Part shown: piece by piece, positions 1 through 64,000 of the stretch
Position numbering within the stretch: the first letter of the stretch is position 1
Layout of the letters: each line of letters begins with the position of its first letter
NCBI GenBank assembly: GCA_027490095.1
Contig: JAIXYT010000049.1
Coordinates: 62,001-126,000 of the forward strand
Direction: 5' to 3'
Source: Sphingomonadales bacterium
GTDB lineage: Bacteria > Pseudomonadota > Alphaproteobacteria > Sphingomonadales > Sphingomonadaceae
DNA: 64,000 bases
The notes under the pieces: generated by a model
What the model was told of the DNA's origin: nothing
What the model saw: only the letters and a program-made list of their open reading frames with translations
The model's database searches: none
Translations under genes and position numbers: made by a program

Positions 1-1199
1 GCGAATACAACTGGCACTACCAGACCACCCCGCGCGACAACTGGGACTACACCGCCACCCAGACGATCATCCTCGCCGATCTGCCGACCGGCCCCGGCGG
101 CGCCAGGCAGCGCGTCGTCATGCAGGCGCCCAAGAACGGCTTCTTCTATGTCCTCGACGCGAAGACCGGCAAGTTCCTCTCCGGCAACAACTATGTGCCG
201 CAAACCTGGACGACCGGCCTTGATGCGAACGGCCGTCCCGTCGAAACCCCCACCGCCCGGCCGGTCAACGCCTCCTACCTCCATTCGCCGGGCCCCCAGG
301 GCGGCCACAACTGGCACCCCATGGCCTTCAACCCGGATCTGGGCCTCGCCTACATCCCCGCGCAGGAACTGCCCCAGGGCTACAACCCCAAGCCCGCCGC
401 AGACCCCGCCACCAAGTGGAACACCGGCTTCAAGTTCGAGGACGGGCTCCCCGTCGACCCGCTCGACCCCGCCACCCTCAAGGCCATGCGCGCCATGTAC
501 AAGGGCCGCCTCGTCGCCTGGGATCCGGTCGCCAACAAGGCCCGCTGGACGGTCGAGCTCCCGACCCCGTCCAACGGCGGCGTCCTCTCCACGGCCGCCG
601 GCCTCGTCTTCCAGGGCACTGTCGGCGGCGACCTCGTCGCCTACGATGCCGCCACCGGCAAGGATCTCTGGCGCCGGAACGTCAAGGGCGGGATCATGGC
701 GCCCCCCGTCACGTACGAGATCGACGGCGAACAGTATCTGACGGTCGCCAGCGGCTGGGGCGGCGCCTACGCACTCGCCGCAGGCTTCCTGTTCGAGCAA
801 GCCGTCCCAGCCGTCGTCGGCCGCGTCATCACCTTCAAGCTCGGCGCCCAGGGCGAAATCCCCGACCACAAACTCACCCCCATCGACGCCCGGCCCCAGG
901 CCCCCCGCTTCGGAACGCAAGCCCAGCTCCAGGCCGGCCTCGTCGCCTACAGCCGCAACTGCATGGTCTGCCACGGCCCGATGGCCATCAGCTCCGGCGT
1001 CCTCCCCGATCTCCGCTGGAGCCCCACCAGCGCCGACGCCGCCGCCTGGAAAGCCGTCGTCCTCGACGGCCAGCGCGCCTCCAACGGCATGGTCAGCTTC
1101 GCCAAGCAGATGTCGCCGGCGGATGCAGAGGCTGTCCGGGCCTATGTTGTGCATCAGGCGAACGGGCCGAAGGCGGCGGCCGCACCGGCAAAGCCCTAG
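1..1199 (+). CDS. PQQ-dependent quinohaemoprotein alcohol dehydrogenase, C-terminal part (5' end outside the window)
   Basis: The frame is open from the window edge (first full codon at base 3) to TAG at 1197-1199, giving about 398 residues. Family: periplasmic enzymes that oxidise alcohols and pass electrons from pyrroloquinoline quinone to a C-terminal haem c. Seen: the tryptophan-rich propeller segment WHYQTTPRDNWDYTATQ near the edge, further propeller blades (for example YLTVASGWGGAYALAAG), then a cytochrome c domain with CMVCHG encoded at 960-977. The haem domain marks a type II quinohaemoprotein rather than a simple methanol-dehydrogenase subunit. A downstream methionine (QMSPADAEAV) could be the distal haem ligand. 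The N-terminus, signal peptide and PQQ/calcium site are not visible, so the substrate cannot be judged. Confidence 0.92.
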   Translation, partial: EYNWHYQTTPRDNWDYTATQTIILADLPTGPGGARQRVVMQAPKNGFFYVLDAKTGKFLSGNNYVPQTWTTGLDANGRPVETPTARPVNASYLHSPGPQGGHNWHPMAFNPDLGLAYIPAQELPQGYNPKPAADPATKWNTGFKFEDGLPVDPLDPATLKAMRAMYKGRLVAWDPVANKARWTVELPTPSNGGVLSTAAGLVFQGTVGGDLVAYDAATGKDLWRRNVKGGIMAPPVTYEIDGEQYLTVASGWGGAYALAAGFLFEQAVPAVVGRVITFKLGAQGEIPDHKLTPIDARPQAPRFGTQAQLQAGLVAYSRNCMVCHGPMAISSGVLPDLRWSPTSADAAAWKAVVLDGQRASNGMVSFAKQMSPADAEAVRAYVVHQANGPKAAAAPAKP

Positions 1200-1212
1200 T
1201 CGCCAACTGGTC

Positions 1213-1341
1213 CGTCGTCCCGGGCTTGCCTGCCCCCGCAAAAGCGGGAGATCCGGGACCTCGTGCCGTCCGAGCGCCAGCCAACCCCGCAGCCCTCGAA
1301 AAAACCGCGTCGTCCCGGACTTGATCCGGGACCTCGTGCCG
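1213..1341. repeat. pair of palindromic intergenic repeats
   Basis: Two related copies lie just after the dehydrogenase. The second (1308-1341) is a compact hairpin in which GTCCCGGA faces TCCGGGAC, followed by CTCGTGCCG. The first (1213-1268) has the same outer arms and the same CTCGTGCCG tail, but its loop is enlarged by an inserted CCCGC-AAAA-GCGGG hairpin. Repeats with a CCGGACTTGATCCGG core are common between genes in sphingomonads; this copy pair may also act as a terminator for the dehydrogenase, although no T-run follows. Confidence 0.6.
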
Positions 1342-1423
1342 AAAAGGGATTTAGCCAAAGTGGTTCCACTCTCCCTGGCGTCTTGCACATTCTAAGGGCA
1401 TGACTGTCGGGAGGAGCAACGCC

Positions 1424-1777
1424 ATGAGCTTTCAAACGCAAGCCATCCTGCAAGGACACCTCACAGCAGCGGAGATTGCCGTTCGCATCGAACAGGTGTC
1501 CCGGTTCAAGGTGCTCGGGTATCGGACAATGCGTCTCCCTGAGCATGTGCTGTTCGAGTTGGAGGATGCTCGCGGAGACATTATGGCCGTGGAGGCTTTT
1601 CTCCAATCCTGGGCGGCCGACGATTACCGGGCGACCTGCGATGGCCCGACGACGCTGCTGACGGCAGAGTATTCTCCGGCAGCAGCCGCGCTGGTCAGCG
1701 CCATAGCAGGGCAAACAGGATTCGTTCGTGACACGGACATGTCGCCTTGGCGCATGGCCGGCACAGTGCGCAGCTAG
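1424..1777 (+). CDS. small hypothetical protein, 117 aa
   Basis: Not recognised. The ATG at 1424 is preferred over the one at 1400 because GGGAGGAG sits just upstream. The protein (starting MSFQTQAILQGHLTAAEIA) is soluble-looking, mixed alpha/beta, without signal peptide, membrane segment or cysteine pair. It lies directly before the methyltransferase gene, at the left edge of the lower-GC island, so it may belong to the ancestral chromosome or be an accessory gene of the island. No function is proposed. Confidence 0.5.
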   Translation: MSFQTQAILQGHLTAAEIAVRIEQVSRFKVLGYRTMRLPEHVLFELEDARGDIMAVEAFLQSWAADDYRATCDGPTTLLTAEYSPAAAALVSAIAGQTGFVRDTDMSPWRMAGTVRS

Positions 1778-1872
1778 TGGGGCGCGGACGGCGAACTATC
1801 CACAACATCTTGTATGAACCACGGCAGGCTAGCTTGCTTGCCGGGACCATCGCGTATACGCATGTTCCTGCT

Positions 1873-2991
1873 ATGTACCGTGACGGAGCCGTTAAGCATG
1901 ACACCTCTGCAGGCCGACGGTTTGCAGTTATCGACCTGTTCGCGGGCGCCGGTGGAATGACGCTAGGGCTTGTCGATCCGCGGTTCTGCGGGGGATTCAA
2001 AAGCGTCTGGGCGCTCGACATCGACCGAGCGGCCACAGAGACTTACAAACGAAATTTCGGCAATCATGTGGATTGTGGGGATATCGAAGAATGGTTGGCT
2101 AATGATCGCCCCGTTCCCAAAGCCGATCTAGTAGTCGGCGGGCCACCCTGCCAAGGGTTTAGCTTGCTGAACAAGCAGAGAATTGGAGATCGACGTCGAG
2201 CCCTTTGGTTGCCGTTCATGGATGTTGTTGGGCGTTCGGAGGCAAACGCCTTTGTTATTGAGAATGTCGCCGAACTCCGGGCATCGGAAGAATATGAGGC
2301 CATTCGAAAACATGCTGCTTCGATCGGTTTCGACACCGTAGGAACGGTTTTGATGGCTGCCGACTACGGAGTGCCACAAACTCGACGTCGTACTGTCCTG
2401 ATTGGATGGCGAAGGAAGGCCTTTGCGGCACCGATCTTCCCACCGCTCCAAACACATTCATCGCCTGGCTCTGGTTCGAATTTGCCGCGCTGGCTTACAG
2501 TCCGCGATGTTCTAGACGATCTGCCCGAGCCGTCCGGCACTGAAATTCGTGAAGCCCCGCCTCCACTAAATCTCCACTTCGGGCGCAACCCTACAAGCAA
2601 GAGCCTGGCGCGGTACAGGGCGGTTCCGCCGGGCGGCAATCGGTTCGATCTTCAGCGAAATGCTCCGGAGCTAACGCCCGACTGCTGGATCCGAAAGACG
2701 TCAGGCGGCACTGATCTGTTCGGTCGTTTGTGGTGGGACCGCCCATCCGTGACCATCCGGACTGAGTTCTTCAAGCCAGAGAAGGGTCGCTATCTTCACC
2801 CACAATCGGATCGTCCCATAACCCATAGGGAAGCAGCGCGTCTGATGGGTTTTCCTGACGACTTCGAGTTTGCAGGAACGAAGATCGACATTGCCCGGCA
2901 AATTGGTAACGCAGTCCCTCCGCCGCTCGCTGCTGCAATCGGCCAGTGCGTATTGCAAATGCTTGGCGCTTCGACACAAGCCGCCGCCTAA
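1873..2991 (+). CDS. DNA (cytosine-5-)-methyltransferase of a restriction-modification system
   Basis: Transfers methyl groups from S-adenosylmethionine to C5 of cytosine in a specific DNA site. With the start at 1873 it has 372 residues. Motifs in order: I (FAGAGGMTLG, about 23-32), IV with the catalytic cysteine (GGPPCQGF, Cys about 93), VI (ENV, about 130-132), VIII (QTRRR, about 169-173), a target-recognition region, and X (QIGNAVPPPLA) near the C-terminus. The frame is open to an ATG at 1747, which would add 42 unconserved residues, so the start is uncertain. The 3' end overlaps the 3' end of the convergent HNH gene by 4 bp. Base composition is clearly lower in GC than the flanks, consistent with transfer. 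Target sequence unknown. Confidence 0.93.
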   Translation: MYRDGAVKHDTSAGRRFAVIDLFAGAGGMTLGLVDPRFCGGFKSVWALDIDRAATETYKRNFGNHVDCGDIEEWLANDRPVPKADLVVGGPPCQGFSLLNKQRIGDRRRALWLPFMDVVGRSEANAFVIENVAELRASEEYEAIRKHAASIGFDTVGTVLMAADYGVPQTRRRTVLIGWRRKAFAAPIFPPLQTHSSPGSGSNLPRWLTVRDVLDDLPEPSGTEIREAPPPLNLHFGRNPTSKSLARYRAVPPGGNRFDLQRNAPELTPDCWIRKTSGGTDLFGRLWWDRPSVTIRTEFFKPEKGRYLHPQSDRPITHREAARLMGFPDDFEFAGTKIDIARQIGNAVPPPLAAAIGQCVLQMLGASTQAAA

Positions 2992-3926
2992 ATCGGGGGC
3001 CAACCACTTACGCCGGATCGGTGGGTCTCATCGTGGTGCAGGTTGCACAAGGTGACTAGGTTTGAAGCATCATTCGTCCCACCATGGACGTGCTGCAAGA
3101 CATGGTGCACTTCGAGGAAGCGGTGATCCGAACTGCCATATCCATGCGGCCAGTTGCAGCCGTTCCAGCGACACGACCAATTATCCCGCTGCATGACTTC
3201 ACGCCTTACAAGCTCAGGAATATGCCGGTCGTGCGGCGGAGCCTGTTCGTCCCGCTCCAAAACGTACACGCCTACTGGCAAAGACGGATCGCCCGTGTTT
3301 CGAGTGATTATAGGCCACCCTTCTTCAGTGCGCAGTTCTCGTGTGCGCCGCGCCCATTCGGTCACGTCGCCTGCTACATAGCGGAGTTCTTCGGATGTAA
3401 TTCTCTTTCCAACATTTTCTCGAAAGTAATTCAGCAGTTTGTTACGCACGCTCCCGTCGCCTCGTCTGATGAGATTCGCACGGTTCCATCGGAACGCTGC
3501 ATCACGATCCTGCCTGTCCTCAGAAAGCAAATACTGGTCTGAGCGAAGCTTTGGAATTATAGTTTCTTCGTCTGATCCTTCATTTGCTGTAACGCCGGAA
3601 ATAATCGGCCACCCTTCCTGGACCCTTAGTTCACGGATTCGGCGCGCATACTCACTAATCCCTGCAACAACCATAATTTCATCGCCATCGATGACCAAGC
3701 CTGGAAATCGTCGAAAATACGCAAGAATTCGGTCCCGCGCTGAGATTTGATTTCCCTCAGGGAGCAGCGATGCGCCGAGGTCACGCAGGAGATGATTTGC
3801 AGGAATCAACTCCCGCACCTGTTCACGAATTGAGGAGTTTTGAAGGTGAATCGCGAAGTTTGTTAGCAGATCAATCAATCGACTCCGAATATCTTCAGGT
3901 GCTTCTCGCGTGGGTCGTCTAGCCAT
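2988..3926 (-). CDS. HNH endonuclease, probable restriction enzyme, with duplicated winged-helix-like region
   Basis: A 312-residue protein ending in an HNH nuclease domain (about 245-305): a cysteine pair in CRWNGC, then LEVHH (274-275), Asn289 and LCNLHHDETH. Ahead of it lie two similar segments, about 62-110 and 160-208, each ending in an ARRxRELRxxEGWPII motif, which look like duplicated DNA-binding winged helices. Opposite a C5-methyltransferase and downstream of vsr, it is most simply the cognate restriction endonuclease. Its start lies inside the end of vsr (8 bp overlap), so the two are probably translated from one message. The N-terminal 60 residues are unassigned. Alternative: a modification-dependent (McrA-like) nuclease. 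Restriction activity is inferred from context. Confidence 0.85.
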   Translation of the reverse strand: MARRPTREAPEDIRSRLIDLLTNFAIHLQNSSIREQVRELIPANHLLRDLGASLLPEGNQISARDRILAYFRRFPGLVIDGDEIMVVAGISEYARRIRELRVQEGWPIISGVTANEGSDEETIIPKLRSDQYLLSEDRQDRDAAFRWNRANLIRRGDGSVRNKLLNYFRENVGKRITSEELRYVAGDVTEWARRTRELRTEEGWPIITRNTGDPSLPVGVYVLERDEQAPPHDRHIPELVRREVMQRDNWSCRWNGCNWPHGYGSSDHRFLEVHHVLQHVHGGTNDASNLVTLCNLHHDETHRSGVSGWPPI

Positions 3927-4347
3927 TATTCACTCCCATCCGCCCCGTTGCCATCTCTATCCTCGCGATAATCTCCTCGTGCTTTTTGAGCTGGCATTCC
4001 CAAAGTGTCACTGATTCAATGCCAGATGCTGCAAGTTCCTGGATGGTGCGATTGTCGCGGGCGCGATTCAGGGCAATCTTGTGCGACCAGAATTCCGCAC
4101 GGGTTTGCGGCACCGTTGCACGCCGACAGCCTTCATGGCCGTGCCAAAAGCAACCATGGACAAAAATAGCTAAACGGTATCTCGGAAGGTAAATGTCAGG
4201 GCTGCCAGGGATATCAGTGCGATGGATACGAAATCTGAAGCCTGCACCGTGAAGTAACTTGCGGACATGGATTTCGGGCTTCGTGTTACGTCCCCTCACG
4301 CGGCTCATATTGCGGCTACGTGCTTCGGGGCTAAGATGGTCTGCCAC
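3919..4347 (-). CDS. vsr: very short patch repair endonuclease Vsr
   Basis: Nicks DNA next to T:G mismatches that arise when 5-methylcytosine deaminates, protecting sites methylated by the partner methyltransferase. The 142 residues match the usual Vsr length. Seen: N-terminal SRNMSRVRGRNTKPE, the catalytic region GSPDIYLPRYRLAIF with its key aspartate, and the zinc/histidine segment VHGCFWHGHEGC. It is the first gene of a leftward pair with the HNH gene and faces the methyltransferase across it. Vsr genes are typical companions of C5-methyltransferases, which supports the assignment of the whole island. Confidence 0.95.
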   Translation of the reverse strand: MADHLSPEARSRNMSRVRGRNTKPEIHVRKLLHGAGFRFRIHRTDIPGSPDIYLPRYRLAIFVHGCFWHGHEGCRRATVPQTRAEFWSHKIALNRARDNRTIQELAASGIESVTLWECQLKKHEEIIARIEMATGRMGVNNG

Positions 4348-4373
4348 TATTCACCTAGGCAAGCTGCAAATGA

Positions 4374-4458
4374 GCGGCCGCCGGCTATGCCGTCGAGTCC
4401 GCCGCGGAGTTTAGATCAAGGAAACGTTGCGGGCAAAGCCCGCTCGTCAGTCCTGTCC
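4374..4458 (+). repeat. intergenic repeat element, copy A
   Basis: Consists of a 5' block (GCGGCCGCCGGC, then CGAGTCCGC), a purine-rich spacer and a 3' hairpin GCGGGC-AAA-GCCCGC (4429-4443) followed by TCGTC. Copies B (4768-4848) and C (reverse strand, 11686-11771) share the same block order, spacing and core sequence. Confidence 0.7.
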
Positions 4459-4767
4459 GCTTCGCGGCAGGCTGGCCGGGCCTACGGCGGAGCTGTGGAT
4501 TTGCGCCTGCCGCACAAACCATCGCCTGCCTTCGTCCCCAAATGCACGCGACATGTCATGTATGTGATGCAAAGAATTCCAGACGAACGAACCCGTCCCG
4601 GCACAGGATCGGGCAGCCCCTGTCCTACACAACCAAACCGTGCCTATCCTCCGAAATGCTCTTTTCACCGTCGAGACCGCAGCGAGAAACCGCTGTCCTA
4701 CAGGCCGGATTTTATGCAACGCGCACACGCGCCCCGCGCGGGAGTCACTGTGAAAGGTGCGAAAACT

Positions 4768-4848
4768 CGCGGCCGGCAGCAAAGCTGCCGAGTCCGCTTA
4801 AGAGGTTGAAGTAAAAGAAAGGTTGCGGGCAAAGCCCGCTCGTCGGAC
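4768..4848 (+). repeat. intergenic repeat element, copy B
   Basis: Same architecture and orientation as copy A: CGCGGCCGGC, a GCAGC-AAA-GCTGC hairpin running into CGAGTCCGCT, a spacer rich in A and G, then GGTTGCGGGC-AAA-GCCCGC (hairpin 4825-4839) and TCGTCGGAC. It is closer to copy C than to copy A. Confidence 0.75.
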
Positions 4849-4915
4849 GTGTCGGCGGAAGTCTCCGCCGCGCGCCGGCCGGTTCTTCAGCGACTCAGTG
4901 GATTAGCGCTGCGCA

Positions 4916-7210
4916 CTAACCACTGGCGCTTACGAAACTGTCCAGCACCATCTTCACGCCCGCCTGGTCGAAATCGATCTCCAGCTTGTTCCCGTCCTGG
5001 CCCTTCACCGTGCCCATCCCGAACTTCGCATGGAACACCCGTGCCCCGATCCCGATGTCGTCCCGCGGCGCACCCCCCACGGTCGAACTCAGCGGCCGCG
5101 CATCGATCACAGCGGACCGCGCAGCCGTCGCCCGGTTCAGTCCCCCACGAGACGTCGCCCGCTCCCAGCCCGGCCCGCGGCCCGTCCCCCGCTCCAGGTG
5201 CGCAAAGGGATCCCGGTCGCTCACGGCCGCCCGCCACAGGCTCGCCCCGCCGCTCAGCGTGCTCTCCGCCTCCACATGCGCCGGCGGCAATTCCCCCAGG
5301 AACCGGCTCGGAATCGCACTCGTCCACTGGCCATAGACCCGCCGGTTCTGCGCATGCAGGATGGTCGCCCGCCGCCGCGCCCGCGTGATCCCCACATAGG
5401 CAAGCCTGCGCTCCTCCTCCAGCGCCGCCGCCCCGCTCTCGTCCAGCGCCCGCTGGCTCGGGAAAAGACCCTCCTCCCAGCCGGGCAGGAAAACATGGTC
5501 GAATTCCAGCCCCTTGGCGCCGTGCAGCGTCATGATGACCACCTTGTCGGCATGGTCGCCCCGGTCATTCTCCATCACCAGCGCCACATGCTCCAGAAAG
5601 GCCTGCAGGTCGGTGAACCCCTCCATAGCCCGCACCAGCTCGGCCAGGTTGTCGATGCGGCCCGCGGCTTCCGCACTCCGGTCCGCCTCCAGCATCGCGA
5701 CATAGCCGCTCTCTTCCAGCACCATCTGCGCCAGCGCCGCCTGGTCCATCGCGTTCATCTGGTCCCGCCACCGCCGGATCGACGCCAGCAGCTCCGCCAG
5801 CGCCCGCCGCGGCGCCGGCCCCAGTTCGTCCGTCTCCACCAGCGCCTGGGCCGCCATCGGCAGCGTCAGCCCCGTCGCCCGCGCATGCGCCTGCACCCGG
5901 GCCTGCGCCTTGTCCCCCAGCCCGCGCTTCGGCGTGTTCACGATCCGCTCGAAGGCCAGCGCATCATCGGGCTGCGCCACCAACCGCAGATAGGCCAGCG
6001 CATCGCGAACCTCGGCCCGTTCATAGAATCGGAACCCGCCCACGATGCGATAGGGCAGGCCGATCGCGATGAACCGGTCCTCAAACTCCCGCGTCTGGAA
6101 GCTCGCCCGAACAAGGATCGCGATTTCAGTGGGTTGAACACCCTCGCGCAACAACCGCTCGATCCGCTCCCCCACCAGCCGCGCCTCCTCCGGCCCGTCC
6201 CAAACGGCGATGGAGGCGACCTTCTCGCCGGTCTCGATGGGGGTCCACAGCGTCTTCCCCAGCCGCCCCTTGTTGTGCTGGATCACATGCGCCGCCGCCG
6301 CCAGGATATGCGGGGTGGAGCGGTAATTCTGCTCCAGCTTGATGATCCTGGCGCCCGGAAAATCCTGCTCGAACCGCAGGATATTGGCCACCTCCGCACC
6401 CCGCCAGCTGTAGATCGACTGGTCGTCGTCGCCGACGCAGCAGATATTCCCCTGGCCCCCAAGGTGCTGTGCCGCCAGCAGGGTCAGCCAGCGATACTGG
6501 GCCGCATTGGTGTCCTGATACTCGTCGACAAGGCAGTATTTGAACCGCCGCTGCCACTCGCCCAGCACGTCGGGATGGGTCGTGAAGATCCCGATCATGT
6601 GCAGCAGCAGGTCGCCGAAATCCGCCGCGTTCAGCGCCTTCAGCTCGGCCTGGTAGCGCGCATACAGCTCTGCGCCACGCCCATCCGCAAAGGCGAACGC
6701 CTCGCCCTTGGGCACCCCGTCAGGCATCTGACCACGGTTCTTCCAGCGGTCGATCAGGCCCGAAAGCTGCCGTGCCGGCCAGCGCTTCTCGTCGATCCCG
6801 GCATCCAGGATCAGCCGCTTCAACAAGCGCAGCACATCGTCGGTATCAAGGATCGTGAAGTTGGACCTGAGCCCCACCAGCTCGGCATGGCGCCGCAGCA
6901 TCCGCGCCGCGATCGAGTGGAACGTGCCGACCCAGGGCATCCCCTCGGCAGCAGGCCCGATCATCTGCACCAGCCGGTGCCGCATTTCGGCCGCCGCCTT
7001 GTTGGTGAAGGTAACGGCCAGGATCTCGGAGGGCCAGGCCCGCTTCGTCGCCAGCACATGCGCCAGCCGCGCCGTCAGCGCCCGGGTCTTCCCCGTCCCC
7101 GCGCCGGCCAGCACCAGCACCGCGCCCTCCAGCACGGTCGCCGCCTCATATTGCGGCGGGTTCAGCCCGGCCAGATAGGCCGGCTGAGTCTCGATTGGGG
7201 AGGCCGACAT
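4916..7210 (-). CDS. uvrD: UvrD/PcrA-type ATP-dependent DNA helicase
   Basis: Superfamily 1A 3'-5' helicase acting in nucleotide-excision and mismatch repair. With the ATG at 7210 (MSASPIETQP) it has 764 residues; the frame stays open further upstream to 7378, but that stretch overlaps rsmD and is not conserved. Motifs: Walker A AGAGTGKT (35-42), Ia TFTNKAAAEM, II VDEYQDTN, III GDDDQSIYSWRGAE, IV QNYRSTPHIL, V LHGAKGLEFDHVFLPGW, VI AYVGITRARR. The C-terminus (GARVFHAKFGMGTV) is the Tudor-like domain that contacts RNA polymerase. rsmD lies 11 bp upstream on the same strand, so they are likely co-transcribed. Confidence 0.95.
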   Translation of the reverse strand: MSASPIETQPAYLAGLNPPQYEAATVLEGAVLVLAGAGTGKTRALTARLAHVLATKRAWPSEILAVTFTNKAAAEMRHRLVQMIGPAAEGMPWVGTFHSIAARMLRRHAELVGLRSNFTILDTDDVLRLLKRLILDAGIDEKRWPARQLSGLIDRWKNRGQMPDGVPKGEAFAFADGRGAELYARYQAELKALNAADFGDLLLHMIGIFTTHPDVLGEWQRRFKYCLVDEYQDTNAAQYRWLTLLAAQHLGGQGNICCVGDDDQSIYSWRGAEVANILRFEQDFPGARIIKLEQNYRSTPHILAAAAHVIQHNKGRLGKTLWTPIETGEKVASIAVWDGPEEARLVGERIERLLREGVQPTEIAILVRASFQTREFEDRFIAIGLPYRIVGGFRFYERAEVRDALAYLRLVAQPDDALAFERIVNTPKRGLGDKAQARVQAHARATGLTLPMAAQALVETDELGPAPRRALAELLASIRRWRDQMNAMDQAALAQMVLEESGYVAMLEADRSAEAAGRIDNLAELVRAMEGFTDLQAFLEHVALVMENDRGDHADKVVIMTLHGAKGLEFDHVFLPGWEEGLFPSQRALDESGAAALEEERRLAYVGITRARRRATILHAQNRRVYGQWTSAIPSRFLGELPPAHVEAESTLSGGASLWRAAVSDRDPFAHLERGTGRGPGWERATSRGGLNRATAARSAVIDARPLSSTVGGAPRDDIGIGARVFHAKFGMGTVKGQDGNKLEIDFDQAGVKMVLDSFVSASG

Positions 7211-7221
7211 CAAGCGAACGT

Positions 7222-7785
7222 TTAGGGAACATCCGTCGCCGGGGCAAGCGCGACGGGTCGCAGCAGCGTCAGGCTCGCCTTGCCCACGCCCCGCACCGTC
7301 TCGGCCACGAAACCGGGCACTTCGACCGGCTCGTCGCGCGCCGTCTCCACCGAGATCCAGGCGTGCGGCGCCACCCATCCGCCCGCCAGCGCAGACGCCA
7401 GCGCGCCTGCCGCCAGCCCGCTGCCATAGGGCGGGTCCAGGAAGATCAGGTCCACCGCCGCGGCTGCGCGGGGCAGGGCAGTGGCGTCATGCCCCACCAG
7501 CCGTGCGTTCGCGCCCAGTTTCGCGATGTTCGCCTCGATCGCCTTGCGCGCTGCCGGCGCCTTTTCCACCAGCAAGGCCTGGGCGGCGCCCCGGGACAGG
7601 CTCTCAAGCGCCAGCGCGCCCGAGCCTGCGAACAGGTCGAGCACGGTCAGCCCCTCGAAGCTCCCCAGCCGGCTCTGCAGCATGGAAAACAGCGTCTCCC
7701 GCGCCCGGTCTGCCGTCGGCCGCGTGCCGTCACCCGGCGGGCTGAGCAGAGGGCGGGAGCGCCAGGCCCCCGCAATGATCCGCAC
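7222..7785 (-). CDS. rsmD: 16S rRNA (guanine(966)-N(2))-methyltransferase RsmD
   Basis: Methylates G966 of 16S rRNA during small-subunit assembly. The 187 residues fit the family. Seen: the N-terminal signature MRIIAGAWRSRPL...RPTADRARETLFSML, the SAM-binding LDLFAGSGALALESLSRGA, and the catalytic DPPYGSG motif in the middle. The gene lies 1 bp after the pseudouridine synthase gene on the same strand; rRNA-modification genes in this order (pseudouridine synthase, rsmD) are common in alphaproteobacteria. Confidence 0.95.
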   Translation of the reverse strand: MRIIAGAWRSRPLLSPPGDGTRPTADRARETLFSMLQSRLGSFEGLTVLDLFAGSGALALESLSRGAAQALLVEKAPAARKAIEANIAKLGANARLVGHDATALPRAAAAVDLIFLDPPYGSGLAAGALASALAGGWVAPHAWISVETARDEPVEVPGFVAETVRGVGKASLTLLRPVALAPATDVP

Positions 7786-7786
7786 C

Positions 7787-8779
7787 TCAGCTGTCCCTGG
7801 GGGGTCGGCTGGCGCGCGCCAGGCTGCGCTTCATCTGAACGACAGCCCCTGACGACGCCTCCTCCACACCGCGAACGGCGATCTCGCCCAGCTGGAACGG
7901 GCCATAATGCGTCCGGATCAGCCGGCTCACCCGCAGCCCCATCGCCTCGCAAAGCTTGCGGACCTCGCGGTTCTTGCCCTCGGTCAGGGTCATCGTCAGC
8001 CACACATTCGCCCCGTCGGCCCGCGCCCGGCGATCGACCGAGGCGTCCACCGGCCCATAGCGCACGCCTTCCAGCGTCACGCCCAATGCCAGCTGCTCCA
8101 GGTCCTGCTGGCGCACCTGGCCCATCGCGCGAACCCTGTAGGTGCGCGGCACCGCATTCGCCGGCAGCTCCAGCGCCCGCTTCAGCTCGCCGTCGTTCGT
8201 CAGCAGCAGCAGGCCTTCGGTGTTCAGGTCCAGCCGCCCCACGGGCACCAGGCGGGGCAGGGTGGCCGGCAGCACGTCATAGATGGTCGGCCGCCCGCCG
8301 GGATCGCGCGCCGCCGTCAGCACGCCCGCCGGCTTGTGGAACAGGAAGATGCGCGTCGCCTCGGCTTCGGCAACAGGCTTGCCGTCCACCGTCACCCCCT
8401 CCAGCGAGGACAGGATGGTCGCAGGCGTTTCCAGCACAACGCCGTTCACTGCAACACGGCCCTCGGCGATCATGCGCTCGATGTCGCGCCGCGATCCGAC
8501 CCCCGCGCGGGCCAGCAGCTTGGCGATACGGTCACCCGCGCCGGCAGCCTTGGGTGCCCCCTGCGGCGGGGCACTTCGGGCCGCGCGTGCCGCCCGGCGC
8601 CCGCCGGTGCGGTCCGCTGCCGCTGTTGTTCCGGGGCCGGGCCGCCCGGGGCCACCCGTCCGGCGGGGACCGCCCGGTCGTTTCGGCCCTCCGGGGCCTG
8701 TGGATCCTTTGGGCCCGCCGGGGCCTGCGGGTCGTCCGGGGCCTGCCGGCCCGCGCCGGGGCGGTCGTCCCTCAGCCAT
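7787..8779 (-). CDS. RluB/RsuA-type rRNA pseudouridine synthase with Gly/Pro/Arg-rich N-terminal tail
   Basis: Isomerises a uridine in rRNA, most likely 23S U2605. The first ~83 residues are low complexity (repeated GPGGP, GGPRR and PGRP units). Then come an S4 RNA-binding domain (RIAKLLARAGVGSRRDIERM) and the catalytic domain with GRLDLNTEGLLLLTNDG, whose aspartate is the nucleophile; EGKNREVRKLCEAMG is the conserved C-terminal signature. The start at 8779 lies within the last codons of lrp (8 bp overlap), so expression may be coupled to lrp. RluB versus RluE/RsuA cannot be settled from the sequence alone, but the long basic tail favours RluB. Confidence 0.9.
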   Translation of the reverse strand: MAEGRPPRRGPAGPGRPAGPGGPKGSTGPGGPKRPGGPRRTGGPGRPGPGTTAAADRTGGRRAARAARSAPPQGAPKAAGAGDRIAKLLARAGVGSRRDIERMIAEGRVAVNGVVLETPATILSSLEGVTVDGKPVAEAEATRIFLFHKPAGVLTAARDPGGRPTIYDVLPATLPRLVPVGRLDLNTEGLLLLTNDGELKRALELPANAVPRTYRVRAMGQVRQQDLEQLALGVTLEGVRYGPVDASVDRRARADGANVWLTMTLTEGKNREVRKLCEAMGLRVSRLIRTHYGPFQLGEIAVRGVEEASSGAVVQMKRSLARASRPPRDS

Positions 8780-9248
8780 CGACAGGCACGCCGATCAGCG
8801 CCTTCGAGGTCCGGATCGTCAGCGACGTCTTCACGCTGGCCACATTGGCGGCGCTTGTCAGATGTTCGGTCAGGAAGGCCTGGAAGCTCGGCAGGTCGCG
8901 GGCCACCAGCTTCAGGATGAAGTCGATCTCGCCGTTCAGCATGTGGCACTCCCGAACCTGGGGAAGCGCCGCCACATGCGCCTCGAAGGCGCGCAGGTCG
9001 GCCTCGGCCTGGCTCTTCAGGCTCACCATCGCGAACACGGTGATCGGCCAGCCCAGCGCATGCGCGCTCAGGTCGGCGTGATAGCCCTTGATGACCCCGC
9101 CATCCTCCAGCGCGCGCACGCGGCGAAGGCAGGGCGGCGCCGTCAGCCCCACCTTGTTGGCAAGGTCGACATTGGTCATCCGGCCGTCGGCCTGCAGATG
9201 CGTGAGAATGTCCCGATCGATCTGGTCGATCTGATGCGTGCGGCTCAT
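8772..9248 (-). CDS. Lrp/AsnC family transcriptional regulator
   Basis: A 158-residue protein with an N-terminal helix-turn-helix (IDRDILTHLQADGRMTNVDLANKVGL) and a C-terminal RAM/AsnC effector domain that normally binds an amino acid and builds oligomers. It is divergent from trxB, with a 228 bp shared control region, and overlaps the pseudouridine synthase start. An lrp gene beside trxB is also found in rhizobia. The effector is unknown; autoregulation through the divergent region is likely but not shown. Confidence 0.93.
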   Translation of the reverse strand: MSRTHQIDQIDRDILTHLQADGRMTNVDLANKVGLTAPPCLRRVRALEDGGVIKGYHADLSAHALGWPITVFAMVSLKSQAEADLRAFEAHVAALPQVRECHMLNGEIDFILKLVARDLPSFQAFLTEHLTSAANVASVKTSLTIRTSKALIGVPVDG

Positions 9249-9277
9249 TGGCAGTTATGGTCTCCGAAAGGTCGATC

Positions 9278-9286
9278 TGCTATAAT
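9278..9286 (+). promoter_or_regulatory. extended -10 promoter pointing toward trxB
   Basis: TGCTATAAT is an exact extended -10 element in otherwise GC-rich DNA. No good -35 hexamer is visible, which is tolerable for an extended -10 promoter. Transcription would begin near 9293, about 185 bp before the trxB start. Confidence 0.45.
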
Positions 9287-9401
9287 ATTGTTGCTTGATC
9301 GCGCAAGGCTTGTTCGGCCCCGCCAGGGAAGCGCTGCGGCAGGGCGAGCCATTCCGCAGGCCGGACGGCGCACCTTGCCGCGGAACTTGCGCACGTGGGC
9401 C

Positions 9402-9447
9402 CCGCCGCCTAAGTCGGCCCTTCAGGGCCGCATCTGGCGGCGGTTTT
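9402..9447 (+). terminator. two-tier hairpin with T-run in the trxB leader (possible attenuator)
   Basis: CCGCCGCC (9402-9409) pairs with GGCGGCGG (9436-9443). Inside, CGGCCCT (9415-9421) pairs with AGGGCCG (9424-9430). TTTT follows directly (9444-9447). It lies about 30 bp before trxB, and no gene on this strand ends upstream, so it would stop a leader transcript rather than a neighbouring gene. Confidence 0.5.
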
Positions 9448-9476
9448 CCCCAGCATCCTTCTTCAGGGGCGTACGA

Positions 9477-10433
9477 ATGGCAGACATCCGGCACACCAGG
9501 CTGCTCATCATCGGGTCGGGACCGGCCGGCTATACGGCTGCGGTCTACGGCGCAAGGGCGATGCTGAACCCGGTGCTTGTCGAAGGTCTACAGCCCGGCG
9601 GCCAGCTGACGATCACCACCGATGTCGAGAACTGGCCCGGCGAAGTCGCCATCATGGGCCCCGACCTCATGGCCAAGCTGCGCACCCAGGCCGAACATGT
9701 CGGCACAGAGCTCGTCTCCGACATCGTGGCCGAAATCGACCTGTCCAGGCGGCCGTTCCGCGCCGTGCTGGATTCGGGCGGCGTCATCGAGGCCGACACG
9801 GTGGTCATCGCGACCGGTGCCAGTGCGCGCTGGCTGGGGCTCGACAGCGAAACGCGTCTTCGTGGCAAGGGCGTGTCGGCCTGCGCCACCTGCGACGGCT
9901 TCTTCTTCCGCGGCAAGCATGTGGCGGTTGTCGGCGGCGGCAACACCGCCGTCGAGGAGGCGCTGTTCCTCACCAACTTCGCAAGCAAGGTGACGCTGAT
10001 CCACCGCCGTGGCGAGCTGCGCGCAGACAAGACCAACCAGCAGCGCCTGTTCGCCAACCCGAAGGTCGAAATGGTCTGGAATGCCACCGTCACCGAGGTG
10101 ACCGGCGCCGACGGTGTGGAGGGCATTGTCCTCACCGACACTCAGACGGGCGCAACACGCTCACTCGCCGTCGATGGCCTGTTCGTTGCGATCGGGCATG
10201 ATCCTGCCACCAGCCTGTTCAAGGGCCAGCTGGCGATGGACGAGGAGGGCTATGTGCTGACCGCGCCCGACTCCACGGCGACCAGCGTGCCCGGCGTCTT
10301 CGCGGCCGGCGACGTGAAGGACAAGCTCTACCGCCAGGCCGTCACGGCTGCCGGCATGGGCTGCATGGCCGCGCTCGAGGCCGAGCGATTCCTGGCGCAC
10401 GGGGCCGACGTCGCCCACCAGCAAGCGGCCTGA
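9477..10433 (+). CDS. trxB: thioredoxin reductase (NADPH)
   Basis: Flavoenzyme that reduces thioredoxin with NADPH. The frame is open far upstream, but the true start is the ATG at 9477 (MADIRHTRLLIIGSGPAGYT) behind CAGGGGCG, giving 318 residues, normal for bacterial TrxB. Seen: FAD-binding GSGPAGYTAA, redox-active SACATCDGFFF with the two active cysteines, NADP-binding VVGGGNTAVEEA, and the FAD motif VFAAGDVKDKLYRQAVTAAG. lysR begins 26 bp downstream on the same strand. The trxB-lysR pair matches the trxB-lsrB arrangement of rhizobia. Confidence 0.97.
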   Translation: MADIRHTRLLIIGSGPAGYTAAVYGARAMLNPVLVEGLQPGGQLTITTDVENWPGEVAIMGPDLMAKLRTQAEHVGTELVSDIVAEIDLSRRPFRAVLDSGGVIEADTVVIATGASARWLGLDSETRLRGKGVSACATCDGFFFRGKHVAVVGGGNTAVEEALFLTNFASKVTLIHRRGELRADKTNQQRLFANPKVEMVWNATVTEVTGADGVEGIVLTDTQTGATRSLAVDGLFVAIGHDPATSLFKGQLAMDEEGYVLTAPDSTATSVPGVFAAGDVKDKLYRQAVTAAGMGCMAALEAERFLAHGADVAHQQAA

Positions 10434-10459
10434 GCGCAAGGTCGGCGGGGGAGGGGAGC

Positions 10460-11368
10460 ATGCCGATCGACTGGGACAAGCTCAGGCTCTTCCACGCCGT
10501 CGCCTCGGCCGGCAGCTTCACCGAGGGTGCGCGGCGCCTGAAGCTGTCGCAACCTGCCCTCAGCCGCCAGGTCATCGCGCTCGAAGAGGCGCTGGGCGCA
10601 AAGCTGTTCCACCGCCACGCCCGCGGCCTCGCCCTCACCAACGAGGGCGAGCAGCTGCGCGCCACCACGTCGCGCATGGCCGAGGAGATCGAGCGCACGA
10701 AAAGCTCCATCGAGGCGACCCGCAACCGCCCCACCGGCGAGATCAAGCTGACGACGACCGTCAGCTTCGGCTCCTCCTGGCTGCCGATGCAGATGAAGGA
10801 CTTCATCGAGCTCTACCCCGACATCCGGGTCAGCCTGATCCTGTCCGACGAGGAGCGCGACCTCTCCCGCCACGAGGCCGACTGCGCCATCCGCTTCCAC
10901 AAGCCCCACCAGGCCGATCTCATCCAGCGCCCGCTCGCAACCATCCGCCATCGCCTCTGCGCCTCGCCGGCCTATCTCGAGGCGCATGGCGAGCCGAAGA
11001 CCCCCGCCGACCTTCTGAAGCACCGGCTGATCGCCTACGGGCCCGAGGCGCCCGCCTATCTCCGCTCGATCAACTGGGCGCTGGAAATCGGCCATGACGG
11101 CCCGCCCCGCGAGCCGGCGCTCAGCGTGAACAACAGCTTCGGCATCCTGCAGGCGGTCGAGGCCGGCGCCGGGATCGCGGCCCTGCCATCCTATCTGATC
11201 CGCCATTCGGGCAAGCTGAAGGTGTTGCTGCCCGAACTGCAAGGCGCGATTTTCCAGACCTATTTCGTCTATTCCTCGGAACTGCGCGGGTCGGTCCGGG
11301 TGGCAGCGCTCAGGGACTTCCTGATCGACCGGATGACGCCGGCCAATCTTGGGGATGCGATCCGTTGA
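10460..11368 (+). CDS. LysR-family regulator, LsrB/VtlR-like
   Basis: A 302-residue LysR protein: N-terminal winged HTH (DKLRLFHAVASAGSFTEGARRLKLSQPALSRQV) and a C-terminal effector domain (about 90-295). Position directly after trxB is that of LsrB (Sinorhizobium) / VtlR (Brucella, Agrobacterium), a regulator of envelope and redox genes that activates AbcR-type small RNAs. Immediately downstream lie a T-N11-A palindrome and a small-RNA candidate, the same kind of neighbourhood. Assignment to LsrB rests on synteny and overall resemblance, not an alignment. Start at 10460 fits GGGGGAGGGGAGC upstream. Confidence 0.9.
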   Translation: MPIDWDKLRLFHAVASAGSFTEGARRLKLSQPALSRQVIALEEALGAKLFHRHARGLALTNEGEQLRATTSRMAEEIERTKSSIEATRNRPTGEIKLTTTVSFGSSWLPMQMKDFIELYPDIRVSLILSDEERDLSRHEADCAIRFHKPHQADLIQRPLATIRHRLCASPAYLEAHGEPKTPADLLKHRLIAYGPEAPAYLRSINWALEIGHDGPPREPALSVNNSFGILQAVEAGAGIAALPSYLIRHSGKLKVLLPELQGAIFQTYFVYSSELRGSVRVAALRDFLIDRMTPANLGDAIR

Positions 11369-11379
11369 CAGCTGCGGCC

Positions 11380-11394
11380 ATGCAATTCGTGCAT
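11380..11394 (+). promoter_or_regulatory. LysR box upstream of the small-RNA promoter
   Basis: ATGCA-ATTCG-TGCAT is a perfect 5-bp-arm inverted repeat and contains the LysR signature T-N11-A (T11381, A11393). Its centre lies about 64 bp before the predicted small-RNA start, the classical position of a LysR recognition site. The lysR gene itself ends at 11368. Confidence 0.65.
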
Positions 11395-11416
11395 AGCTGA
11401 CGTGTTCCTTTCGCAC

Positions 11417-11445
11417 TTGCACAATAAATCCCGCTCACATAGATA
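11417..11445 (+). promoter_or_regulatory. sigma-70-type promoter of the small-RNA candidate
   Basis: -35 TTGCAC (11417-11422), spacer of exactly 17 bp, -10 TAGATA (11440-11445). The predicted start is 11450-11452. The LysR box sits upstream and a three-hairpin RNA ending in an intrinsic terminator sits downstream. Confidence 0.6.
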
Positions 11446-11450
11446 GGGGA

Positions 11451-11591
11451 TGTTGCTGCATTGCAGCGCAGGGCCGGTCCCCTCACTCCTCCCCGAGGGT
11501 CCGGCTTGGTCGACCGCCACTCTCCCTCCCTCCCTCGGGGGTCGACCGAAATCTGGGCCCGACGTCGAGCATGCTCCGTCGGGCCCTTTTT
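11451..11591 (+). ncRNA. candidate trans-acting small RNA, AbcR-like, about 141 nt
   Basis: Three hairpins in order. Hairpin 1 (11473-11505): GCCGGTCCC and GGGTCCGGC with one mismatch, loop containing ACTCCTCCCC. Hairpin 2 (11508-11547): GGTCGACC on both sides, loop with a 17-nt pyrimidine tract (CTCTCCCTCCCTCCCTC). Hairpin 3: perfect 10-bp stem GGGCCCGACG / CGTCGGGCCC (11555-11586) followed by TTTTT. The C/T-rich loops are complementary to ribosome-binding sites, as in alphaproteobacterial AbcR and related anti-Shine-Dalgarno RNAs. It has its own promoter and LysR box beside an LsrB-type gene. It contains no plausible open frame. Expression and targets are inferred. Confidence 0.65.
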
Positions 11592-11685
11592 CGTTCAAAG
11601 GCGGCTGCTGTCAGCGCAAAGCGCTGATCAGCAGACTCGCCGAAAACGCGGCCGGCAGGTTGCCGGCCCGAAGGCCGGCAAGCCT

Positions 11686-11771
11686 GTCCGACGAGCGGGC
11701 TTCGCCCGCAACCTTCCTCTTCCTTCGCTTCAGCACCCCCAGCGGACTCGGCGGCTTTGCCGCCGGCCGCG
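11686..11771 (-). repeat. intergenic repeat element, copy C
   Basis: Read on the minus strand it repeats the order seen in copies A and B: CGCGGCCGGCGGC-AAA-GCCGCCGAGTCCGCT, a GA-rich spacer, then GGTTGCGGGC-GAA-GCCCGC (hairpin at 11695-11709) and TCGTCGGAC. Confidence 0.75.
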
Positions 11772-11832
11772 TGACCGAGAGCCTAACCTTGATGACAAGA
11801 ACCGAGCGCAAGGCTATCACCCACCGCAGGTG

Positions 11833-11909
11833 GGGCCTGTAGCTCAGTTGGTTAGAGCTGGCCGCTCATAACGGCTTGGTCGCGGGTTCGAGTCCTGCCG
11901 GGCCCACCA
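11833..11909 (+). tRNA. tRNA-Ile (anticodon CAT, lysidine-modified)
   Basis: Complete 77-nt cloverleaf with encoded CCA. Acceptor GGGCCTG / CGGGCCC, D arm GCTC...GAGC, anticodon loop CTCATAA, T arm GCGGG-TTCGAGT-CCTGC. The CAT anticodon could mean Met, but the body resembles the AUA-decoding tRNA-Ile2 (the segment after the anticodon, GGCTTGGTCG, and the acceptor GGGCC), which needs lysidine modification of the anticodon by TilS. Confidence 0.85.
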
Positions 11910-12093
11910 GTCCTTTTCCGGCTGCGAGCAGCCGCACGCAATCAGCCGAAACCGGCAGAGTGATATTCTGGCAACAATGCTGCTCGAACATTCAGCCCTG
12001 TCCGAATGTCATCCAGCGGCAACCTTACTGTCAGCGAATTGACCCGGAACCGAACCAAGGCAGCGCATCCACATTCCTGCGGGGGATTGTCCG

Positions 12094-14862
12094 ATGTTGC
12101 CTGTTCGCTGTCTTGCTCTTCTCGGTGCGGCCGTGCCCGCCATTGCTTTCACCCTGGCGGCGCCGGCTCTGGCGCAGGCCGCGCCCGCCGTGGATGCCGG
12201 GCAATCGGCCCCTGAGGCTGGGGCCGGGCAGGCCGCGCAGGGAACGGACCCCGCAGCACCCGAGGAGATCGTCGTCACCGGCAACCGGCCCATTGCCGAA
12301 TCCGAGGCGGCGGCGTTGCTGATCCAGCGCAACTCGCCTTCGCTTGTGAGCGTGATTGCCTCCGACTCTGTTGGCCGGATGCCCGACCAGAACATCGCCC
12401 AGGCGGTAAGCAGGCTTCCCGGAGTCTCGGTGCAGCGCGATCAGGGCCAAGCCCGCTACATCAACCTGCGCGGTGCGCCGCTGAACTGGACGACCCTCAG
12501 TTTCGACGGAATCAACGTGGTCAGCCCGGAAGGCCGCGATGCCCGCTTCGACTCGATTCCGGCAGCGATTGCTTCGCAGATCATCGTCCGCAAGGCCGTC
12601 ACGCCGGACATGAGCGGCGAGACAATCGCCGGAAACGTCGACATCGTGACCCGCTCGCCGTTCGACTTTCGCGGCCTCCACGTCGCTGCCAAGGCCGGCG
12701 CGGGTTATGTCGATCTCGGCGGCGGCGGCGAATATGAGGCGACGCTGCTCTTCTCGAACCGCTTCGGAAGCGACCGCCAGTTCGGGATCCTGATCTCCGG
12801 CAGCTATTACCAGCGCAAGATGGCGACCGACAATTTCGAGACGGACTGGGAAGTCGTTCCGCGCGACCAGCGGCCGGGCTTCGAAGACCGGGTGTGGGCG
12901 CGCGAGACCGAGAACAAGCTCTATCGCCTGACGCGCGCCAACTACAGCACCACGGCGCGGCTGGAGTGGCAGCCCGAGGGTGGGCAGCGCATCTTCGCAA
13001 CGACCATCTATTCGGCCTTCACCGACAATGAACTGCGCAACAACCACATCTTCGACATGGACGACCAGGAAAGCCGGGTGCCGAACAGCCCGCTCGCCTG
13101 CCCGCCGCCGGTGCCGGCGCCGCCTGCCCCCAACACGACGGGCTATGCCGATGTCTGCACGGGGAACACGCCGTTCGTGGGCACCGTGTTCGGCATCGAC
13201 AACAACACCAATTATCTGTCGCGCGAATTCGTGCAGTCGGTGTGGGTCAACACCATCGGCGGCGACCATGAGTTCGGCGCGTGGAAGCTGAGCTGGCGCG
13301 GGAACTACACCCGATCGATCGACGACCGGTCGACCGCGGGCCAGCTGAACTATGACAGCCCGGGCTTCGGCACCAACGGTGCGAACGCGATCAACCGCGT
13401 GACGGTGGGCTATGACCTGTCGGACCCGCTCAATGCCCAGGTGGCGCTGTTCCGCACGCTGCGCGCGGCGAACGGCCAGCTGTCGGCAGGCGCGCCGGTG
13501 CGGCAGCTGGAGGATTTCCCGCTGAGCCTGACCCGGGTTCGCGACGTGGATGCCCGCGACACGACGGATGCCTATACCGCGCGGATCGATCTGAAGCGCG
13601 ACACGACGCTGTTCGGCGACACCCGTTTCAGCTTCGGCTTGCAGTATGACGACCGCGAGAAGGAAGTGGACGAGTATCTGATGGGTGCCGGCACCGCGCA
13701 GATCGCGCGGGCGGGCATCCCCACCAGCCCCAGCTTCGTGACCATCGACGGCGCCTACAAGGGCCGCCTGCCGCTCGGCTATGATTTCCGCTATTTCTCG
13801 AAGACCGCGCTGATCAACATCGTGGCCCAGGCAGCCACCGTGACCCCGAAGGTCTTCCAGGAGGCCAACTATTACAAGGTGGGCGAGCAGGTCTATTCGG
13901 GCTATGCGATGGGCCTCACCACCTTCGGCTGGGGCAACATCATCTATGGTGCCCGGGTCGAGCATGTGAAGAACTCGGCAACTGCCTATTCGCAGCTGGG
14001 GCTGATCACGGTGGACAGCGACTTTACCGGCGTTTTCCCGAGCGCCCACATCAACTGGACGCCGACCGAAGAGCAGAAGGTCCGCCTGTCGTTCAACACA
14101 GGCGCGGCCCGCCCGGACTATCCGGTGCTGCGCCCGAACTTCACCTTCAACGATGCGAACCAGACGATCTCGGGCGGGAACCCGGATGCCCGGCCCGAAA
14201 AGACCTGGGGGGTCGACCTCTACTGGGAGTTCTTCCCGAGCAAGGGCGGCTACATGGCCGTCGGCGCCTTTTACAAGAAGGCCCGTGACGTGCTGTTCGA
14301 CGATACCCGGCAGTTCAATTCGGACATCCTGAACACGCCGGGCGTCGACCGGTCGGACTATATCTTCAGCACCACTGTCAACGGCGGCAATGGCGAGATC
14401 TACGGCGTGGAGGGCGCCTTCCAGATGCAGCTGGACAATGTGCTGGACGACGACAAGTGGTGGGGCGGCTTCGGCCTGCAGACCAACCTGACGCTCAACC
14501 GCTCGCGGGCGCGGACGCCGGACGGCGAGCGGGTGCGCCTGCCGGGTTCGTCGGACATCGTTTGGAACTTCGGCCCCTATTACGAGAAGTACGGCCTGTC
14601 GGCCCGCATCTCGTACCAGTATCGCTCGAGCTGGATCGACAGCCTGGGCGAGCCGGCGGTCGGCGGCGATTTCTTCTGGGCGGCCGACGAGGAGCTGGAC
14701 GCCTCGATCCGCTATGCCATCAACCGCAATTTCGAGATCTACTTCGACGCATCCAACCTGACCGACGGGCCGGGCCGCCGCTTCGTCGGGGTGAACGCGC
14801 GCACGATCGAGTTCGAGCAGTTCGGCCGCCGCTTCACCGGCGGGGTGCGCTTCAACTACTGA
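12094..14862 (+). CDS. TonB-dependent outer-membrane receptor
   Basis: A 922-residue receptor that takes up an unknown ligand using TonB energy. ATG at 12094 follows GGGGGATT. Residues 1-28 form a signal peptide ending ALAQA; EEIVVTG about 25 residues later resembles a Ton box. The plug domain follows (MPDQNIAQAVSRLPGVSVQRD, INLRGAP), then a barrel of about 700 residues ending in aromatic FGRRFTGGVRFNY, as usual for outer-membrane insertion. No transport or enzyme gene sits beside it: tRNA-Ile is upstream and a convergent MOSC gene downstream. The substrate cannot be predicted. Confidence 0.93.
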   Translation: MLPVRCLALLGAAVPAIAFTLAAPALAQAAPAVDAGQSAPEAGAGQAAQGTDPAAPEEIVVTGNRPIAESEAAALLIQRNSPSLVSVIASDSVGRMPDQNIAQAVSRLPGVSVQRDQGQARYINLRGAPLNWTTLSFDGINVVSPEGRDARFDSIPAAIASQIIVRKAVTPDMSGETIAGNVDIVTRSPFDFRGLHVAAKAGAGYVDLGGGGEYEATLLFSNRFGSDRQFGILISGSYYQRKMATDNFETDWEVVPRDQRPGFEDRVWARETENKLYRLTRANYSTTARLEWQPEGGQRIFATTIYSAFTDNELRNNHIFDMDDQESRVPNSPLACPPPVPAPPAPNTTGYADVCTGNTPFVGTVFGIDNNTNYLSREFVQSVWVNTIGGDHEFGAWKLSWRGNYTRSIDDRSTAGQLNYDSPGFGTNGANAINRVTVGYDLSDPLNAQVALFRTLRAANGQLSAGAPVRQLEDFPLSLTRVRDVDARDTTDAYTARIDLKRDTTLFGDTRFSFGLQYDDREKEVDEYLMGAGTAQIARAGIPTSPSFVTIDGAYKGRLPLGYDFRYFSKTALINIVAQAATVTPKVFQEANYYKVGEQVYSGYAMGLTTFGWGNIIYGARVEHVKNSATAYSQLGLITVDSDFTGVFPSAHINWTPTEEQKVRLSFNTGAARPDYPVLRPNFTFNDANQTISGGNPDARPEKTWGVDLYWEFFPSKGGYMAVGAFYKKARDVLFDDTRQFNSDILNTPGVDRSDYIFSTTVNGGNGEIYGVEGAFQMQLDNVLDDDKWWGGFGLQTNLTLNRSRARTPDGERVRLPGSSDIVWNFGPYYEKYGLSARISYQYRSSWIDSLGEPAVGGDFFWAADEELDASIRYAINRNFEIYFDASNLTDGPGRRFVGVNARTIEFEQFGRRFTGGVRFNY

Positions 14863-14873
14863 TCCCGGGATTG

Positions 14874-14899
14874 GCGCCCCACTGTCGCAGGTGGGGCGC
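14874..14899. terminator. hairpin between the convergent TonB receptor and MOSC genes
   Basis: GCGCCCCAC (14874-14882) pairs perfectly with GTGGGGCGC (14891-14899). There is no good T-run, so it may be a bidirectional or Rho-assisted terminator. Confidence 0.5.
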
Positions 14900-14910
14900 A
14901 GGTTGCGCGC

Positions 14911-15582
14911 CTAGAGCGGTTTTGCCTTCGGCCTTTCCGCCGCCGCCATGCTCGCGGCCCAGGCGGCCCAGCTGGAGGCAAGGCCCTCGGCCCCGGCAAG
15001 CCGGCCGAGTTCCGCCGTGTCGGGTGGCGAGCGATAGGAAGCGACCAGCACCTCGGCGATGGTCCAGGCGGCTTCAGGGCGGTGCTCGAGGGTCAGCAGG
15101 TCGCCCGCGGCCATTTCGCCCTCCTCACGCACCCGCAGATACCAGCCCGACCGGCCATTGCGCACCATCGCCTTCACCATCCGCGGGTCCCCGAACCAGC
15201 GCGCCATCGTCGAACAGGGCTGGCGCGGCTGGCACACCTCGACCAGCGCAGCACCGATCCGCCAGCGGTCGCCGATGCACACGTTCGCCTCGTCAAGGCC
15301 GTCGATCAGCAGATTCTCCCCGAAGGCGCCCGGCACCAGCCGCTCGGCATGCTCGGGATGGTCGGCAATCCAGCCGGCATAGACGCCGGCCCCATAGGCG
15401 TAGATCGCCTTCTCCGGCCCGCCGTGGACCCGCGGATTTCCCACCTCGTCGCCCTCAAGGCCCAGGGTGCGCGCCAGCACCGGGCCTTCGCGGGGCGCCT
15501 TGGAATAGGCGGAGCGGTGGCCGCCCTGCAGGGTGACACGGCCTGTGCGGAGCTGGAGGAGGCAAGCTTGGGTCATCGGCAC
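14911..15582 (-). CDS. MOSC domain protein, YiiM-like
   Basis: A 223-residue protein of the molybdenum-cofactor sulfurase C-terminal (MOSC) family. Seen: VHGGPEKAIYAY, FGENLLIDGL and the conserved cysteine in CQPRQPCSTMARWFG, which normally carries the reactive sulfur. YiiM homologues reduce N-hydroxylated bases and other N-hydroxy compounds together with a redox partner; that role is inferred by family. Either ATG at 15582 or 15576 could be the start. It is divergent from the MAPEG gene. Confidence 0.88.
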   Translation of the reverse strand: MPMTQACLLQLRTGRVTLQGGHRSAYSKAPREGPVLARTLGLEGDEVGNPRVHGGPEKAIYAYGAGVYAGWIADHPEHAERLVPGAFGENLLIDGLDEANVCIGDRWRIGAALVEVCQPRQPCSTMARWFGDPRMVKAMVRNGRSGWYLRVREEGEMAAGDLLTLEHRPEAAWTIAEVLVASYRSPPDTAELGRLAGAEGLASSWAAWAASMAAAERPKAKPL

Positions 15583-15655
15583 TGTCTATCCTCAGCGCTT
15601 GCCCGCGGCCAGCGCTGGCGCCAGACGGAATGCGCAATTTCGGGGAGGAACCAGA

Positions 15656-16093
15656 ATGACAGAGCTGACCGCCGCAAGCCAATCCATGCTCCATGCCGTG
15701 CTCGCCATGGGCCTGCTGACGCTCGTCATGTTCCTGTGGATGTACGCAACGCGCCTGCCGGCCTTCTCGAAGGCCAGGCTCGACCCGCAGGAGGCGATGC
15801 ACCCCGGCACCTACCACGACCGGATCCCCAGCGAAGTCCGCCGCGTCGCCGACAACTACAACCACCTGTTCGAGGCGCCGACGCTGTTCTACGCGGTCGC
15901 CATCGCCATCGTGCTGCTGGGGCTGGCGGACGGGCTGCACGTGATCGCGGCCTGGGCCTATGTCGGCCTTCGCGTGCTGCATTCGCTGGTCCAGGCGACA
16001 GCCAACAAGGTGGTCGTGCGCTTTTCGCTGTTCGCACTGAGCTGGGTTGCACTTGGAACGATGCTGGTGCGGGCCGCGCTGGCGGCCTTCTGA
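15656..16093 (+). CDS. MAPEG family membrane protein
   Basis: A 145-residue protein with four predicted membrane helices. The ATG at 15656 follows GGGGAGGAACC. The MAPEG signature is clear: ADNYNHLFEAPTLFYA in the second helix region and VGLRVLHSLVQATANKV before the last one. Eukaryotic relatives conjugate glutathione or make eicosanoids; bacterial members are mostly uncharacterised, so a glutathione-linked role is only a family hint. Confidence 0.9.
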   Translation: MTELTAASQSMLHAVLAMGLLTLVMFLWMYATRLPAFSKARLDPQEAMHPGTYHDRIPSEVRRVADNYNHLFEAPTLFYAVAIAIVLLGLADGLHVIAAWAYVGLRVLHSLVQATANKVVVRFSLFALSWVALGTMLVRAALAAF

Positions 16094-16113
16094 CACGGCA
16101 GAAAGGTTAATGC

Positions 16114-16129
16114 GCCGACATGTGTCGGC
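16114..16129. promoter_or_regulatory. palindrome upstream of the sigma-54 promoter, candidate enhancer site
   Basis: GCCGACA-TG-TGTCGGC is a perfect inverted repeat centred about 86 bp before the predicted start of the PEP-CTERM transcript, a normal distance for an activator of sigma-54 RNA polymerase. Confidence 0.45.
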
Positions 16130-16181
16130 TGGCTTTACAGTTTCAGATATCAAACTCCGAGGTCGCGCCCTTTCCTGCATT

Positions 16182-16196
16182 TGGCACGGTTTTTGC
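16182..16196 (+). promoter_or_regulatory. sigma-54 (RpoN) promoter of the PEP-CTERM gene
   Basis: TGGCACG-GTTT-TTGC is an essentially exact match to the -24/-12 consensus, with GG (16183-16184) and GC (16195-16196) at the required 12-bp distance. It lies about 55 bp before the ATG at 16249. Confidence 0.75.
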
Positions 16197-16248
16197 TAAT
16201 TTTGATGGGAACCGCCCGCATGGGCGTTCAAGGGTCAAGGAGTTTGCT

Positions 16249-16899
16249 ATGCGCAATGTGGTTCTTGCGGCTTTCGCCGCTCTCAGCGCCGGATCGGCAG
16301 GGGCTGTCACCTACACCAGTGTGATGGGTGCGCCCGATCCCGGGCCGACCGCGCCGCTCGCCGTGGTCATCGATTTCGAAAGCGCCGTCCTGCCGGCGGG
16401 CTATTCGCTCAGCGGCAGCTGGGGCCGGGTGAACACCACGGTTTCGGGGCAATATGCCTCTCCCGCGCCGAACACCTCGAAGGATTTCTACTTCTACACG
16501 TCGAGCATGCTGCAGACGAACAATGCCACGCTGCGGACGCCGGACCTCAAGGCCATCGGCTTCTACTGGGGCTCGATCGACACCTACAACAAGGTGGACG
16601 TCCTCGGGGCAGGTGGCGCCAAGATCTTCACGCTCAGCGGATCCACGCTGATCAATGCCAATTTCGGCAACCAGAACCTGGACGCGACCAACCGTCGGGT
16701 CACCTTCTTCGCCGGCGGCGATGAGGTGATCACGGGCCTGAAGTTCACGTCCACCGGCGTTGCGTTCGAAATCGACGATATCGCTGTTGCCGGCGTGATT
16801 CCCGAACCCGCCAGCTGGGCTCTGATGATCGCCGGCTTCGGCCTCGTCGGCGCAGCGATGCGTCGCCAGCGCCTGGCGCCCGCCCGCGTCAGCGCCTGA
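16249..16899 (+). CDS. PEPxxWA-CTERM sorting domain-containing exported protein
   Basis: A 216-residue secreted protein. It starts with a signal peptide (MRNVVLAAFAALSAGSAGA) and ends with the exosortase sorting signal: PEPASWALMIAGFG, a hydrophobic helix, then the basic tail RRQR. The middle (about 20-185) is a beta-rich domain without recognised catalytic residues; its length and pattern resemble other PEP-CTERM proteins of extracellular matrix or floc formation. The exosortase that would cut it is not in the window. Start chosen after CAAGGAG. A sigma-54 promoter precedes it and an intrinsic terminator follows. Confidence 0.9.
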   Translation: MRNVVLAAFAALSAGSAGAVTYTSVMGAPDPGPTAPLAVVIDFESAVLPAGYSLSGSWGRVNTTVSGQYASPAPNTSKDFYFYTSSMLQTNNATLRTPDLKAIGFYWGSIDTYNKVDVLGAGGAKIFTLSGSTLINANFGNQNLDATNRRVTFFAGGDEVITGLKFTSTGVAFEIDDIAVAGVIPEPASWALMIAGFGLVGAAMRRQRLAPARVSA

Positions 16900-16920
16900 A
16901 ATCCTTCATCGTAGGGGCGA

Positions 16921-16949
16921 GGGCCGGGGGAAACCCCGGCCCTTTTTTT
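16921..16949 (+). terminator. intrinsic terminator after the PEP-CTERM gene
   Basis: GGGCCGGGG and CCCCGGCCC form a perfect 9-bp stem around a four-base loop (GAAA), followed by seven T. Confidence 0.9.
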
Positions 16950-17028
16950 GCGCGCGGGCGCGGGGGATTCAACCGCGCCCTGTCGTATTCCTTCCCGAGG
17001 AGCAGTCCTCAGGAAAGGGAGATAGATC

Positions 17029-17358
17029 ATGCATTTGCCTCGTTTTGCTGCGATGGGAATCCTGCTCGGCGCCGCTGGCTCGGCTTTCGCTGCAACGCCT
17101 TCGGATCGCGCCGAAAACCGCTTCGAGAATCGGCTCGGCCGCCAGGATGACCGCATCGACCAGGGTGTCGCGGCCGGGCGCATCGGTCCGCGCGAGGCGC
17201 AGGCGCTCAACCGGCAGCAGGCGTCGCTCGATCGCGCCGTGGACCGCCAGTCGGCCGACGGCGGCCGCCTGTCCGCCCGGGAAGCCTACGCCCTCGAGAA
17301 CCGCTTCGATCGCGGCTCGCGGAACATCCGCCTCGCGATGGCCCGCCCCAGGGGCTGA
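17029..17358 (+). CDS. small exported hypothetical protein with an internal repeat, 109 aa
   Basis: Begins with a signal peptide (cleavage likely after SAFAA, about residue 22) behind a good GGGAGA ribosome-binding site. The mature part is charged, helical and repetitive: AGRIGPREAQALNRQQ and GGRLSAREAYALENR are two versions of the same unit, each next to a DRxxDR-like stretch. No domain is recognised. Probably a periplasmic protein; it ends 1 bp before the end of convergent purL. Confidence 0.7.
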   Translation: MHLPRFAAMGILLGAAGSAFAATPSDRAENRFENRLGRQDDRIDQGVAAGRIGPREAQALNRQQASLDRAVDRQSADGGRLSAREAYALENRFDRGSRNIRLAMARPRG

Positions 17359-17359
17359 C

Positions 17360-19534
17360 CTAGCGCGCCATCAGGCCCGGCAGGAAGGCCTCGTGCGCAA
17401 GCCGCAACGCCTCGACCTGCCGGGCCCCATGGCCCTCGACCGCAAGCGCACCGCCGCCGACCGTGCCCAGCCGCACCAGCGGCACCGGGCAGTCGGGCAG
17501 CGCAGTGCCCGGTTTCACCGTGACCAGATAGCGGCCCTGGTCCTCGCCGAACGCGACGGCGGCCGCATCTCCGGCGGGAAGCGCGATCGTCGCGCCGAGG
17601 CGCCCGGCCATCGCCATTTCCGCCACCGCGACCAGCAGCCCGCCATCGGCGCAATCATGCACGGCAGTGGCCGTGCCCGACAGGATCAGCGACCGCACCC
17701 AGTCGCCCGCGGCCTTCTCGGTTGCCAGATCGACCGGCGGCGGCGGCCCCTCTTCGCGGCCGTGGCACTCGCGCAGCCATAGCGACTGGCCCAGATGGCC
17801 CCGGGTCCCGCCGACAAGCCAGATCTCGTCGCCCTCGGCCTTCAGCGCGAGCGTGGCCGAGCTTTCCCAGTCGGCGATCAGGCCCACCCCGCCGATCGAG
17901 GGCGTCGGAAGGATGGCAGCGCCTCCGCCTGTCGCCTTCGATTCATTGTAGAGGCTGACGTTCCCCGAGACGACCGGATAGTCCAGCGCCCTGCAGGCTT
18001 CCGCCATGCCCTCGATGCAGCCGACCAGCTGGCCCATCACGGCCGGGTTCTGCGGCGAGGCGAAGTTCAGGCAGTTGGTGATCGCAAGCGGCGTCGCGCC
18101 CGTTGCAGTGATGTTGCGCCAGGTCTCGGCAACCGCCTGCTTCCCGCCCTCGAACGGGTCGGCGAAGCAATAGCGCGGTGAACAGTCCGCAGCCAGTGCC
18201 AGCGCCTTCTTCGCGCCGTGCACCCGCACGATCGCTGCGTCTCCGCCGGGCCGCTGCACCGTGTCGGCGCCGACCATATGGTCATACTGCTCCCACACCC
18301 AGCGGCGCGACGCGAGGTCCGGACAGCCGAGCAGCGTCACCAGGTCGCCCATCAGATCCCGGCTTTCCGGCACCGCGCCCAGCGGCGCAGGTGGCGGGGT
18401 CGGCACATGCGGCCGGTCGTACTTCGGCGCTTCCTCGCCGATCGGGTCCAGCGGCAGGTCGCACACGCGCTCCCCGTTCCAGTCCAGCTGCAGGCGCCCG
18501 CTGTCGGTCACCTCGCCGATCACCGCGAAATCCAGGTCCCACTTGCGGAAGATGCGTTCGGCCTCGTCCTCGCGGCCGGGCTTCAGGATCATCAGCATGC
18601 GCTCCTGCGATTCCGACAGCATCATCTCATAGGGTGTCATTCCGGTCTCGCGGCAGGGCACCTGCTCCATCCTGAGCAGGATCCCGACACCGCCCTTCGA
18701 CGCCATCTCGACCGACGACGAGGTGAGGCCCGCCGCGCCCATGTCCTGGATGGCAACGATGGCGTCCGTTGCCATCAGCTCCAGGCAGGCCTCGATCAGC
18801 AGCTTTTCCATGAAGGGGTCGCCCACCTGCACGGTCGGGCGCTTGGCGTCGGCATCCTCGCCGAATTCGGCCGAGGCCATGGTGGCGCCGTGGATTCCGT
18901 CGCGGCCGGTCTTGGACCCCACATAGACAACCGGGTTCCCGATTCCGGCGGCCGCCGAGTAGAAGATGTTGTCGGCCTTGGCGAGGCCGACGCACATCGC
19001 GTTCACCAGGATGTTGCCGTTGTAGCGCGGGTGGAAGCGAACTTCGCCGCCGACCGTTGGCACGCCCGTGCAATTGCCATAGCCGCCGATCCCGGCGACC
19101 ACGCCGCGCAGCAGCGCTTTGGTCTTGGGGTGCTCCGGGTGCCCGAAGCTCAGCGCATTCAGGTTGGCGATGGGGCGCGCGCCCATGGTGAACACGTCGC
19201 GCATGATCCCGCCCACGCCGGTCGCCGCGCCCTGGTAGGGCTCGATGAAGCTCGGGTGGTTGTGGCTTTCCATCTTGAAAATCACGGCGTCGCCGTCGCC
19301 GATGTCGATCACGCCGGCATTCTCGCCCGGTCCCTGGATCACCCACGGTGCCTTGGTCGGCAGCTTGGCGAGGTGCAGGCGCGAGCTCTTGTAGCTGCAA
19401 TGCTCCGACCACATGACCGAAAAGATGCCCAGCTCCAGCAGGTTGGGCTCGCGCCCGATCGCCTTCAGGATGCGATCATATTCCTCTGCCGAGAGGCCGT
19501 GCTCGGCGACGATTTCGGGGGTGATGGCTGTCAT
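17360..19534 (-). CDS. purL: phosphoribosylformylglycinamidine synthase subunit PurL
   Basis: ATP-dependent subunit that converts FGAR to FGAM in purine synthesis, working with PurQ (glutaminase) and PurS. The 724 residues are the small-PurL form, which needs separate PurS and PurQ; both are encoded at 24 kb in this window. Seen: [10 protein letters not shown] near residue 45, [38 protein letters not shown] and the second-half glycine-rich [14 protein letters not shown]. The gene stands apart from the other purine genes, transcribed leftward. Confidence 0.97.
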
Positions 19535-19609
19535 GCGCGGGCTCTAGCGAAACCCCTTTGCAGAGTCACCCGGCTCGCAGCTAATGTCGCCCGCAAAAGG
19601 GGGCCGCCC

Positions 19610-20941
19610 ATGGCAAGATTACGCGCCGATGGGCGCAAGACGCAGATCGTGGTTGTGGGCGGCGGCGCCGGCGGGCTGGAACTCGTCACCCGCCTGGGGC
19701 GCAGCCTCTCGTCCCGCGACCACGACATCATCCTGGTGGACCGCAACACCAGCCACATCTGGAAGCCCCTGCTGCACGAGGTCGCCGCCGGCTCGCTCGA
19801 TGCCAACCTGGACGAGGTCGGCTACCGCGGCCACGCCTTCCGCTGGGGCTACCGCTATTTCGACGGCGCGCTCGAGGATGTGGACCGCGAGGCCCAGGAG
19901 ATCGTGGTTGCCCCCATCGTCGACGAGGACGGCCGCGAAGTCATCGGCCGCCACCGCATCCGCTACGATTATCTGGTGCTCGCAGTCGGCTCCGTCTCCA
20001 ACGACTTCGGCGTGCCGGGCGTGAAAAAGCACTGCCTCAGCCTCGAAAGCCGGGTGGATGCCGACAGGTTCCGCCGCCGGCTGCTGAACCAGTGCCTGAA
20101 GGTTTCGCGCCTGATGTCAGCCGATCCGTCGTCCGACGCCCGCGCCCGGATCGCGATCGTGGGCGGCGGCGCTACGGGCGTCGAGCTCGCAGCCGAGCTC
20201 TATTCGGCGGCCGACGCGCTCGGCTTCTATGGGCTCGAAGTCTTCGATCGCAAGCGGCTGCAGGTGACGCTGATCGAGGCCGGCCCCCGTATCCTGCCCG
20301 CGCTCCCCGAAAGGCTGGCAGCCGCCGCCCACGCCGAACTCGAGGCGCTGGGCGTCCGCGTGCTGACCGCAACCCAGGTTGTCGAGGCAACCGACGACGC
20401 CATCGTCACCAAGGGCGGCGAGCGCATCGAGGCCGAGCTGAAGGTCTGGGCCGCCGGTGTAAAGGGGGCGGATTTCCTGAAGGAGATCGGCGGGCTGGAG
20501 ACGAGCCGCAACAACCAGCTGGTGGTGCGCCCCACCTTGCAGACCACGCGCGACGACCGGGTGTTCGCCATAGGCGACTGCGCTTTCCTGGTGCCGGAAG
20601 AGGGCGGCCGCCCCATCCCGCCCCGCGCCCAAGCCGCGCACCAGATGGCAACCACGGCCTACCACAACATCCGCGCGCTGATGGACGGCAAACCGCTGAA
20701 ACCCTTCGTCTATCAGGACAAGGGCTCGCTCGTCAGCCTGGCCGGCTTCAACACGGTCGGCAGCCTGATGGGCAATCTGGTCGGCGGCCGCATGGCGATC
20801 GAGGGCCGCATCGCCCGCCTCGTCTACACCTCGCTCTACCGGATGCACCTGGTCGCCATTCATGGATGGATGAAGGGTACGGGGTTGATGCTGGTGGGGC
20901 ATGTGAACGAGGTCGTGAGGCCTCGCCTGAAGCTGCACTGA
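19610..20941 (+). CDS. type II NADH dehydrogenase (NDH-2) family FAD-dependent oxidoreductase
   Basis: Membrane-associated, non-proton-pumping NADH:quinone oxidoreductase. The start is the ATG at 19610 (443 residues); the frame is open upstream but that part is antisense to purL. Seen: FAD-binding VVVGGGAGGLELVTRLG, NADH-binding IAIVGGGATGVELAAELY, FAD motif VFAIGDCAFL followed by the quinone-site region RAQAAHQMA, and an amphipathic C-terminal part (HLVAIHGWMKG) that probably anchors it. Length fits NDH-2. Confidence 0.9.
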   Translation: MARLRADGRKTQIVVVGGGAGGLELVTRLGRSLSSRDHDIILVDRNTSHIWKPLLHEVAAGSLDANLDEVGYRGHAFRWGYRYFDGALEDVDREAQEIVVAPIVDEDGREVIGRHRIRYDYLVLAVGSVSNDFGVPGVKKHCLSLESRVDADRFRRRLLNQCLKVSRLMSADPSSDARARIAIVGGGATGVELAAELYSAADALGFYGLEVFDRKRLQVTLIEAGPRILPALPERLAAAAHAELEALGVRVLTATQVVEATDDAIVTKGGERIEAELKVWAAGVKGADFLKEIGGLETSRNNQLVVRPTLQTTRDDRVFAIGDCAFLVPEEGGRPIPPRAQAAHQMATTAYHNIRALMDGKPLKPFVYQDKGSLVSLAGFNTVGSLMGNLVGGRMAIEGRIARLVYTSLYRMHLVAIHGWMKGTGLMLVGHVNEVVRPRLKLH

Positions 20942-20948
20942 CCGCCAA

Positions 20949-21395
20949 CTAGCCCCGCGTCAGCCAGGGCAGGATCAGCGGAGTCAGCGCCGGCGCCATC
21001 AGCATCTCGAACTCGAGGTTCGTCGCCGAGACGATATTCTCGACGATCCGCCCGTCGCGGATCCGCGACACATGGGTCTCGTCGAACAGGATCACCTGGT
21101 TCGTGGCGGGAACCCCGAAGAAGTCACCGCTGTGCCGCTGCCGGCTGTGGAACCGCGTCACCACCCGGTCGCCGGCCTCGAACTGGTCGATGATCTCGAC
21201 CGGGCTCTCGGCCGGAAAGGCCGCCACGAACCCGCTGATGGTCGCCTTGTAGGCCTCGCGCCCCTCGATCGGGCCGTCCGGCTTCAGGCCGGTGATGGCG
21301 CGCACATCCGGGTCCAGCGTGGCGTCAGCCGCGGCCAAGTCCGCGCAACCCAGGAAGTCGAGAGTGAAACGGCGAACGAGCGCGAGATTGGACAT
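20949..21395 (-). CDS. SnoaL/NTF2-like protein
   Basis: A 148-residue protein of the nuclear-transport-factor-2 fold, probably the SnoaL-like branch (small cone-shaped ligand-binding or isomerase-like proteins). The ATG at 21395 is chosen because GGAGG lies 6 bp upstream. Seen: the early helix ALVRRFTLDFLG, the EGREAYKATISGFVAAFP region, and VTRFHSRQRHSGDFFGVPATN of the beta sheet. The substrate is unknown. It is convergent with the NDH-2 gene, 7 bp away. Confidence 0.75.
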   Translation of the reverse strand: MSNLALVRRFTLDFLGCADLAAADATLDPDVRAITGLKPDGPIEGREAYKATISGFVAAFPAESPVEIIDQFEAGDRVVTRFHSRQRHSGDFFGVPATNQVILFDETHVSRIRDGRIVENIVSATNLEFEMLMAPALTPLILPWLTRG

Positions 21396-21520
21396 GTCGG
21401 CCTCCATTGGACGTGCCGATTGGATGACCGGCCAGCGCAAACATGGCAATCACACATGACGGACCCATGACAGGTCATTCCTCAACAACCCCTGCGCATC
21501 ATCCATCTGCCCTTGCCAGC

Positions 21521-22762
21521 CTATTCGTGAAACTCCGCCGCCTCGGGTATCCGCCCGAACGCAATCCGCGTGCCGATCCGGCCGACCCGCCCTTGGCCCA
21601 CCGGCCCCAGCGTGACGGCATTGCGCCCGAACCTCGCGTTAAGCGCGTCCATGGCGCGGGCGATCTGCAAAGTTGGCCGCTTCGGCGCATCGAACAGGCT
21701 CAGCTGCGTGCCCTCGGCTGGCCGGATGTCGTCCAGGCTCACCCCGATCGTCCGCACCCGCTCGGTCCCCAAGTCGCGCAGCAGTTGCCCCCACAGCGGC
21801 CCCAGTGCCTCCAGCAAGGGAAAACTGTCATCCGTCGGCGCGAGCTTCCGCGTCGCAGACCAGCTCCGCCCGCTCTCGAACCGCGCATGCAGCGTCAGGT
21901 GCCGCGTGACGCACTCCGCCCGCCGAAGCCGGCTCGCCGCCTTCAGCAGCAGGCGCCGCCCCGTCTGCCGCGTCGTCTCCAGGTCCCGCACCTGCGGCGC
22001 CAGCACATGGCTGTGCCCGATCGAGCGGGACTGGCGCGCCCGCTCTGGCAAATCCGCCCCGTGCAACGCATACCACAGCCGCGTCCCCACCACCGATCCC
22101 CAGGCCGATCCCGCCGCCGTCGGGTCTTGGGCGAGCAGCTGCCTCATGGTCGTGATGCCCCGCGACGCCAGCCGCGCCTCCATCTTCGCGCCGATCCCCG
22201 GAATGTCGCGCAAGGGGAGCGGCAGCAGCGCATGCGGCAGGTCGTGTGCCTCCAGCACGGTCAGCCCATCGGGCTTCTGCATATCGGCCGCGATCTTCGC
22301 CAGCAGCCGCGACGGCGCGATCCCCACCGACGAGGTCAGGCATTCGCCCACATTCGCCCGGATGCCCGCCTTGATCCGGCGCGCCAGCGCAACCGCCTGG
22401 TCGCGCCCATTCTCATTGTCCAGCAGCCGGCACGCCACTTCGTCGATCGAGCAGACGGCGGTTACCGGAATGTGCCGCCACACCTCGGCCAGGATCCGCT
22501 CGTGATATTCGGCGTAACGACTGTGGTCCCCACCCGCGAACAGCAGCTGCGGGCAGCGCCGCTTCGCCTCGCCGACTTTCATCCCCGTGCGGATGCCGAA
22601 CGCCTTCGCCTCGTAGCTCGCCGCGATGATGGTGCCTGAGTCCATCTTCGCCGGCCCCACCGCCACAGGCTTGCCTCTGAGCGCCGGGTTCAGCTGCTGC
22701 TCGACCGACGCGAAATAGCTGTTGAGATCGAGATAGAGCCAGCGGAGGGGGTGCGCAGCCAT
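21521..22762 (-). CDS. Y-family DNA polymerase, DinB/Pol IV-like
   Basis: Translesion polymerase of 413 residues if started at MAAHPLRWLY (22762). Seen: first metal-binding motif DLNSYFASVEQQ (family norm DMDxFFASVE), the second with catalytic residues in CSIDEVA, the thumb helix-hairpin-helix LRDIPGIGAKMEARL, and a QLSLFD motif near the C-terminus, the classic beta-clamp-binding peptide. The catalytic carboxylates are present, so it is not an inactive ImuB. No imuA or dnaE2 is adjacent. Confidence 0.88.
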   Translation of the reverse strand: MAAHPLRWLYLDLNSYFASVEQQLNPALRGKPVAVGPAKMDSGTIIAASYEAKAFGIRTGMKVGEAKRRCPQLLFAGGDHSRYAEYHERILAEVWRHIPVTAVCSIDEVACRLLDNENGRDQAVALARRIKAGIRANVGECLTSSVGIAPSRLLAKIAADMQKPDGLTVLEAHDLPHALLPLPLRDIPGIGAKMEARLASRGITTMRQLLAQDPTAAGSAWGSVVGTRLWYALHGADLPERARQSRSIGHSHVLAPQVRDLETTRQTGRRLLLKAASRLRRAECVTRHLTLHARFESGRSWSATRKLAPTDDSFPLLEALGPLWGQLLRDLGTERVRTIGVSLDDIRPAEGTQLSLFDAPKRPTLQIARAMDALNARFGRNAVTLGPVGQGRVGRIGTRIAFGRIPEAAEFHE

Positions 22763-22838
22763 GCGCGGAACATAAAGCGAACGCTTGCGCGAGTCGAGCC
22801 GCTTCGCCAAGGTGCAGGCCTTTGAGCGCGGGGTGGCA

Positions 22839-23606
22839 ATGAACGAGCAGAAGCTGGACGGACTGACAGTCGACGAACCCGCAGGCGTCCGCGCGGTCGA
22901 AGCACAGCAGATCGCCGGCCAGCGCCTGCGCTATTACGATTACTGCATGGCCGCCTTCGCGGTCATCCTCATCTGCTCCAACCTCATCGGGGCAGGGAAG
23001 GTGGCAACGCTCGACCTGCCGGTGTTCGGCGCAGTCACCTTCGGCGCCGGCATCCTCTTCTTCCCGCTCAGCTATGTGCTCGGCGACGTCCTCACCGAAG
23101 TCTATGGCTACGCCCGCGCGCGGCGCGCCGTCTGGGTCGGCTTCGCCGCCAGCGTCTTCGCGGCCGGCATGGCCGCCGTCGTCGTCGCCATGCCGCCTGC
23201 CGCCGACTGGCAGGGCCAGGAGGCGCTCGCCGCCGTCATGGGCCAGGCCCCGCGCATCTTCGCCGCCTCCATCCTCGCCTTCTGGGCCGGCGAATTCGCC
23301 AACGCCTTCGTGCTTGCCCGCATGAAGGTGCTCACCGGCGGGAAAATGCTCTGGACCCGCACCATCGGCTCCACCGCAGTAGGGCAGGGCGTCGACACCC
23401 TCATCTTCTACCCGCTCGCCTTCTTCGGCGTCTGGGAAACCAGCCTGATCCTCACCGTGATGCTCACCAATTATCTGCTGAAGGTGGGCTGGGAAGCAGC
23501 ACTCACGCCGGTCACCTACAAGGTCGTCGGCGCCATCAAGTCCGCCGAAGGCCTCGACGTTTACGACGTCGAAACCGACTTCACGCCGTTCAAGACCAGG
23601 GTGTGA
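22839..23606 (+). CDS. queuosine precursor transporter, YhhQ/VUT family
   Basis: Inner-membrane protein (255 residues, about six helices) that probably imports 7-cyano-7-deazaguanine for tRNA queuosine. Seen: ILICSNLIGAGK, FPLSYVLGDVLTEVYGYARARRAVW and the C-terminal IGSTAVGQGVDTLIFYPLAFFG, all typical of the family. The ATG at 22839 follows GGGGTGGCA. The next gene starts at a GTG that overlaps the stop codon (GTGA), so both are translated from one message. Confidence 0.9.
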   Translation: MNEQKLDGLTVDEPAGVRAVEAQQIAGQRLRYYDYCMAAFAVILICSNLIGAGKVATLDLPVFGAVTFGAGILFFPLSYVLGDVLTEVYGYARARRAVWVGFAASVFAAGMAAVVVAMPPAADWQGQEALAAVMGQAPRIFAASILAFWAGEFANAFVLARMKVLTGGKMLWTRTIGSTAVGQGVDTLIFYPLAFFGVWETSLILTVMLTNYLLKVGWEAALTPVTYKVVGAIKSAEGLDVYDVETDFTPFKTRV

Positions 23607-23917
23607 GCTGGCTCCAGGAGACGAAGCTGCTCCTGATGGGCAGCACCGGCCTCTCCAAGGACGCGCTCCACATCTATGTCGGGCTGGCCGTTTTCCTGCT
23701 CGCGCTGACCCGGTGGCGCATCGGCAGCCTGCCGCCGCTGCTCGTCGTGTTGGCGTTCGCAATCGTGGGAGAGGCCTGGGACCTGATCGACAACATCCGC
23801 ACCGACGTGCCGATGCAGTGGGCGGGGCACGTCAAGGATATCTGGAACACCCTGTTCTGGCCGGTTGCGCTCAGCGCAATCGGGCGCTGGACCCCGCTCC
23901 TCAGGCGAGGACGCTGA
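23603..23917 (+). CDS. small membrane protein coupled to the queuosine precursor transporter, 104 aa
   Basis: Starts at GTG 23603, overlapping the transporter stop by 4 bp. Three hydrophobic stretches are visible (about 22-38, 42-58, 84-95) with a conserved-looking charged middle, [13 protein letters not shown]. No named family is recognised. Coupling to the transporter hints at a shared process, but this is only context. The 3' end overlaps convergent purQ by 17 bp. Confidence 0.7.
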
Positions 23918-24566
23918 GCAGCCCCTCGAACAGCCGGCGCCCATCGGTGCCCCCATGCGCCGGCTCCACCACACGCTCGGGGTGCGGCATCAGCCCCAAC
24001 ACATTGCCTTTGGCGTTCAGAATCCCCGCAATGTTCCGCGCAGACCCGTTCACGTCCTCGGCATAGCGGAAGGCCACCTGGCCCTGCTGTTCCAGCCGGT
24101 CCAGCGTTTCGGCATCGGCCTGGAAATTTCCGTCATGGTGCGCAACCGGCACCGTGATCGTCTCGCCCGGCGTGTAGGCTCGAGTGAACGGCGTGTCGGT
24201 CGTCACCACTTCAAGGCGAACGTCGCGGCACACGAAATCCAGCCCCGCGTTGCGCATCAGCGCACCCGGCAGCAGCCCGCTTTCCGTCAGCACCTGAAAG
24301 CCGTTGCAGATCCCCAGCACCGGCGTGCCCTTGTCCGCAGCCCGGATAACGGCCCGCATGATCGGCGAGCGGGCGGCTATCGCGCCGGAGCGCAGATAGT
24401 CGCCATGGCTGAACCCGCCCGGCAGCGCGATCAGGTCCAGGCCGTCCGGCAGCTCCGGATCGTCGTGCCACAGCATGGCGGGCTTCTGCCCCGTCACCAG
24501 TTCCAGCGCGACCGCCAGATCGCGGTCGCAATTGGAGCCGGGGAAGACGACGACAGCCGTCTTCAT
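23901..24566 (-). CDS. purQ: phosphoribosylformylglycinamidine synthase subunit PurQ
   Basis: Class I glutamine amidotransferase that supplies ammonia to PurL. 221 residues. Seen: N-terminal [12 protein letters not shown], the nucleophile in [19 protein letters not shown], and the His-Glu pair in HPERVVEP. Its start overlaps the stop of purS by 4 bp, so the two subunits are translated together. The PurL subunit is 4 kb away on the same strand. Confidence 0.96.
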
Positions 24567-24793
24567 GCCAGTTCGACCCTGAAATTCTCGATCACCGTGT
24601 TGGCCAGCAGCTTCCGCGCCATATCGGCCACCTGATCCTCGGTGGTGCCGTCGGCCACCTCCAGCTCGATCACCTTGCCCACCCGCACCTCGGCCACCTG
24701 GCCAAAGCCAAGCCCCTCCAGCGCATGATGGATGGCGCGCCCCTGAGGGTCCAGAACGCCGGGCTTGAGCGAGACAGTGACTCGGGCTTTCAT
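24563..24793 (-). CDS. purS: phosphoribosylformylglycinamidine synthase subunit PurS
   Basis: Small subunit (76 residues with start at 24793, [14 protein letters not shown]) that bridges PurQ and PurL. Seen: the family N-terminus, [13 protein letters not shown] and the C-terminal [18 protein letters not shown]. It overlaps purQ by 4 bp and is divergent from the NYN gene, with 43 bp between starts. Confidence 0.95.
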
Positions 24794-24836
24794 GGGCGCC
24801 AGCCTATGCGCCAAAGGCCGCGGGAAGGGAAGCAGG

Positions 24837-25538
24837 ATGGTCGACAGAACCCCCAACATCGCCTTGCTCATCGATGCCGACAACGCCTCGCCCGACGGCA
24901 TGGACAGCGTCCTCAACGTGCTCGCCGAACTCGGCCCCGTGAACGTCCGCCGCGCCTACGGAAACTGGAAAAAGCCTGCCCTCAAGGGCTGGGAGGCGCT
25001 GGTCCACAAGCACGGCATCGTCCCGCAGCAGCAGTTCGATGTCACCAAGGGCAAGAACGCGACCGACATGCGCATGGTCATCGACGCCATGGACCTCCTC
25101 TATTCCGGCCGCGTCACCGGCTTTGGCCTGATGAGCTCCGACAGCGATTTCGGCCCCATCGCGATGCGCCTGAAGCAGGACGGCATGCCCGTCTACGGCT
25201 TCGGCACCGACAAGGCCCCCGAATCCTTCCGCCAGTCCTGCACCCGCTTCATCATCACCGGAAAGCCCGAGGCCCCGGTGTCGCCCGGCCAGCCCATGCA
25301 AGGTGCCCGCGGAATCGACAGCGAGCTCATTCAACTGCTCACCGACGCCTATTCCGCCTCGAAGCGGGACGCCCAGGGCTACGCCTTGCTCAGCGAGGTC
25401 GGCAACCGCGCCGGCAACCGCTCCTCGTTCGACGCCCGCAACTACGGCGCCTCCCGCCTGTCGGACCTGATCGAGAAGATCCCGAACTTCGCCGTCGAGC
25501 GCCGCGACGGCGGCGTGTTCGTGAAGCGCCTGAAATAG
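24837..25538 (+). CDS. NYN domain protein with C-terminal OST-HTH/LOTUS-like domain
   Basis: A 233-residue LabA/DUF88-type protein. The N-terminal half is a PIN-like NYN fold with acidic residues expected of a metal-dependent RNase: ALLIDADNASP at the start, KNATDMRMVIDAMDLL and LMSSDSDFGPIAMRL. The C-terminal part (about 160-230: LLTDAYSASKRDAQGYALLSEVG, then NFAVERRDGGVFVKRL) fits an OST-HTH/LOTUS RNA-binding domain. RNA processing is a family-level inference. Start at 24837 after GGGAAGGGAAGCAGG. Confidence 0.88.
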   Translation: MVDRTPNIALLIDADNASPDGMDSVLNVLAELGPVNVRRAYGNWKKPALKGWEALVHKHGIVPQQQFDVTKGKNATDMRMVIDAMDLLYSGRVTGFGLMSSDSDFGPIAMRLKQDGMPVYGFGTDKAPESFRQSCTRFIITGKPEAPVSPGQPMQGARGIDSELIQLLTDAYSASKRDAQGYALLSEVGNRAGNRSSFDARNYGASRLSDLIEKIPNFAVERRDGGVFVKRLK

Positions 25539-25592
25539 GCCCCCATTCCCGCCCGATTTGACTGGCGCTGCCCCTGTGCCCAAGGTGGCGGC

Positions 25593-26819
25593 ATGGGGGG
25601 GCATCACGCAGCACATCCGGTGCCGGGCTGGGGGCTGATCGTGATGATCGGCCTGATGATCGCGCTCAACTACATCGATCGGGGCGCACTTTCGGTCGCA
25701 GCCCCCCTGATGCAGGGCGAACTCGGCCTTTCCGCCACCGGCTACGGCTTCGTCGTCTCCGCCTTCTTCTGGACCTATGTGCCCAGCCAGATCCTCGCCG
25801 GATGGCTTGCAGACCGGGTCTCGGTGCACCGCCTGATGGCAGCCGGCGTTGCCATCTGGGGCCTCGCGACCGTGCTCACGGGCTTTGTCGGCGGCCTCGT
25901 CTCCCTCGTGCTGCTGCGCCTGCTGATGGGCCTGGGGGAGGGGACGGCCTTTCCCTGCGCCTCCAAGCTGATCGCCCGGGTGCCCGAGGAAAGCCGGGGC
26001 ACGGCCAATGTGGCGCTGTCCTCGGGGCTCTCCATGGGCCCGCTGATCGGCACGCTGGCAGGCGGCGCGCTGCTCGCGGCCTTCGGCTGGCGCGAAATGT
26101 TCATCGTCTTCGGCGTGGCGACCCTCGCCTGGCTTATCCCCTGGGCCTTCATGGCCGGGCAGATCGGCCCGGCACCGCCGAAAAACGCACCGGCGACGGC
26201 GGCGCCCTATGCCGAACTTCTGCGCTCGCCCCGGCTCTGGGCCATGTGCGCGCTGCACTTCGCTGCCACCTATCCCTTCTATTTCATCCTTGCCTGGATG
26301 CCGCTCTATCTCGTGAAGGTCCGCGGCTACGACATCGGCCAGATGGCGCTGCTCACCGCGCTCCTGTTCCTCGTGCAGGCGCTCAGCGGGGCAGTGATGG
26401 CAGTCGCCTGCGACCGGCTGATCGCCCGCGGGGCGGCAGCCTCGGCGGTGCGGCGCCGGCTGCTCTTTGCCTGCCTCGGGCTCACGGCGCTCGGCATCGC
26501 GCTCATTCCGCTCACGCAGGGCCTCGGCACGCTGATCGCGGCGCTCCTCATCACGGCAACCGGCTTCGGCCCGGTCACCGTCGTGCTGTTCACGGCCGGG
26601 CAGACGCTCGCCGGGCCGGGCTCGGCCGGGCGCTGGGTCGGCATCCAGAGCAGCGTCGGCAATCTCGCCGGCATCATCGGGCCCGTCATCACCGGCGTCA
26701 TCGTCGATGCCGTCGGCTACGAGCCTGCCTTCGTCCTTACCGCCATCGTGCCGCTGGTCGGGGGGCTGGTGTTCGCGCTTGGCGTGCCGCGCATCGCACC
26801 GGTCGCCTGGCGCGCCTGA
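25593..26819 (+). CDS. MFS transporter, ACS (anion:cation symporter) family
   Basis: A 408-residue inner-membrane transporter with 12 predicted helices. Seen: LNYIDRGALSVAAPLM in helix 1, typical of the ACS branch (tartrate, phthalate, hexuronate and similar organic anions), GWLADRVSVHRLM in loop 2-3 and RLLMGLGEGTAFPCASKLIA in helix 4-5. No catabolic operon accompanies it, so the substrate is open. It is convergent with the alpha/beta hydrolase gene, 10 bp away. Confidence 0.88.
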   Translation: MGGHHAAHPVPGWGLIVMIGLMIALNYIDRGALSVAAPLMQGELGLSATGYGFVVSAFFWTYVPSQILAGWLADRVSVHRLMAAGVAIWGLATVLTGFVGGLVSLVLLRLLMGLGEGTAFPCASKLIARVPEESRGTANVALSSGLSMGPLIGTLAGGALLAAFGWREMFIVFGVATLAWLIPWAFMAGQIGPAPPKNAPATAAPYAELLRSPRLWAMCALHFAATYPFYFILAWMPLYLVKVRGYDIGQMALLTALLFLVQALSGAVMAVACDRLIARGAAASAVRRRLLFACLGLTALGIALIPLTQGLGTLIAALLITATGFGPVTVVLFTAGQTLAGPGSAGRWVGIQSSVGNLAGIIGPVITGVIVDAVGYEPAFVLTAIVPLVGGLVFALGVPRIAPVAWRA

Positions 26820-26829
26820 GCGCAGGTCG

Positions 26830-27792
26830 TCAGCGCGCGTAACGCTCCACCGCTGCAACCCCTTGCGCGAATGCTGCCGTTCCCGGCGCAATCACCTCGA
26901 AATGCCCGGCAACGGGGGCGACCTGGATATCCACCCGGTCGCCGGCCTTGCGGCCATCCTGCGCATGATCGAGGCCCATGGCAGGGAAGGCCACATAGTC
27001 GAACACGCCGTGCAGCATCACGGCCGGAACGCCCGTCGGAAGCAGCCGGTCCGGGCTGGTGTCGGCAAACCGCTGATCTGCCGTGCGCTCGGCGCCGTCG
27101 GCCGTTGTCGGCGGGGCAAGCTTCGGCACCGTGTCGGCGCCGCAGATGGTGCGGATCTCGGCTTCCCACTTCTGCAGTGATCCGAACCCGCCCACCGACA
27201 CCACGCCGCGCGGGCGCAGAGGCTTCTCGGTGCGCAAGGGGCTGTCGGCAGGCAGCTTGTGCCGACCGCCGGCCCACAGCGCCAGGTGCCCGCCGGCCGA
27301 ATGGCCCCAGAACACCACGCGGTTGAGGTCCAGCTTCTTCGCCTCGGCATGGTCCCGCAGGCTGTCGATCGCCTTGCCCACATCCTCGAAGGTGCCGGGG
27401 TAGCCGCCCCCTTCCTCGTCGATGCGGCGATAGGTGATGGACCAGACGGCGAAACCCTTCTCCAGGAAGGCGCCGGCCGCCGGACGCACCAGCTCCATGC
27501 CCGCGACCTTCTGCTGCCAGCAGCCGCCATGGATCAGCACGACGACAGGCCGCAGCGCATCGGGGCTTTCGGGGTTCGGCTGCGGCAGGAACAGCTCCAC
27601 CTTCTGGCTCGGCGCCTCGCCGTAGCTGATGGTCTCGGTGGGCGCAGCCGCCGGCAGCGACATCACGGCCCGCGGGTTCATCAGCCGCGGCAGGTCCGGC
27701 CCACCGGGCTTGGCCACCGACGCAGGCGCGGTCGATTGGGCGAACAGGGGCGCCGAAAGCAGAAGGGCGCCCGCCAGCAGGGCGCGGCTCAT
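26830..27792 (-). CDS. exported alpha/beta hydrolase (esterase/lipase-like)
   Basis: A 320-residue secreted hydrolase. The signal peptide is [20 protein letters not shown]. Seen: [11 protein letters not shown] (oxyanion-hole HGG motif of the hormone-sensitive-lipase/BD-FAE branch), nucleophile elbow [13 protein letters not shown] and a late His in VAGHFEV. Probably an esterase acting on small or acylated substrates; its target is unknown. The start codon at 27792 overlaps the end of purC by 4 bp on the same strand. Confidence 0.88.
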
Positions 27793-28571
27793 TGCGAATT
27801 GCGCGCCTTGCGGGCCTCGTCGAGGTCGAGCACGGACCCATCCGAGCCCTCGGGCAAGAGCCCCAGCCGACGCGCGACCTCCTGATAGGCCTCCACTTCG
27901 CCACCCAGGTCCCGGCGGAAGCGGTCCTTGTCCAGCTTCTCGTCGGTCTTCATGTCCCACAGGCGGCAGCCGTCGGGGCTGATCTCGTCGGCAAGGATGG
28001 TGCGGCTGTAGTCGTCCTCCCACAGGCGGCCGAACTCCAGCTTGAAGTCGACCAGTCGGATCCCGATTCCGGCGAACAGGCCGGTCAGGAAGTCGTTGGT
28101 GCGGATCGCCATGTCAACGATGTCGGCGAGCTCGTCCTGGCCTGCCCAGCCGAAGCAGGCGATATGCTCCTCGGTGATCATCGGGTCACCCAGCGCGTCG
28201 TCCTTGTAATAATATTCCAGGATCGTGCGGGGCAGGGGGGTGCCCTCCTCGATCCCCAGCCGCTTCGAAAGCGAGCCGGCGGCCACGTTGCGCACCACAA
28301 CCTCGATCGGAATAATCTCAACCTGACGAACAAGTTGCTCGCGCATGTTCAGGCGGCGAATGAAGTGCGTGGGAATGCCGATCGTGCCCAGCAGCGTGAA
28401 CAGATGCTCGGAAATCCGGTTGTTCAGCACGCCCTTGCCGGAAATCGTGCCCTTCTTCTGCGCGTTGAACGCAGTCGCGTCGTCCTTGAAATACTGGATC
28501 AGCGTGCCGGGCTCGGGCCCCTCATAGAGGATCTTGGCCTTGCCTTCGTAGATCTGGCGGCGGCGGGACAT
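27789..28571 (-). CDS. purC: phosphoribosylaminoimidazole-succinocarboxamide synthase PurC
   Basis: Joins CAIR with aspartate in purine synthesis. 260 residues with the start at 28571 ([18 protein letters not shown]); an ATG 6 bp upstream is also possible, GAGGAAT preceding both. Seen: [44 protein letters not shown](LS)KR region and VDFKLEFGR. It lies upstream of purS-purQ on the same strand but is separated from them by the hydrolase, MFS and NYN genes. Confidence 0.95.
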
Positions 28572-28656
28572 GCGCATATTCCTCGGGGAAAGATTGAACA
28601 GGGGGCATAGCCTGTTCGTGCCCCGGGGGCAACGCGACCGGGGTCCACGAAGCCGG

Positions 28657-29301
28657 TCAGCAGATCGCCCGTTCGTCCGGCGCATTCCCGGTCGGCTTGT
28701 CGCGCTTCTCGAATTCCATGATGTCGCGTTCCGCGGATTGCATGCCGGCCTGCATGGCCTGCGATTGCTGCGATCCCCCGGATTGTCCGGGCCGGTTCAG
28801 ATAGCCGTCCACCGCGGCGGTCACCCGGCGAAGCTCGAACGGCCGGCCGCCAAGCGTTGAATCGACCTTTTCCGCAAACACCGCCGAAGCCTGGGCAGCA
28901 GCGAGGCCATCGGCGCTGCCCGACCCGACCGTTCCGTCATCCGTCGCGATCGACTGGGTCTGCAGCGACACCAAGGTTCCCGTCTGGCCTTCGGGCGCAG
29001 GCGCCAGCCTGGTCGTCAGTCGAAACCAGTCCCGTCCGCCCGACGACACGATCCACGAGATTTCCTCGGCCGTCCGCGCATCCATCCGGGCGCTGGCATT
29101 CGAAAGGCCATAGGTCTGCTGGCAGACCTCGCGAGTCATCGCCATGCCATAGAGCTTCGTATAGGCCTCGTCATAAGGCAGCGCGTAGGTCTTGCCGTCC
29201 GGCTGCGCCGAACATCCAGCCATCGCCAGGCATGCCGCAAGCAACATCGGCAATCGAAGCCGGGGGCCAAGCTTGGATCTGACCGAAAGTCCGTCTCGCA
29301 C
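28657..29301 (-). CDS. hypothetical lipoprotein, 214 aa (paralogue of the next gene)
   Basis: Starts at GTG 29301, behind GAGGAG at a 6-bp spacing. A basic N-terminus and lipobox LAMAGC (about residue 30) mark a lipoprotein. Mature motifs: [32 protein letters not shown], and [17 protein letters not shown]. The neighbouring protein has each of these in the same order, so the two are duplicates. No known domain is recognised. It is the last gene of a leftward trio of lipoprotein genes. Confidence 0.8.
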
Positions 29302-29365
29302 GCTACGCTCCTCTGAAACGCAATGGGGTGATGCTGTCCGATTTCCTCTCGATCCGCCGCATCCC

Positions 29366-29989
29366 TCAGCAGATCGCCTTTTCGCCCGGCTCGTTGCGGG
29401 GCGGATTGTCCCGCCGCCGGCTGTCGATGGCATAGCGGTCCATGTGGGGGGCCACGTCCTGCACATTCTCGACCCGCTGGTTGGGGTCCGAAGGCGAAGG
29501 GTAGCCCAGATATTCGTCCACTGCGGCGGCCACGCGGCGGAAGTCGAACGGGCGGCCCTGCAGGGTGGAATCGACCTTCTCGCGGAACATCGCCAACGCT
29601 TCGAACTCGTTCATCGGGTTGAGGCCGCCAGTGTTGCCCATCCCGTTGTCCTTCAGGATCGTCTTCGCGGCAAGCGCAACCGACGTTCCGGTCTGGCCCT
29701 CGGGTGCCTCCACCAGGGTGGCCGTCAGCCGATACCAGTCTTCCCCCCGCCCGGACTGCACGACCCAGCTGATCGCATCGGCACCCCGCTCGTCCATCCG
29801 GACACTGCTTTCCCCGATGCCATAGTCCTGCTGGCAGACCTCGCGGTTCATCGCCATGCCATAGAGCTTCTGGTAGGTCTCGTCATAGGGCAGGGGATAG
29901 GTCTTGCCGGGGTCGCCGCCTGAACAGCCCGCCAGCAAAAGGCCAACCGCACCCAAGAGCGCAGCAACGCGACCGGAACGGTTGCGCAT
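29366..29989 (-). CDS. hypothetical lipoprotein, 207 aa
   Basis: With the ATG at 29989 (MRNRSG) the lipobox LLLAGC falls at about residue 22; an ATG at 30004 is also in frame but overlaps the upstream gene. Motifs shared with the downstream paralogue: [32 protein letters not shown] and EKVDSTLQGRPFDFRRVAAA. The C-terminal quarter differs and is charged. Its start lies 1 bp after the stop of the small lipoprotein gene, so the trio is likely one transcript. Confidence 0.8.
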   Translation of the reverse strand: MRNRSGRVAALLGAVGLLLAGCSGGDPGKTYPLPYDETYQKLYGMAMNREVCQQDYGIGESSVRMDERGADAISWVVQSGRGEDWYRLTATLVEAPEGQTGTSVALAAKTILKDNGMGNTGGLNPMNEFEALAMFREKVDSTLQGRPFDFRRVAAAVDEYLGYPSPSDPNQRVENVQDVAPHMDRYAIDSRRRDNPPRNEPGEKAIC

Positions 29990-29990
29990 G

Positions 29991-30236
29991 TCAGTTGCCG
30001 CCATGTTGCGCTTGCAGCTCTGCCAAGCGCTTCTGCCGCTCCGCAGGGCTCATCCGCTGCATCGCCTCGAACTCTTTGGCGAACTGCTGCGCTTCCTTGC
30101 CATGTTTGCCCGAAAGCACCTCTTCCCGGCCCTTCGCCACGTCATCACCCTGCATTTGCGCGGTGGTCGCAGGATCGCAGCCCGCCAGTGCCATTGCGCC
30201 GAAAGCAAGCAGGATGCCCTGAATAACACGTGACAT
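29991..30236 (-). CDS. small lipoprotein, 81 aa
   Basis: Signal peptide with lipobox ALAGC (cysteine about residue 20), ATG at 30236 after GAGAGGGG. The rest is a charged, helical tail (EEVLSGKHGKEAQQFAKEF, MSPAERQKRLAEL) that could form a coiled coil. First gene of the lipoprotein trio. Function unknown. Confidence 0.75.
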   Translation of the reverse strand: MSRVIQGILLAFGAMALAGCDPATTAQMQGDDVAKGREEVLSGKHGKEAQQFAKEFEAMQRMSPAERQKRLAELQAQHGGN

Positions 30237-30428
30237 TACAGACCCCTCTCGAATTCTTTTTGATTCTTGCATAAAGGTTAACAGATATACGGTTGCTGTA
30301 AAGCTGTTTTCAGGTCAGATTACATTCCGTCATGATCAGTCCGATTCAAGGACAGGATTGGCGGCGTCAGGGATGCCGCCCACCTGCACAAGGGCAAGTC
30401 TGAAACACCCGATCAGAAGGTGAATGCC

Positions 30429-31082
30429 GTGGAAAAGCGTTGGATTGCCTGGGCCTGGGGCGTCAGCCTCGTCATCGTTTGGGTTCTCGTGGCCCTGAAG
30501 TTGGATCAACCCTTGCTGCAGGAGCAGTTGCGGGAAGATCTGCTCGGGTTCGGTGCGGTCCAGGCAGAGCTGATGGACGCCGAGCCCTGGCGGTTGCTGA
30601 CGGCCCAATGGCTGCAGAACCACCCCTCTCGCCTGCTGTTCACCGCACTGATGATTGCAGTTGTCGGCGGCGCCGTTGCCGAACGGACGTCGGTTGGCGC
30701 AATGGTCTTCATCGGGATCGGTGGCGGCGCCGTCGGGCTCCACGCGGCGGCGGTGGGCCTGTCCGGCGGCGGGCTCGGTGCCCTGCCGGGCATGGCGGTG
30801 CTCGCCGATCAGACGGTCGGCTTCCCCGAAAATGTCCGCTTCGGCGCTGCCCAGTCGCTGATGGCGCTCAGCGGTGCGGCCATGGTCATCTTCGTCCGGA
30901 CCCAGCCCATCTGGTGGATCGCGCTTGCCGGCGGGCTCGGCTCGGTCGCTTTCGATCTGTTCCAGGGAACACAAGGCGCGGCCCAGCTGGGTGGTCTGTT
31001 CGGGTTCTGCGTCGCAGCACTGCTGCTGGCGACAGGCGGCGTCACAAGCGACGGAAATCGGCGCACCGCTTCCCGTCGCTAA
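30429..31082 (+). CDS. rhomboid-like membrane protein, apparently lacking the catalytic serine and histidine
   Basis: A 217-residue protein with about six helices, started at GTG 30429, behind AGAAGG (GTG 30420 is an alternative). The rhomboid-type segment EPWRLLTAQWLQNHPSRLLF lies after helix 1, as in rhomboid proteases. Where active members have GASGAIFGLLGA, this protein has GAAQSLMALSGA, and where they have AHLGGL it has AAQLGGLFGF. Ser and His of the dyad are therefore replaced by Ala and Gln. It is read as a pseudoprotease that may bind membrane proteins. The alignment was by eye. Confidence 0.6.
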   Translation: MEKRWIAWAWGVSLVIVWVLVALKLDQPLLQEQLREDLLGFGAVQAELMDAEPWRLLTAQWLQNHPSRLLFTALMIAVVGGAVAERTSVGAMVFIGIGGGAVGLHAAAVGLSGGGLGALPGMAVLADQTVGFPENVRFGAAQSLMALSGAAMVIFVRTQPIWWIALAGGLGSVAFDLFQGTQGAAQLGGLFGFCVAALLLATGGVTSDGNRRTASRR

Positions 31083-31128
31083 GTCCTCCGCGCCGTCGGG
31101 GCAAGCGGCCGGCCAGGCCGGAAATGCG

Positions 31129-32130
31129 CTACAGCTTCACCAGCATCTTGCCGGTGTTGGAACCGGTGAACAGGCCGACGAACGCATCAGGCGCCTTCTC
31201 TACGCCGTCGAACACCGTTTCTTCCCACTTGATCCGGCCTTCGGCGATCCAGCCGCCCATGTCCTTCAGGAACTGCGGTTGCAGATGGGCGAACTGCGTC
31301 ACGATGAAGCCCTGCATCCGGATGGACTTGCCCACCACCATGATGATGTTGCGCGGTCCGGGCGTCGGCTCGGTCGCATTGTAGTTGGCGATCATCCCGC
31401 ACTCGACCAGCCGGGCGAACGGCCGCGCCAGCTCGATCGCGACTTCCAGATGCTCGCCGCCCACATTGTCGAAATAGACGTCGATCCCCTTGGGCGCTGC
31501 CGCCTTCACGGCAGCCAGCAGATTCCCGCAGCTCTTGTAGTTGATCGCATGGTCGATGCCGGCCGCCGTCAGCCAGGCGCATTTCGCGTCGCTGCCCGCG
31601 GTCGCCACCACGGTGCAGCCCTTGATCTTGGCAATCTGCGCGACGACCGAGCCGACGGCGCCCGCCCCGCCCGACACGAACACCGTCTCGCCTTCCTTCG
31701 GCTGGCCGATCTCCAGCAAACCAGAATAGGCGGTCAGCCCCGGCATCCCCAGGACGCCCAGATACGCCTGCACCGGAACGCCCGGGATGGCGGGCAGCTT
31801 CTGCAGCGCAGCCGCCGGCGCCACAAAGGCCTCGCGCCAGCCGAACATGCTGTTCACCAGGTCGCCCGGCGTCAGCGACGGGTCATTGCTCTCGACCACC
31901 TCGCCCACCGCGCCGCCCTGCAGCACCTCGCCCACCTGGAAGGGCGGCACATAGCTCGGCCGATCATACATCCGACCGCGCATATAGGGGTCGACCGACA
32001 TATAGTGGTTCTTCACCAGCACTTCGCCGGCATCCGGCTTCGGCAGTTCCACGGTCGCAAGCTCGAAATGTTCGTGGGCCGGCATCCCGACTGGGCGGCT
32101 CTTCAGGCGGATCTCGCGGGTGGTCGTCAT
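31129..32130 (-). CDS. NADP-dependent oxidoreductase, medium-chain reductase (leukotriene B4 dehydrogenase/CurA-like)
   Basis: A zinc-independent medium-chain reductase of 333 residues; members reduce alpha,beta-unsaturated ketones or aldehydes with NADPH. The start at 32130 (MTTTREIRLKSRP) follows GGGGAGAGATT. Seen: VDPYMRGRMYD, the cofactor-binding GGAGAVGSVVAQIAK, and FDNVGGEHLEVAIEL. It lacks the zinc-binding cysteine cluster of alcohol dehydrogenases. Likely detoxifies enones; the exact substrate is unknown. Confidence 0.92.
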   Translation of the reverse strand: MTTTREIRLKSRPVGMPAHEHFELATVELPKPDAGEVLVKNHYMSVDPYMRGRMYDRPSYVPPFQVGEVLQGGAVGEVVESNDPSLTPGDLVNSMFGWREAFVAPAAALQKLPAIPGVPVQAYLGVLGMPGLTAYSGLLEIGQPKEGETVFVSGGAGAVGSVVAQIAKIKGCTVVATAGSDAKCAWLTAAGIDHAINYKSCGNLLAAVKAAAPKGIDVYFDNVGGEHLEVAIELARPFARLVECGMIANYNATEPTPGPRNIIMVVGKSIRMQGFIVTQFAHLQPQFLKDMGGWIAEGRIKWEETVFDGVEKAPDAFVGLFTGSNTGKMLVKL

Positions 32131-32221
32131 GGCAATCTCTCCCCAATGGTTAGGGGGCAGCCATTCCACGGCGGTCGCCTGGGCGCAACCCGCCGAAGTT
32201 CAGCGGGCCGCCGGCCGGAGG

Positions 32222-33181
32222 CTAGTGCGCGGGCTTGGCGCGCAGCTTGCCGATGCGCGTGACGACCTCTGCGATCACGAAGCCCAGCGCGACGCCCGCA
32301 AGCCCGGCGAGGGTGGCATTCACGATCCACTCGACGACGGGCCCTGCCGCGCCGAAGGGGGTCGCTGCCGCATGGGCCCAGGCATGGAAGGCGTGCGGGA
32401 TCCCCGGAAGGATACCGACTTCCTCCATCCCGTGGAGCACGATCCCGCCACCGACCCAGGCCATTGCCGCCGTTCCGATGACGGAGAGGGCCGCCAGCAG
32501 CTTCGGCATCCCGGCCACCAGCCCCCGGCCGATGGCGCGGCCTGCACCTGTTCCACCCTTCGCCATCTTCAGCCCGACATCGTCCATCTTCACGATCAGC
32601 GCGACCGCGCCATAGACCAGCACGGTCACCACGATGGAAACGGCGACGAGCGCACCGGCCTTGAGACCGAGGGACATCGTCCCGAGCGTGCCGAGCGCGA
32701 TGGCAAGGATCTCGGCCGAGAGGATCAGATCGGTCTGGATCGCGCCCTTCACCATCCGGTTTTCCTGTTCGGCGGGTTCCTCGATCACGGGCACGTCGGG
32801 GTCATGGCCTCCGGCATGGGCGTGTAGGCCCAGCTTCTCCATCACCTTCTCGGCTGCCTCGAAGCAGAGGAAGGCGCCGCCCAGCATCAGCAGAGGGGTG
32901 AGGGCCTGGGGCAGGAAGGCGGCGAGCGCAAGGAAGGCCGGCAGCAGGAACAGCAGCTTGTTCTTCAGCGAGCCCCTGGCGATCTTCCAGATGATCGGCA
33001 GCTCGCGGTCGGGCGTGAAGCCGGTGACATAGGTGGGCGTCACGGCGGCATCGTCGATCACCACGCCTGCCGCCTTCGCGCCGGCCTTGCCCGAAGCGGC
33101 GGCGATGTCGTCGAGAGACGAGGAGGCGACCTTCGCAATGGCTGCGACGTCGTCGAGAAGGGCGATGAGACCGGATGCCAT
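32222..33181 (-). CDS. DUF808 / YedI-like inner-membrane protein
   Basis: A 319-residue protein with several helices. The family signature is seen as ALLDDVAAIAKVASSSLDDIAAASGKAGAKAAGVVIDDAAVTP near the N-terminus (in short blocks: LDDVAAIAK, SLDDIAAA, AGVVIDD) and FLCFEAAEKVMEK in the middle. The function of DUF808 proteins is unknown. It follows rnhA by 4 bp on the same strand. Confidence 0.88.
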   Translation of the reverse strand: MASGLIALLDDVAAIAKVASSSLDDIAAASGKAGAKAAGVVIDDAAVTPTYVTGFTPDRELPIIWKIARGSLKNKLLFLLPAFLALAAFLPQALTPLLMLGGAFLCFEAAEKVMEKLGLHAHAGGHDPDVPVIEEPAEQENRMVKGAIQTDLILSAEILAIALGTLGTMSLGLKAGALVAVSIVVTVLVYGAVALIVKMDDVGLKMAKGGTGAGRAIGRGLVAGMPKLLAALSVIGTAAMAWVGGGIVLHGMEEVGILPGIPHAFHAWAHAAATPFGAAGPVVEWIVNATLAGLAGVALGFVIAEVVTRIGKLRAKPAH

Positions 33182-33185
33182 GGGT

Positions 33186-33653
33186 TCAGTCCTTACGGGC
33201 TTCGAGCATTGCTGCAATGGCCTCGTTGGCCAGAAGGTCGGCGCGCTCGTTCATCGAGTGGCCGCTGTGGCCTTTCACCCACTCCCACCGGATGCGGTGA
33301 GGCGCCGCGGCCAGGTCCAGTGCAGCCCAAAGGTCGGCATTCTTCACCGGATGCTTGGCTGCGTTGCGCCAGCCGTTGCGCTTCCAGCCGTGTATCCACT
33401 GGGTCATGCCGTCCATCAGGTAACGGCTGTCGGTTACCAGCGTCACCTCGGCCGGCCGCTTCAGCGCCTCCAGCGCCTTCAGCGCCGCCGTCATCTCCAT
33501 CCGGTTGTTGGTGGTCTGGAACTCGGCGCCCGACAGCGTCTTTTCCGTCCCGTTCCATTCCAGGATGGCCGCCCAGCCGCCGGGGCCCGGGTTGCCCTTG
33601 CAGGCCCCGTCGGTGCTGATTCGGATGCGGGGGGTGTCAGGCCTGTCGGGCAT
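33186..33653 (-). CDS. rnhA: ribonuclease HI
   Basis: Cuts RNA in RNA-DNA hybrids such as Okazaki primers. 155 residues with the start at 33653 ([12 protein letters not shown]), the normal length. The catalytic carboxylates are visible: [35 protein letters not shown] and the Asp in [11 protein letters not shown]; the [10 protein letters not shown] handle is also present. Its start lies 17 bp inside thrB, so the two are coupled. Confidence 0.96.
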
Positions 33654-34578
33654 AATGTTCCAGCCGGCGGGCAAAGGGGCGCGGGTCCTTGCGCTGCACC
33701 AGCGCGTCCGAAGGCGGGGCCAGCCAGTCCTGTGCCCGGCTCAACAGGAACCGCAGGGCCGCCCCCTGCCCAAGCAGGGGCAGCGCGGCCCGCTCTTCCG
33801 CCGAAAGCGGCCGGACCGCCTCATATCCTTCGAAAAGCGCCGCGGCATGTGCCGGCAGCGGGGCAGACCCGTCGCGCGGGAAGGCCCAGGCCGCGTGCAG
33901 CACCGCCAGATCATAGGCAAGGATGTCGGTGCAGGCGAAATAGAAGTCGATGAGGCCCGTCACTTCCGGCCCCAGCATCAGCACATTGTCGGGAAACAGG
34001 TCCGCATGGATCACCCCGTGCGCCAGGTGCCGGGGCCATTGCGCCGACACGGCCGCCACCCGGTCGCGCACAAGCTGCCGGAGCCCCGGCTCGATCTCGT
34101 CCAGCCGCCCGCCGATCTCGGCTGCTGCGGCCACCCACTGCGCCGGCCCCAGCGTGTTCGCCCGCGCGCCCGCAAAATCCGCGCAAGCCAGGTGCAGCCC
34201 CGCCAGCGCCGCACCGGCCGCCCGCGCCTGGGCTGCCGTCGGCTGCGAAACCGACACGCCGGGAAGATACTGGATCAGGCACGCCGCCTTGCCGGAAACC
34301 TGCTGCAGCGCCTGGCCCGACCGGTCCCGGATCGGCCGCGGAACCGGCTGCCCCCGGTCCGCCAGATGCTCCATCAGCGCAATGAACCAGGGGAGGTCCG
34401 CGAGGTCGATCCGATGTTCATAGAGCGTCAGGATGTAGCGGGCGGTCGTCGTCTCGACGAGGAAGTTCGAGTTGGAAACACCTTCCGCAATGCCCTTGGC
34501 CGACACAAGGGCGCCGGTGTCATAACGGGCGAGGAAGGCTTCCAGCGCTTCGGCCGGAACCTCGGTGTAGACCGCCAT
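33637..34578 (-). CDS. thrB: homoserine kinase, aminoglycoside-phosphotransferase-fold type
   Basis: Phosphorylates homoserine in threonine synthesis. 313 residues. It is the protein-kinase-like HSK found in alphaproteobacteria and pseudomonads, not the GHMP form. Seen: early nucleotide-binding [12 protein letters not shown], the catalytic loop [15 protein letters not shown] and the metal-binding [11 protein letters not shown]. Position between ispH (50 bp upstream) and rnhA (overlapping) is a common alphaproteobacterial order. Confidence 0.93.
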
Positions 34579-34628
34579 GCCGCTGGTGCGGGATCAGGCC
34601 GCGGACGAAGCGCAGACGGTGGCTGCCA

Positions 34629-35573
34629 TCAGGCTGCGACCAGCGCGCGCGGCAGCTTGAAGACCACTTCCTCGGTCGCCGTGGTGACATCGGTCGCCCG
34701 CACGTCGAAGCGCGCACGCATCGCATCCAGCACTTCCTGCACCAGCACCTCGGGCGCCGAGGCTCCGGCGGTCAGCCCCACCGTCTCCACGCCATCGAAC
34801 CAGGACCAGTCGATCCCGGCCGCCCGCTGGATCAGGTGCGCCCGCGCCCCTTCGCGGGCCGCCACTTCCTTCAGCCGCTGCGAATTGCTGCTGTTCTCGG
34901 CGCCGATCACCAGCACCAGCTGGCACTGCGGCGCGATCGCCTTCACTGCGGTCTGCCGGTTCGATGTCGCATAGCAGATGTCCTCGCCCTTGGGCCCCAG
35001 CACGGCCGGAAAGCGGCGCTGCAGCGTGGCGACGATGTCGGCCGTGTCGTCCACCGACAGGGTGGTCTGGGTCAGGAAACCCAGCGGCCCTTCCGGGGGC
35101 TGCACGGCTTCCGCATCCTCCACCGTCTCGATCAGAGTCATCACGCCGTCCGGCACCTGCCCGAAGGTGCCGATCACTTCCGGATGGCCGGCGTGGCCGA
35201 TGAACAGGATGTGGCGCCCCTGTTCCACCATGCGCTCGGCCTGGCGGTGCACCTTCGACACCAGCGGGCAGGTGGCGTCCAGCCAGTCCAGCCCGCGCGC
35301 CTGGGCAGTCGCAGGGATCGACTTGGGCACGCCGTGCGCGGAAAAGATCACCTGCGCGCCGTCGGGCACCTCGTCCAGCTCCTTCACGAAGATCGCACCC
35401 TTGGCCTTCAGGCTGTCCACCACGAAGCGGTTGTGCACGATCTCGTGCCGCACATAGACCGGCGGCCCGTGCTTCTCGAGCGCGAGCTCGACGATCTGGA
35501 TGGCGCGCTCGACACCGGCGCAGAAGCCGCGCGGCGCGGCGACGAGAACCCGAAGGGAAGGGAGGGATGCCAT
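34629..35573 (-). CDS. ispH: 4-hydroxy-3-methylbut-2-enyl diphosphate reductase IspH
   Basis: Last enzyme of the non-mevalonate isoprenoid pathway; carries an iron-sulfur cluster. 314 residues from [10 protein letters not shown] at 35573. The three cluster cysteines are seen: [23 protein letters not shown] and [12 protein letters not shown]. Also present: [14 protein letters not shown] and the substrate-binding ENSSNSQRL. First gene of the ispH-thrB-rnhA-yedI operon. Confidence 0.97.
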
Positions 35574-35687
35574 GCGCCAGCCCTTACGCCAAGTTTCCGC
35601 CGCCATGAAGCCCCTTCCCACGAAAGGCCCCGCGGCCTAAGGACTGCCCGGCTGTGGGGCGTCAACGGTTTTTGGGAGAGCCTGCTC

Positions 35688-36311
35688 TTGTCGAAGGCAT
35701 TCTTGGTACTCGGGCTCCTTGCGTCGGCCCTCACGCTCGGCGCCTGCAACCGCAATCCGCTGCTGGTGAAGCGTTCGCCTTGCCCGGCCGTCGCCATCCC
35801 CACCTACGCCGGCACCGTCACCCGCTTCGACCCGGCGCAGAGCCGGAACGCCGACGCAATCGACTTCACCGCCCAGATTTCCGACGTCTCGGCGACCTGC
35901 ACCGAAGGCAACGACTATCTCGGCAGCGACCTTGCCTTCACCGTCACGGCCCAGCGCCGCAAGGCAGGCCCTGCCCGGGAGGTCTATCTGCCGGTCTTCG
36001 TCGGCCTCGCCCAGGGCGGCAATGTGCTCGTCTCCAAGCAGCTCACCGGCGTCACCCTCAGCTTCCCCGAAGGCGGCCTCAGGGCCGAAGCCCGCGGCGG
36101 CGCCCGCGCCGAAGTGCACCGCTCGGCCGTCACGCTGCCGCCCGAAGTGCAGCAGCGCATCACCCGCGAACGCAAGCCCGACGAAGCCGACGCGCTCGTC
36201 GACCCGCTGTCCGACCCGCAGGTCCGCGCAGCCTTGCGCGCCGCCAGCTTCGAGGTGCTCGTGGGCTTCCAGCTCGACGACGCAAGCCTTGCCTATAACG
36301 TCGGCAAATAG
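35688..36311 (+). CDS. hypothetical lipoprotein, 207 aa
   Basis: The frame is open from far upstream, but only the TTG at 35688 has a ribosome-binding site (GGGAGAG) and yields a proper lipoprotein signal: LSKAFLVLGLLASALTLGAC, with the lipid-carrying cysteine at residue 20. The mature protein is beta-rich (VTRFDPAQSRNADAIDFTAQ, LTGVTLSFPEGGL) without a known domain; it ends with FEVLVGFQLDDASLAYN. Probably anchored in the cell envelope. The rare TTG start is the main uncertainty. Confidence 0.65.
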   Translation: MSKAFLVLGLLASALTLGACNRNPLLVKRSPCPAVAIPTYAGTVTRFDPAQSRNADAIDFTAQISDVSATCTEGNDYLGSDLAFTVTAQRRKAGPAREVYLPVFVGLAQGGNVLVSKQLTGVTLSFPEGGLRAEARGGARAEVHRSAVTLPPEVQQRITRERKPDEADALVDPLSDPQVRAALRAASFEVLVGFQLDDASLAYNVGK

Positions 36312-36600
36312 CGGGCCGTCCCCTCGCGACCGCCACCGACCCACGGCGGCCGCCGCTACATAACATTGTCACATTGCCGCCAGCACCTTGGCCTGCATGT
36401 CTCCCAGGAAATATTGACCGCCGATCTTGCCGGTTTTTCGTGTCGGGTGCGCAATATCCATAAGCTTTTCTTGTTTGGCCGACGCCGAACGAGTTTTCTA
36501 GTAATGCGTCCGCGACAAGGTCGCAGGTGTGCAGGCGGGAGGTTGCGCACATGTCCGGTAGGCAAACATGCGCCGGGCCAATGGCGCAAGGAGTTATGGA

Positions 36601-37482
36601 ATGCCGCACAGGCGGAATATCGACATCGATCTGCTGAGAAGCTTCGTGACAATCATCGAAGTGAAGAGCTTCACCCGGGCTGCCGAACGGCTGCTCAGAA
36701 CCCAGTCCGCGATCAGCCTGCAGATGAAGCGGCTCGAAGACCAGTTGGAATGCCGCCTGTTCGAGCGCGGCGGCCGCGGAGTCGAGCCGACCGAGGCGGG
36801 CACGCTGCTGCTGGGCTATGCCCGCCGCATCCTGGCGGCCAATGACGAGCTTGTCGGGCGGATGGCCGAGCCACTGGTGGAAGGCGAGGTCCGCATCGGC
36901 GCGCCCGAGGCCTTTGCCGCCGAACATCTGGCGCCCGTGCTTGCCCGGTTCGCGCGCGCCTTTCCAAGGGTTACCATGCAGGTGCGCACCGGCCCTGCCG
37001 AACGGCTTGCCGACGACCGCGCCGCCGGCGCGCTCGATCTCACGATCGAAACGATCCTCGGCGATCGTCCGGACGGCGCAGAAGAGCTGATGCGCGAAGC
37101 GCTGGTCTGGTGCGTCGCGGAAGGCGCCGAACCCGAGGCTCGCCCCGGAATGGCCGGGCAGCCCCTGCGGCTGGTGATGACGGCCGCGCCCTGTCCCATC
37201 CGGTCCGCCGCCGAGCGCGCGCTGGTCGATGCCGGCATCCCCTTCAACCTGATGTTCGAGGCCAGCTCGCGCGGGGCGCTCACCTCCGCGATCGGGGCTG
37301 GTCTTGGCGTCGGCATTCTCCCGCGGGGCAGCATCACCTCCGGCATGCACCGCCTGAACGACGCGGAAGGGCTCCCGGCCTTGCCCGACGTGACGACCGT
37401 CCTCCTCGCGCGGCCCGGCGCCGGGCTGGTGGCAGAGCGTCTGCGCGGCTTCCTGCTGTCCGTCTTCGACCACCGGCATTGA
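36601..37482 (+). CDS. LysR-family transcriptional regulator
   Basis: A 293-residue regulator. The ATG at 36601 (MPHRRNIDIDLLRSF) is chosen because AAGGAG lies 7 bp upstream; another ATG at 36568 has none. Seen: HTH segment FVTIIEVKSFTRAAERLLRT with QSAISLQMKRLEDQL, and an effector domain from about residue 90. The 290 bp before it are relatively AT-rich and probably contain its control region. No neighbouring metabolic gene points to a target; tRNA-His follows. Confidence 0.9.
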   Translation: MPHRRNIDIDLLRSFVTIIEVKSFTRAAERLLRTQSAISLQMKRLEDQLECRLFERGGRGVEPTEAGTLLLGYARRILAANDELVGRMAEPLVEGEVRIGAPEAFAAEHLAPVLARFARAFPRVTMQVRTGPAERLADDRAAGALDLTIETILGDRPDGAEELMREALVWCVAEGAEPEARPGMAGQPLRLVMTAAPCPIRSAAERALVDAGIPFNLMFEASSRGALTSAIGAGLGVGILPRGSITSGMHRLNDAEGLPALPDVTTVLLARPGAGLVAERLRGFLLSVFDHRH

Positions 37483-37606
37483 TCCGCCCCATGGGCCGAC
37501 AGCTCGCTTGACGGCGGGGCTGCCCGGGCCGTATGGGCGGCGGCCTCGCTGCGACGGTGCCCGCCCGGGCACTGCGCGCCGCAGTCCAGATGTGCAGTCC
37601 AGATGT

Positions 37607-37684
37607 GGCGACCGTAGCTCAATTGGTTAGAGCGCCGGTTTGTGGTACCGGAGGTTGCGGGTTCGAGACCCGTCGGTCGCCCCA
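37607..37684 (+). tRNA. tRNA-His (anticodon GTG)
   Basis: 78-nt cloverleaf with the histidine-specific extra G at the 5' end (37607), acceptor GCGACCG / CGGTCGC, C discriminator, encoded CCA. D arm GCTC...GAGC, anticodon loop TTGTGGT, T arm GCGGG-TTCGAGA-CCCGT. Confidence 0.95.
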
Positions 37685-37773
37685 CCAGCTGCCCCGCCGC
37701 ACCGCTGTCCGCCCCCGCGACACCGGCAAGCCCCGGCAGTCCTGCGGTCGATGCGCGAAACGATGGAGTGGCA

Positions 37774-37926
37774 ATGCGCGACCGTGGCTATGGCGTCTTC
37801 CTGATGATCGGCCTGCTGGCAGGCCTCGGCGTCGGCCTTGCCATCGGCCAGCCGTCCGCCGGAACGGTCATCGGTCTCGGCGCAGGCGCGCTGGTCGCGC
37901 TGGGCCTCAGGCTGCGCGCCCGCTGA
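37774..37926 (+). CDS. small two-helix membrane protein, 50 aa
   Basis: ATG at 37774 behind GGAG. Two glycine-rich hydrophobic segments (VFLMIGLLAGLGVGLAIG and VIGLGAGALVALGL) separated by a short QPSAG turn, with a basic C-terminus. No domain is recognised. It lies between tRNA-His and the convergent S24 repressor gene. Confidence 0.55.
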   Translation: MRDRGYGVFLMIGLLAGLGVGLAIGQPSAGTVIGLGAGALVALGLRLRAR

Positions 37927-37932
37927 GCAGCG

Positions 37933-38571
37933 TCAGCCCAGCGGCCGTCCCATCCAGACAACCCGCCCCAGGATCCCGATCGAGGCCGGCTGGCAATCCG
38001 GAAAGCTCGGATAGGCGATATTGTCCGACAGGATGGCAACCCGCTGCGTCGCGGGGTTCACCGACAGCCGCTTCACCACCGGCACCGCATCATTCTCGAT
38101 CGCATAGAGGCCGTCACGCGGCGGCGTGCAGTCCGACAGGTCGACCAGCAGATGGTCGCCCGCCAGCAGCGTCGGCGCCATCGAATCGCCCTCCACGATC
38201 ATGGCCGCCAGCGAGGCCGCGCGCCCGGCCGACACCTGCTGGATCAGGGTCCCGTCGATCCTCAGGGAAACGGCAGACGGCGCACGTGCGCCCTTCGCAA
38301 GATAGGGAACCTCGATCACGACATGCTGGGATGGTTCCGGCTGCAGCCGGCCGGCCGGTGCGGGAGGGCCGCCGAGCAGCGTTTCCGGCACGCCGAAATG
38401 GGCCGCCAGCAGCCGGCGCTCCTGCTCGCCGAGCCGCTTGGGCACCCCCCGCTTGATGAACTGCTGCACATAGGCCGCGTTGCGGCCGATCAGGCGCGAC
38501 ACATCGGCATAGCCCTGGCCGGACTGCCGGATCAGCGAATCCAGCTGAGCGCGCACGGCCAAGTCCGGCAT
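37933..38571 (-). CDS. S24 (LexA/CI-like) transcriptional repressor
   Basis: A 212-residue protein with the start at 38571 (MPDLAVRAQL) behind GGAGGA; an upstream ATG at 38649 would add 26 residues. The N-terminal domain is an XRE-like HTH (GQGYADVSRLIGRNAAYVQQF, then a basic KRGVPKRLGEQERRLL). The C-terminal half is an S24 peptidase with the serine in EGDSMAPTL and the lysine in VVKRLSV, the dyad used for self-cleavage after DNA damage. Resembles phage or genomic-island repressors. AT-rich palindromes lie just upstream, before the divergent mini-HTH gene. Confidence 0.85.
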   Translation of the reverse strand: MPDLAVRAQLDSLIRQSGQGYADVSRLIGRNAAYVQQFIKRGVPKRLGEQERRLLAAHFGVPETLLGGPPAPAGRLQPEPSQHVVIEVPYLAKGARAPSAVSLRIDGTLIQQVSAGRAASLAAMIVEGDSMAPTLLAGDHLLVDLSDCTPPRDGLYAIENDAVPVVKRLSVNPATQRVAILSDNIAYPSFPDCQPASIGILGRVVWMGRPLG

Positions 38572-38652
38572 CGGTTCGGTTTCCTCCGCAGCCTTCCGCG
38601 GCCCAGCCCCCGTCTCGCCCTTGGGCCGCCTGCCATTCCCATATATCATAAG

Positions 38653-38682
38653 TTTTTGCCTAGACTAGTAGGAAAATACCTA
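38653..38682. promoter_or_regulatory. AT-rich operator candidates between the S24 repressor and the mini-HTH gene
   Basis: Two overlapping inverted repeats: TTTTGCCTA facing TAGTAGGAAAA (imperfect), and TAGGAA-AA-TACCTA (38669-38682). In a GC-rich genome this AT-rich, dyad-containing patch between divergent genes, one of them a CI-like repressor, suggests its operator and both promoters. Confidence 0.45.
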
Positions 38683-38772
38683 TCAGCGTTGAACCAGTCG
38701 AGTCGGGCACGGGGGGGTGCCGGTTTGCCGGTCCGACTCGGCGGTTGGGTCGACGCGAGGAGTAGTCCAGCC

Positions 38773-38991
38773 ATGTCGTTGCTGCATGCCATTGAAGTCT
38801 GCCTCAGAATCTCCAAGATCCCGCCGTCCCGGTTCGGGCGCGACAGCGTCCGCGACCCGCGTCTGGTGCACGATCTGCGCCGCGGGCGACAGCCCGGGCA
38901 GCGGATGGAACAGCGCGTCCGCAAGCATATCGAATCCGTCCTCCAATCGGAAAAGCCTGCCGGTGCTCCCGCGATCCGGAGGGACGCCTGA
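38773..38991 (+). CDS. small helix-turn-helix-like protein, 72 aa
   Basis: Starts MSLLHAIEVCLRIS. The core SRFGRDSVRDPRLVHDLRRGRQ has the shape of an XRE/Cro-like HTH (recognition helix around DPRLVHDLRRGR), followed by a helix RVRKHIESVL. Such mini-HTH proteins occur in alphaproteobacteria, but the DNA-binding role is inferred from the pattern alone. It is divergent from the S24 repressor, and its stop overlaps the next start by 1 bp (TGATG). Confidence 0.65.
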   Translation: MSLLHAIEVCLRISKIPPSRFGRDSVRDPRLVHDLRRGRQPGQRMEQRVRKHIESVLQSEKPAGAPAIRRDA

Positions 38992-39401
38992 TGCGCGCCG
39001 GGCTTGCAACCACAAATGGCCGCCTGGTCCGCGCCCTGCAGACGCGGCTCGGCCTTCTCGGCGGGGCAGAAGCCGGCTCAATTCTGCTTGCAGACCGGTC
39101 GCATCGGCTTGGCGACGCACCGCAGGCCCCCTTTATCGTGATCGAGGACCTGCAGGAGGCGCCATGGGCGAGCCTCACCTTCACGGGCACAAGGCACCAG
39201 CTGGAGGTCCGTCTGAACGGCGGTTCGCAGGAACTTGCCGAGGCAGTCGCAGCCCTCGAATCCTGGTCGGAGGACGCCGATCTCCTGCCTGGAGGCCACT
39301 TTCTGGCAGAGGTGCAAGTAACGGAAACCGCAAGAGAAGTCGGAGTGGATGGACGCATGGCACTTAGCCTCCGCCTGGACGCACTGACCATAGAGGAATA
39401 G
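38991..39401 (+). CDS. DUF3168-like (phage/GTA tail-completion) protein, 136 aa
   Basis: Translationally coupled to the mini-HTH gene (TGATG overlap, GGAGGG just upstream). The pattern APFIVIEDLQEAPWASLTFTG, a following alternating beta stretch (TRHQLEVRLNGG), a helix (ELAEAVAALESW) and the ending RMALSLRLDALTIEE agrees with DUF3168 proteins of phage and gene-transfer-agent tail modules. No other head or tail gene is adjacent, so it is a remnant or a protein recruited for another use. Family assignment was by eye. Confidence 0.6.
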   Translation: MRAGLATTNGRLVRALQTRLGLLGGAEAGSILLADRSHRLGDAPQAPFIVIEDLQEAPWASLTFTGTRHQLEVRLNGGSQELAEAVAALESWSEDADLLPGGHFLAEVQVTETAREVGVDGRMALSLRLDALTIEE

Positions 39402-39530
39402 GGAGCCTGCGCAAGGTCCAAGCCATGTCGTAGGGGCCTGCCTGCGAAGGGCTGCGCCGGTACCCCCGGCCGGCTTCCGAGTGACACTCAAATTTTCGCT
39501 GGAAGCCGGGCTTCGACGCCGCTAGAAACT

Positions 39531-39557
39531 GAGTCGCACGCAAATTGCGTGCGACTC
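39531..39557. promoter_or_regulatory. perfect 13-bp-arm inverted repeat before the efflux operon
   Basis: GAGTCGCACGCAA and TTGCGTGCGACTC are exact reverse complements separated by one A. It ends 20 bp before the adaptor start codon. No T-run follows, so an operator or a leader hairpin that controls translation is more likely than a terminator. Confidence 0.6.
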
Positions 39558-39577
39558 TGTCTTCGGGGGCAGTCTTC

Positions 39578-40687
39578 ATGCAGCATGGCGCGGGAAGGGA
39601 TGCGGTCAGGCGCGGGCCGGCGGTGGCCCGGTCGGCAGGCTTCTTTCTCGGTTCGCTGGGCGCGGTCCTGATGGCAGGCCTCGTCCTTTCCGGCTGCAGC
39701 GGGGCAGAGCCGGGTCCCCCTGCCGTCGAGATGTCGCCCGTCACGCTTCACCGCGTGGGCGAGGTCGGCGTCAACGCCGGTTCGACAGCCGCAGGCACCG
39801 TTCGTCTCCGCCGCGAAACCCCGCTTGCCTTCATCAGCGACGGCCGTGTCCGCTCCGTCACCGTCCGCGAGGGCGATACCGTACAGGCGGGCCAGCTGCT
39901 GGCGACGCTCGACCGCACCGCCATCGACGCCCAGGTCCAGTCGGCCGGCACACGGCTGCGCCAGGCCGATGCCGAACTGCAGCGCCAGCGCCGGCTCAAC
40001 GCGCAAGGCTGGGTGGCAAAGGCAAGGGTCGAATCCGCCGAAGCCGCGGCCGAAACCGCCCGTGCCGAGCTGTCGGGCGCCCGCTTTACCCAGAGGTTCG
40101 CAACCATCGCGGCGCCAACCGCCGGCGTCATCCTTACCCGGTCTGCCGAGCCCGGGCAGACGCTCCAGGCCGGAACCCCGGTCGTCGTCCTCGGCGAGTT
40201 CGCCTCCGGCTTCGTGGTGCGGGTCCCGCTCCCCGCCAGCCGGGTCGCCGGCCTTGCCAGGGGGCAGGCCGCCGAGGTTGCGTTCCGCGACGGTGCCGCC
40301 CCGCCGATGGCCGGCCGGATCATCGAGATCGCCGGCCGCGCAGACCCCGGCACGGGCACTTTCCAGGTCGAACTCGCCCTCCCGGCAAATCCGGCACTCA
40401 GGTCCGGGCTCATCGCCGACGTCAGCTTCCCCGATGTGGGCAGGGCAGGGCGCATCGCCATCCCGCCGACAGCCCTGTTCGCCGCCCGCGCCGACGAAGG
40501 GTTCGTCTGGGTGATGGATCCTGCAACACGCCAGGTCCGCGCCCGCCTGGTCGGGATCGGCCGCGTGACACCGGATGGGGTTGAACTCCTGTCCGGCCTT
40601 GCCCGCGGAGAGCAGATCGTTGCCGCAGGCGTCGACCGTCTGACCGAAGGCGCCGTCGTGAAGCCCGTGCAGACGCGCGGCAGCTGA
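39578..40687 (+). CDS. RND efflux pump periplasmic adaptor (membrane fusion protein), lipoprotein
   Basis: Links an inner-membrane RND pump to an outer-membrane channel. 369 residues from ATG 39578, behind GGGGGCAG. Lipobox LVLSGC (about residue 42) shows lipid anchoring. Then come the biotinyl-lipoyl-like half (VREGDTVQAGQLLATLD), an alpha-hairpin (RQADAELQRQRRL...ESAEAAAETARAEL), the second lipoyl half (TAGVILTRSAEPGQTLQAG) and beta-barrel and proximal domains. The pump gene starts 5 bp after the stop. Confidence 0.93.
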   Translation: MQHGAGRDAVRRGPAVARSAGFFLGSLGAVLMAGLVLSGCSGAEPGPPAVEMSPVTLHRVGEVGVNAGSTAAGTVRLRRETPLAFISDGRVRSVTVREGDTVQAGQLLATLDRTAIDAQVQSAGTRLRQADAELQRQRRLNAQGWVAKARVESAEAAAETARAELSGARFTQRFATIAAPTAGVILTRSAEPGQTLQAGTPVVVLGEFASGFVVRVPLPASRVAGLARGQAAEVAFRDGAAPPMAGRIIEIAGRADPGTGTFQVELALPANPALRSGLIADVSFPDVGRAGRIAIPPTALFAARADEGFVWVMDPATRQVRARLVGIGRVTPDGVELLSGLARGEQIVAAGVDRLTEGAVVKPVQTRGS

Positions 40688-40692
40688 TCGCC

Positions 40693-43600
40693 GTGCTCAA
40701 CAATCTCATCGCCTTTGCCGTTCACCGCTGGCAGGTCACGCTGGTGGTGTTCGGCCTGGTCGCGGCGCTCGGCATCCAGGCCTTCCTCACCATCCCGCGC
40801 TCGGTCGATCCGCACTTCAAGGCGCCCTTCGTCCTGCTGATCGCGATCCTCCCCGGCGCCGACCCGGCGGACATGGAACAGACTGTCGCCAAGCCGATCG
40901 AGGATGTGCTCGCCGGCCTCGACAACATCGCCGAGCTGCAGTCCTCCTCCTCCAACGGCCAGGCCCTCGTCACGGCCGAATTCACCTGGGAGTCCGACCC
41001 GGACCGCAACTTCGACGAGGCCGTGCGCGAGGTGAACGCGATCCGGAACCAGCTCCCCGCCGGCATCCAGCGCCTCGAATTCCGCCGCTTCCGCACCACC
41101 GAGGCCGTCGTCGTCCAATATGCGATCGTCTCCGAAACCGCCTCGTGGCGCCGCATGGAAAAGGTCGGCAAGGACCTGAAGGAGGCCTTCCAGCGCCAGC
41201 AGGGCGTCCGCACGGCGACCGTCTGGGGTGTCCCCCGCCCGGAACTCCGCGTCTCGCTCGATCTCGGCCGCCTCGCCGAACTCGGCATCCCCGTCACCGC
41301 CGTCACCGATGCGCTGCGCGTCGGTGGCACGGATACGCCCCCTGGCCCCATCCGCGCAGGCGACCAGCGCTTCAACCTCAAGGCCGGCGGCGCCTTCCGC
41401 ACGCCAGAAGAGGTCGCCGCAGTCCCCCTGCGCGCCAACGACGGCCGGGTCGTGCGGGTCGGCGACGTCGCCGACGTGCAATGGGCCACCGAAGAACGCA
41501 CCCACGCCACCCGCTTCAACGGCAAGCGCGCCATCTGGGTCACCGCCACCCAGAAGGACAATGTGAATGTCCTCGACGTGGAACAGCGCCTGCGCGCCGC
41601 CGCCGACACCTATGCGGCGACACTCCCGCCCGACATGAAGCTCGTCCAGGCCTTCGACCAGTCCAAGGACGTCCGCGACAAGCTCGCGCTCCTCGCCCGC
41701 GATTTCGCCCTCGCGCTCGCCCTCGTCCTCCTCACGCTGCTCCCGCTCGGCCCCCGCGCCTCGCTCGTCGTGATGGTCTCGATTCCCTTGAGCCTCGCCA
41801 TCGGCGTCTTCGTGATGAACGTGCTCGGCTACACCCTGAACCAGCTCGTGATCACAGGCTTCATCGTCGCGCTCGGCATCCTCGTCGACGACAGCATCGT
41901 CGTCGTGGAGAACATCGCCCGCCACCTTCGCATGGGCTATTCCCGCACGGCCGCAGCGCTTGCCGGCACCCAGCAGATCGCAATCGCGGTCGTCGGCTGC
42001 ACGGCGGTCATCGTCTTCGCGTTCCTTCCCCTTACCGCGCTCCCCGGCGGCGCCGGCAAGTTCATCCGCGGCCTTCCCATCGCCGTGATCTCCACCGTCA
42101 CCGCCTCGCTCTTCGTCTCCCTCACCATCATCCCCTTCCTCGCCTCACGCTTGCTGCCCAAGACGGAATCCGAGCACGGCAACCGCTTCCTCCAGGCGGT
42201 CGACGGCGGTATCCACCGCTTCTACGCCCCCATCCTCCACCGCGCGCTGGAACGGCCGAAAACCTGGTTCTGGGGCGCGATGGCGCTGTGCGTCGCCGCC
42301 TTCGGCCTCGTGCCGCTGTTGGGCACCAGCCTGTTCCCGCCGGCCGACGCCCCCTATTTCCAGATCGAGATCGAAACCTCCGAAGGCACCGACCTCGGTG
42401 CCACGGCCCGCGCCGTTAAATTCGTCGACGGCCTGCTCGCCGCCGAGCCCCAGGTCGTCAACCGCATGGCCAATGTCGGACGCGGCAACCCGCAGATCTT
42501 CTACAATCAGCGCGAGGTGAACCAGCAGTCCAACTTCGGCATGGTCTCGGCCACGCTGACCGAATGGCACCCGACCGAAGGCCCGGCCATGGTCGCCCGC
42601 CTGCGCGAACGCTTCGCCACCTATCCCGAAGCCCGCATCAAGCTCACCCCCTTCCAGAACGGCGCCCCCATCGAGGCGCCGATCCAGTGGTTCCTCACCG
42701 GCCCCGATCTCGACAAGCTCCGCCAGCTCTCGCTCGAGGCCGAGAAAATCGTCCGCGACACCCCCGGCACCCGCGACGTCCGCAACCCGCTCGCCTTCGA
42801 AAGGCTGGACCTCGATCTCGGCCTCGATGCCGACAAGGCGGCCACCGTCGGCGTGGCGCCGGCCAACGCGCGGCGCGTCACCCGCCTCGCGCTCGCCGGC
42901 GAAACCGCCGGCCGCTTCCGCGACGCCGAGGGCGACAGCTACGACGTCGTCGTCCGCCTGCCCCAGCCGGATTTCCCCGGCGTGCGGCCCGGCGAACGGC
43001 TCGGCGCCCTCCAGGACGTCTCCGCCCTCGAGCGCGTCTATGTGCCCACAGCCTCCGGCGAGGCCGTCCCGCTCCCGGCGATCGCCACCCCGCGCCTCAG
43101 CAGCGGCCCCGCCACGATCGACCGCTACGGCCAGCAGCGCAGCGTCTCCCTCACCGCCAATGTCGCCGACGGTTACCTCACGTCGAAGGTGAACGAAGAG
43201 GTCGGCAAACGCCTCAACGCGATGGATCTGCCCTCCGGCTATGGCTTCCGCGTCGGCGGCGAGGCGGCTGAGCAGGCCGAAAGCTTCGGCGGGCTGGGCG
43301 GCGTCATCCTGTTCGCCACCTTCTCCATCTTCGCCGTCCTCGTGCTCGAATTCGGCCGCTTCCGCGAAACCATCGTGGTCGCCGGCGTCGTCCCGCTCGG
43401 CATGTTCGGCGGCCTCATCGCGCTGTTCCTCACCGGGAATTCGATCAGCTTCACCGCAATCATCGGCTTCGTCGCCCTCATCGGCATCGAGATCAAGAAC
43501 TCGATCCTCCTCGTCGATTTCACCACCCAGCTCCGCCAGCAGGGCATGCCCTTGCGCGAAGCCATCGAGCGCGCAGGCGAGGTCCGCTTCCTCCCCGTCC

Positions 43601-43815
43601 TCCTCACCAGCGTCACCGCCGTCCTCGCGCTCCTGCCGCTGGCGCTCTCGGGCTCCGGCCTCTACTCGCCACTCGCCTGGGTCATCATCGGCGGACTGAT
43701 TTCCAGCACCTTCCTCAGCCGGATCGTGACCCCGGTCATGTATCTGTTGATCGTCAAGGGCGCGCCGCCGCTGGAAAAGATCGTGGCAGCCCCGGCCCCG
43801 CTCCCCGAAGCCTGA
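40693..43815 (+). CDS. RND family efflux transporter permease
   Basis: Proton-driven inner-membrane pump of 1040 residues, started at GTG 40693. Seen: the first helix and porter domains (FVLLIAILPGADPADMEQTV), helix 4 with the proton-relay aspartates in ILVDDSIVVVENIARH, helix 10-11 AIIGFVALIGIEIKNSILLVDF, and a duplicated two-half layout as in AcrB/MdtB. The leading substrate class (drug, lipid-like or metal) is not evident; CzcA-type metal-export acidic motifs were not noticed. The operon has no outer-membrane channel of its own. Confidence 0.95.
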   Translation: MLNNLIAFAVHRWQVTLVVFGLVAALGIQAFLTIPRSVDPHFKAPFVLLIAILPGADPADMEQTVAKPIEDVLAGLDNIAELQSSSSNGQALVTAEFTWESDPDRNFDEAVREVNAIRNQLPAGIQRLEFRRFRTTEAVVVQYAIVSETASWRRMEKVGKDLKEAFQRQQGVRTATVWGVPRPELRVSLDLGRLAELGIPVTAVTDALRVGGTDTPPGPIRAGDQRFNLKAGGAFRTPEEVAAVPLRANDGRVVRVGDVADVQWATEERTHATRFNGKRAIWVTATQKDNVNVLDVEQRLRAAADTYAATLPPDMKLVQAFDQSKDVRDKLALLARDFALALALVLLTLLPLGPRASLVVMVSIPLSLAIGVFVMNVLGYTLNQLVITGFIVALGILVDDSIVVVENIARHLRMGYSRTAAALAGTQQIAIAVVGCTAVIVFAFLPLTALPGGAGKFIRGLPIAVISTVTASLFVSLTIIPFLASRLLPKTESEHGNRFLQAVDGGIHRFYAPILHRALERPKTWFWGAMALCVAAFGLVPLLGTSLFPPADAPYFQIEIETSEGTDLGATARAVKFVDGLLAAEPQVVNRMANVGRGNPQIFYNQREVNQQSNFGMVSATLTEWHPTEGPAMVARLRERFATYPEARIKLTPFQNGAPIEAPIQWFLTGPDLDKLRQLSLEAEKIVRDTPGTRDVRNPLAFERLDLDLGLDADKAATVGVAPANARRVTRLALAGETAGRFRDAEGDSYDVVVRLPQPDFPGVRPGERLGALQDVSALERVYVPTASGEAVPLPAIATPRLSSGPATIDRYGQQRSVSLTANVADGYLTSKVNEEVGKRLNAMDLPSGYGFRVGGEAAEQAESFGGLGGVILFATFSIFAVLVLEFGRFRETIVVAGVVPLGMFGGLIALFLTGNSISFTAIIGFVALIGIEIKNSILLVDFTTQLRQQGMPLREAIERAGEVRFLPVLLTSVTAVLALLPLALSGSGLYSPLAWVIIGGLISSTFLSRIVTPVMYLLIVKGAPPLEKIVAAPAPLPEA

Positions 43816-43820
43816 CACGC

Positions 43821-43842
43821 CCCCCTCCTTTCGAGGGAGGGG
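43821..43842. repeat. palindromic intergenic repeat between convergent efflux and valS genes
   Basis: CCCCTCC (43822-43828) and GGAGGGG (43836-43842) form a hairpin around TTTCGAG, followed by CAGGGGGTGGG. Elements of this type recur between genes in many GC-rich proteobacteria. It may also terminate transcription in one or both directions. Confidence 0.6.
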
Positions 43843-43861
43843 CAGGGGGTGGGTAAGGGCG

Positions 43862-46483
43862 CTACCCCAGCCGCTTGAGCGCCGCCCGCAGCCGATCCGC
43901 CTCGGTCGACCGCGCCGCAAAATCCTCGCGCGCCTTCTCCACGGCCTCGGGCTTGGCCCGTTCGACAAAGCCGGGATTGTTCAGCCGGCCAGCCAGTGCG
44001 GCAGCCTCCTTCTCCGCCTGCTCGGCCGCCTTCATCAGGCGCCCACGCTCGGCCGCAAGATCGATCACGCCCTCCAGCGGCAGCGCATAGGAAAGCCCCT
44101 CCACCACCAGCTGCGCCGTGCCGCCCGCAGGTGCAGCCGCAAAGGAAACAGCCTCCACGCGCGCCAGCCGTTCCAGCGCCGCCCCATGCCGCCCCAACCG
44201 CGCCTGCAGCGCCGCATCGGCCTCCGGCACATGCAGCGCCAGCTTCGCCGCCGGCGGCACGTTCAGCTCCGTCCGCGCCGAGCGGATCGCCGACACCAGC
44301 TCGATCAGCCAGCCGATCTCCGCGCTCGCCTCGTCAGCCGCCACCACGGCCGTCGGCCACAACGCCGTGATCAGGTCATGCGCCCGTGCCCCTTGCGCAT
44401 GCCAAAGCTCCTCAGTCAGGAAGGGCATCGCCGGGTGCAGCAGCACCAGGATCTGGTCGATCACCCAGCCGGCGACAGCCCGCGTCTCCTCGGCCCCGGC
44501 GCCACCCTCGGCCATCACCGGCTTGATCAGCTCCAGGTACCAGTCGCAGAAACGGCTCCACACGAACTGGTAGAGCCCGGCCGCATATTGGTCGAAGCGG
44601 AACGCCGTCAGCGCAGCTTCCGCCTCGGCAGCCGCCGCCGCCGTTTCCGCGACAATCCACCTGTTCACCGGCAACGAGGCACTCGGCGGGGCAGGGGAGG
44701 CAGACGCGGCAATCCCTTGTGCCTGCGCAAACCGCACTGCGTTCCACAGCTTGGTCGCGAAGTTGCGGTATCCTTCCACCCGCTTCTCGTCGAACTTCAC
44801 GTCGCGCCCCTGCGCTTCCGAGGCCGCCATGGTGAAGCGCAGCGCGTCCGCGCCATAGCGGTCGACCAGCTGCAGCGGATCGACCGTATTGCCCTTGGAC
44901 TTCGACATCTTCTGGCCTTTGGCGTCGCGCACAAGGCCATGGCAGTACACAGTCCTGAAGGGCACTTCCCCAGTCAGTTCAAGCCCCTGCATCATCATCC
45001 TCGCAACCCAGAAGAAGATGATGTCGAACGCCGTCACCAGCACGTCGCCGGGGTGATGCCGCTGGTAATCGCGCGTGTTCTCCGGCCAGCCCAGCGTCAC
45101 GAACGGCCACAGGCCAGACGAGAACCAGGTGTCCAGCACATCCTCGTCCTGCACCAGCGCCACGCCCGTCCCGGCCTCAGCCTGTGCCTCGGCCTCGCTC
45201 CGCGCGACGATTGGCGTCCCGTCCGGCGTGTACCACGCCGGAATCCGGTGCCCCCACCACAGCTGCCGCGAAATGCACCAGGGCTGGATATTGTCCATCC
45301 AGTTGAAGAAGGTCTTCTCCCAGGTCTTCGGCACGAACTGGGTCCGCCCGTCCACCACCGACGCGCGCGCCTCAACCGCCAGCTTCGCGGCATCGACATA
45401 CCATTGGTCGGTCAGCCAGGGCTCGATCACCACGCCCGATCGGTCGCCGTAGGGCAGCTGGATGACCTTGTCTTCCACCCGCTCCAGCAGGCCCAGCGCG
45501 TCCAGGTCGGCGACAATGCGCTTCCTCGCCTCGAACCGCTCCAGCCCCCGATAGGCTTCCGGCACGCTCGCATCGTCCAGGATATTCGCGTGCGCATCCA
45601 GCACGTTGATCCAGCCGATGGCCTTGTGCCGCTCATACACCTGCCAGTCGTTGAAATCATGCGCCGGCGTGATCTTCACGCAGCCCGAACCAAGCTCCGG
45701 GTCGGCCCACTCATCGCCGATCACAGGAATTTGCCTGCCGGTCAGCGGGTGCGCAATGAACATCCCTATCAGATGCGCATAGCGCTCGTCCTTCGGGTTC
45801 ACGGCCACCGCCGTATCCCCCAGCATCGTCTCAGGCCGCGTCGTCGCCACCACCAGGTGCCCGGAACCATCGGCCAGCGGATAGCGCAGGTGCCAGAAAT
45901 GCCCCTGCACCTCCCGCGTTTCCACCTCCAGGTCGGAAATCGCGGTCTGGAACTTGGGGTCCCAGTTCACCAGCCGCTTGTCGCGATAGATGAGGCCGCG
46001 CTCGTGCAGCGTCACGAACACATGGGTCACGGCCGCGGTGAAGGCCGGGTCCATCGTGAACCGCTCATTCGCCCAGTCGCAGCTCGCCCCCAGCCGGCGC
46101 ATCTGCCGCGTGATCGCCCCGCCGGACTGTTCCTTCCAGTCCCACACGGTCGCAAGAAAGGCCTCGCGTCCCATCCCCGTGCGCGTCAGCCCCTGGCCGG
46201 CAATGGTCCGCTCCACCACCATCTGCGTCGCGATGCCGGCATGGTCCATTCCCACCACCCAGCGCGCGTCCTTGCCCTTCAGCCGCTGCCAGCGGATCAA
46301 TACATCCTGCAGCGTCTGGTTCAGCGCATGGCCGATGTGCAGCGTGCCCGTCACATTGGGCGGCGGCAACACGATGGTGAACGGCTCGGCGTCCGGCCGC
46401 GCCGGGCGGAAGGCGCCCGTCTGTTCCCAATGCGCATACCAGCGCGCTTCGATCTCGGCGGGGGTGAAGGTCTTGTCGAGCAT
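43862..46483 (-). CDS. valS: valyl-tRNA synthetase
   Basis: Class I synthetase that charges tRNA-Val and edits misacylated Thr. 873 residues, typical for alphaproteobacteria. Seen: [17 protein letters not shown] (HIGH motif, about 40-56), the editing domain ([15 protein letters not shown]), [10 protein letters not shown] (KMSKS motif), an anticodon-binding domain and a C-terminal coiled coil ([20 protein letters not shown]). Last gene of the pcm-tolC-popZ-valS group. Confidence 0.97.
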
Positions 46484-46530
46484 GGCGGCGGGGCTTAGCC
46501 CCAGCGCGCGGACATGAAAAGGTGTGGCGC

Positions 46531-46887
46531 CTACTTGCGTCCCGTCAGCCGCGCAATCTCCTCGGCCGCCATCTTCTGGATCAGTTCGGGCAGGTTCGCC
46601 TTCAGCCAGGCATCCACCTGCGGGCGGATCAGTTCGGCCAGGAACTCCTCGACCGTCCGTCCACCGGAAAGGGCAGCGGCAGCGACAACAGGGGCCGCGG
46701 CCGGCACCGAAGCCGCCTTGCGGGCCGCCTTCGAAGGCTTCGCCGCCGGCTCCGGCTCCTCCTCCACGGGGTCGCGCTCCGGCTCCACCTGTGCCGCCGC
46801 CGGCTGCGGCGCAGGCTCCCCGCCAACCGTCGCACGGATGGAATCGAGGATCGAGGCAAGGTTGGGGTCCAGCGTCTTGCGAGTCAT
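46531..46887 (-). CDS. popZ: PopZ/DUF2497-type polar organising protein
   Basis: Forms a polar hub in Caulobacter that anchors the chromosome and signalling proteins. 118 residues: an N-terminal helix ([17 protein letters not shown]), a Pro/Glu/Ala-rich disordered middle (about 24-70) and the C-terminal oligomerisation region [36 protein letters not shown]. Order and the position upstream of valS match other alphaproteobacteria. The protein is shorter than Caulobacter PopZ, as in several relatives. Confidence 0.88.
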
Positions 46888-46926
46888 GGCGTCCCCCTCC
46901 TTAGCCTGCCCATCCGGGCTTGCCCA

Positions 46927-48321
46927 TCATTTCGGCCCCAGAAGCGGCGCCTGGTTCTTGGCCCGGTCCTCGTGCGGATCGGGCCCATAGGCGAACTCCC
47001 GCCAGCTATCGCCCTTCACCTTGCGGAAATTCTCGTTGGGGTCGTAGCGCCCGACGCCCACGCCCTCCAGCACCAGTTCCAGCCGGCCGATCGTCTCCAG
47101 CAGCTGGTAGATCGCCACATAGCGGTCCCGCTCGGCCTGGACGAGCGTTACCCGCGCGTTCAGCAGCTCCTGCTCGGCGTTCAGCACGTCCAGGATGTCC
47201 CGGCTGCCCACCTCATTCTCGCGCCGAACCCCTTCAGAGGCGAGCGAGTTGGCGCTGACCGCCGTCTTGGCCGACTGGATCACCGCCTCCGAGGTCTTCA
47301 GCTGGATCCAGCTGTTCGACGCCGTTTCGGCCACCACACGCTCGGTCTGGTCGATCAGTTCCAGCGTCTCGCTTTCGCGCGCCTTGGCCTGCCGCACCTG
47401 GGCGGCGATCAGCCCGCCGGTGTACAGCGGCATCGTTGCAGTTACCGCCAGCCGTGGGTTGAAGCCCGAAATGCCGAAGAAGGGGCCAGTCGCCTGCGTG
47501 TATGCGCCCTGCGCCTGGACCCCGACGGTCGGTGCCCGCTGCTGCTTTTGCAGCCGCACATCCCTCTCGGCCACCTTTTCGTCCAGCCGCGCGGCGGTCA
47601 GGTCCGGGTTGGTCGCAAGCGCCATGTCACGCGCTTCCTGCATGGTTGCGGGCTGTGGCGGCGGCGCGGGCAGGGGGGCAAGATCCTTGGGCGGGCGGCC
47701 GACAAGCCGCTCATAGGCCTGCTGCGCCTGCACTTCCTGGCTCCGGGCCACCATCAGGTTCGCGTCCGCTGCCGCCAGCCGCGCTTCGGACTGGGCCACA
47801 TCGGTGCGCGTCAGGTCGCCAACCTCGAACCGGTCGCGCGAGGCGCGCAGCTGCTGCTGCAGCACCTTCACCTGATTCTCGTTCAGCCGCACGGATTCGG
47901 CCGTGCGCAGCACATCGGCATAGGCGGTCACCGTCTGCACGATCACCCGATACTCTGCCGCGATCAGACGCGCCCGCGCGGCCTCGATCCGGGCGGTGGC
48001 AATGGCGACGTTGCTGCGCAGCCGACCGCCTTCCCAGATCGCCTGGTTGATCGAAACACCGGCCTGCCAGGTCTGGCCCAGGTTGCCGAACGAGGGGCTG
48101 AGGTCCTGCGAGAACAGAAGCCGCGTGTCGATCCGCGGCAGCTTGTTCGACCAGGCGATCGGCACGCCTTCGTCCAGCTGCCTGAGCTGCGCGCGGGCGG
48201 CCGCCACCTGCGGGTTGGACGAATAGGCCGCTGCAATCGCATCCGGCAGGGTCTCGGCCGAAACCGGTGCTGCGAACATGGCAGCAGCAAGCAGAAGAAG
48301 GGATCGGAAAGGGGGATGCAT
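46927..48321 (-). CDS. tolC: TolC family outer-membrane efflux channel
   Basis: A 464-residue channel protein. Start at 48321 (MHPPFRSLLLLAAAMFAAPVSA), a signal peptide. Seen: repeated long helices of the trans-periplasmic tunnel (LPDAIAAAYSSNPQVAAARAQL, QAQQAYERLVGRPPKDLAPL region), and VAETASNSWIQLKTSEAVIQSA of the second repeat. It may serve the RND pump encoded 3 kb away as well as type I exporters. Ten bp downstream of the pcm-like gene. Confidence 0.93.
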   Translation of the reverse strand: MHPPFRSLLLLAAAMFAAPVSAETLPDAIAAAYSSNPQVAAARAQLRQLDEGVPIAWSNKLPRIDTRLLFSQDLSPSFGNLGQTWQAGVSINQAIWEGGRLRSNVAIATARIEAARARLIAAEYRVIVQTVTAYADVLRTAESVRLNENQVKVLQQQLRASRDRFEVGDLTRTDVAQSEARLAAADANLMVARSQEVQAQQAYERLVGRPPKDLAPLPAPPPQPATMQEARDMALATNPDLTAARLDEKVAERDVRLQKQQRAPTVGVQAQGAYTQATGPFFGISGFNPRLAVTATMPLYTGGLIAAQVRQAKARESETLELIDQTERVVAETASNSWIQLKTSEAVIQSAKTAVSANSLASEGVRRENEVGSRDILDVLNAEQELLNARVTLVQAERDRYVAIYQLLETIGRLELVLEGVGVGRYDPNENFRKVKGDSWREFAYGPDPHEDRAKNQAPLLGPK

Positions 48322-48331
48322 CGGGGGGCTT

Positions 48332-48997
48332 TCAGAAGCGGAAGGCCGGGGCCTTTCGGAAGGGCGGCAGAAGGGCGGCCGCCGCTTCGCCGAAGGGCTC
48401 CAGCGGCGCGATCCCCGCGCGCTTGAGACCTCGGGCGGCGCGGCTGACGCCATCGCTGCCATGGTGGATCGCAACCAGCCGGCCCCCCTCGGCCAGCTGG
48501 GCGATCAGTTCGGGGGGCAGCAGTTCGACTGCCCCGTCGATCAGGATAAGGTCGTAGGGCGCCAGGCCGGGTGCACCGGCCTCCAGCGGCCCTTCGACAA
48601 TCTCGATATCGGCAAACCCGGCCAGCGCCGCGCGCGCGGCCGCGGCAAGCGCGGGTTCGGATTCCAGTGCCACCACGCGCGCACCCATCACGGAAAGGAC
48701 AGCCGCGGAATAGCCCGTACCGGCGCCCACCACGAGCACCCGCTCGCCCGGCTGCACGTCCGCATTCTCGATCAGCAGCCCCAGGCTCAGCGGCGCCATC
48801 AGCTCGCGCCCATGCCCCAGCGGCTGGGCCGCGTCGACATAGGCCAGGCCCCGCCGCGCCTCCGGCACATAATCCTCGCGCGCAACCGCATGAAAGGCCG
48901 CGACCGTGCGCGGCGAGACAACCCCGCAGGGCTTCAGCTGGCTGTCGATCATGGCCTCGCGCGGGGCGAGCAGAGAGGCGGAAACGGCGGATGCCAA
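48332..48997 (-). CDS. protein-L-isoaspartate O-methyltransferase-like protein
   Basis: A 221-residue SAM-dependent methyltransferase of the Pcm family, which marks isomerised aspartates for repair. Seen: an N-terminal QLKPCGVVSPRTVAAF with EDYVPEARRGLAYVDAAQPL, and the SAM site VLVVGAGTGYSAAVLS, followed by LESEPALAAAAR and DLILIDGAVE. It departs slightly from the classical GSGTGY loop. In sphingomonads a Pcm gene precedes tolC, which suggests an envelope-related target. First gene of its operon. Confidence 0.85.
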   Translation of the reverse strand: MASAVSASLLAPREAMIDSQLKPCGVVSPRTVAAFHAVAREDYVPEARRGLAYVDAAQPLGHGRELMAPLSLGLLIENADVQPGERVLVVGAGTGYSAAVLSVMGARVVALESEPALAAAARAALAGFADIEIVEGPLEAGAPGLAPYDLILIDGAVELLPPELIAQLAEGGRLVAIHHGSDGVSRAARGLKRAGIAPLEPFGEAAAALLPPFRKAPAFRF

Positions 48998-49095
48998 GAC
49001 GTCGGGTCCCTTGATGCAGCTGCACGATGCAGCCCGGAAAGTTGCAGCGCAGCCCGGAAACAGAGGGCAGGATGCGAAGCCCTGTTACCCAAGCA

Positions 49096-49130
49096 CTGCA
49101 AGCCCCGCAACAGGCGCTTATGGCTTGCAG
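49096..49130. other. inverted repeat upstream of the orphan halogenase
   Basis: CTGCAAGCC (49096-49104) pairs perfectly with GGCTTGCAG (49122-49130), 81 bp before the start codon at 49211. It is either a leader hairpin or a regulatory dyad. Confidence 0.4.
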
Positions 49131-49210
49131 GCAGGCCTCCTGCCCCGTTGCCGCCGGCCCTCGGGCACGGCATGAGAGCCTTGTCGAAGTCGATCACATC
49201 AGGAGAACCA

Positions 49211-50773
49211 ATGGTTGGGGAGGCAAAGGCCGGCGATCGCCGGATCGGCCATGTGGTGGTCGTCGGCGGCGGTTCCGCCGGCTGGATGGCTGCCGCCGCC
49301 CTTGCCAACGGCCTCGGCCTCGGGCGCCAGGGCGGGGCAGGGGGCGCCACCAGGGTCACCCTGGTTGAATCCGAAGAGATCGGCATCGTCGGCGTCGGCG
49401 AGGCCACAATCCCCCCCATCCGCGTCTTCAACCAGCAGCTGGGATTGGACGAGGCCGCCTTCGTCGCAGCCACCCAAGGCTCCTTCAAGCTCGGCATCCA
49501 GTTCGTGAACTGGGGCTGGCAGGGAAATTCCTATTTCCATCCCTTCGGCACCTACGGCACCGATTTCGACGCGGTTCCCATCCACCACTGGTGGGTCGCT
49601 GCCCATGCTGCAGGCGAGGCGCCCGCACTCGACGAGCACAGCATGGCCTGGGGCCTCGCAAAGGCCGGCCGCTTCCTGCCCCCCACCCGCGACCCGCGCC
49701 TGGTCCAGTCCACCCACGATTACGCCTACCACTTCGACGCCGCCCTCTACGGCCGGTTCCTGCGCGCCCACGCCGAAGCCCAAGGCGTCCAGCGTATCGA
49801 GGGCAGGGTGGTCTCGGCCGTACAGGCAGGCGAAACCGGCCATGTCCGAGAAGTCGTGCTGTCAGACGGCCGGGCAATCGCAGGCGACCTCTTCATCGAC
49901 TGCTCGGGCTTCCGCGCCCTCCTCATCGGCGAGACACTCGGCACCGGCTTCGAGGACTGGTCCAACTGGCTCCCCTGCGACCGCGCCATCGCCGTCCCCA
50001 CGGTGAACAGCGCCGATTTCACCCCCTACACCCGCTCCACCGCCCACCGCGCAGGCTGGCAATGGCGCATCCCGCTCCAGCACCGCACCGGCAACGGTCA
50101 CGTCTTCTCAAGTGCCTTCATGTCCGAAGACGAAGCCCGCGAGATCCTCCTCGCCCATGTCGACGGCAAGCCTCTCGCCGAACCGAGGCTCCTGAAGTTC
50201 AAGGCCGGCCGCCGCACGCAGAGCTGGTCAGGCAATGTCGTCGCAATCGGCCTCGCCGCCGGCTTCCTCGAGCCGCTCGAATCCACCAGCATCCACCTGA
50301 TCCAGACAGGCATCACCCGCCTCCTCGCGCTCTTCCCCGACCGCGATTTCGCGCCCCACGCGATCGCCGAATACAACCGCACCACCCAGACCGAGTGGGA
50401 GCGCATCCGCGACTTCCTGATCCTCCACTATCACCTGAACCGCCGCACCGACGGCGAGCTCTGGAAGCATTGCGCCGGCTACCAAGTCCCCGACAACCTC
50501 GCCAACCGCATCGCCCAGTTCGCCAGCCACGGCCGCATGGTCTCCGACGGCTACGAGCTCTTCCAGAACCCCAGCTGGCTCGCGGTCCACGTCGGCCAGG
50601 GCAACATCCCCCAAAGCCCCGACCCCCTCGTCGCCCACCGCAGCTTCGTCCCCGGCCCCAAGCGCCTCGAACAGCTCCGCTCGGCAATCACCAGCGTCGC
50701 AGCCGAAGCCCCAACCCACGCCGACTGGATAGCCCGCCACTGCAAGGCCGCACCCGAAAGCTTTGCAGCATGA
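49211..50773 (+). CDS. flavin-dependent halogenase, tryptophan-7-halogenase (PrnA) family
   Basis: A 520-residue FADH2-dependent halogenase. ATG at 49211 after AGGAGAACCA. Seen: FAD-binding VVVGGGSAGWMAAA, GVGEATIPPIRVF, the reactive lysine in GSFKLGIQFVNW (equivalent of PrnA Lys79), the family motif WQWRIP (in GWQWRIPLQHRTGNG), and the glutamate of FLEPLESTSIHLIQ. All catalytic residues are thus kept. It is paralogous to the halogenase at 56932 but stands alone; a small membrane protein follows. Substrate unknown; no flavin reductase is adjacent. Confidence 0.9.
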   Translation: MVGEAKAGDRRIGHVVVVGGGSAGWMAAAALANGLGLGRQGGAGGATRVTLVESEEIGIVGVGEATIPPIRVFNQQLGLDEAAFVAATQGSFKLGIQFVNWGWQGNSYFHPFGTYGTDFDAVPIHHWWVAAHAAGEAPALDEHSMAWGLAKAGRFLPPTRDPRLVQSTHDYAYHFDAALYGRFLRAHAEAQGVQRIEGRVVSAVQAGETGHVREVVLSDGRAIAGDLFIDCSGFRALLIGETLGTGFEDWSNWLPCDRAIAVPTVNSADFTPYTRSTAHRAGWQWRIPLQHRTGNGHVFSSAFMSEDEAREILLAHVDGKPLAEPRLLKFKAGRRTQSWSGNVVAIGLAAGFLEPLESTSIHLIQTGITRLLALFPDRDFAPHAIAEYNRTTQTEWERIRDFLILHYHLNRRTDGELWKHCAGYQVPDNLANRIAQFASHGRMVSDGYELFQNPSWLAVHVGQGNIPQSPDPLVAHRSFVPGPKRLEQLRSAITSVAAEAPTHADWIARHCKAAPESFAA

Positions 50774-50810
50774 TGGGCCCCCGGGCGCGATTTTGCGGGA
50801 ATGCCGAACG

Positions 50811-51152
50811 ATGACGCGGATCAGCGCTCGCGGTTTGTGGTATGCGTTGAACATCGCCTGCGTGGTGGTCGTTGTCGGGTATGTCCGACTCAACTTCGAC
50901 GCCAGACTGGGGGCAGTTGCCGTCGCAACCCTCTGCCTTGCCGCCTTGTCAGCCGCCTATCGTGGCAGCGGCCTGAACAAGGCCGACAAGCTGGATATCA
51001 CAGCCTCTGCCGTCGGCTGGACGACCTTGTCCCTTCAGCCGATGCTCATGGGCCGGCATTCTGCTTTGGACGTCATTTCGACAGCGATCGTCGTGATCTG
51101 CTTCCTTGCGGTCATGGTGAAGCCATTGTGGACTTCCCTTATCAGGGACTGA
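50811..51152 (+). CDS. small membrane protein, 113 aa
   Basis: ATG at 50811, 37 bp after the halogenase. Four hydrophobic stretches (for example ALNIACVVVVVGYVRL and STAIVVICFLAVMVKPLW) with short polar loops (YRGSGLNKADKLDI). No domain recognised. It might act with the halogenase, but only proximity suggests that; it is convergent with the MFS gene. Confidence 0.65.
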   Translation: MTRISARGLWYALNIACVVVVVGYVRLNFDARLGAVAVATLCLAALSAAYRGSGLNKADKLDITASAVGWTTLSLQPMLMGRHSALDVISTAIVVICFLAVMVKPLWTSLIRD

Positions 51153-51182
51153 CTTCCACCAAGATTGGCGATTTACGCCCGC

Positions 51183-52673
51183 TCAGCGCACGCTGCGCAT
51201 CGCAAACGCCGCCGCCACAAGCATCGCCGACGCAATCCCCATCAGCCAGATCGGCTCCCCCGGAAAGGCCAGCTTCATCACATTGCCCATCACCGCCGAA
51301 ACCAGCAGCTGGGGCAGAACGATGAAGATATTGAAAAGGCCCATGAAGACGCCCAGCTTCGCCTGCGGCAGCGCCGACGACAATATCGCATAGGGCATGG
51401 TCAGGATCGACGCCCAGGCAATCCCGATCAGCACCATCGAAACCACCAGCCACTGCGCATCCCGGATCACCAGGAACAGCGCGAACCCCGCAGCCCCCGC
51501 CAGCAGCCCCAATATGTGCGTGTTGCTCCGCCCCAGCTTCGCCGCGATCGCCGGCAGCGCAAAGGCGTAGATGGCCGCCACCCCGTTGTAGATGCCGAAC
51601 AGCACCCCAACCCAGTCCGCGCCGTCGTTGAACGCAGCCGAGGCCGTGTCGGTCGTGCCATACATGTACTGCGTCACCACCGGCGTCGAATAGATCCACA
51701 GGATGAACAGCGCGACCCAGGTGAAGAACTGCACCAGCGCCAGCCGCTTCATCGCCGGCGGCATCTGTGTCAGGTCCGATACGATCCGCGTGATCGGCCC
51801 CGCCGCCTTCCCGCCAAGCGCCCGCCGCCGCGTCAGCTCCTGCAGGGCTCCATACAGCAGCAGCGCACCGCCCAGGATATAGACCGGCTTGTCCAGCTCC
51901 AGCTGCGCCACCAGCAGGATCACGGCTGCCCCCGCCGTCACCCACCAGAAGCCGTTCACCGGCGCGGCCAGCGGCTCGTCCGCCACCGCCTCGGCGCTGG
52001 TGCCCTCGAAGGCATGCATCTCGTCCGGCGAATATTCCCGCGTCGTGAACACCGTCCACAACACCGCCGTCAGCAGCGCCCCCGCCCCGATGTAGAAGGC
52101 CAGCTGCACCGAATGCGGAATCTCCCCCGGCGCCGCGACATTCGAAACCCCGAACACCCGCGTCAGCACCGCGGGCGCCAGGCTCGCCGCTACCGCACCC
52201 GCCCCGATGAACACCGTCTGGAAGGCATAGCCCGCCGTCCGCTGCCGCTCCGAAACCATGTCCCCCACAAAGGCCCGGAAGGGCTCCATCGCGATGTTCA
52301 GCGACGCATCCAGGATCCACAGCATGCCGGCTGCAAACCACAGCGTGTGCGAATTGGGCATCCCCACCAGCGCCAGGCTCGCCAGCAGCGCCCCGGCCAG
52401 GAAATAGGGCCGCCGCCGCCCCAGCGGAGTCCAGGTGCGGTCTGAAAAATAGCCGATAACCGGTTGAACCAGAAGCCCTGTTACCGGCCCCGCAATCCAC
52501 AGGAAGGCAAGATCATCGATCGAGGTCCCCAGCGACTGGAAGATCCGCGACACATTCGCATTCTGCAGCGCAAAGCCGATCTGGATCCCGAAGAAGCCGA
52601 ACGAGAGATTCCACAGTCCCCAGAAGCTCTTGTGCGGGCGCTCCGTGCGGGCAGGGGATGCCGCCGTGTCCAT
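51183..52673 (-). CDS. MFS/GPH-type sugar transporter (maltose/maltodextrin, MalT-like)
   Basis: A 496-residue inner-membrane carrier with 12 helices, of the SLC45/GPH sugar:proton symporter branch. Seen: WNLSFGFFGIQIGFALQN, the loop 2-3 signature DRTWTPLGRRRPYFLAG shared with plant sucrose and bacterial maltose transporters, and EPFRAFVGDMVSERQRTAGYA in loop 4-5. It is the uptake gene of the divergent maltodextrin locus and lies downstream of the LacI regulator, 117 bp away on the same strand. Confidence 0.9.
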   Translation of the reverse strand: MDTAASPARTERPHKSFWGLWNLSFGFFGIQIGFALQNANVSRIFQSLGTSIDDLAFLWIAGPVTGLLVQPVIGYFSDRTWTPLGRRRPYFLAGALLASLALVGMPNSHTLWFAAGMLWILDASLNIAMEPFRAFVGDMVSERQRTAGYAFQTVFIGAGAVAASLAPAVLTRVFGVSNVAAPGEIPHSVQLAFYIGAGALLTAVLWTVFTTREYSPDEMHAFEGTSAEAVADEPLAAPVNGFWWVTAGAAVILLVAQLELDKPVYILGGALLLYGALQELTRRRALGGKAAGPITRIVSDLTQMPPAMKRLALVQFFTWVALFILWIYSTPVVTQYMYGTTDTASAAFNDGADWVGVLFGIYNGVAAIYAFALPAIAAKLGRSNTHILGLLAGAAGFALFLVIRDAQWLVVSMVLIGIAWASILTMPYAILSSALPQAKLGVFMGLFNIFIVLPQLLVSAVMGNVMKLAFPGEPIWLMGIASAMLVAAAFAMRSVR

Positions 52674-52789
52674 AGCTGTCGAAACCTCCCAACGGCGGGC
52701 CTTCTCCAGCCCCTCCCAGGGCCCGCCCTTTCACGTGCGCGAGGCTGGCGCGATTCGCTTTGGCTGGCAACCGGGCAGGGAAGGGCACC

Positions 52790-53908
52790 TCAGCCCGCCC
52801 CGCAGCTTCTCCGCACCACCAGCCGCGTCGGCAGCATCGCGCCGGGCGCCGGCAGCCCCTCCAGCTGCGCGCGCACCGAATCCACCAGCATCTGCCCGGC
52901 CAGCTGCGTGTCCTGCACCACCGTCGTCAGCGGCGGGCGCGTACTGGCCGCCGCCGGAATGTCATCGAACCCGGTCACCGCAATGTCCTCGGGCACCTTC
53001 AGGTCGCGGTCGGCCAGCGCCCGCATCGCCCCGATGGCGATCAGGTCGGATGCCGCGACGATCGCATCGAACCCGGCTCCGCCCTCGATCAACGCGTGGG
53101 TCGCGTTCGCACCCGCCTCCTCGGTGGTGATCGCATCGGCCTGCAGCGGCGGCGGAAGCCCGGCCGCCGCCAGCGCGTCCGCCACGCCGTGAAAGCGCGC
53201 CTCGAACTCGGGATAGTTGCTTGCCGCATGGCCCAGGAAGGCGATCCGCCGCCGCCCCAGCCCGATCAGATGCTCGGCCGCGATGCGCCCCCCGGCCCGG
53301 TTGTCCGACCCGATGGTCGTCCCGAAATCGACCGGCCTCGCGCTCACCAGCCCGGCTGCCGCCTCCACCGATCCCCAGCGCGCAAAGCGCGTGCCCTGCG
53401 CTGCCAGCTGCACCACCTTCTCGCGGTACAGTTCCCAGTCGCCATAGCCCAGCAGGATGATCCCGTCGGCCTTGTGGCTGTCCTCATAATCCTTGTGCCA
53501 GTCGTCCGACAGCTGCTGGAAGCTCACCAGCAGGTCATAGCCGGCCCGCTTCGCCGCCCGGGTGATCGATCCCAGCATGGCCACGAAAAACGGGTTGATC
53601 AGGCTCTCGTCGGCCGTCGGGTCCTCGAAGAACAGCAGGGCGATCGTGTCCGACCGCCGCTTGCGCAAGCTCGAGGCTGCCTTGTCCACCTTGTAGTTCA
53701 GCTGCCGGGCGATCGCCTCGATCCTGAGCCGCGTCGCCTCCGAAACCATCGGAGAGCCCGAAAGCGCCCGGCTCACGGTCGGCTGCGACACACCTGCCAG
53801 ATGCGCGATGTCGAAAGAGGTCGGCGCACGATCCGCCCGGGACTGAGGGACTTCGCCCTCGATCCTGTCACCACGCCCCAATCCGCTCCCAACCGGCTGT
53901 GTCTTCAT
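52790..53908 (-). CDS. LacI-family repressor of the maltodextrin locus
   Basis: Local regulator of 372 residues (ATG at 53908; an ATG two codons earlier is in frame). Seen: HTH FDIAHLAGVSQPTVSRALSG, the hinge helix KAASSLRKRRSDTIAL, and a periplasmic-binding-protein-like effector domain (GADGIILLGYG-type segment, FDAIVAASDLIAIGAMRAL, VTGFDDIPAA). It is divergent from the TonB receptor gene. A CG-centred palindrome lies 29 bp before its start and should be its operator, making it self-regulating. Ligand probably maltose or a maltodextrin. Confidence 0.92.
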   Translation of the reverse strand: MKTQPVGSGLGRGDRIEGEVPQSRADRAPTSFDIAHLAGVSQPTVSRALSGSPMVSEATRLRIEAIARQLNYKVDKAASSLRKRRSDTIALLFFEDPTADESLINPFFVAMLGSITRAAKRAGYDLLVSFQQLSDDWHKDYEDSHKADGIILLGYGDWELYREKVVQLAAQGTRFARWGSVEAAAGLVSARPVDFGTTIGSDNRAGGRIAAEHLIGLGRRRIAFLGHAASNYPEFEARFHGVADALAAAGLPPPLQADAITTEEAGANATHALIEGGAGFDAIVAASDLIAIGAMRALADRDLKVPEDIAVTGFDDIPAAASTRPPLTTVVQDTQLAGQMLVDSVRAQLEGLPAPGAMLPTRLVVRRSCGAG

Positions 53909-53936
53909 GGACACGGCGCCTCCCGATGCATTTGCG

Positions 53937-53946
53937 CATACGTATG
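53937..53946. promoter_or_regulatory. LacI operator candidate in the maltodextrin intergenic region
   Basis: CATACGTATG is a perfect palindrome centred on CG, the usual centre of LacI/GalR operators; the wider sequence TTGCGCATACGTATGTGC adds partial symmetry. It lies between the divergent repressor and TonB receptor genes. Confidence 0.6.
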
Positions 53947-54075
53947 TGCTCTTCTTGAACCGAAATGCGTCGCAGCGGAAGATGCTTCACACATCAGCAA
54001 TAAATAAGTGCGGATGGGGCGCACCCGATTTCGGGACTTTGCCGTACCCTTCCGTCAGGGACTGGGGAGTATCAC

Positions 54076-56883
54076 ATGCACGCGACGTCCGCTGGCCGTT
54101 CGGCCACCGCATCCGGCCATCTGCTGCTGAAGGCGTCCGCAAGTGCGCTCGCGCTCTTCGTCGCGCAATCGGCCTTCGCCCAGGAGGCCCCCGCCGCAGC
54201 GGTTGCCGACGAGGACATCGTCGTCACAGGCTTCCGCGCCAGCCTTGCAAACGCGATCGCGTCCAAGAAGAACTCCGACCTCATCGTCGAAAGCATCTCG
54301 GCGGTCGATATCGGCAAGCTCCCCGACACCTCGATCGCGGAATCGCTGTCGCGCCTGCCGGGTCTCGCCACCCAGCGCGAAGGCGGCCGCGCCCAGAACC
54401 TCTCGATCCGCGGTCTCGCGCCCGACTTCTCGACCACGCTTCTGAACGGTCGCGAACAGGTGACGACCGGCGACAACCGCGGCGTCGACTACGACCAGTT
54501 CCCGGCCGAAATGATCGGCCAGGTGAACGTCTACAAGACGCCGTCGGCCGCCCTCATCGGTGCGGGCCTCTCGGGCACCGTCGACATGCGCACCGTGAAG
54601 CCGCTGGCCCACGGCAAGCAGACCATCGCGCTCAATGCGCGGGCCGACTATATCGATGCGCCCAAGCTCAACCCCGATGCCGGCAACTGGGGCTACCGCT
54701 TCTCAGGCACCTACATCGACCAGTTCGCCGACGACACCATCGGCATCTCGGTCTCGGCGAGCGTGCTCAAGCAGGAAATCCCGATCGAGCGCTTCGAAGC
54801 CTGGGGCTACCCCGGTTCCGGCCCGAACGGCGCCCCGCCGTTTGTCATCGGCGGCTCCAAGCCCTACGCCTCCTCCGGCACACTCGAGCGCAAGTCCGTG
54901 AACGGCACCCTCGAATGGGCGCCGAGCGAGAATTTCTCGACCTCGGTCGACCTCTTCTACTCGCGCTTCGAGGACCACAAGATCCGCCGCGGCGTCGAGC
55001 TTCCGCTCTTCTGGTCAGGCGCGACCCTCCAGCCGAACCCGACCGTCGAGGACGGCTTCGTCACGTCGGGCGCGTTCGGCAATCGCACCGAGAACGGTGT
55101 CCAGGTCCCCAATACAGGCGTGAAGGGCGTCGTCCGCAACGACATCGTCAACCGCGACGCCGACCTGTTCGCGGCCGGCTGGAACATCCAGGCCGGCAAC
55201 GACGTGCTGCGCGCCACCATCGACATCAGCTACTCGATGGTCGACCGCACCGACCTCGATATCGAAACCTATTCCGGCACCGGCCGCGGCTACATCGGCA
55301 ATGGCGTTTCGCGTGGCGCAACGGATACCATCGGGTTCGAAATGGGCGGCCGTGGCGCCTTCTTCAGCCCCGGCCTCAACTATGCCGACCCCAACCTCAT
55401 CCGCCTCACCAGCCCGCAGGGCTGGGGTGACAACATCATCCCCGGCGGCCAGGACGGTTACTACAACGAGCGGGCCATCAAGGACGAGCTGCTCGCGCTC
55501 CGCTTCGGCGCCGAGCGCGATCTCGGCGGCATGTTCCGCTCGCTCGAGGTCGGCTTCAACTATACCGGCCGCGTGAAGACCCTGCGCCCGAACGAATTCT
55601 TCCTGGCCCTTCGCGGGAACACCGACGGCACCACCTCCGTGCCGATCCCGGCAGAGTTCCTCTATGATCGCGGCGCCAATCTCGGGTTCCTGGGCCTCGG
55701 CGAAACCATCGCCTATGATGTCGAAGGCCTGCTCGACAGCGGCATCTACAACCGCGTCCGCAACCCCAACGCCGACGTCACCACCAAGGGCTGGCGCGTC
55801 CGCGAGGATGTGCTGACCGGCTACCTCCAGCTCAACATCGACACCCAGCTCGGCACCAACCGCCTCACCGGCAACGTCGGTGTCCAGCTGGTCAACACCG
55901 ACCAGACGTCGAACGGCATCGCCTCATCCGGCACCGGTACCGGCGTCTTGAACACGCCGATCACCGACGGCGCCAGCTACCTCTATGCGCTGCCGACCCT
56001 GAACCTGGTGGTGCGCGGCGAAAATGACTTCGTGGCCCGCCTCGGCCTCGGCCGCCAGCTGGCCCGCGCCAAGATGAACGACATGCGCGCCAGCATCAAT
56101 TACAACTACAATGCGTCGAACGCCGGCTGCACTGACGTCAACCTCGGCTGCTCGCCCTGGAGCGGCGACGGCGGCAACCCGCGTCTGCGGCCCTGGATCG
56201 CCGACGGCGTCGACATCAGCCTCGAAAAATACTTCGGTGCAGAGGCTTACGTCTCGGTCGCCGGCTACTACAAGAACCTGAAGAGCTACATCTACGAACA
56301 GCAGGTGCTTCAGGACTTCACCGGCTTCCCGACAGGCAACACTGTCGAACCCGTGATCCGGGAAGGCTTCGTCCGGATCTGGGACAACGGCGAGGGCGGC
56401 AAGCTCTACGGCTTCGAACTCGCCGGCGCCCTGCCGTTCAGCGTCTTCACCCCGGCGCTCGAAGGTTTCGGCCTCCAGGGCAGCTACAGCTTCACCGAAA
56501 GCGAGATCGAGCCCAACCCGAACGACCCGACCGAACCGCTGCCGGGCCTGTCGCGCCACGTCTGGAACGCGACCGCCTATTTCGAACGCTCCGGCTTCCA
56601 GGTCCGCGGCTCGGTGCGCCACCGCTCCAGCTTCCTTGCAGACCGGCGCGGCTTCGGCGGCGGCCTCGAGCGGCGCTTCGCCAACGGCGAAACCATCGTC
56701 GACGCCCAGATCGGCTACGAGTTCCAGCCGGGCTCGGCACTTGAAGGCGTGACCCTGCTTGCCCAGGCCTACAACCTCACCAACGAGCCGTTCAGCACCT
56801 ACTTCATCCCCGACAACCGGCAGGTGCGGGACAGCGAGAGCTATGGACGGCGGTTCCTGTTCGGTGTGAACTACCGCTTCTAG
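54076..56883 (+). CDS. TonB-dependent receptor, maltodextrin uptake (MalA-like)
   Basis: A 935-residue outer-membrane receptor. ATG at 54076 after CTGGGGAG. Signal peptide ends FVAQSAFAQ; then a Ton-box-like EDIVVTGFRAS, the plug (IGKLPDTSIAESLSRLPGLATQREGGRAQ) and a barrel of about 750 residues ending LFGVNYRF. The family resembles MalA of Caulobacter, which imports maltodextrins; followed by starch-degrading enzymes and opposed by the MFS carrier, so the same role is inferred. Halogenase, amylase and glucosidase genes follow on one strand. Confidence 0.92.
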   Translation: MHATSAGRSATASGHLLLKASASALALFVAQSAFAQEAPAAAVADEDIVVTGFRASLANAIASKKNSDLIVESISAVDIGKLPDTSIAESLSRLPGLATQREGGRAQNLSIRGLAPDFSTTLLNGREQVTTGDNRGVDYDQFPAEMIGQVNVYKTPSAALIGAGLSGTVDMRTVKPLAHGKQTIALNARADYIDAPKLNPDAGNWGYRFSGTYIDQFADDTIGISVSASVLKQEIPIERFEAWGYPGSGPNGAPPFVIGGSKPYASSGTLERKSVNGTLEWAPSENFSTSVDLFYSRFEDHKIRRGVELPLFWSGATLQPNPTVEDGFVTSGAFGNRTENGVQVPNTGVKGVVRNDIVNRDADLFAAGWNIQAGNDVLRATIDISYSMVDRTDLDIETYSGTGRGYIGNGVSRGATDTIGFEMGGRGAFFSPGLNYADPNLIRLTSPQGWGDNIIPGGQDGYYNERAIKDELLALRFGAERDLGGMFRSLEVGFNYTGRVKTLRPNEFFLALRGNTDGTTSVPIPAEFLYDRGANLGFLGLGETIAYDVEGLLDSGIYNRVRNPNADVTTKGWRVREDVLTGYLQLNIDTQLGTNRLTGNVGVQLVNTDQTSNGIASSGTGTGVLNTPITDGASYLYALPTLNLVVRGENDFVARLGLGRQLARAKMNDMRASINYNYNASNAGCTDVNLGCSPWSGDGGNPRLRPWIADGVDISLEKYFGAEAYVSVAGYYKNLKSYIYEQQVLQDFTGFPTGNTVEPVIREGFVRIWDNGEGGKLYGFELAGALPFSVFTPALEGFGLQGSYSFTESEIEPNPNDPTEPLPGLSRHVWNATAYFERSGFQVRGSVRHRSSFLADRRGFGGGLERRFANGETIVDAQIGYEFQPGSALEGVTLLAQAYNLTNEPFSTYFIPDNRQVRDSESYGRRFLFGVNYRF

Positions 56884-56931
56884 GCAAGGCTGGCGGCCGG
56901 GGAACACCGGCCGCCAACAGGAGGCAAGCGC

Positions 56932-58476
56932 ATGACCCCCTCGCGTGACGAGCAGCAAGCCCGCCCGCGCCGGATCGTCATCGTGGGCGGCGGCACGGCC
57001 GGATGGATGGCTGCCGCCGCCTTCGCGCGCTTCCTCGAAACCGGCTGGTCGATCACCCTCGTCGAATCCGACGCCATCGGCACCGTCGGCGTCGGCGAGG
57101 CGACCATCCCGCAGATCCGCCTCTTCAACGGCGCGCTCGGCCTCGACGAGAACGAGTTCCTCCGCGAAACGCAAGGGTCCATCAAGCTCGGCATCCAGTT
57201 CGTCGACTGGTGGAAACAGGGCCACAGCTACATCCACGGCTTCGGCGCCGTCGGCCGCGATCTCGGCCTCGTCCAGTTCCACCACTATTGGCGCCGCGCA
57301 CAATCGCTGGGCCTGGCGCAAGATCTCGGCGCCTACTGCCCCAATGTCGTCGCAGCGCTCGCCAACCGCTTCGAGCGCGACTCCGGCCCCGCCAGCGTCA
57401 CCCGCCAGCCCATCCCTTACGCCTTCCACTTCGACGCCGGCCTCTACGCCGCCTACCTCCGCCGCAAGGCCGAAGCGAAGGGTGTCGTCCGCCACGAGGG
57501 CCGCATCACCCGCACCGAACTCGCCGACACCGGCGACATCGCAGCCGTCCACCTCGAAGGCGACCGCCGGATCGAAGGCGACCTCTTCCTCGATTGCTCG
57601 GGCTTCCGCGGCCTCCTCATCGGCGAGGCGCTGGGCGTCGGCTACACCGACTGGACAAACTGGCTCCCGGCAGACCGCGCGCTCGCCGTCCCCTGCGAAC
57701 GCACCGAACCCATCACCCCCTACACCCGCTCCACCGCGCGCACCGCCGGCTGGCAATGGCGCATCCCGCTCCAGCACCGCACCGGCAACGGCCTCGTCTA
57801 TTCCTCCGCCCACCTCTCCGACGACGAAGCCGCCTTCCAGCTCCTCACCCACCTCGACGGCCAGGCGCTGGCCGAACCGCGCCCGCTCAAGTTCACCACC
57901 GGCCGCCGCGACGCCTTCTGGCACCGCAACTGCGTGGCGCTGGGCCTCGCCAGCGGCTTCCTCGAACCGCTCGAATCCACCAGCATCCACATGGTGCAGT
58001 CCGCGATCGAGCGCATCCTCGCCTTCCTGCCCGCAGCCCAGCCCGACCCCCGCGCCATCGCCGAATACAACCGCCAGACGGTGTTCGAGATGGAGCGCAT
58101 CCGCGACTTCATCATCCTCCACTACAAGGCAACGGAACGCACCGACTCCGAATTCTGGCGCCACTGCGCCGCCATGCCCATCCCCGACAGCCTCCAGACG
58201 CGCATCGATCTCTTCCGCGAAGCCGGCCGCATCTTCCGCGACGGCAACGAGCTCTTCGCCGAAGTCGGCTGGGTACAGGTGCTGCTGGGGCAGGGCGTCA
58301 TCCCCCAGGGCTGGCACCCGCTCGCCGAACTCCTCAGCGCGTCCGAGCTCGCCGAATTCCTTGCGCTTCAGGCCCGCATCTGCCGCGAACGCGCCCAGCG
58401 CATGCTGCCGCACGACCGCTTCCTCGCCCAGAATTGCGCAGCCCCCTTCACCGAGTTCAAGGAGATGCGCGCATGA
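56932..58476 (+). CDS. flavin-dependent halogenase, tryptophan-halogenase family, in the maltodextrin operon
   Basis: 514 residues. Seen: IVGGGTAGWMAAA, GVGEATIPQIRLF, catalytic lysine in GSIKLGIQFVDWW, WQWRIPLQHRTGNG and glutamate in FLEPLESTSIHMVQ, so the enzyme looks intact. It lies 48 bp after the TonB receptor gene and its TGA overlaps the amylase ATG (ATGA), so it is made from the same message as sugar enzymes. Halogenases beside TonB receptors are known from Caulobacterales and Sphingomonadales (for example BrvH of Brevundimonas), but the native substrate is unknown. Confidence 0.9.
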   Translation: MTPSRDEQQARPRRIVIVGGGTAGWMAAAAFARFLETGWSITLVESDAIGTVGVGEATIPQIRLFNGALGLDENEFLRETQGSIKLGIQFVDWWKQGHSYIHGFGAVGRDLGLVQFHHYWRRAQSLGLAQDLGAYCPNVVAALANRFERDSGPASVTRQPIPYAFHFDAGLYAAYLRRKAEAKGVVRHEGRITRTELADTGDIAAVHLEGDRRIEGDLFLDCSGFRGLLIGEALGVGYTDWTNWLPADRALAVPCERTEPITPYTRSTARTAGWQWRIPLQHRTGNGLVYSSAHLSDDEAAFQLLTHLDGQALAEPRPLKFTTGRRDAFWHRNCVALGLASGFLEPLESTSIHMVQSAIERILAFLPAAQPDPRAIAEYNRQTVFEMERIRDFIILHYKATERTDSEFWRHCAAMPIPDSLQTRIDLFREAGRIFRDGNELFAEVGWVQVLLGQGVIPQGWHPLAELLSASELAEFLALQARICRERAQRMLPHDRFLAQNCAAPFTEFKEMRA

Positions 58477-60317
58477 AGCGCAAGACGCTCGCGATCCTCC
58501 TATCCGCAGCCGCACTCTCCGCCGCGCCCACCGCCGCGCAGGATCCCGCGTCCGCCGTCCGCGCCCGCCTGCCGCAGGACGAGATCATCTATTTCGTCCT
58601 CCCCGACCGCTTCGAGAACGGCGACCCCAGGAACGACCGCGGCGGCCTGAAGGGCGACCGCTTGCAGCACGGCTTCGATCCCACCCACAAGGGCTTCTAC
58701 CAGGGCGGCGATCTCAAGGGCCTCACCGCCCGCCTCGATTACGTCCAGGGCCTCGGTGCCACCGCAATCTGGCTCGGCCCGATCTTCAAGAACAACCCCG
58801 TCCAGGGCGCGCCCGGCCAGGAATCCGCGGGCTACCACGGTTACTGGATCACCGATTTCACCACCGTCGATCCGCATTTCGGAACCGAGGCCGACCTGAA
58901 GGCCCTCGTCGCCGCGGCCCACGCCCGCGGCATGAAGGTCTATCTCGACATCGTCACCAACCACACCGCCGACATCATCCGCTACGCCGAATGCCCCGAC
59001 AGCGCCTGCGCCTTCCGCCCCCGCCAGGATTATCCCTGGAGCCGCAGGGGCGGCCCCGGGGGCGAACCGATCAACCCGGGCTTCGCCGGCGACGGCCCGG
59101 CCGAGCAGACGGCCGAGAACTTCGCCCGCCTGAAGGATCCCCGCTGGGCCTACACCCCCTTCGTGCCGAAGGGCCTCGAAAAGGCGAAGAAGCCCGAGTG
59201 GCTGAATGATCCGCTCCTCTACAGCAACCGCGGCAACAGCAACTGGAAGGGCGAAAGCATCGTCTGGGGCGATTTCGTCGGCCTCGACGATCTCAACACC
59301 GCCAACCCCCGAGTCCGCGACGGCATGATCGAGATCTACAAGAGCTGGATCGACCGGTTCGGCATCGACGGCTTCCGCATCGACACCGCCAAGCATGTGA
59401 ACCCGGAGTTCTGGCAGGGTTTCGTCCCCGCCATGCTCGCCCATGCGAAGGCAAGGGGCATCCCCAACTTCCACATCTTCGGCGAGGTCTTCCAGGACAC
59501 GGCCGACCCGGGCTTCCTCGCCCGCTTCACCCATGTCGACAGCTACCCCGCGGTCATCGATTTCGCGGTCAAGATCGGCATCGGCGACCTCGTGGCCCGC
59601 AACCGCCCGCCGTCCGAACTCGAATCCATCTTCTTCAAGGACCCGGTCTACGCCGGCGGCGCCGGGCCAGCCCTCACGCTGCCCACCTTCGTCTCCAACC
59701 ATGATCAGGGCCGCCTCTCGCACGATGTCGTGAAGGCGAACCCCACCGCGAGCCCCGAAGAGCTGCTCGCCCGCATGAAGCTCGGCCATTCCATGCTCCT
59801 CCTGCTTCGTGGCGTGCCCACCCTCTACTCCGGCGACGAACAGGGCTTCGTCAGCGACGGCAACGACCAGGACGCCCGCGAGACCCTCTTCCCCTCGAAG
59901 GTGCCGAGCTACCTCGACAACCGCCTCATCGGCACCAGCCGCACCCATGCCGAGGCGCAGTTCGACCCCGGCCATCCGCTCTATGCCCATGTCGCGAAGC
60001 TCAGCCGGGTCCGCCTGTCGGATCCGGCGCTCACCCGCGGCCTCCAGCGTGTGCTGATCGCCGACACCGAAGGCCCCGGCCTGTTCGCGGTTGCCCGGCG
60101 CTTGGCCGAAGGCAATCGCGCCCCCTTCCTCGACACCGTCATCGTCTTCAACACGTCGGCCAAACCGCTGAAGGCCAATGTGCCGATCGATCCGCGCATC
60201 GACGTCACGAAGTCGCTCTACGGAACATGCCCCATGCCCGCCGCCCCCGGCACGCTCGCCGTCGAGATCGAACCCTTCGGAACGCTGGTCTGCGCCGGCG
60301 CGGTGGCCGTCCAATGA
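58473..60317 (+). CDS. exported alpha-amylase family enzyme (GH13)
   Basis: Cleaves alpha-1,4-glucan or maltodextrin, probably in the periplasm. 614 residues from ATG 58473 (overlap with halogenase), with signal peptide MKRKTLAILLSAAALSAAPTAAQ. The GH13 regions are seen: DIVTNHTAD (I), GIDGFRIDTAKHV with the nucleophile Asp (II), FHIFGEVFQD with the acid/base Glu (III), and FVSNHDQGRLS (IV). The stop overlaps the glucosidase start (ATGA). Exact product pattern (amylase, cyclomaltodextrinase or pullulanase) is open. Confidence 0.92.
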   Translation: MKRKTLAILLSAAALSAAPTAAQDPASAVRARLPQDEIIYFVLPDRFENGDPRNDRGGLKGDRLQHGFDPTHKGFYQGGDLKGLTARLDYVQGLGATAIWLGPIFKNNPVQGAPGQESAGYHGYWITDFTTVDPHFGTEADLKALVAAAHARGMKVYLDIVTNHTADIIRYAECPDSACAFRPRQDYPWSRRGGPGGEPINPGFAGDGPAEQTAENFARLKDPRWAYTPFVPKGLEKAKKPEWLNDPLLYSNRGNSNWKGESIVWGDFVGLDDLNTANPRVRDGMIEIYKSWIDRFGIDGFRIDTAKHVNPEFWQGFVPAMLAHAKARGIPNFHIFGEVFQDTADPGFLARFTHVDSYPAVIDFAVKIGIGDLVARNRPPSELESIFFKDPVYAGGAGPALTLPTFVSNHDQGRLSHDVVKANPTASPEELLARMKLGHSMLLLLRGVPTLYSGDEQGFVSDGNDQDARETLFPSKVPSYLDNRLIGTSRTHAEAQFDPGHPLYAHVAKLSRVRLSDPALTRGLQRVLIADTEGPGLFAVARRLAEGNRAPFLDTVIVFNTSAKPLKANVPIDPRIDVTKSLYGTCPMPAAPGTLAVEIEPFGTLVCAGAVAVQ

Positions 60318-61921
60318 GCAGCGTGATGGAGCGGGACACGCAGGCGCAAACCACGCCGGCCCCCTGGTGGAAGGGCGCGGTGATCTACCAGATCTACCCG
60401 CGCAGCTTCCAGGATTCGAACGCCGACGGCATCGGCGACCTCGCCGGCATCACGCAGCGCCTGCCGCATGTCGCAAGCCTCGGCGTGGACGCGATCTGGC
60501 TCTCGCCTTTCTTCACATCTCCCATGAAAGACTTCGGCTATGACATTGCAGACTATTGCAATGTCGATCCGACATTCGGCACATTGGCTGATTTCGACGC
60601 GCTGATCGAACGTGCCCATGCCCTCGGGCTCAAGGTCATCATCGATCAGGTCTACGCCCACACCTCCGACGCGCACGCCTGGTTCCGCGAAAGCCGCCAG
60701 TCCCGCCACAACGCCCACGCCGACTGGTATGTCTGGGCCGACCCCAGGCCCGACGGGTCGCCACCCTCCAACTGGCAATCGGTCTTCGGCGGCCCCGCCT
60801 GGACCTGGGATGCGCGGCGCCGCCAGTACTACATGCACAATTTCCTGAGCAGCCAGCCGCAGCTCAATGTGCACAACCCAGCCGTTCAGGATGCGCTGCT
60901 GGCGTCTGCGAAATTCTGGCTCGACCGCGGGGTCGATGGCTTCCGCGTCGATGCGATCAATTTCGCGATGCACGATCCCGCGCTCACCGACAATCCGCCG
61001 GCCCCCCCGGGCCTGCGCACCCGGCCCTTCGATTACCAGCTGAAGGTGCACAACCAGTCCCACCCGGACATTCCGGGCTTCCTTCGCCGGCTTCGCGCGC
61101 TCCTCGACACCTATGGCGCCACCTTCACCGTGGCCGAAGTCGGCGGTCCCGACCCGATCCCCGAAATGCGCGCTTTCACCGCCGACGACCGGCACCTCAA
61201 CTCCGCCTACAGCTTCGCCTTCCTCTACGCGGAAAGGCTGACCCCCCAGGTGGTCGCCTCGGCACTCGCCGACTGGCCCGACCAGCCCGGCCTCGGTTGG
61301 CCCAGCTGGGCGCTCACCAACCATGATTCCCCGCGCGGCCTTTCCCGCTGGGCCGCCCCCGAACATCGCCCCGCCTTCGCCCGCATGACCATGCTCATGC
61401 TCATGGGCCTCAGGGGCAACCCCTTCCTCTACTATGGCGAGGAGCTCGGCCTCACCCAGGTCGACATCCCGTTCGAGGAGCTGCAGGACCCGGAGGCGAT
61501 CGCCAACTGGCCGCTCACCCTCTCGCGCGACGGCGCGCGCACGCCGATGGCCTGGGAAGCCCAGGCCCCCAACCTCGGCTTCTCGACCGCGAAACCCTGG
61601 CTGCGCACCGGCGCCGACCACTCGGCGCTCGCCGTCGACCGGCAGGAGGCCGATCCGGACTCGCTTCTCAACCTCACCCGCCGCCTCGTCGCCTGGCGGA
61701 AGGCCGATCCGGCGCTGCGCCTCGGCCGGCTCGAGCGCATCGAGGCCGACGGCGACCTGCTCAGCTTCGAGCGCTGGCACGACAACCGCCGCATCCGTCT
61801 CGCCTTCAACTTCGGAACAACCCCACGCGCCCTCGGTCTCGAAGGCACCCCGCTCGTCGCCGTCAACGGCGCTTGCGCCGAAACCCTTCCGCCATTCGGC
61901 GGCATCGCCATCGAAGGCTGA
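60314..61921 (+). CDS. cytoplasmic alpha-glucosidase, oligo-1,6-glucosidase-like GH13
   Basis: Hydrolyses maltose and short maltodextrins to glucose. 535 residues, no signal peptide. Seen: WWKGAVIYQIYPRSFQDSN (family N-terminus), DQVYAHTSDAHAWF, GVDGFRVDAINFAM with the nucleophile, TVAEVGGPDPIPEM with the acid/base Glu, and ALTNHDSPRGLS. The ATG overlaps the amylase stop by 4 bp. Because it is cytoplasmic, it should act on sugars imported by the divergent MFS carrier. Confidence 0.92.
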   Translation: MSSVMERDTQAQTTPAPWWKGAVIYQIYPRSFQDSNADGIGDLAGITQRLPHVASLGVDAIWLSPFFTSPMKDFGYDIADYCNVDPTFGTLADFDALIERAHALGLKVIIDQVYAHTSDAHAWFRESRQSRHNAHADWYVWADPRPDGSPPSNWQSVFGGPAWTWDARRRQYYMHNFLSSQPQLNVHNPAVQDALLASAKFWLDRGVDGFRVDAINFAMHDPALTDNPPAPPGLRTRPFDYQLKVHNQSHPDIPGFLRRLRALLDTYGATFTVAEVGGPDPIPEMRAFTADDRHLNSAYSFAFLYAERLTPQVVASALADWPDQPGLGWPSWALTNHDSPRGLSRWAAPEHRPAFARMTMLMLMGLRGNPFLYYGEELGLTQVDIPFEELQDPEAIANWPLTLSRDGARTPMAWEAQAPNLGFSTAKPWLRTGADHSALAVDRQEADPDSLLNLTRRLVAWRKADPALRLGRLERIEADGDLLSFERWHDNRRIRLAFNFGTTPRALGLEGTPLVAVNGACAETLPPFGGIAIEG

Positions 61922-61924
61922 CCC

Positions 61925-63967
61925 ATGCGAAACCTGCTGCTCCTCGCCGCCGGCCTGCTCCTGCTGGCGGGCGCCCGGGCCGCCGTCGCGGCACCCGAGA
62001 CCGTCAGCTCGCCGTCCGGCACGCTCAGCTTTTCCATCGATGTCAACGGGGAAGGGCGCCCCGACTGGATGCTGACCCGCAAGGGCGACATCGTCATCGG
62101 CAAGTCCCGGCTAGGGTTCATCCTGGCAGACGCACCCAAGCTCGAACGCAACCTCGAGATCGTCTCGGCCGAGCGCCGCAGCGCCGACACCCGCTGGGAA
62201 CAGCCCTGGGGCGAACGCCGGTACGTGACCGACCGCCACAACGAGCTCACCGTCACCTTCCGCGAGAAGACCCCGCTCAAGCGCATCCTGCGCCTGCGCG
62301 TCCGTCTGTTCGACGACGGCCTCGGCTTCCGCATCGAATTCCCCGAGCAGCCCAACCTGAAAACGGCGCGCATCGTCGAGGAGCTGACCGAATTCGACAT
62401 CGCCGAAGCCGGCAAGGCCTGGTGGATCCCCGGCGGCGAATGGAACCGCTACGAATATCTCTACAACCGGACGCCAATCTCCGAAGTCGGCCAGGCCCAC
62501 ACCCCCATCACCTTCCGCACGGATACAGGCCTCCACCTCGCCATCCACGAGGCATCGCTGGTCGATTACGCCGGCATGTGGCTCCGCAAGGTCGAAGGCC
62601 AACGCTTCAAGGCCCGCCTCTCGCCGTCCGGCACGGGCCCCAGCGTGGTCCGCGACCTGCCGTTCACAACACCCTGGCGCGTCCTGCTTGTCGCCGAAAA
62701 CGCCCCCGCGCTCACCCACGCCGCCGACATCATCCTGAACCTCAACGAGCCCAGCCGCATCCCCGACATCAAGTCCTGGTTCACCCCCCACAAATATGTC
62801 GGCGTCTGGTGGGAAATGCACCTCGACACCGCCACATGGGCAACCGGCCCGAAGCTCGGCGCAACCACCGCCAACACCCGCCGCTACATCGACTTCGCCG
62901 CGAAGCACGGCTTCAGGTCCGTGCTTGTCGAAGGCTGGAACCCGGGCTGGGACGGCGACTGGTTCGCAACCGGCCATGATTTCGATTTCACCAAGCCGAC
63001 CCCGTACTTCGACCTCGAAGGCCTCTCGAAATACGCGATGTCGAAGGGCGTCCGCATCATGGGCCACCACGAAACCGCCGGAAACATCAAGGTCTACGAA
63101 CGCCAGCTCAGCCAGGCGCTCGACCTCTACCAGCGTCTCGGCGTCGACAGCGTGAAGACCGGCTATGTCGCCGACGCCGGCGGCGTGCAGGCCCCCGACG
63201 GCAGCTTCCAGTGGCACGACGGCCAGGTGCAGAGCCGCCACCATCTGAAGGTCGTCGAAGAAGCCGCCAAACGCTGCATCGCCGTCAATCCGCACGAGCC
63301 CATCAAGGACACGGGCCTGCGCCGCACCTGGCCCAACTGGGTCGCACGCGAAGGCGCCCGCGGCATGGAATACAATGCCTGGGGGGACCCGAAGAACCCG
63401 CCCCACCACGAGATCGACCTCGTTTTCACCCGGATGCTCGCCGGCCCCATGGACTACACCCCCGGCATCCTCAGCCTCACCGGCCGCGGCGGCACCCCCA
63501 TCCCCAGCACCATGGCCCGCCAGCTCGCCCTCTATGTGCTGATCTACTCGCCCATCCAGATGGCGGCCGACCTCCCCGAGAATTACGCGAAGCATCCCTC
63601 TGCCTTCCAGTTCATCAAGGATGTGCCCGCCGACTGGTCGGATTCCCGCGCGCTCGCAGGCGAAGTCGGCGAGTTTGCCGTGATCGCCCGCAAGGACCGC
63701 AACAGCGAGGACTGGTATCTCGGCGCCGGCACCGACGACACCGCGCGCGAGATCTGGCTCAACCTCGACTTCCTCGAACCCGGCCGCCTCTACGCTGCCG
63801 AAATCTACCGCGATGCGGAAAACGGCCCCGGCCGCTTCACCACCGACTTCCGCAACGAAAGCCGGTCGAACATCCTCATCCAGCAGCTCAACGTCGCAAA
63901 GGGCGAACGTTTCCGCATCGCCATGGCGCCGGGCGGCGGCATGGCCGTCCGCTTCCGCGCGCTCTAG
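61925..63967 (+). CDS. glycoside hydrolase family 97 protein (SusB-like alpha-glucosidase)
   Basis: 680 residues, starting 3 bp after the glucosidase stop, with a signal peptide (MRNLLLLAAGLLLLAGARAAVA). The GH97 layout is seen: an N-terminal beta-supersandwich (about 30-290), a TIM barrel with FTPHKYVGVWWEMH, VDSVKTGYVADAGG, and the glutamate-containing VNPHEPIKDTGLRRTWPN and ARGMEYNAW motifs, and a C-terminal beta domain. SusB relatives are calcium-dependent inverting enzymes; other GH97 are retaining alpha-galactosidases. Which type applies cannot be decided by eye, but the maltodextrin setting favours alpha-glucosidase. Confidence 0.9.
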   Translation: MRNLLLLAAGLLLLAGARAAVAAPETVSSPSGTLSFSIDVNGEGRPDWMLTRKGDIVIGKSRLGFILADAPKLERNLEIVSAERRSADTRWEQPWGERRYVTDRHNELTVTFREKTPLKRILRLRVRLFDDGLGFRIEFPEQPNLKTARIVEELTEFDIAEAGKAWWIPGGEWNRYEYLYNRTPISEVGQAHTPITFRTDTGLHLAIHEASLVDYAGMWLRKVEGQRFKARLSPSGTGPSVVRDLPFTTPWRVLLVAENAPALTHAADIILNLNEPSRIPDIKSWFTPHKYVGVWWEMHLDTATWATGPKLGATTANTRRYIDFAAKHGFRSVLVEGWNPGWDGDWFATGHDFDFTKPTPYFDLEGLSKYAMSKGVRIMGHHETAGNIKVYERQLSQALDLYQRLGVDSVKTGYVADAGGVQAPDGSFQWHDGQVQSRHHLKVVEEAAKRCIAVNPHEPIKDTGLRRTWPNWVAREGARGMEYNAWGDPKNPPHHEIDLVFTRMLAGPMDYTPGILSLTGRGGTPIPSTMARQLALYVLIYSPIQMAADLPENYAKHPSAFQFIKDVPADWSDSRALAGEVGEFAVIARKDRNSEDWYLGAGTDDTAREIWLNLDFLEPGRLYAAEIYRDAENGPGRFTTDFRNESRSNILIQQLNVAKGERFRIAMAPGGGMAVRFRAL

Positions 63968-64000
63968 ACGAAAAGCGCAAATGCATACCTATTCAAGGCT

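Follow-up and report, generated by a model that had tools for sequence, protein, structure and literature searches.

On the forward strand of the window, by which we mean the whole 64,000 nt stretch of DNA analysed, positions 11452-11591 are, as predicted from sequence, very probably a small RNA gene of about 140 nt whose start lies 83 nt past the stop codon of a lysR gene. The explanation that we hold with considerable confidence is that it specifies an independently transcribed, trans-acting small RNA, activated by LysR, whose anti-Shine-Dalgarno (aSD) loops lower the translation of target mRNAs, as a counterpart of AbcR1. By position the RNA is the counterpart of AbcR1, and it is probably its evolutionary counterpart as well. 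AbcR RNAs and LsrB/VtlR, which activates them, are important to rhizobia and their relatives in colonising roots and in virulence; the accessible portions of the work on them describe experiments in Rhizobiales species (PMC7486931, PMC8844928). Coordinates of the gene, its predicted control elements and its neighbours are collected in Table 1.

Table 1. Features of the predicted small RNA gene and the genes upstream of it, in window coordinates
Feature	Position	Strand	Evidence
trxB, thioredoxin-disulfide reductase, directly 5' of lysR	9477..10433	+	TIGR01292 393.8 bits, cut-off 343.45
LysR-type regulator, LsrB/VtlR orthologue, predicted activator	10460..11368	+	best genome match of Hoeflea olei LsrB
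ATGCAATTCGTGCATAGCTG dyad, predicted LysR recognition site	11380..11399	+	TGC[AG]N6GCAT enriched downstream of lysR
LsrB/VtlR box GCAT-N3-TG-N3-T (GCATAGCTGACGT)	11391..11403	+	exact match; -61 to -49 of predicted start
TTCGCACTTGCACAA containing -35 element (TTGCAC 11418-11423)	11410..11424	+	identical in 8/8 aligned sequences
-10 element TAGATA	11440..11445	+	sequence and promoter alignment
Small RNA gene (predicted)	11452..11591	+	~140 nt; model R1 149.7 bits; fold z -4.69
5' hairpin around TTGCTGCATTGCAGCG	11452..11468	+	helix 1; starts at 11451 as aligned
Hairpin 1; loop ACUCCUCCCC 11485-11494	11472..11506	+	predicted fold; helices 2-3
Hairpin 2; loop with CUCUCCCUCCCUCCCUC 11520-11536	11507..11548	+	predicted fold; helix 4
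Intrinsic terminator, 10-bp stem and T5	11555..11591	+	helix 5

Structure of the predicted RNA

A first-pass annotation of this DNA had claimed hairpins that expose pyrimidine loops and a 10-bp terminator stem with a T-run, and the predicted fold bears both out. The loop ACTCCTCCCC of hairpin 1 has a mean unpaired probability of 1.00; two loop-spanning stretches of the 17 nt CT tract in hairpin 2 have means of 0.94 and 0.90; and the arms GGGCCCGACG (11555-11564) and CGTCGGGCCC (11577-11586) pair over all 10 bp of the terminator stem, ahead of the five T residues at 11587-11591. The fold energy is -71.8 kcal/mol against a mean of -53.7 for shuffled sequences (z -4.69), and none of 200 shuffles folds as well. 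Taken singly, neither CTCCTCCCC (once in the GC-rich window, 1.31 expected) nor the VtlR box (four times, 6.67 expected) is rare, so the case rests on their combination, spacing and conservation. A strict consensus scanner returned 0 promoters and 0 terminators, a blank that we attribute to off-consensus hexamers and to a terminator loop above the scanner's 8-nt limit. The sigma-70 promoter with 17-bp spacing proposed in the first-pass annotation is present as hexamers that the scanner passed over (CTTGCA/TTGCAC in 11417-11423, TAGATA downstream), its spacing being 17 or 16 depending on the frame chosen for the -35 element.

Several features surround the gene. By eye, a number of GC-rich inverted repeats occupy 11620-11780, between the RNA terminator and a tRNA-Met (CAT) gene at 11833-11909 on its 3' side; a tRNA also lies 3' of the copies at loci L065 and L066 and of the relocated copy at L227 described below. 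Downstream of the tRNA is a TonB-dependent receptor gene (TIGR01782, 12094-14862), which represents a candidate target class. At the start of the RNA, the palindrome CTGCATTGCAG (11451-11468) is similar to the CTGC-N3-GCAG operator of PhaR-type regulators, and could be a second control site.

The adjacent regulator and the promoter

The neighbouring gene was described at first pass as LsrB/VtlR-type, and, judged from its trxB neighbour and the margin of its best match, it is an LsrB/VtlR orthologue. Hoeflea olei LsrB, whose own gene has ar15 (97.4 bits) downstream, matches the window LysR best among the proteins of the genome, at 9.3e-86, with the next protein at 8.5e-33; the window protein also shares 46-47% identity with four orthologues from Rhizobiales whose genes are followed by ar15 or ar14. 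trxB adjoins lysR upstream in 168 of the 199 loci scored. The first-pass statement that abcR genes lie near vtlR in Agrobacterium agrees with the available text of PMC7486931, which gives the A. tumefaciens order as trxB-vtlR-abcR1-abcR2 and trxB-vtlR as conserved across the class. Two conserved LsrB cysteines, C144 and C273 in A. tumefaciens, are named in the accessible part of PMC11975290, of which only one seems to be kept in the window LysR: its C142 lines up with the ADCAIR cysteine that all seven aligned proteins share (a set without A. tumefaciens LsrB), and its TYFVY corresponds to TYFCY in the two Hoeflea proteins and to TYFAY in two further Rhizobiales proteins.

With the -10 element at 11440-11445, the predicted start falls at 11452, which puts the VtlR box, an exact match to the consensus GCAT-N3-TG-N3-T (PMC7486931, text available in part), at -61 to -49. 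The published excerpts on S. meliloti place the LsrB/VtlR box of abcR1 at the same -61 to -49 and report that LsrB activates AbcR1 (PMC8844928); according to those of a further study, LsrB also activates NfeR1 (ar14 family), acting there through a motif between -72 and -57 (PMC10746234). In seven of ten inspected rhizobial RNA copies the exact box stands at -58 to -62 relative to the start of the ar15 or ar14 model; of the other three, the two in L193 keep just the dyad and one (L164) has neither box nor dyad. The left half of the dyad is degenerate in L065. Genome-wide, TGCRNNNNNNGCAT occurs at 269 sites and is too common for a regulon search; extended by the CTG tail it has five sites, one being the RNA locus and the other four L216-L219. 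From the sequence we infer that the RNA is controlled by the adjacent LysR.

The promoter bears directly on how the RNA would be made. In one LysR-positive genome, G258, the two genes are about 263 kb apart (lysR C1:3205576-3206475, RNA C1:2942493-2942633), and the relocated RNA copy, L227, keeps the dyad, TTCGCACTTGCACAA and the -10 element without an adjoining lysR. Together with the dyad, -10 element and -35 region conserved in front of the RNA, and with the independent transcription units formed by AbcR1 and AbcR2 in S. meliloti (as stated in the parts of that literature at hand), this speaks against a processed 3' UTR of the trxB-lysR mRNA, released by an RNase and lacking a promoter of its own. 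Such biogenesis would resemble that of SorX of Rhodobacter sphaeroides, which available extracts describe as cut out of an OmpR-type gene's 3' UTR, and it would suit both the mere 83 nt between the lysR stop and the RNA and the finding that lysR-downstream RNAs elsewhere in the class match SorX, up to 44.1 where the cut-off is 46.6. We regard a processed 3' UTR as quite improbable, and take independent transcription as the working interpretation.

Conservation and covariation

The alignment comprises eight sequences, the window included. Among named relatives, Sandaracinobacter neustonicus (order Sphingomonadales) stands closest; its locus L136 duplicates L006, and G003, the genome from which L006 comes, belongs to the genus of the window. 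A check of hairpin conservation in these relatives found the hairpins kept in all eight sequences: RNAalifold predicts 38 pairs, 11 of them with two-sided compensatory change, and pairs are formed in 95.6% of cases against 88.5% in shuffles, with all five measures beating all 500 shuffles. When partners are slid by 1-3 columns, pairing falls to 33-50%. Two-sided change affects four pairs of helix 3 (hairpin 1), two of helix 4 (hairpin 2) and five of helix 5 (the terminator); helix 1, the 5' hairpin, has 97.9% of its cells paired and no pair with two-sided change. Changes cluster in stems and flanks, and much of the loop sequence is fixed.

This pattern is hard to reconcile with a small protein, even though an ATG frame of 130 aa runs from 11450 to 11842. 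The ATG is missing in four of the eight sequences (L006, L008, L010, L065), and the aligned lengths, 140-148 nt, do not vary in threes; neither start codon nor frame is conserved, and we rejected the small protein as a candidate. A mere operon terminator ending lysR transcription would account for the terminator that is present, but would need neither two extra hairpins nor a promoter. We give these two readings together hardly any credence, and retain that of a structured RNA.

Distribution of the regulator-RNA arrangement

At a threshold of E<=1e-60, the LysR was found in 34 of 59 relatives, 115 of 192 genomes of the class and 18 of 149 sampled genomes of the family (up to 15 candidates scored in each genome); the regulator seems to have been lost from much of the window's family. 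Downstream DNA was taken from 88 of the 115 class genomes, 32 of the 34 relatives, all 18 family genomes and 80 named loci, leaving out 27 class genomes (mostly the lowest-scoring or those with the gene near a contig end) and, among the relatives, G012 and G042. Six duplicate loci were removed; 199 of 205 loci, with at least 350 nt downstream, were scored for motifs, and 195 of 205 entered the module test.

Of 199 first-350-nt regions, 103 contain the dyad pattern TGC[AG]N6GCAT and 143 contain CCTCCC; at 450-800 nt the respective counts are 10 and 28 of 193 regions, and shuffles give 4.6 on average for the dyad and 31.4 for CCTCCC. The complete module, dyad followed by CCTCC and then by a terminator, is present at 85 of 195 lysR loci, compared with 4 of 186 control regions more distant downstream and 0 of 204 control regions upstream. 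It appears in 7 of 22 loci of the window's family, 12 of 20 from other families of the order, 37 of 85 from the rest of the class and 29 of 68 named loci and, counting LysR-positive loci of the genome samples apart from the named ones, in 36 of 69 families. The test is a strict script that scores clear copies such as those at L007, L008, L065 and L066 as absent, and its 110 negatives among 195 loci, 15 of them among the 22 of the window's own family, are to be read accordingly; by eye, nothing similar lies downstream of lysR at L028-L030, L033 and L034. On these data the LsrB/VtlR switch looks widespread in alphaproteobacteria.

Rfam models were run on 40 named loci out of 80, a selection that gave preference to Rhizobiales names. 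In 15 of them ar15 (AbcR) exceeds its cut-off, 100-823 nt past lysR, and seven of these 15 have the RNA at about 765-823 nt and not directly beside lysR; ar14 exceeds its own cut-off in one locus, L205. There, in a Roseitalea MAG, ar14 reaches 60.9 bits at L205:3618-3743, 221 nt past the lysR stop, where others have AbcR, and a VtlR box lies 58 nt ahead of the model start. Two loci have a second RNA copy in tandem, reminiscent of the abcR1-abcR2 tandem: L072, by Rfam and R1, and L114, by eye, with a dyad at each copy.

The covariance model R1 was built from the eight aligned sequences, so that its score for the window copy is that of a training member. A family search with R1 covered 149 genomes, with the same draw size and settings as the LysR search, stricter filters and 21 candidates scored per genome. 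Matches were obtained in 11 of 18 LysR-positive and 6 of 131 LysR-negative genomes. Ten of the 11 LysR-positive matches lie near lysR or, in G258, with the promoter; that in G010 lies elsewhere. The six LysR-negative matches (6.6e-7 to 0.0077) overlap the weaker LysR-positive ones in strength, and the strongest of them (G016, 6.6e-7) beats several. No convincing upstream dyad accompanies the LysR-negative loci (L229, L233-L236, L239, L240), and the one match to the dyad pattern among them, at L234, sits in an apparent coding repeat. Provisionally we took these matches as chance or terminator similarity and did not keep them as copies.

The arrangement as a whole extends beyond Rhizobiales, on the strength of the LysR orthology, of a box at the published distance from the predicted start, and of AbcR downstream of the same regulator in Rhizobiales. 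The extension of the circuit to another order that the first-pass annotation had imagined therefore stands for the layout, and goes further than guessed; it is qualified by an RNA body that reaches no Rfam cut-off and by a regulator present in so few of the family genomes. Judged by sequence, the annotation had the anatomy of the RNA gene right, and the circuit largely so.

Relation to known RNA families

Against Rfam, the tRNA alone reaches its cut-off in the window. The best non-tRNA match to the window RNA is ar14 (RF02344): its alignment covers the whole model and scores 38.2 bits, with an E-value of 1.7e-5 over 701 bases searched, short of the gathering score of 58.8. Ten of 20 family loci score 27.9-40.7 bits with ar14 and the other ten give no match at E<=0.5. 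ar15 (RF02345, gathering score 40) gives no match at gathering in the window and none among the matches listed for the RNA at E<=10, a listing that suppressed one lower-scoring clan overlap, and SorX (RF02784, gathering score 46.6) is likewise absent among the matches listed for the window RNA. suhB/MmgR (RF00519) aligns poorly, at 20 bits over 11521-11600 (cut-off 41; E 0.14 in the 701-base search). The covariance search proposed at first pass has in this way supplied an affinity, to ar14, and no membership, neither the ar14 nor the ar15 cut-off being reached. In its body the RNA comes nearer to the aSD RNAs of the ar14/NfeR1 type than to AbcR.

The resemblance to AbcR1/AbcR2 is one of setting and of loop. 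In Rhizobiales, as far as the accessible sources go, as in the window, the RNA lies downstream of trxB-lsrB/vtlR with a VtlR box at about -61 (in the window, relative to the predicted start); both end in an intrinsic terminator, and both carry UCCUCCC in a hairpin loop, that of the window within the unpaired loop of hairpin 1. The window RNA differs in having two pyrimidine loops and a 5' hairpin. Available accounts report ar15 as multicopy in Rhizobiaceae and Brucellaceae, whereas no second copy of the window RNA was found in its genome, where the next R1 match has 15 bits (150 of 568 first-look candidates scored). AbcR RNAs bind Hfq and repress transporter mRNAs; for the window genome, an hfq gene is known from sequence.

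NfeR1 (ar14) is one of the cuckoo-type RNAs. It resembles the window RNA in its series of stem-loops, its aSD loops and its variable stems, and in the accessible S. meliloti text it is activated by LsrB, for which the window RNA has a predicted site. The three hairpins of NfeR1 each carry CCUCCUCCC; the window RNA has one CUCCUCCCC loop, one CU tract and a terminator loop without an aSD sequence. The LsrB motifs also differ in position, as given above. The RNA could nevertheless be a plain member of ar14/NfeR1 or ar15/AbcR and not a lineage-specific form, which would be compatible with the main mechanism: the ar14 alignment runs end to end, the aSD loop and locus are as for AbcR, and the Rhizobiales-type locus L205 has an ar14 above cut-off downstream of lysR. 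Against this stand the score under the ar14 cut-off, the lack of an ar15 match among those listed, the two aSD-type loops in place of three identical ones, and the absence of the window site among the genome-wide ar14 matches listed (150 of 219 candidates scored). The weak matches that this search did return, L001-L004, carry little weight, since it was positive in 9 of 14 control genomes too. Plain membership strikes us as possible but rather unlikely. In the literature covered, mostly that outside subscription papers and in part only in extracts, neither an RNA of this sort from Sphingomonadales nor a comparable module beyond Rhizobiales came to light, and we read the window RNA as a lineage-specific aSD small RNA in an LsrB-sRNA module documented, in those sources, only in Rhizobiales.

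Elsewhere in the class, lysR-downstream RNAs match suhB/MmgR up to 35.1 (cut-off 41), as well as SorX; the family of the window itself includes two loci, L072 and L237, that look SorX- or suhB-like. suhB and ar15 belong to one Rfam clan, CL00108. The intermediate forms across the class share, by eye, a similar 5' hairpin. This suggests descent of the lysR-downstream RNAs from one gene, the other possibility being replacement behind a fixed promoter.

Proposed mechanism and significance

In the mechanism that we favour, the adjacent LysR would recruit RNA polymerase to a weak sigma-70-type promoter by binding the dyad/VtlR box, which spans about -72 to -49, and the RNA would end at its own intrinsic terminator. 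One or two unpaired aSD loops would then pair with the purine-rich ribosome-binding sites of several mRNAs, and this pairing would lower target translation, probably with Hfq; by analogy with AbcR1 and NfeR1, the RNA probably blocks translation of other genes. Transcription, the start site, activation by LysR, target repression and Hfq dependence are all steps that we infer. Feedback of the RNA on lysR translation was considered as well, the purine-rich ribosome-binding region of lysR (GGGGGAGGGGAG, 10443-10459) being pairable by eye; it was dropped because that region is missing in L010, L065 and L066.

With the same regulator, operator and spacing before a sphingomonad aSD RNA, and a similar arrangement in so many families, how old the circuit is and what it serves can be tested in harmless free-living species. 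We lean, by a small margin of belief, towards an LsrB/VtlR-sRNA module ancestral to much of Alphaproteobacteria, in which one regulator-adjacent small RNA gene behind a fixed dyad promoter would have given rise to AbcR in Rhizobiales, to SorX/MmgR-like RNAs in other orders and to the ar14-like RNA here, promoter and neighbourhood staying fixed while the body changed. If that is true, several RNA families that now bear separate names would go back to a single gene.
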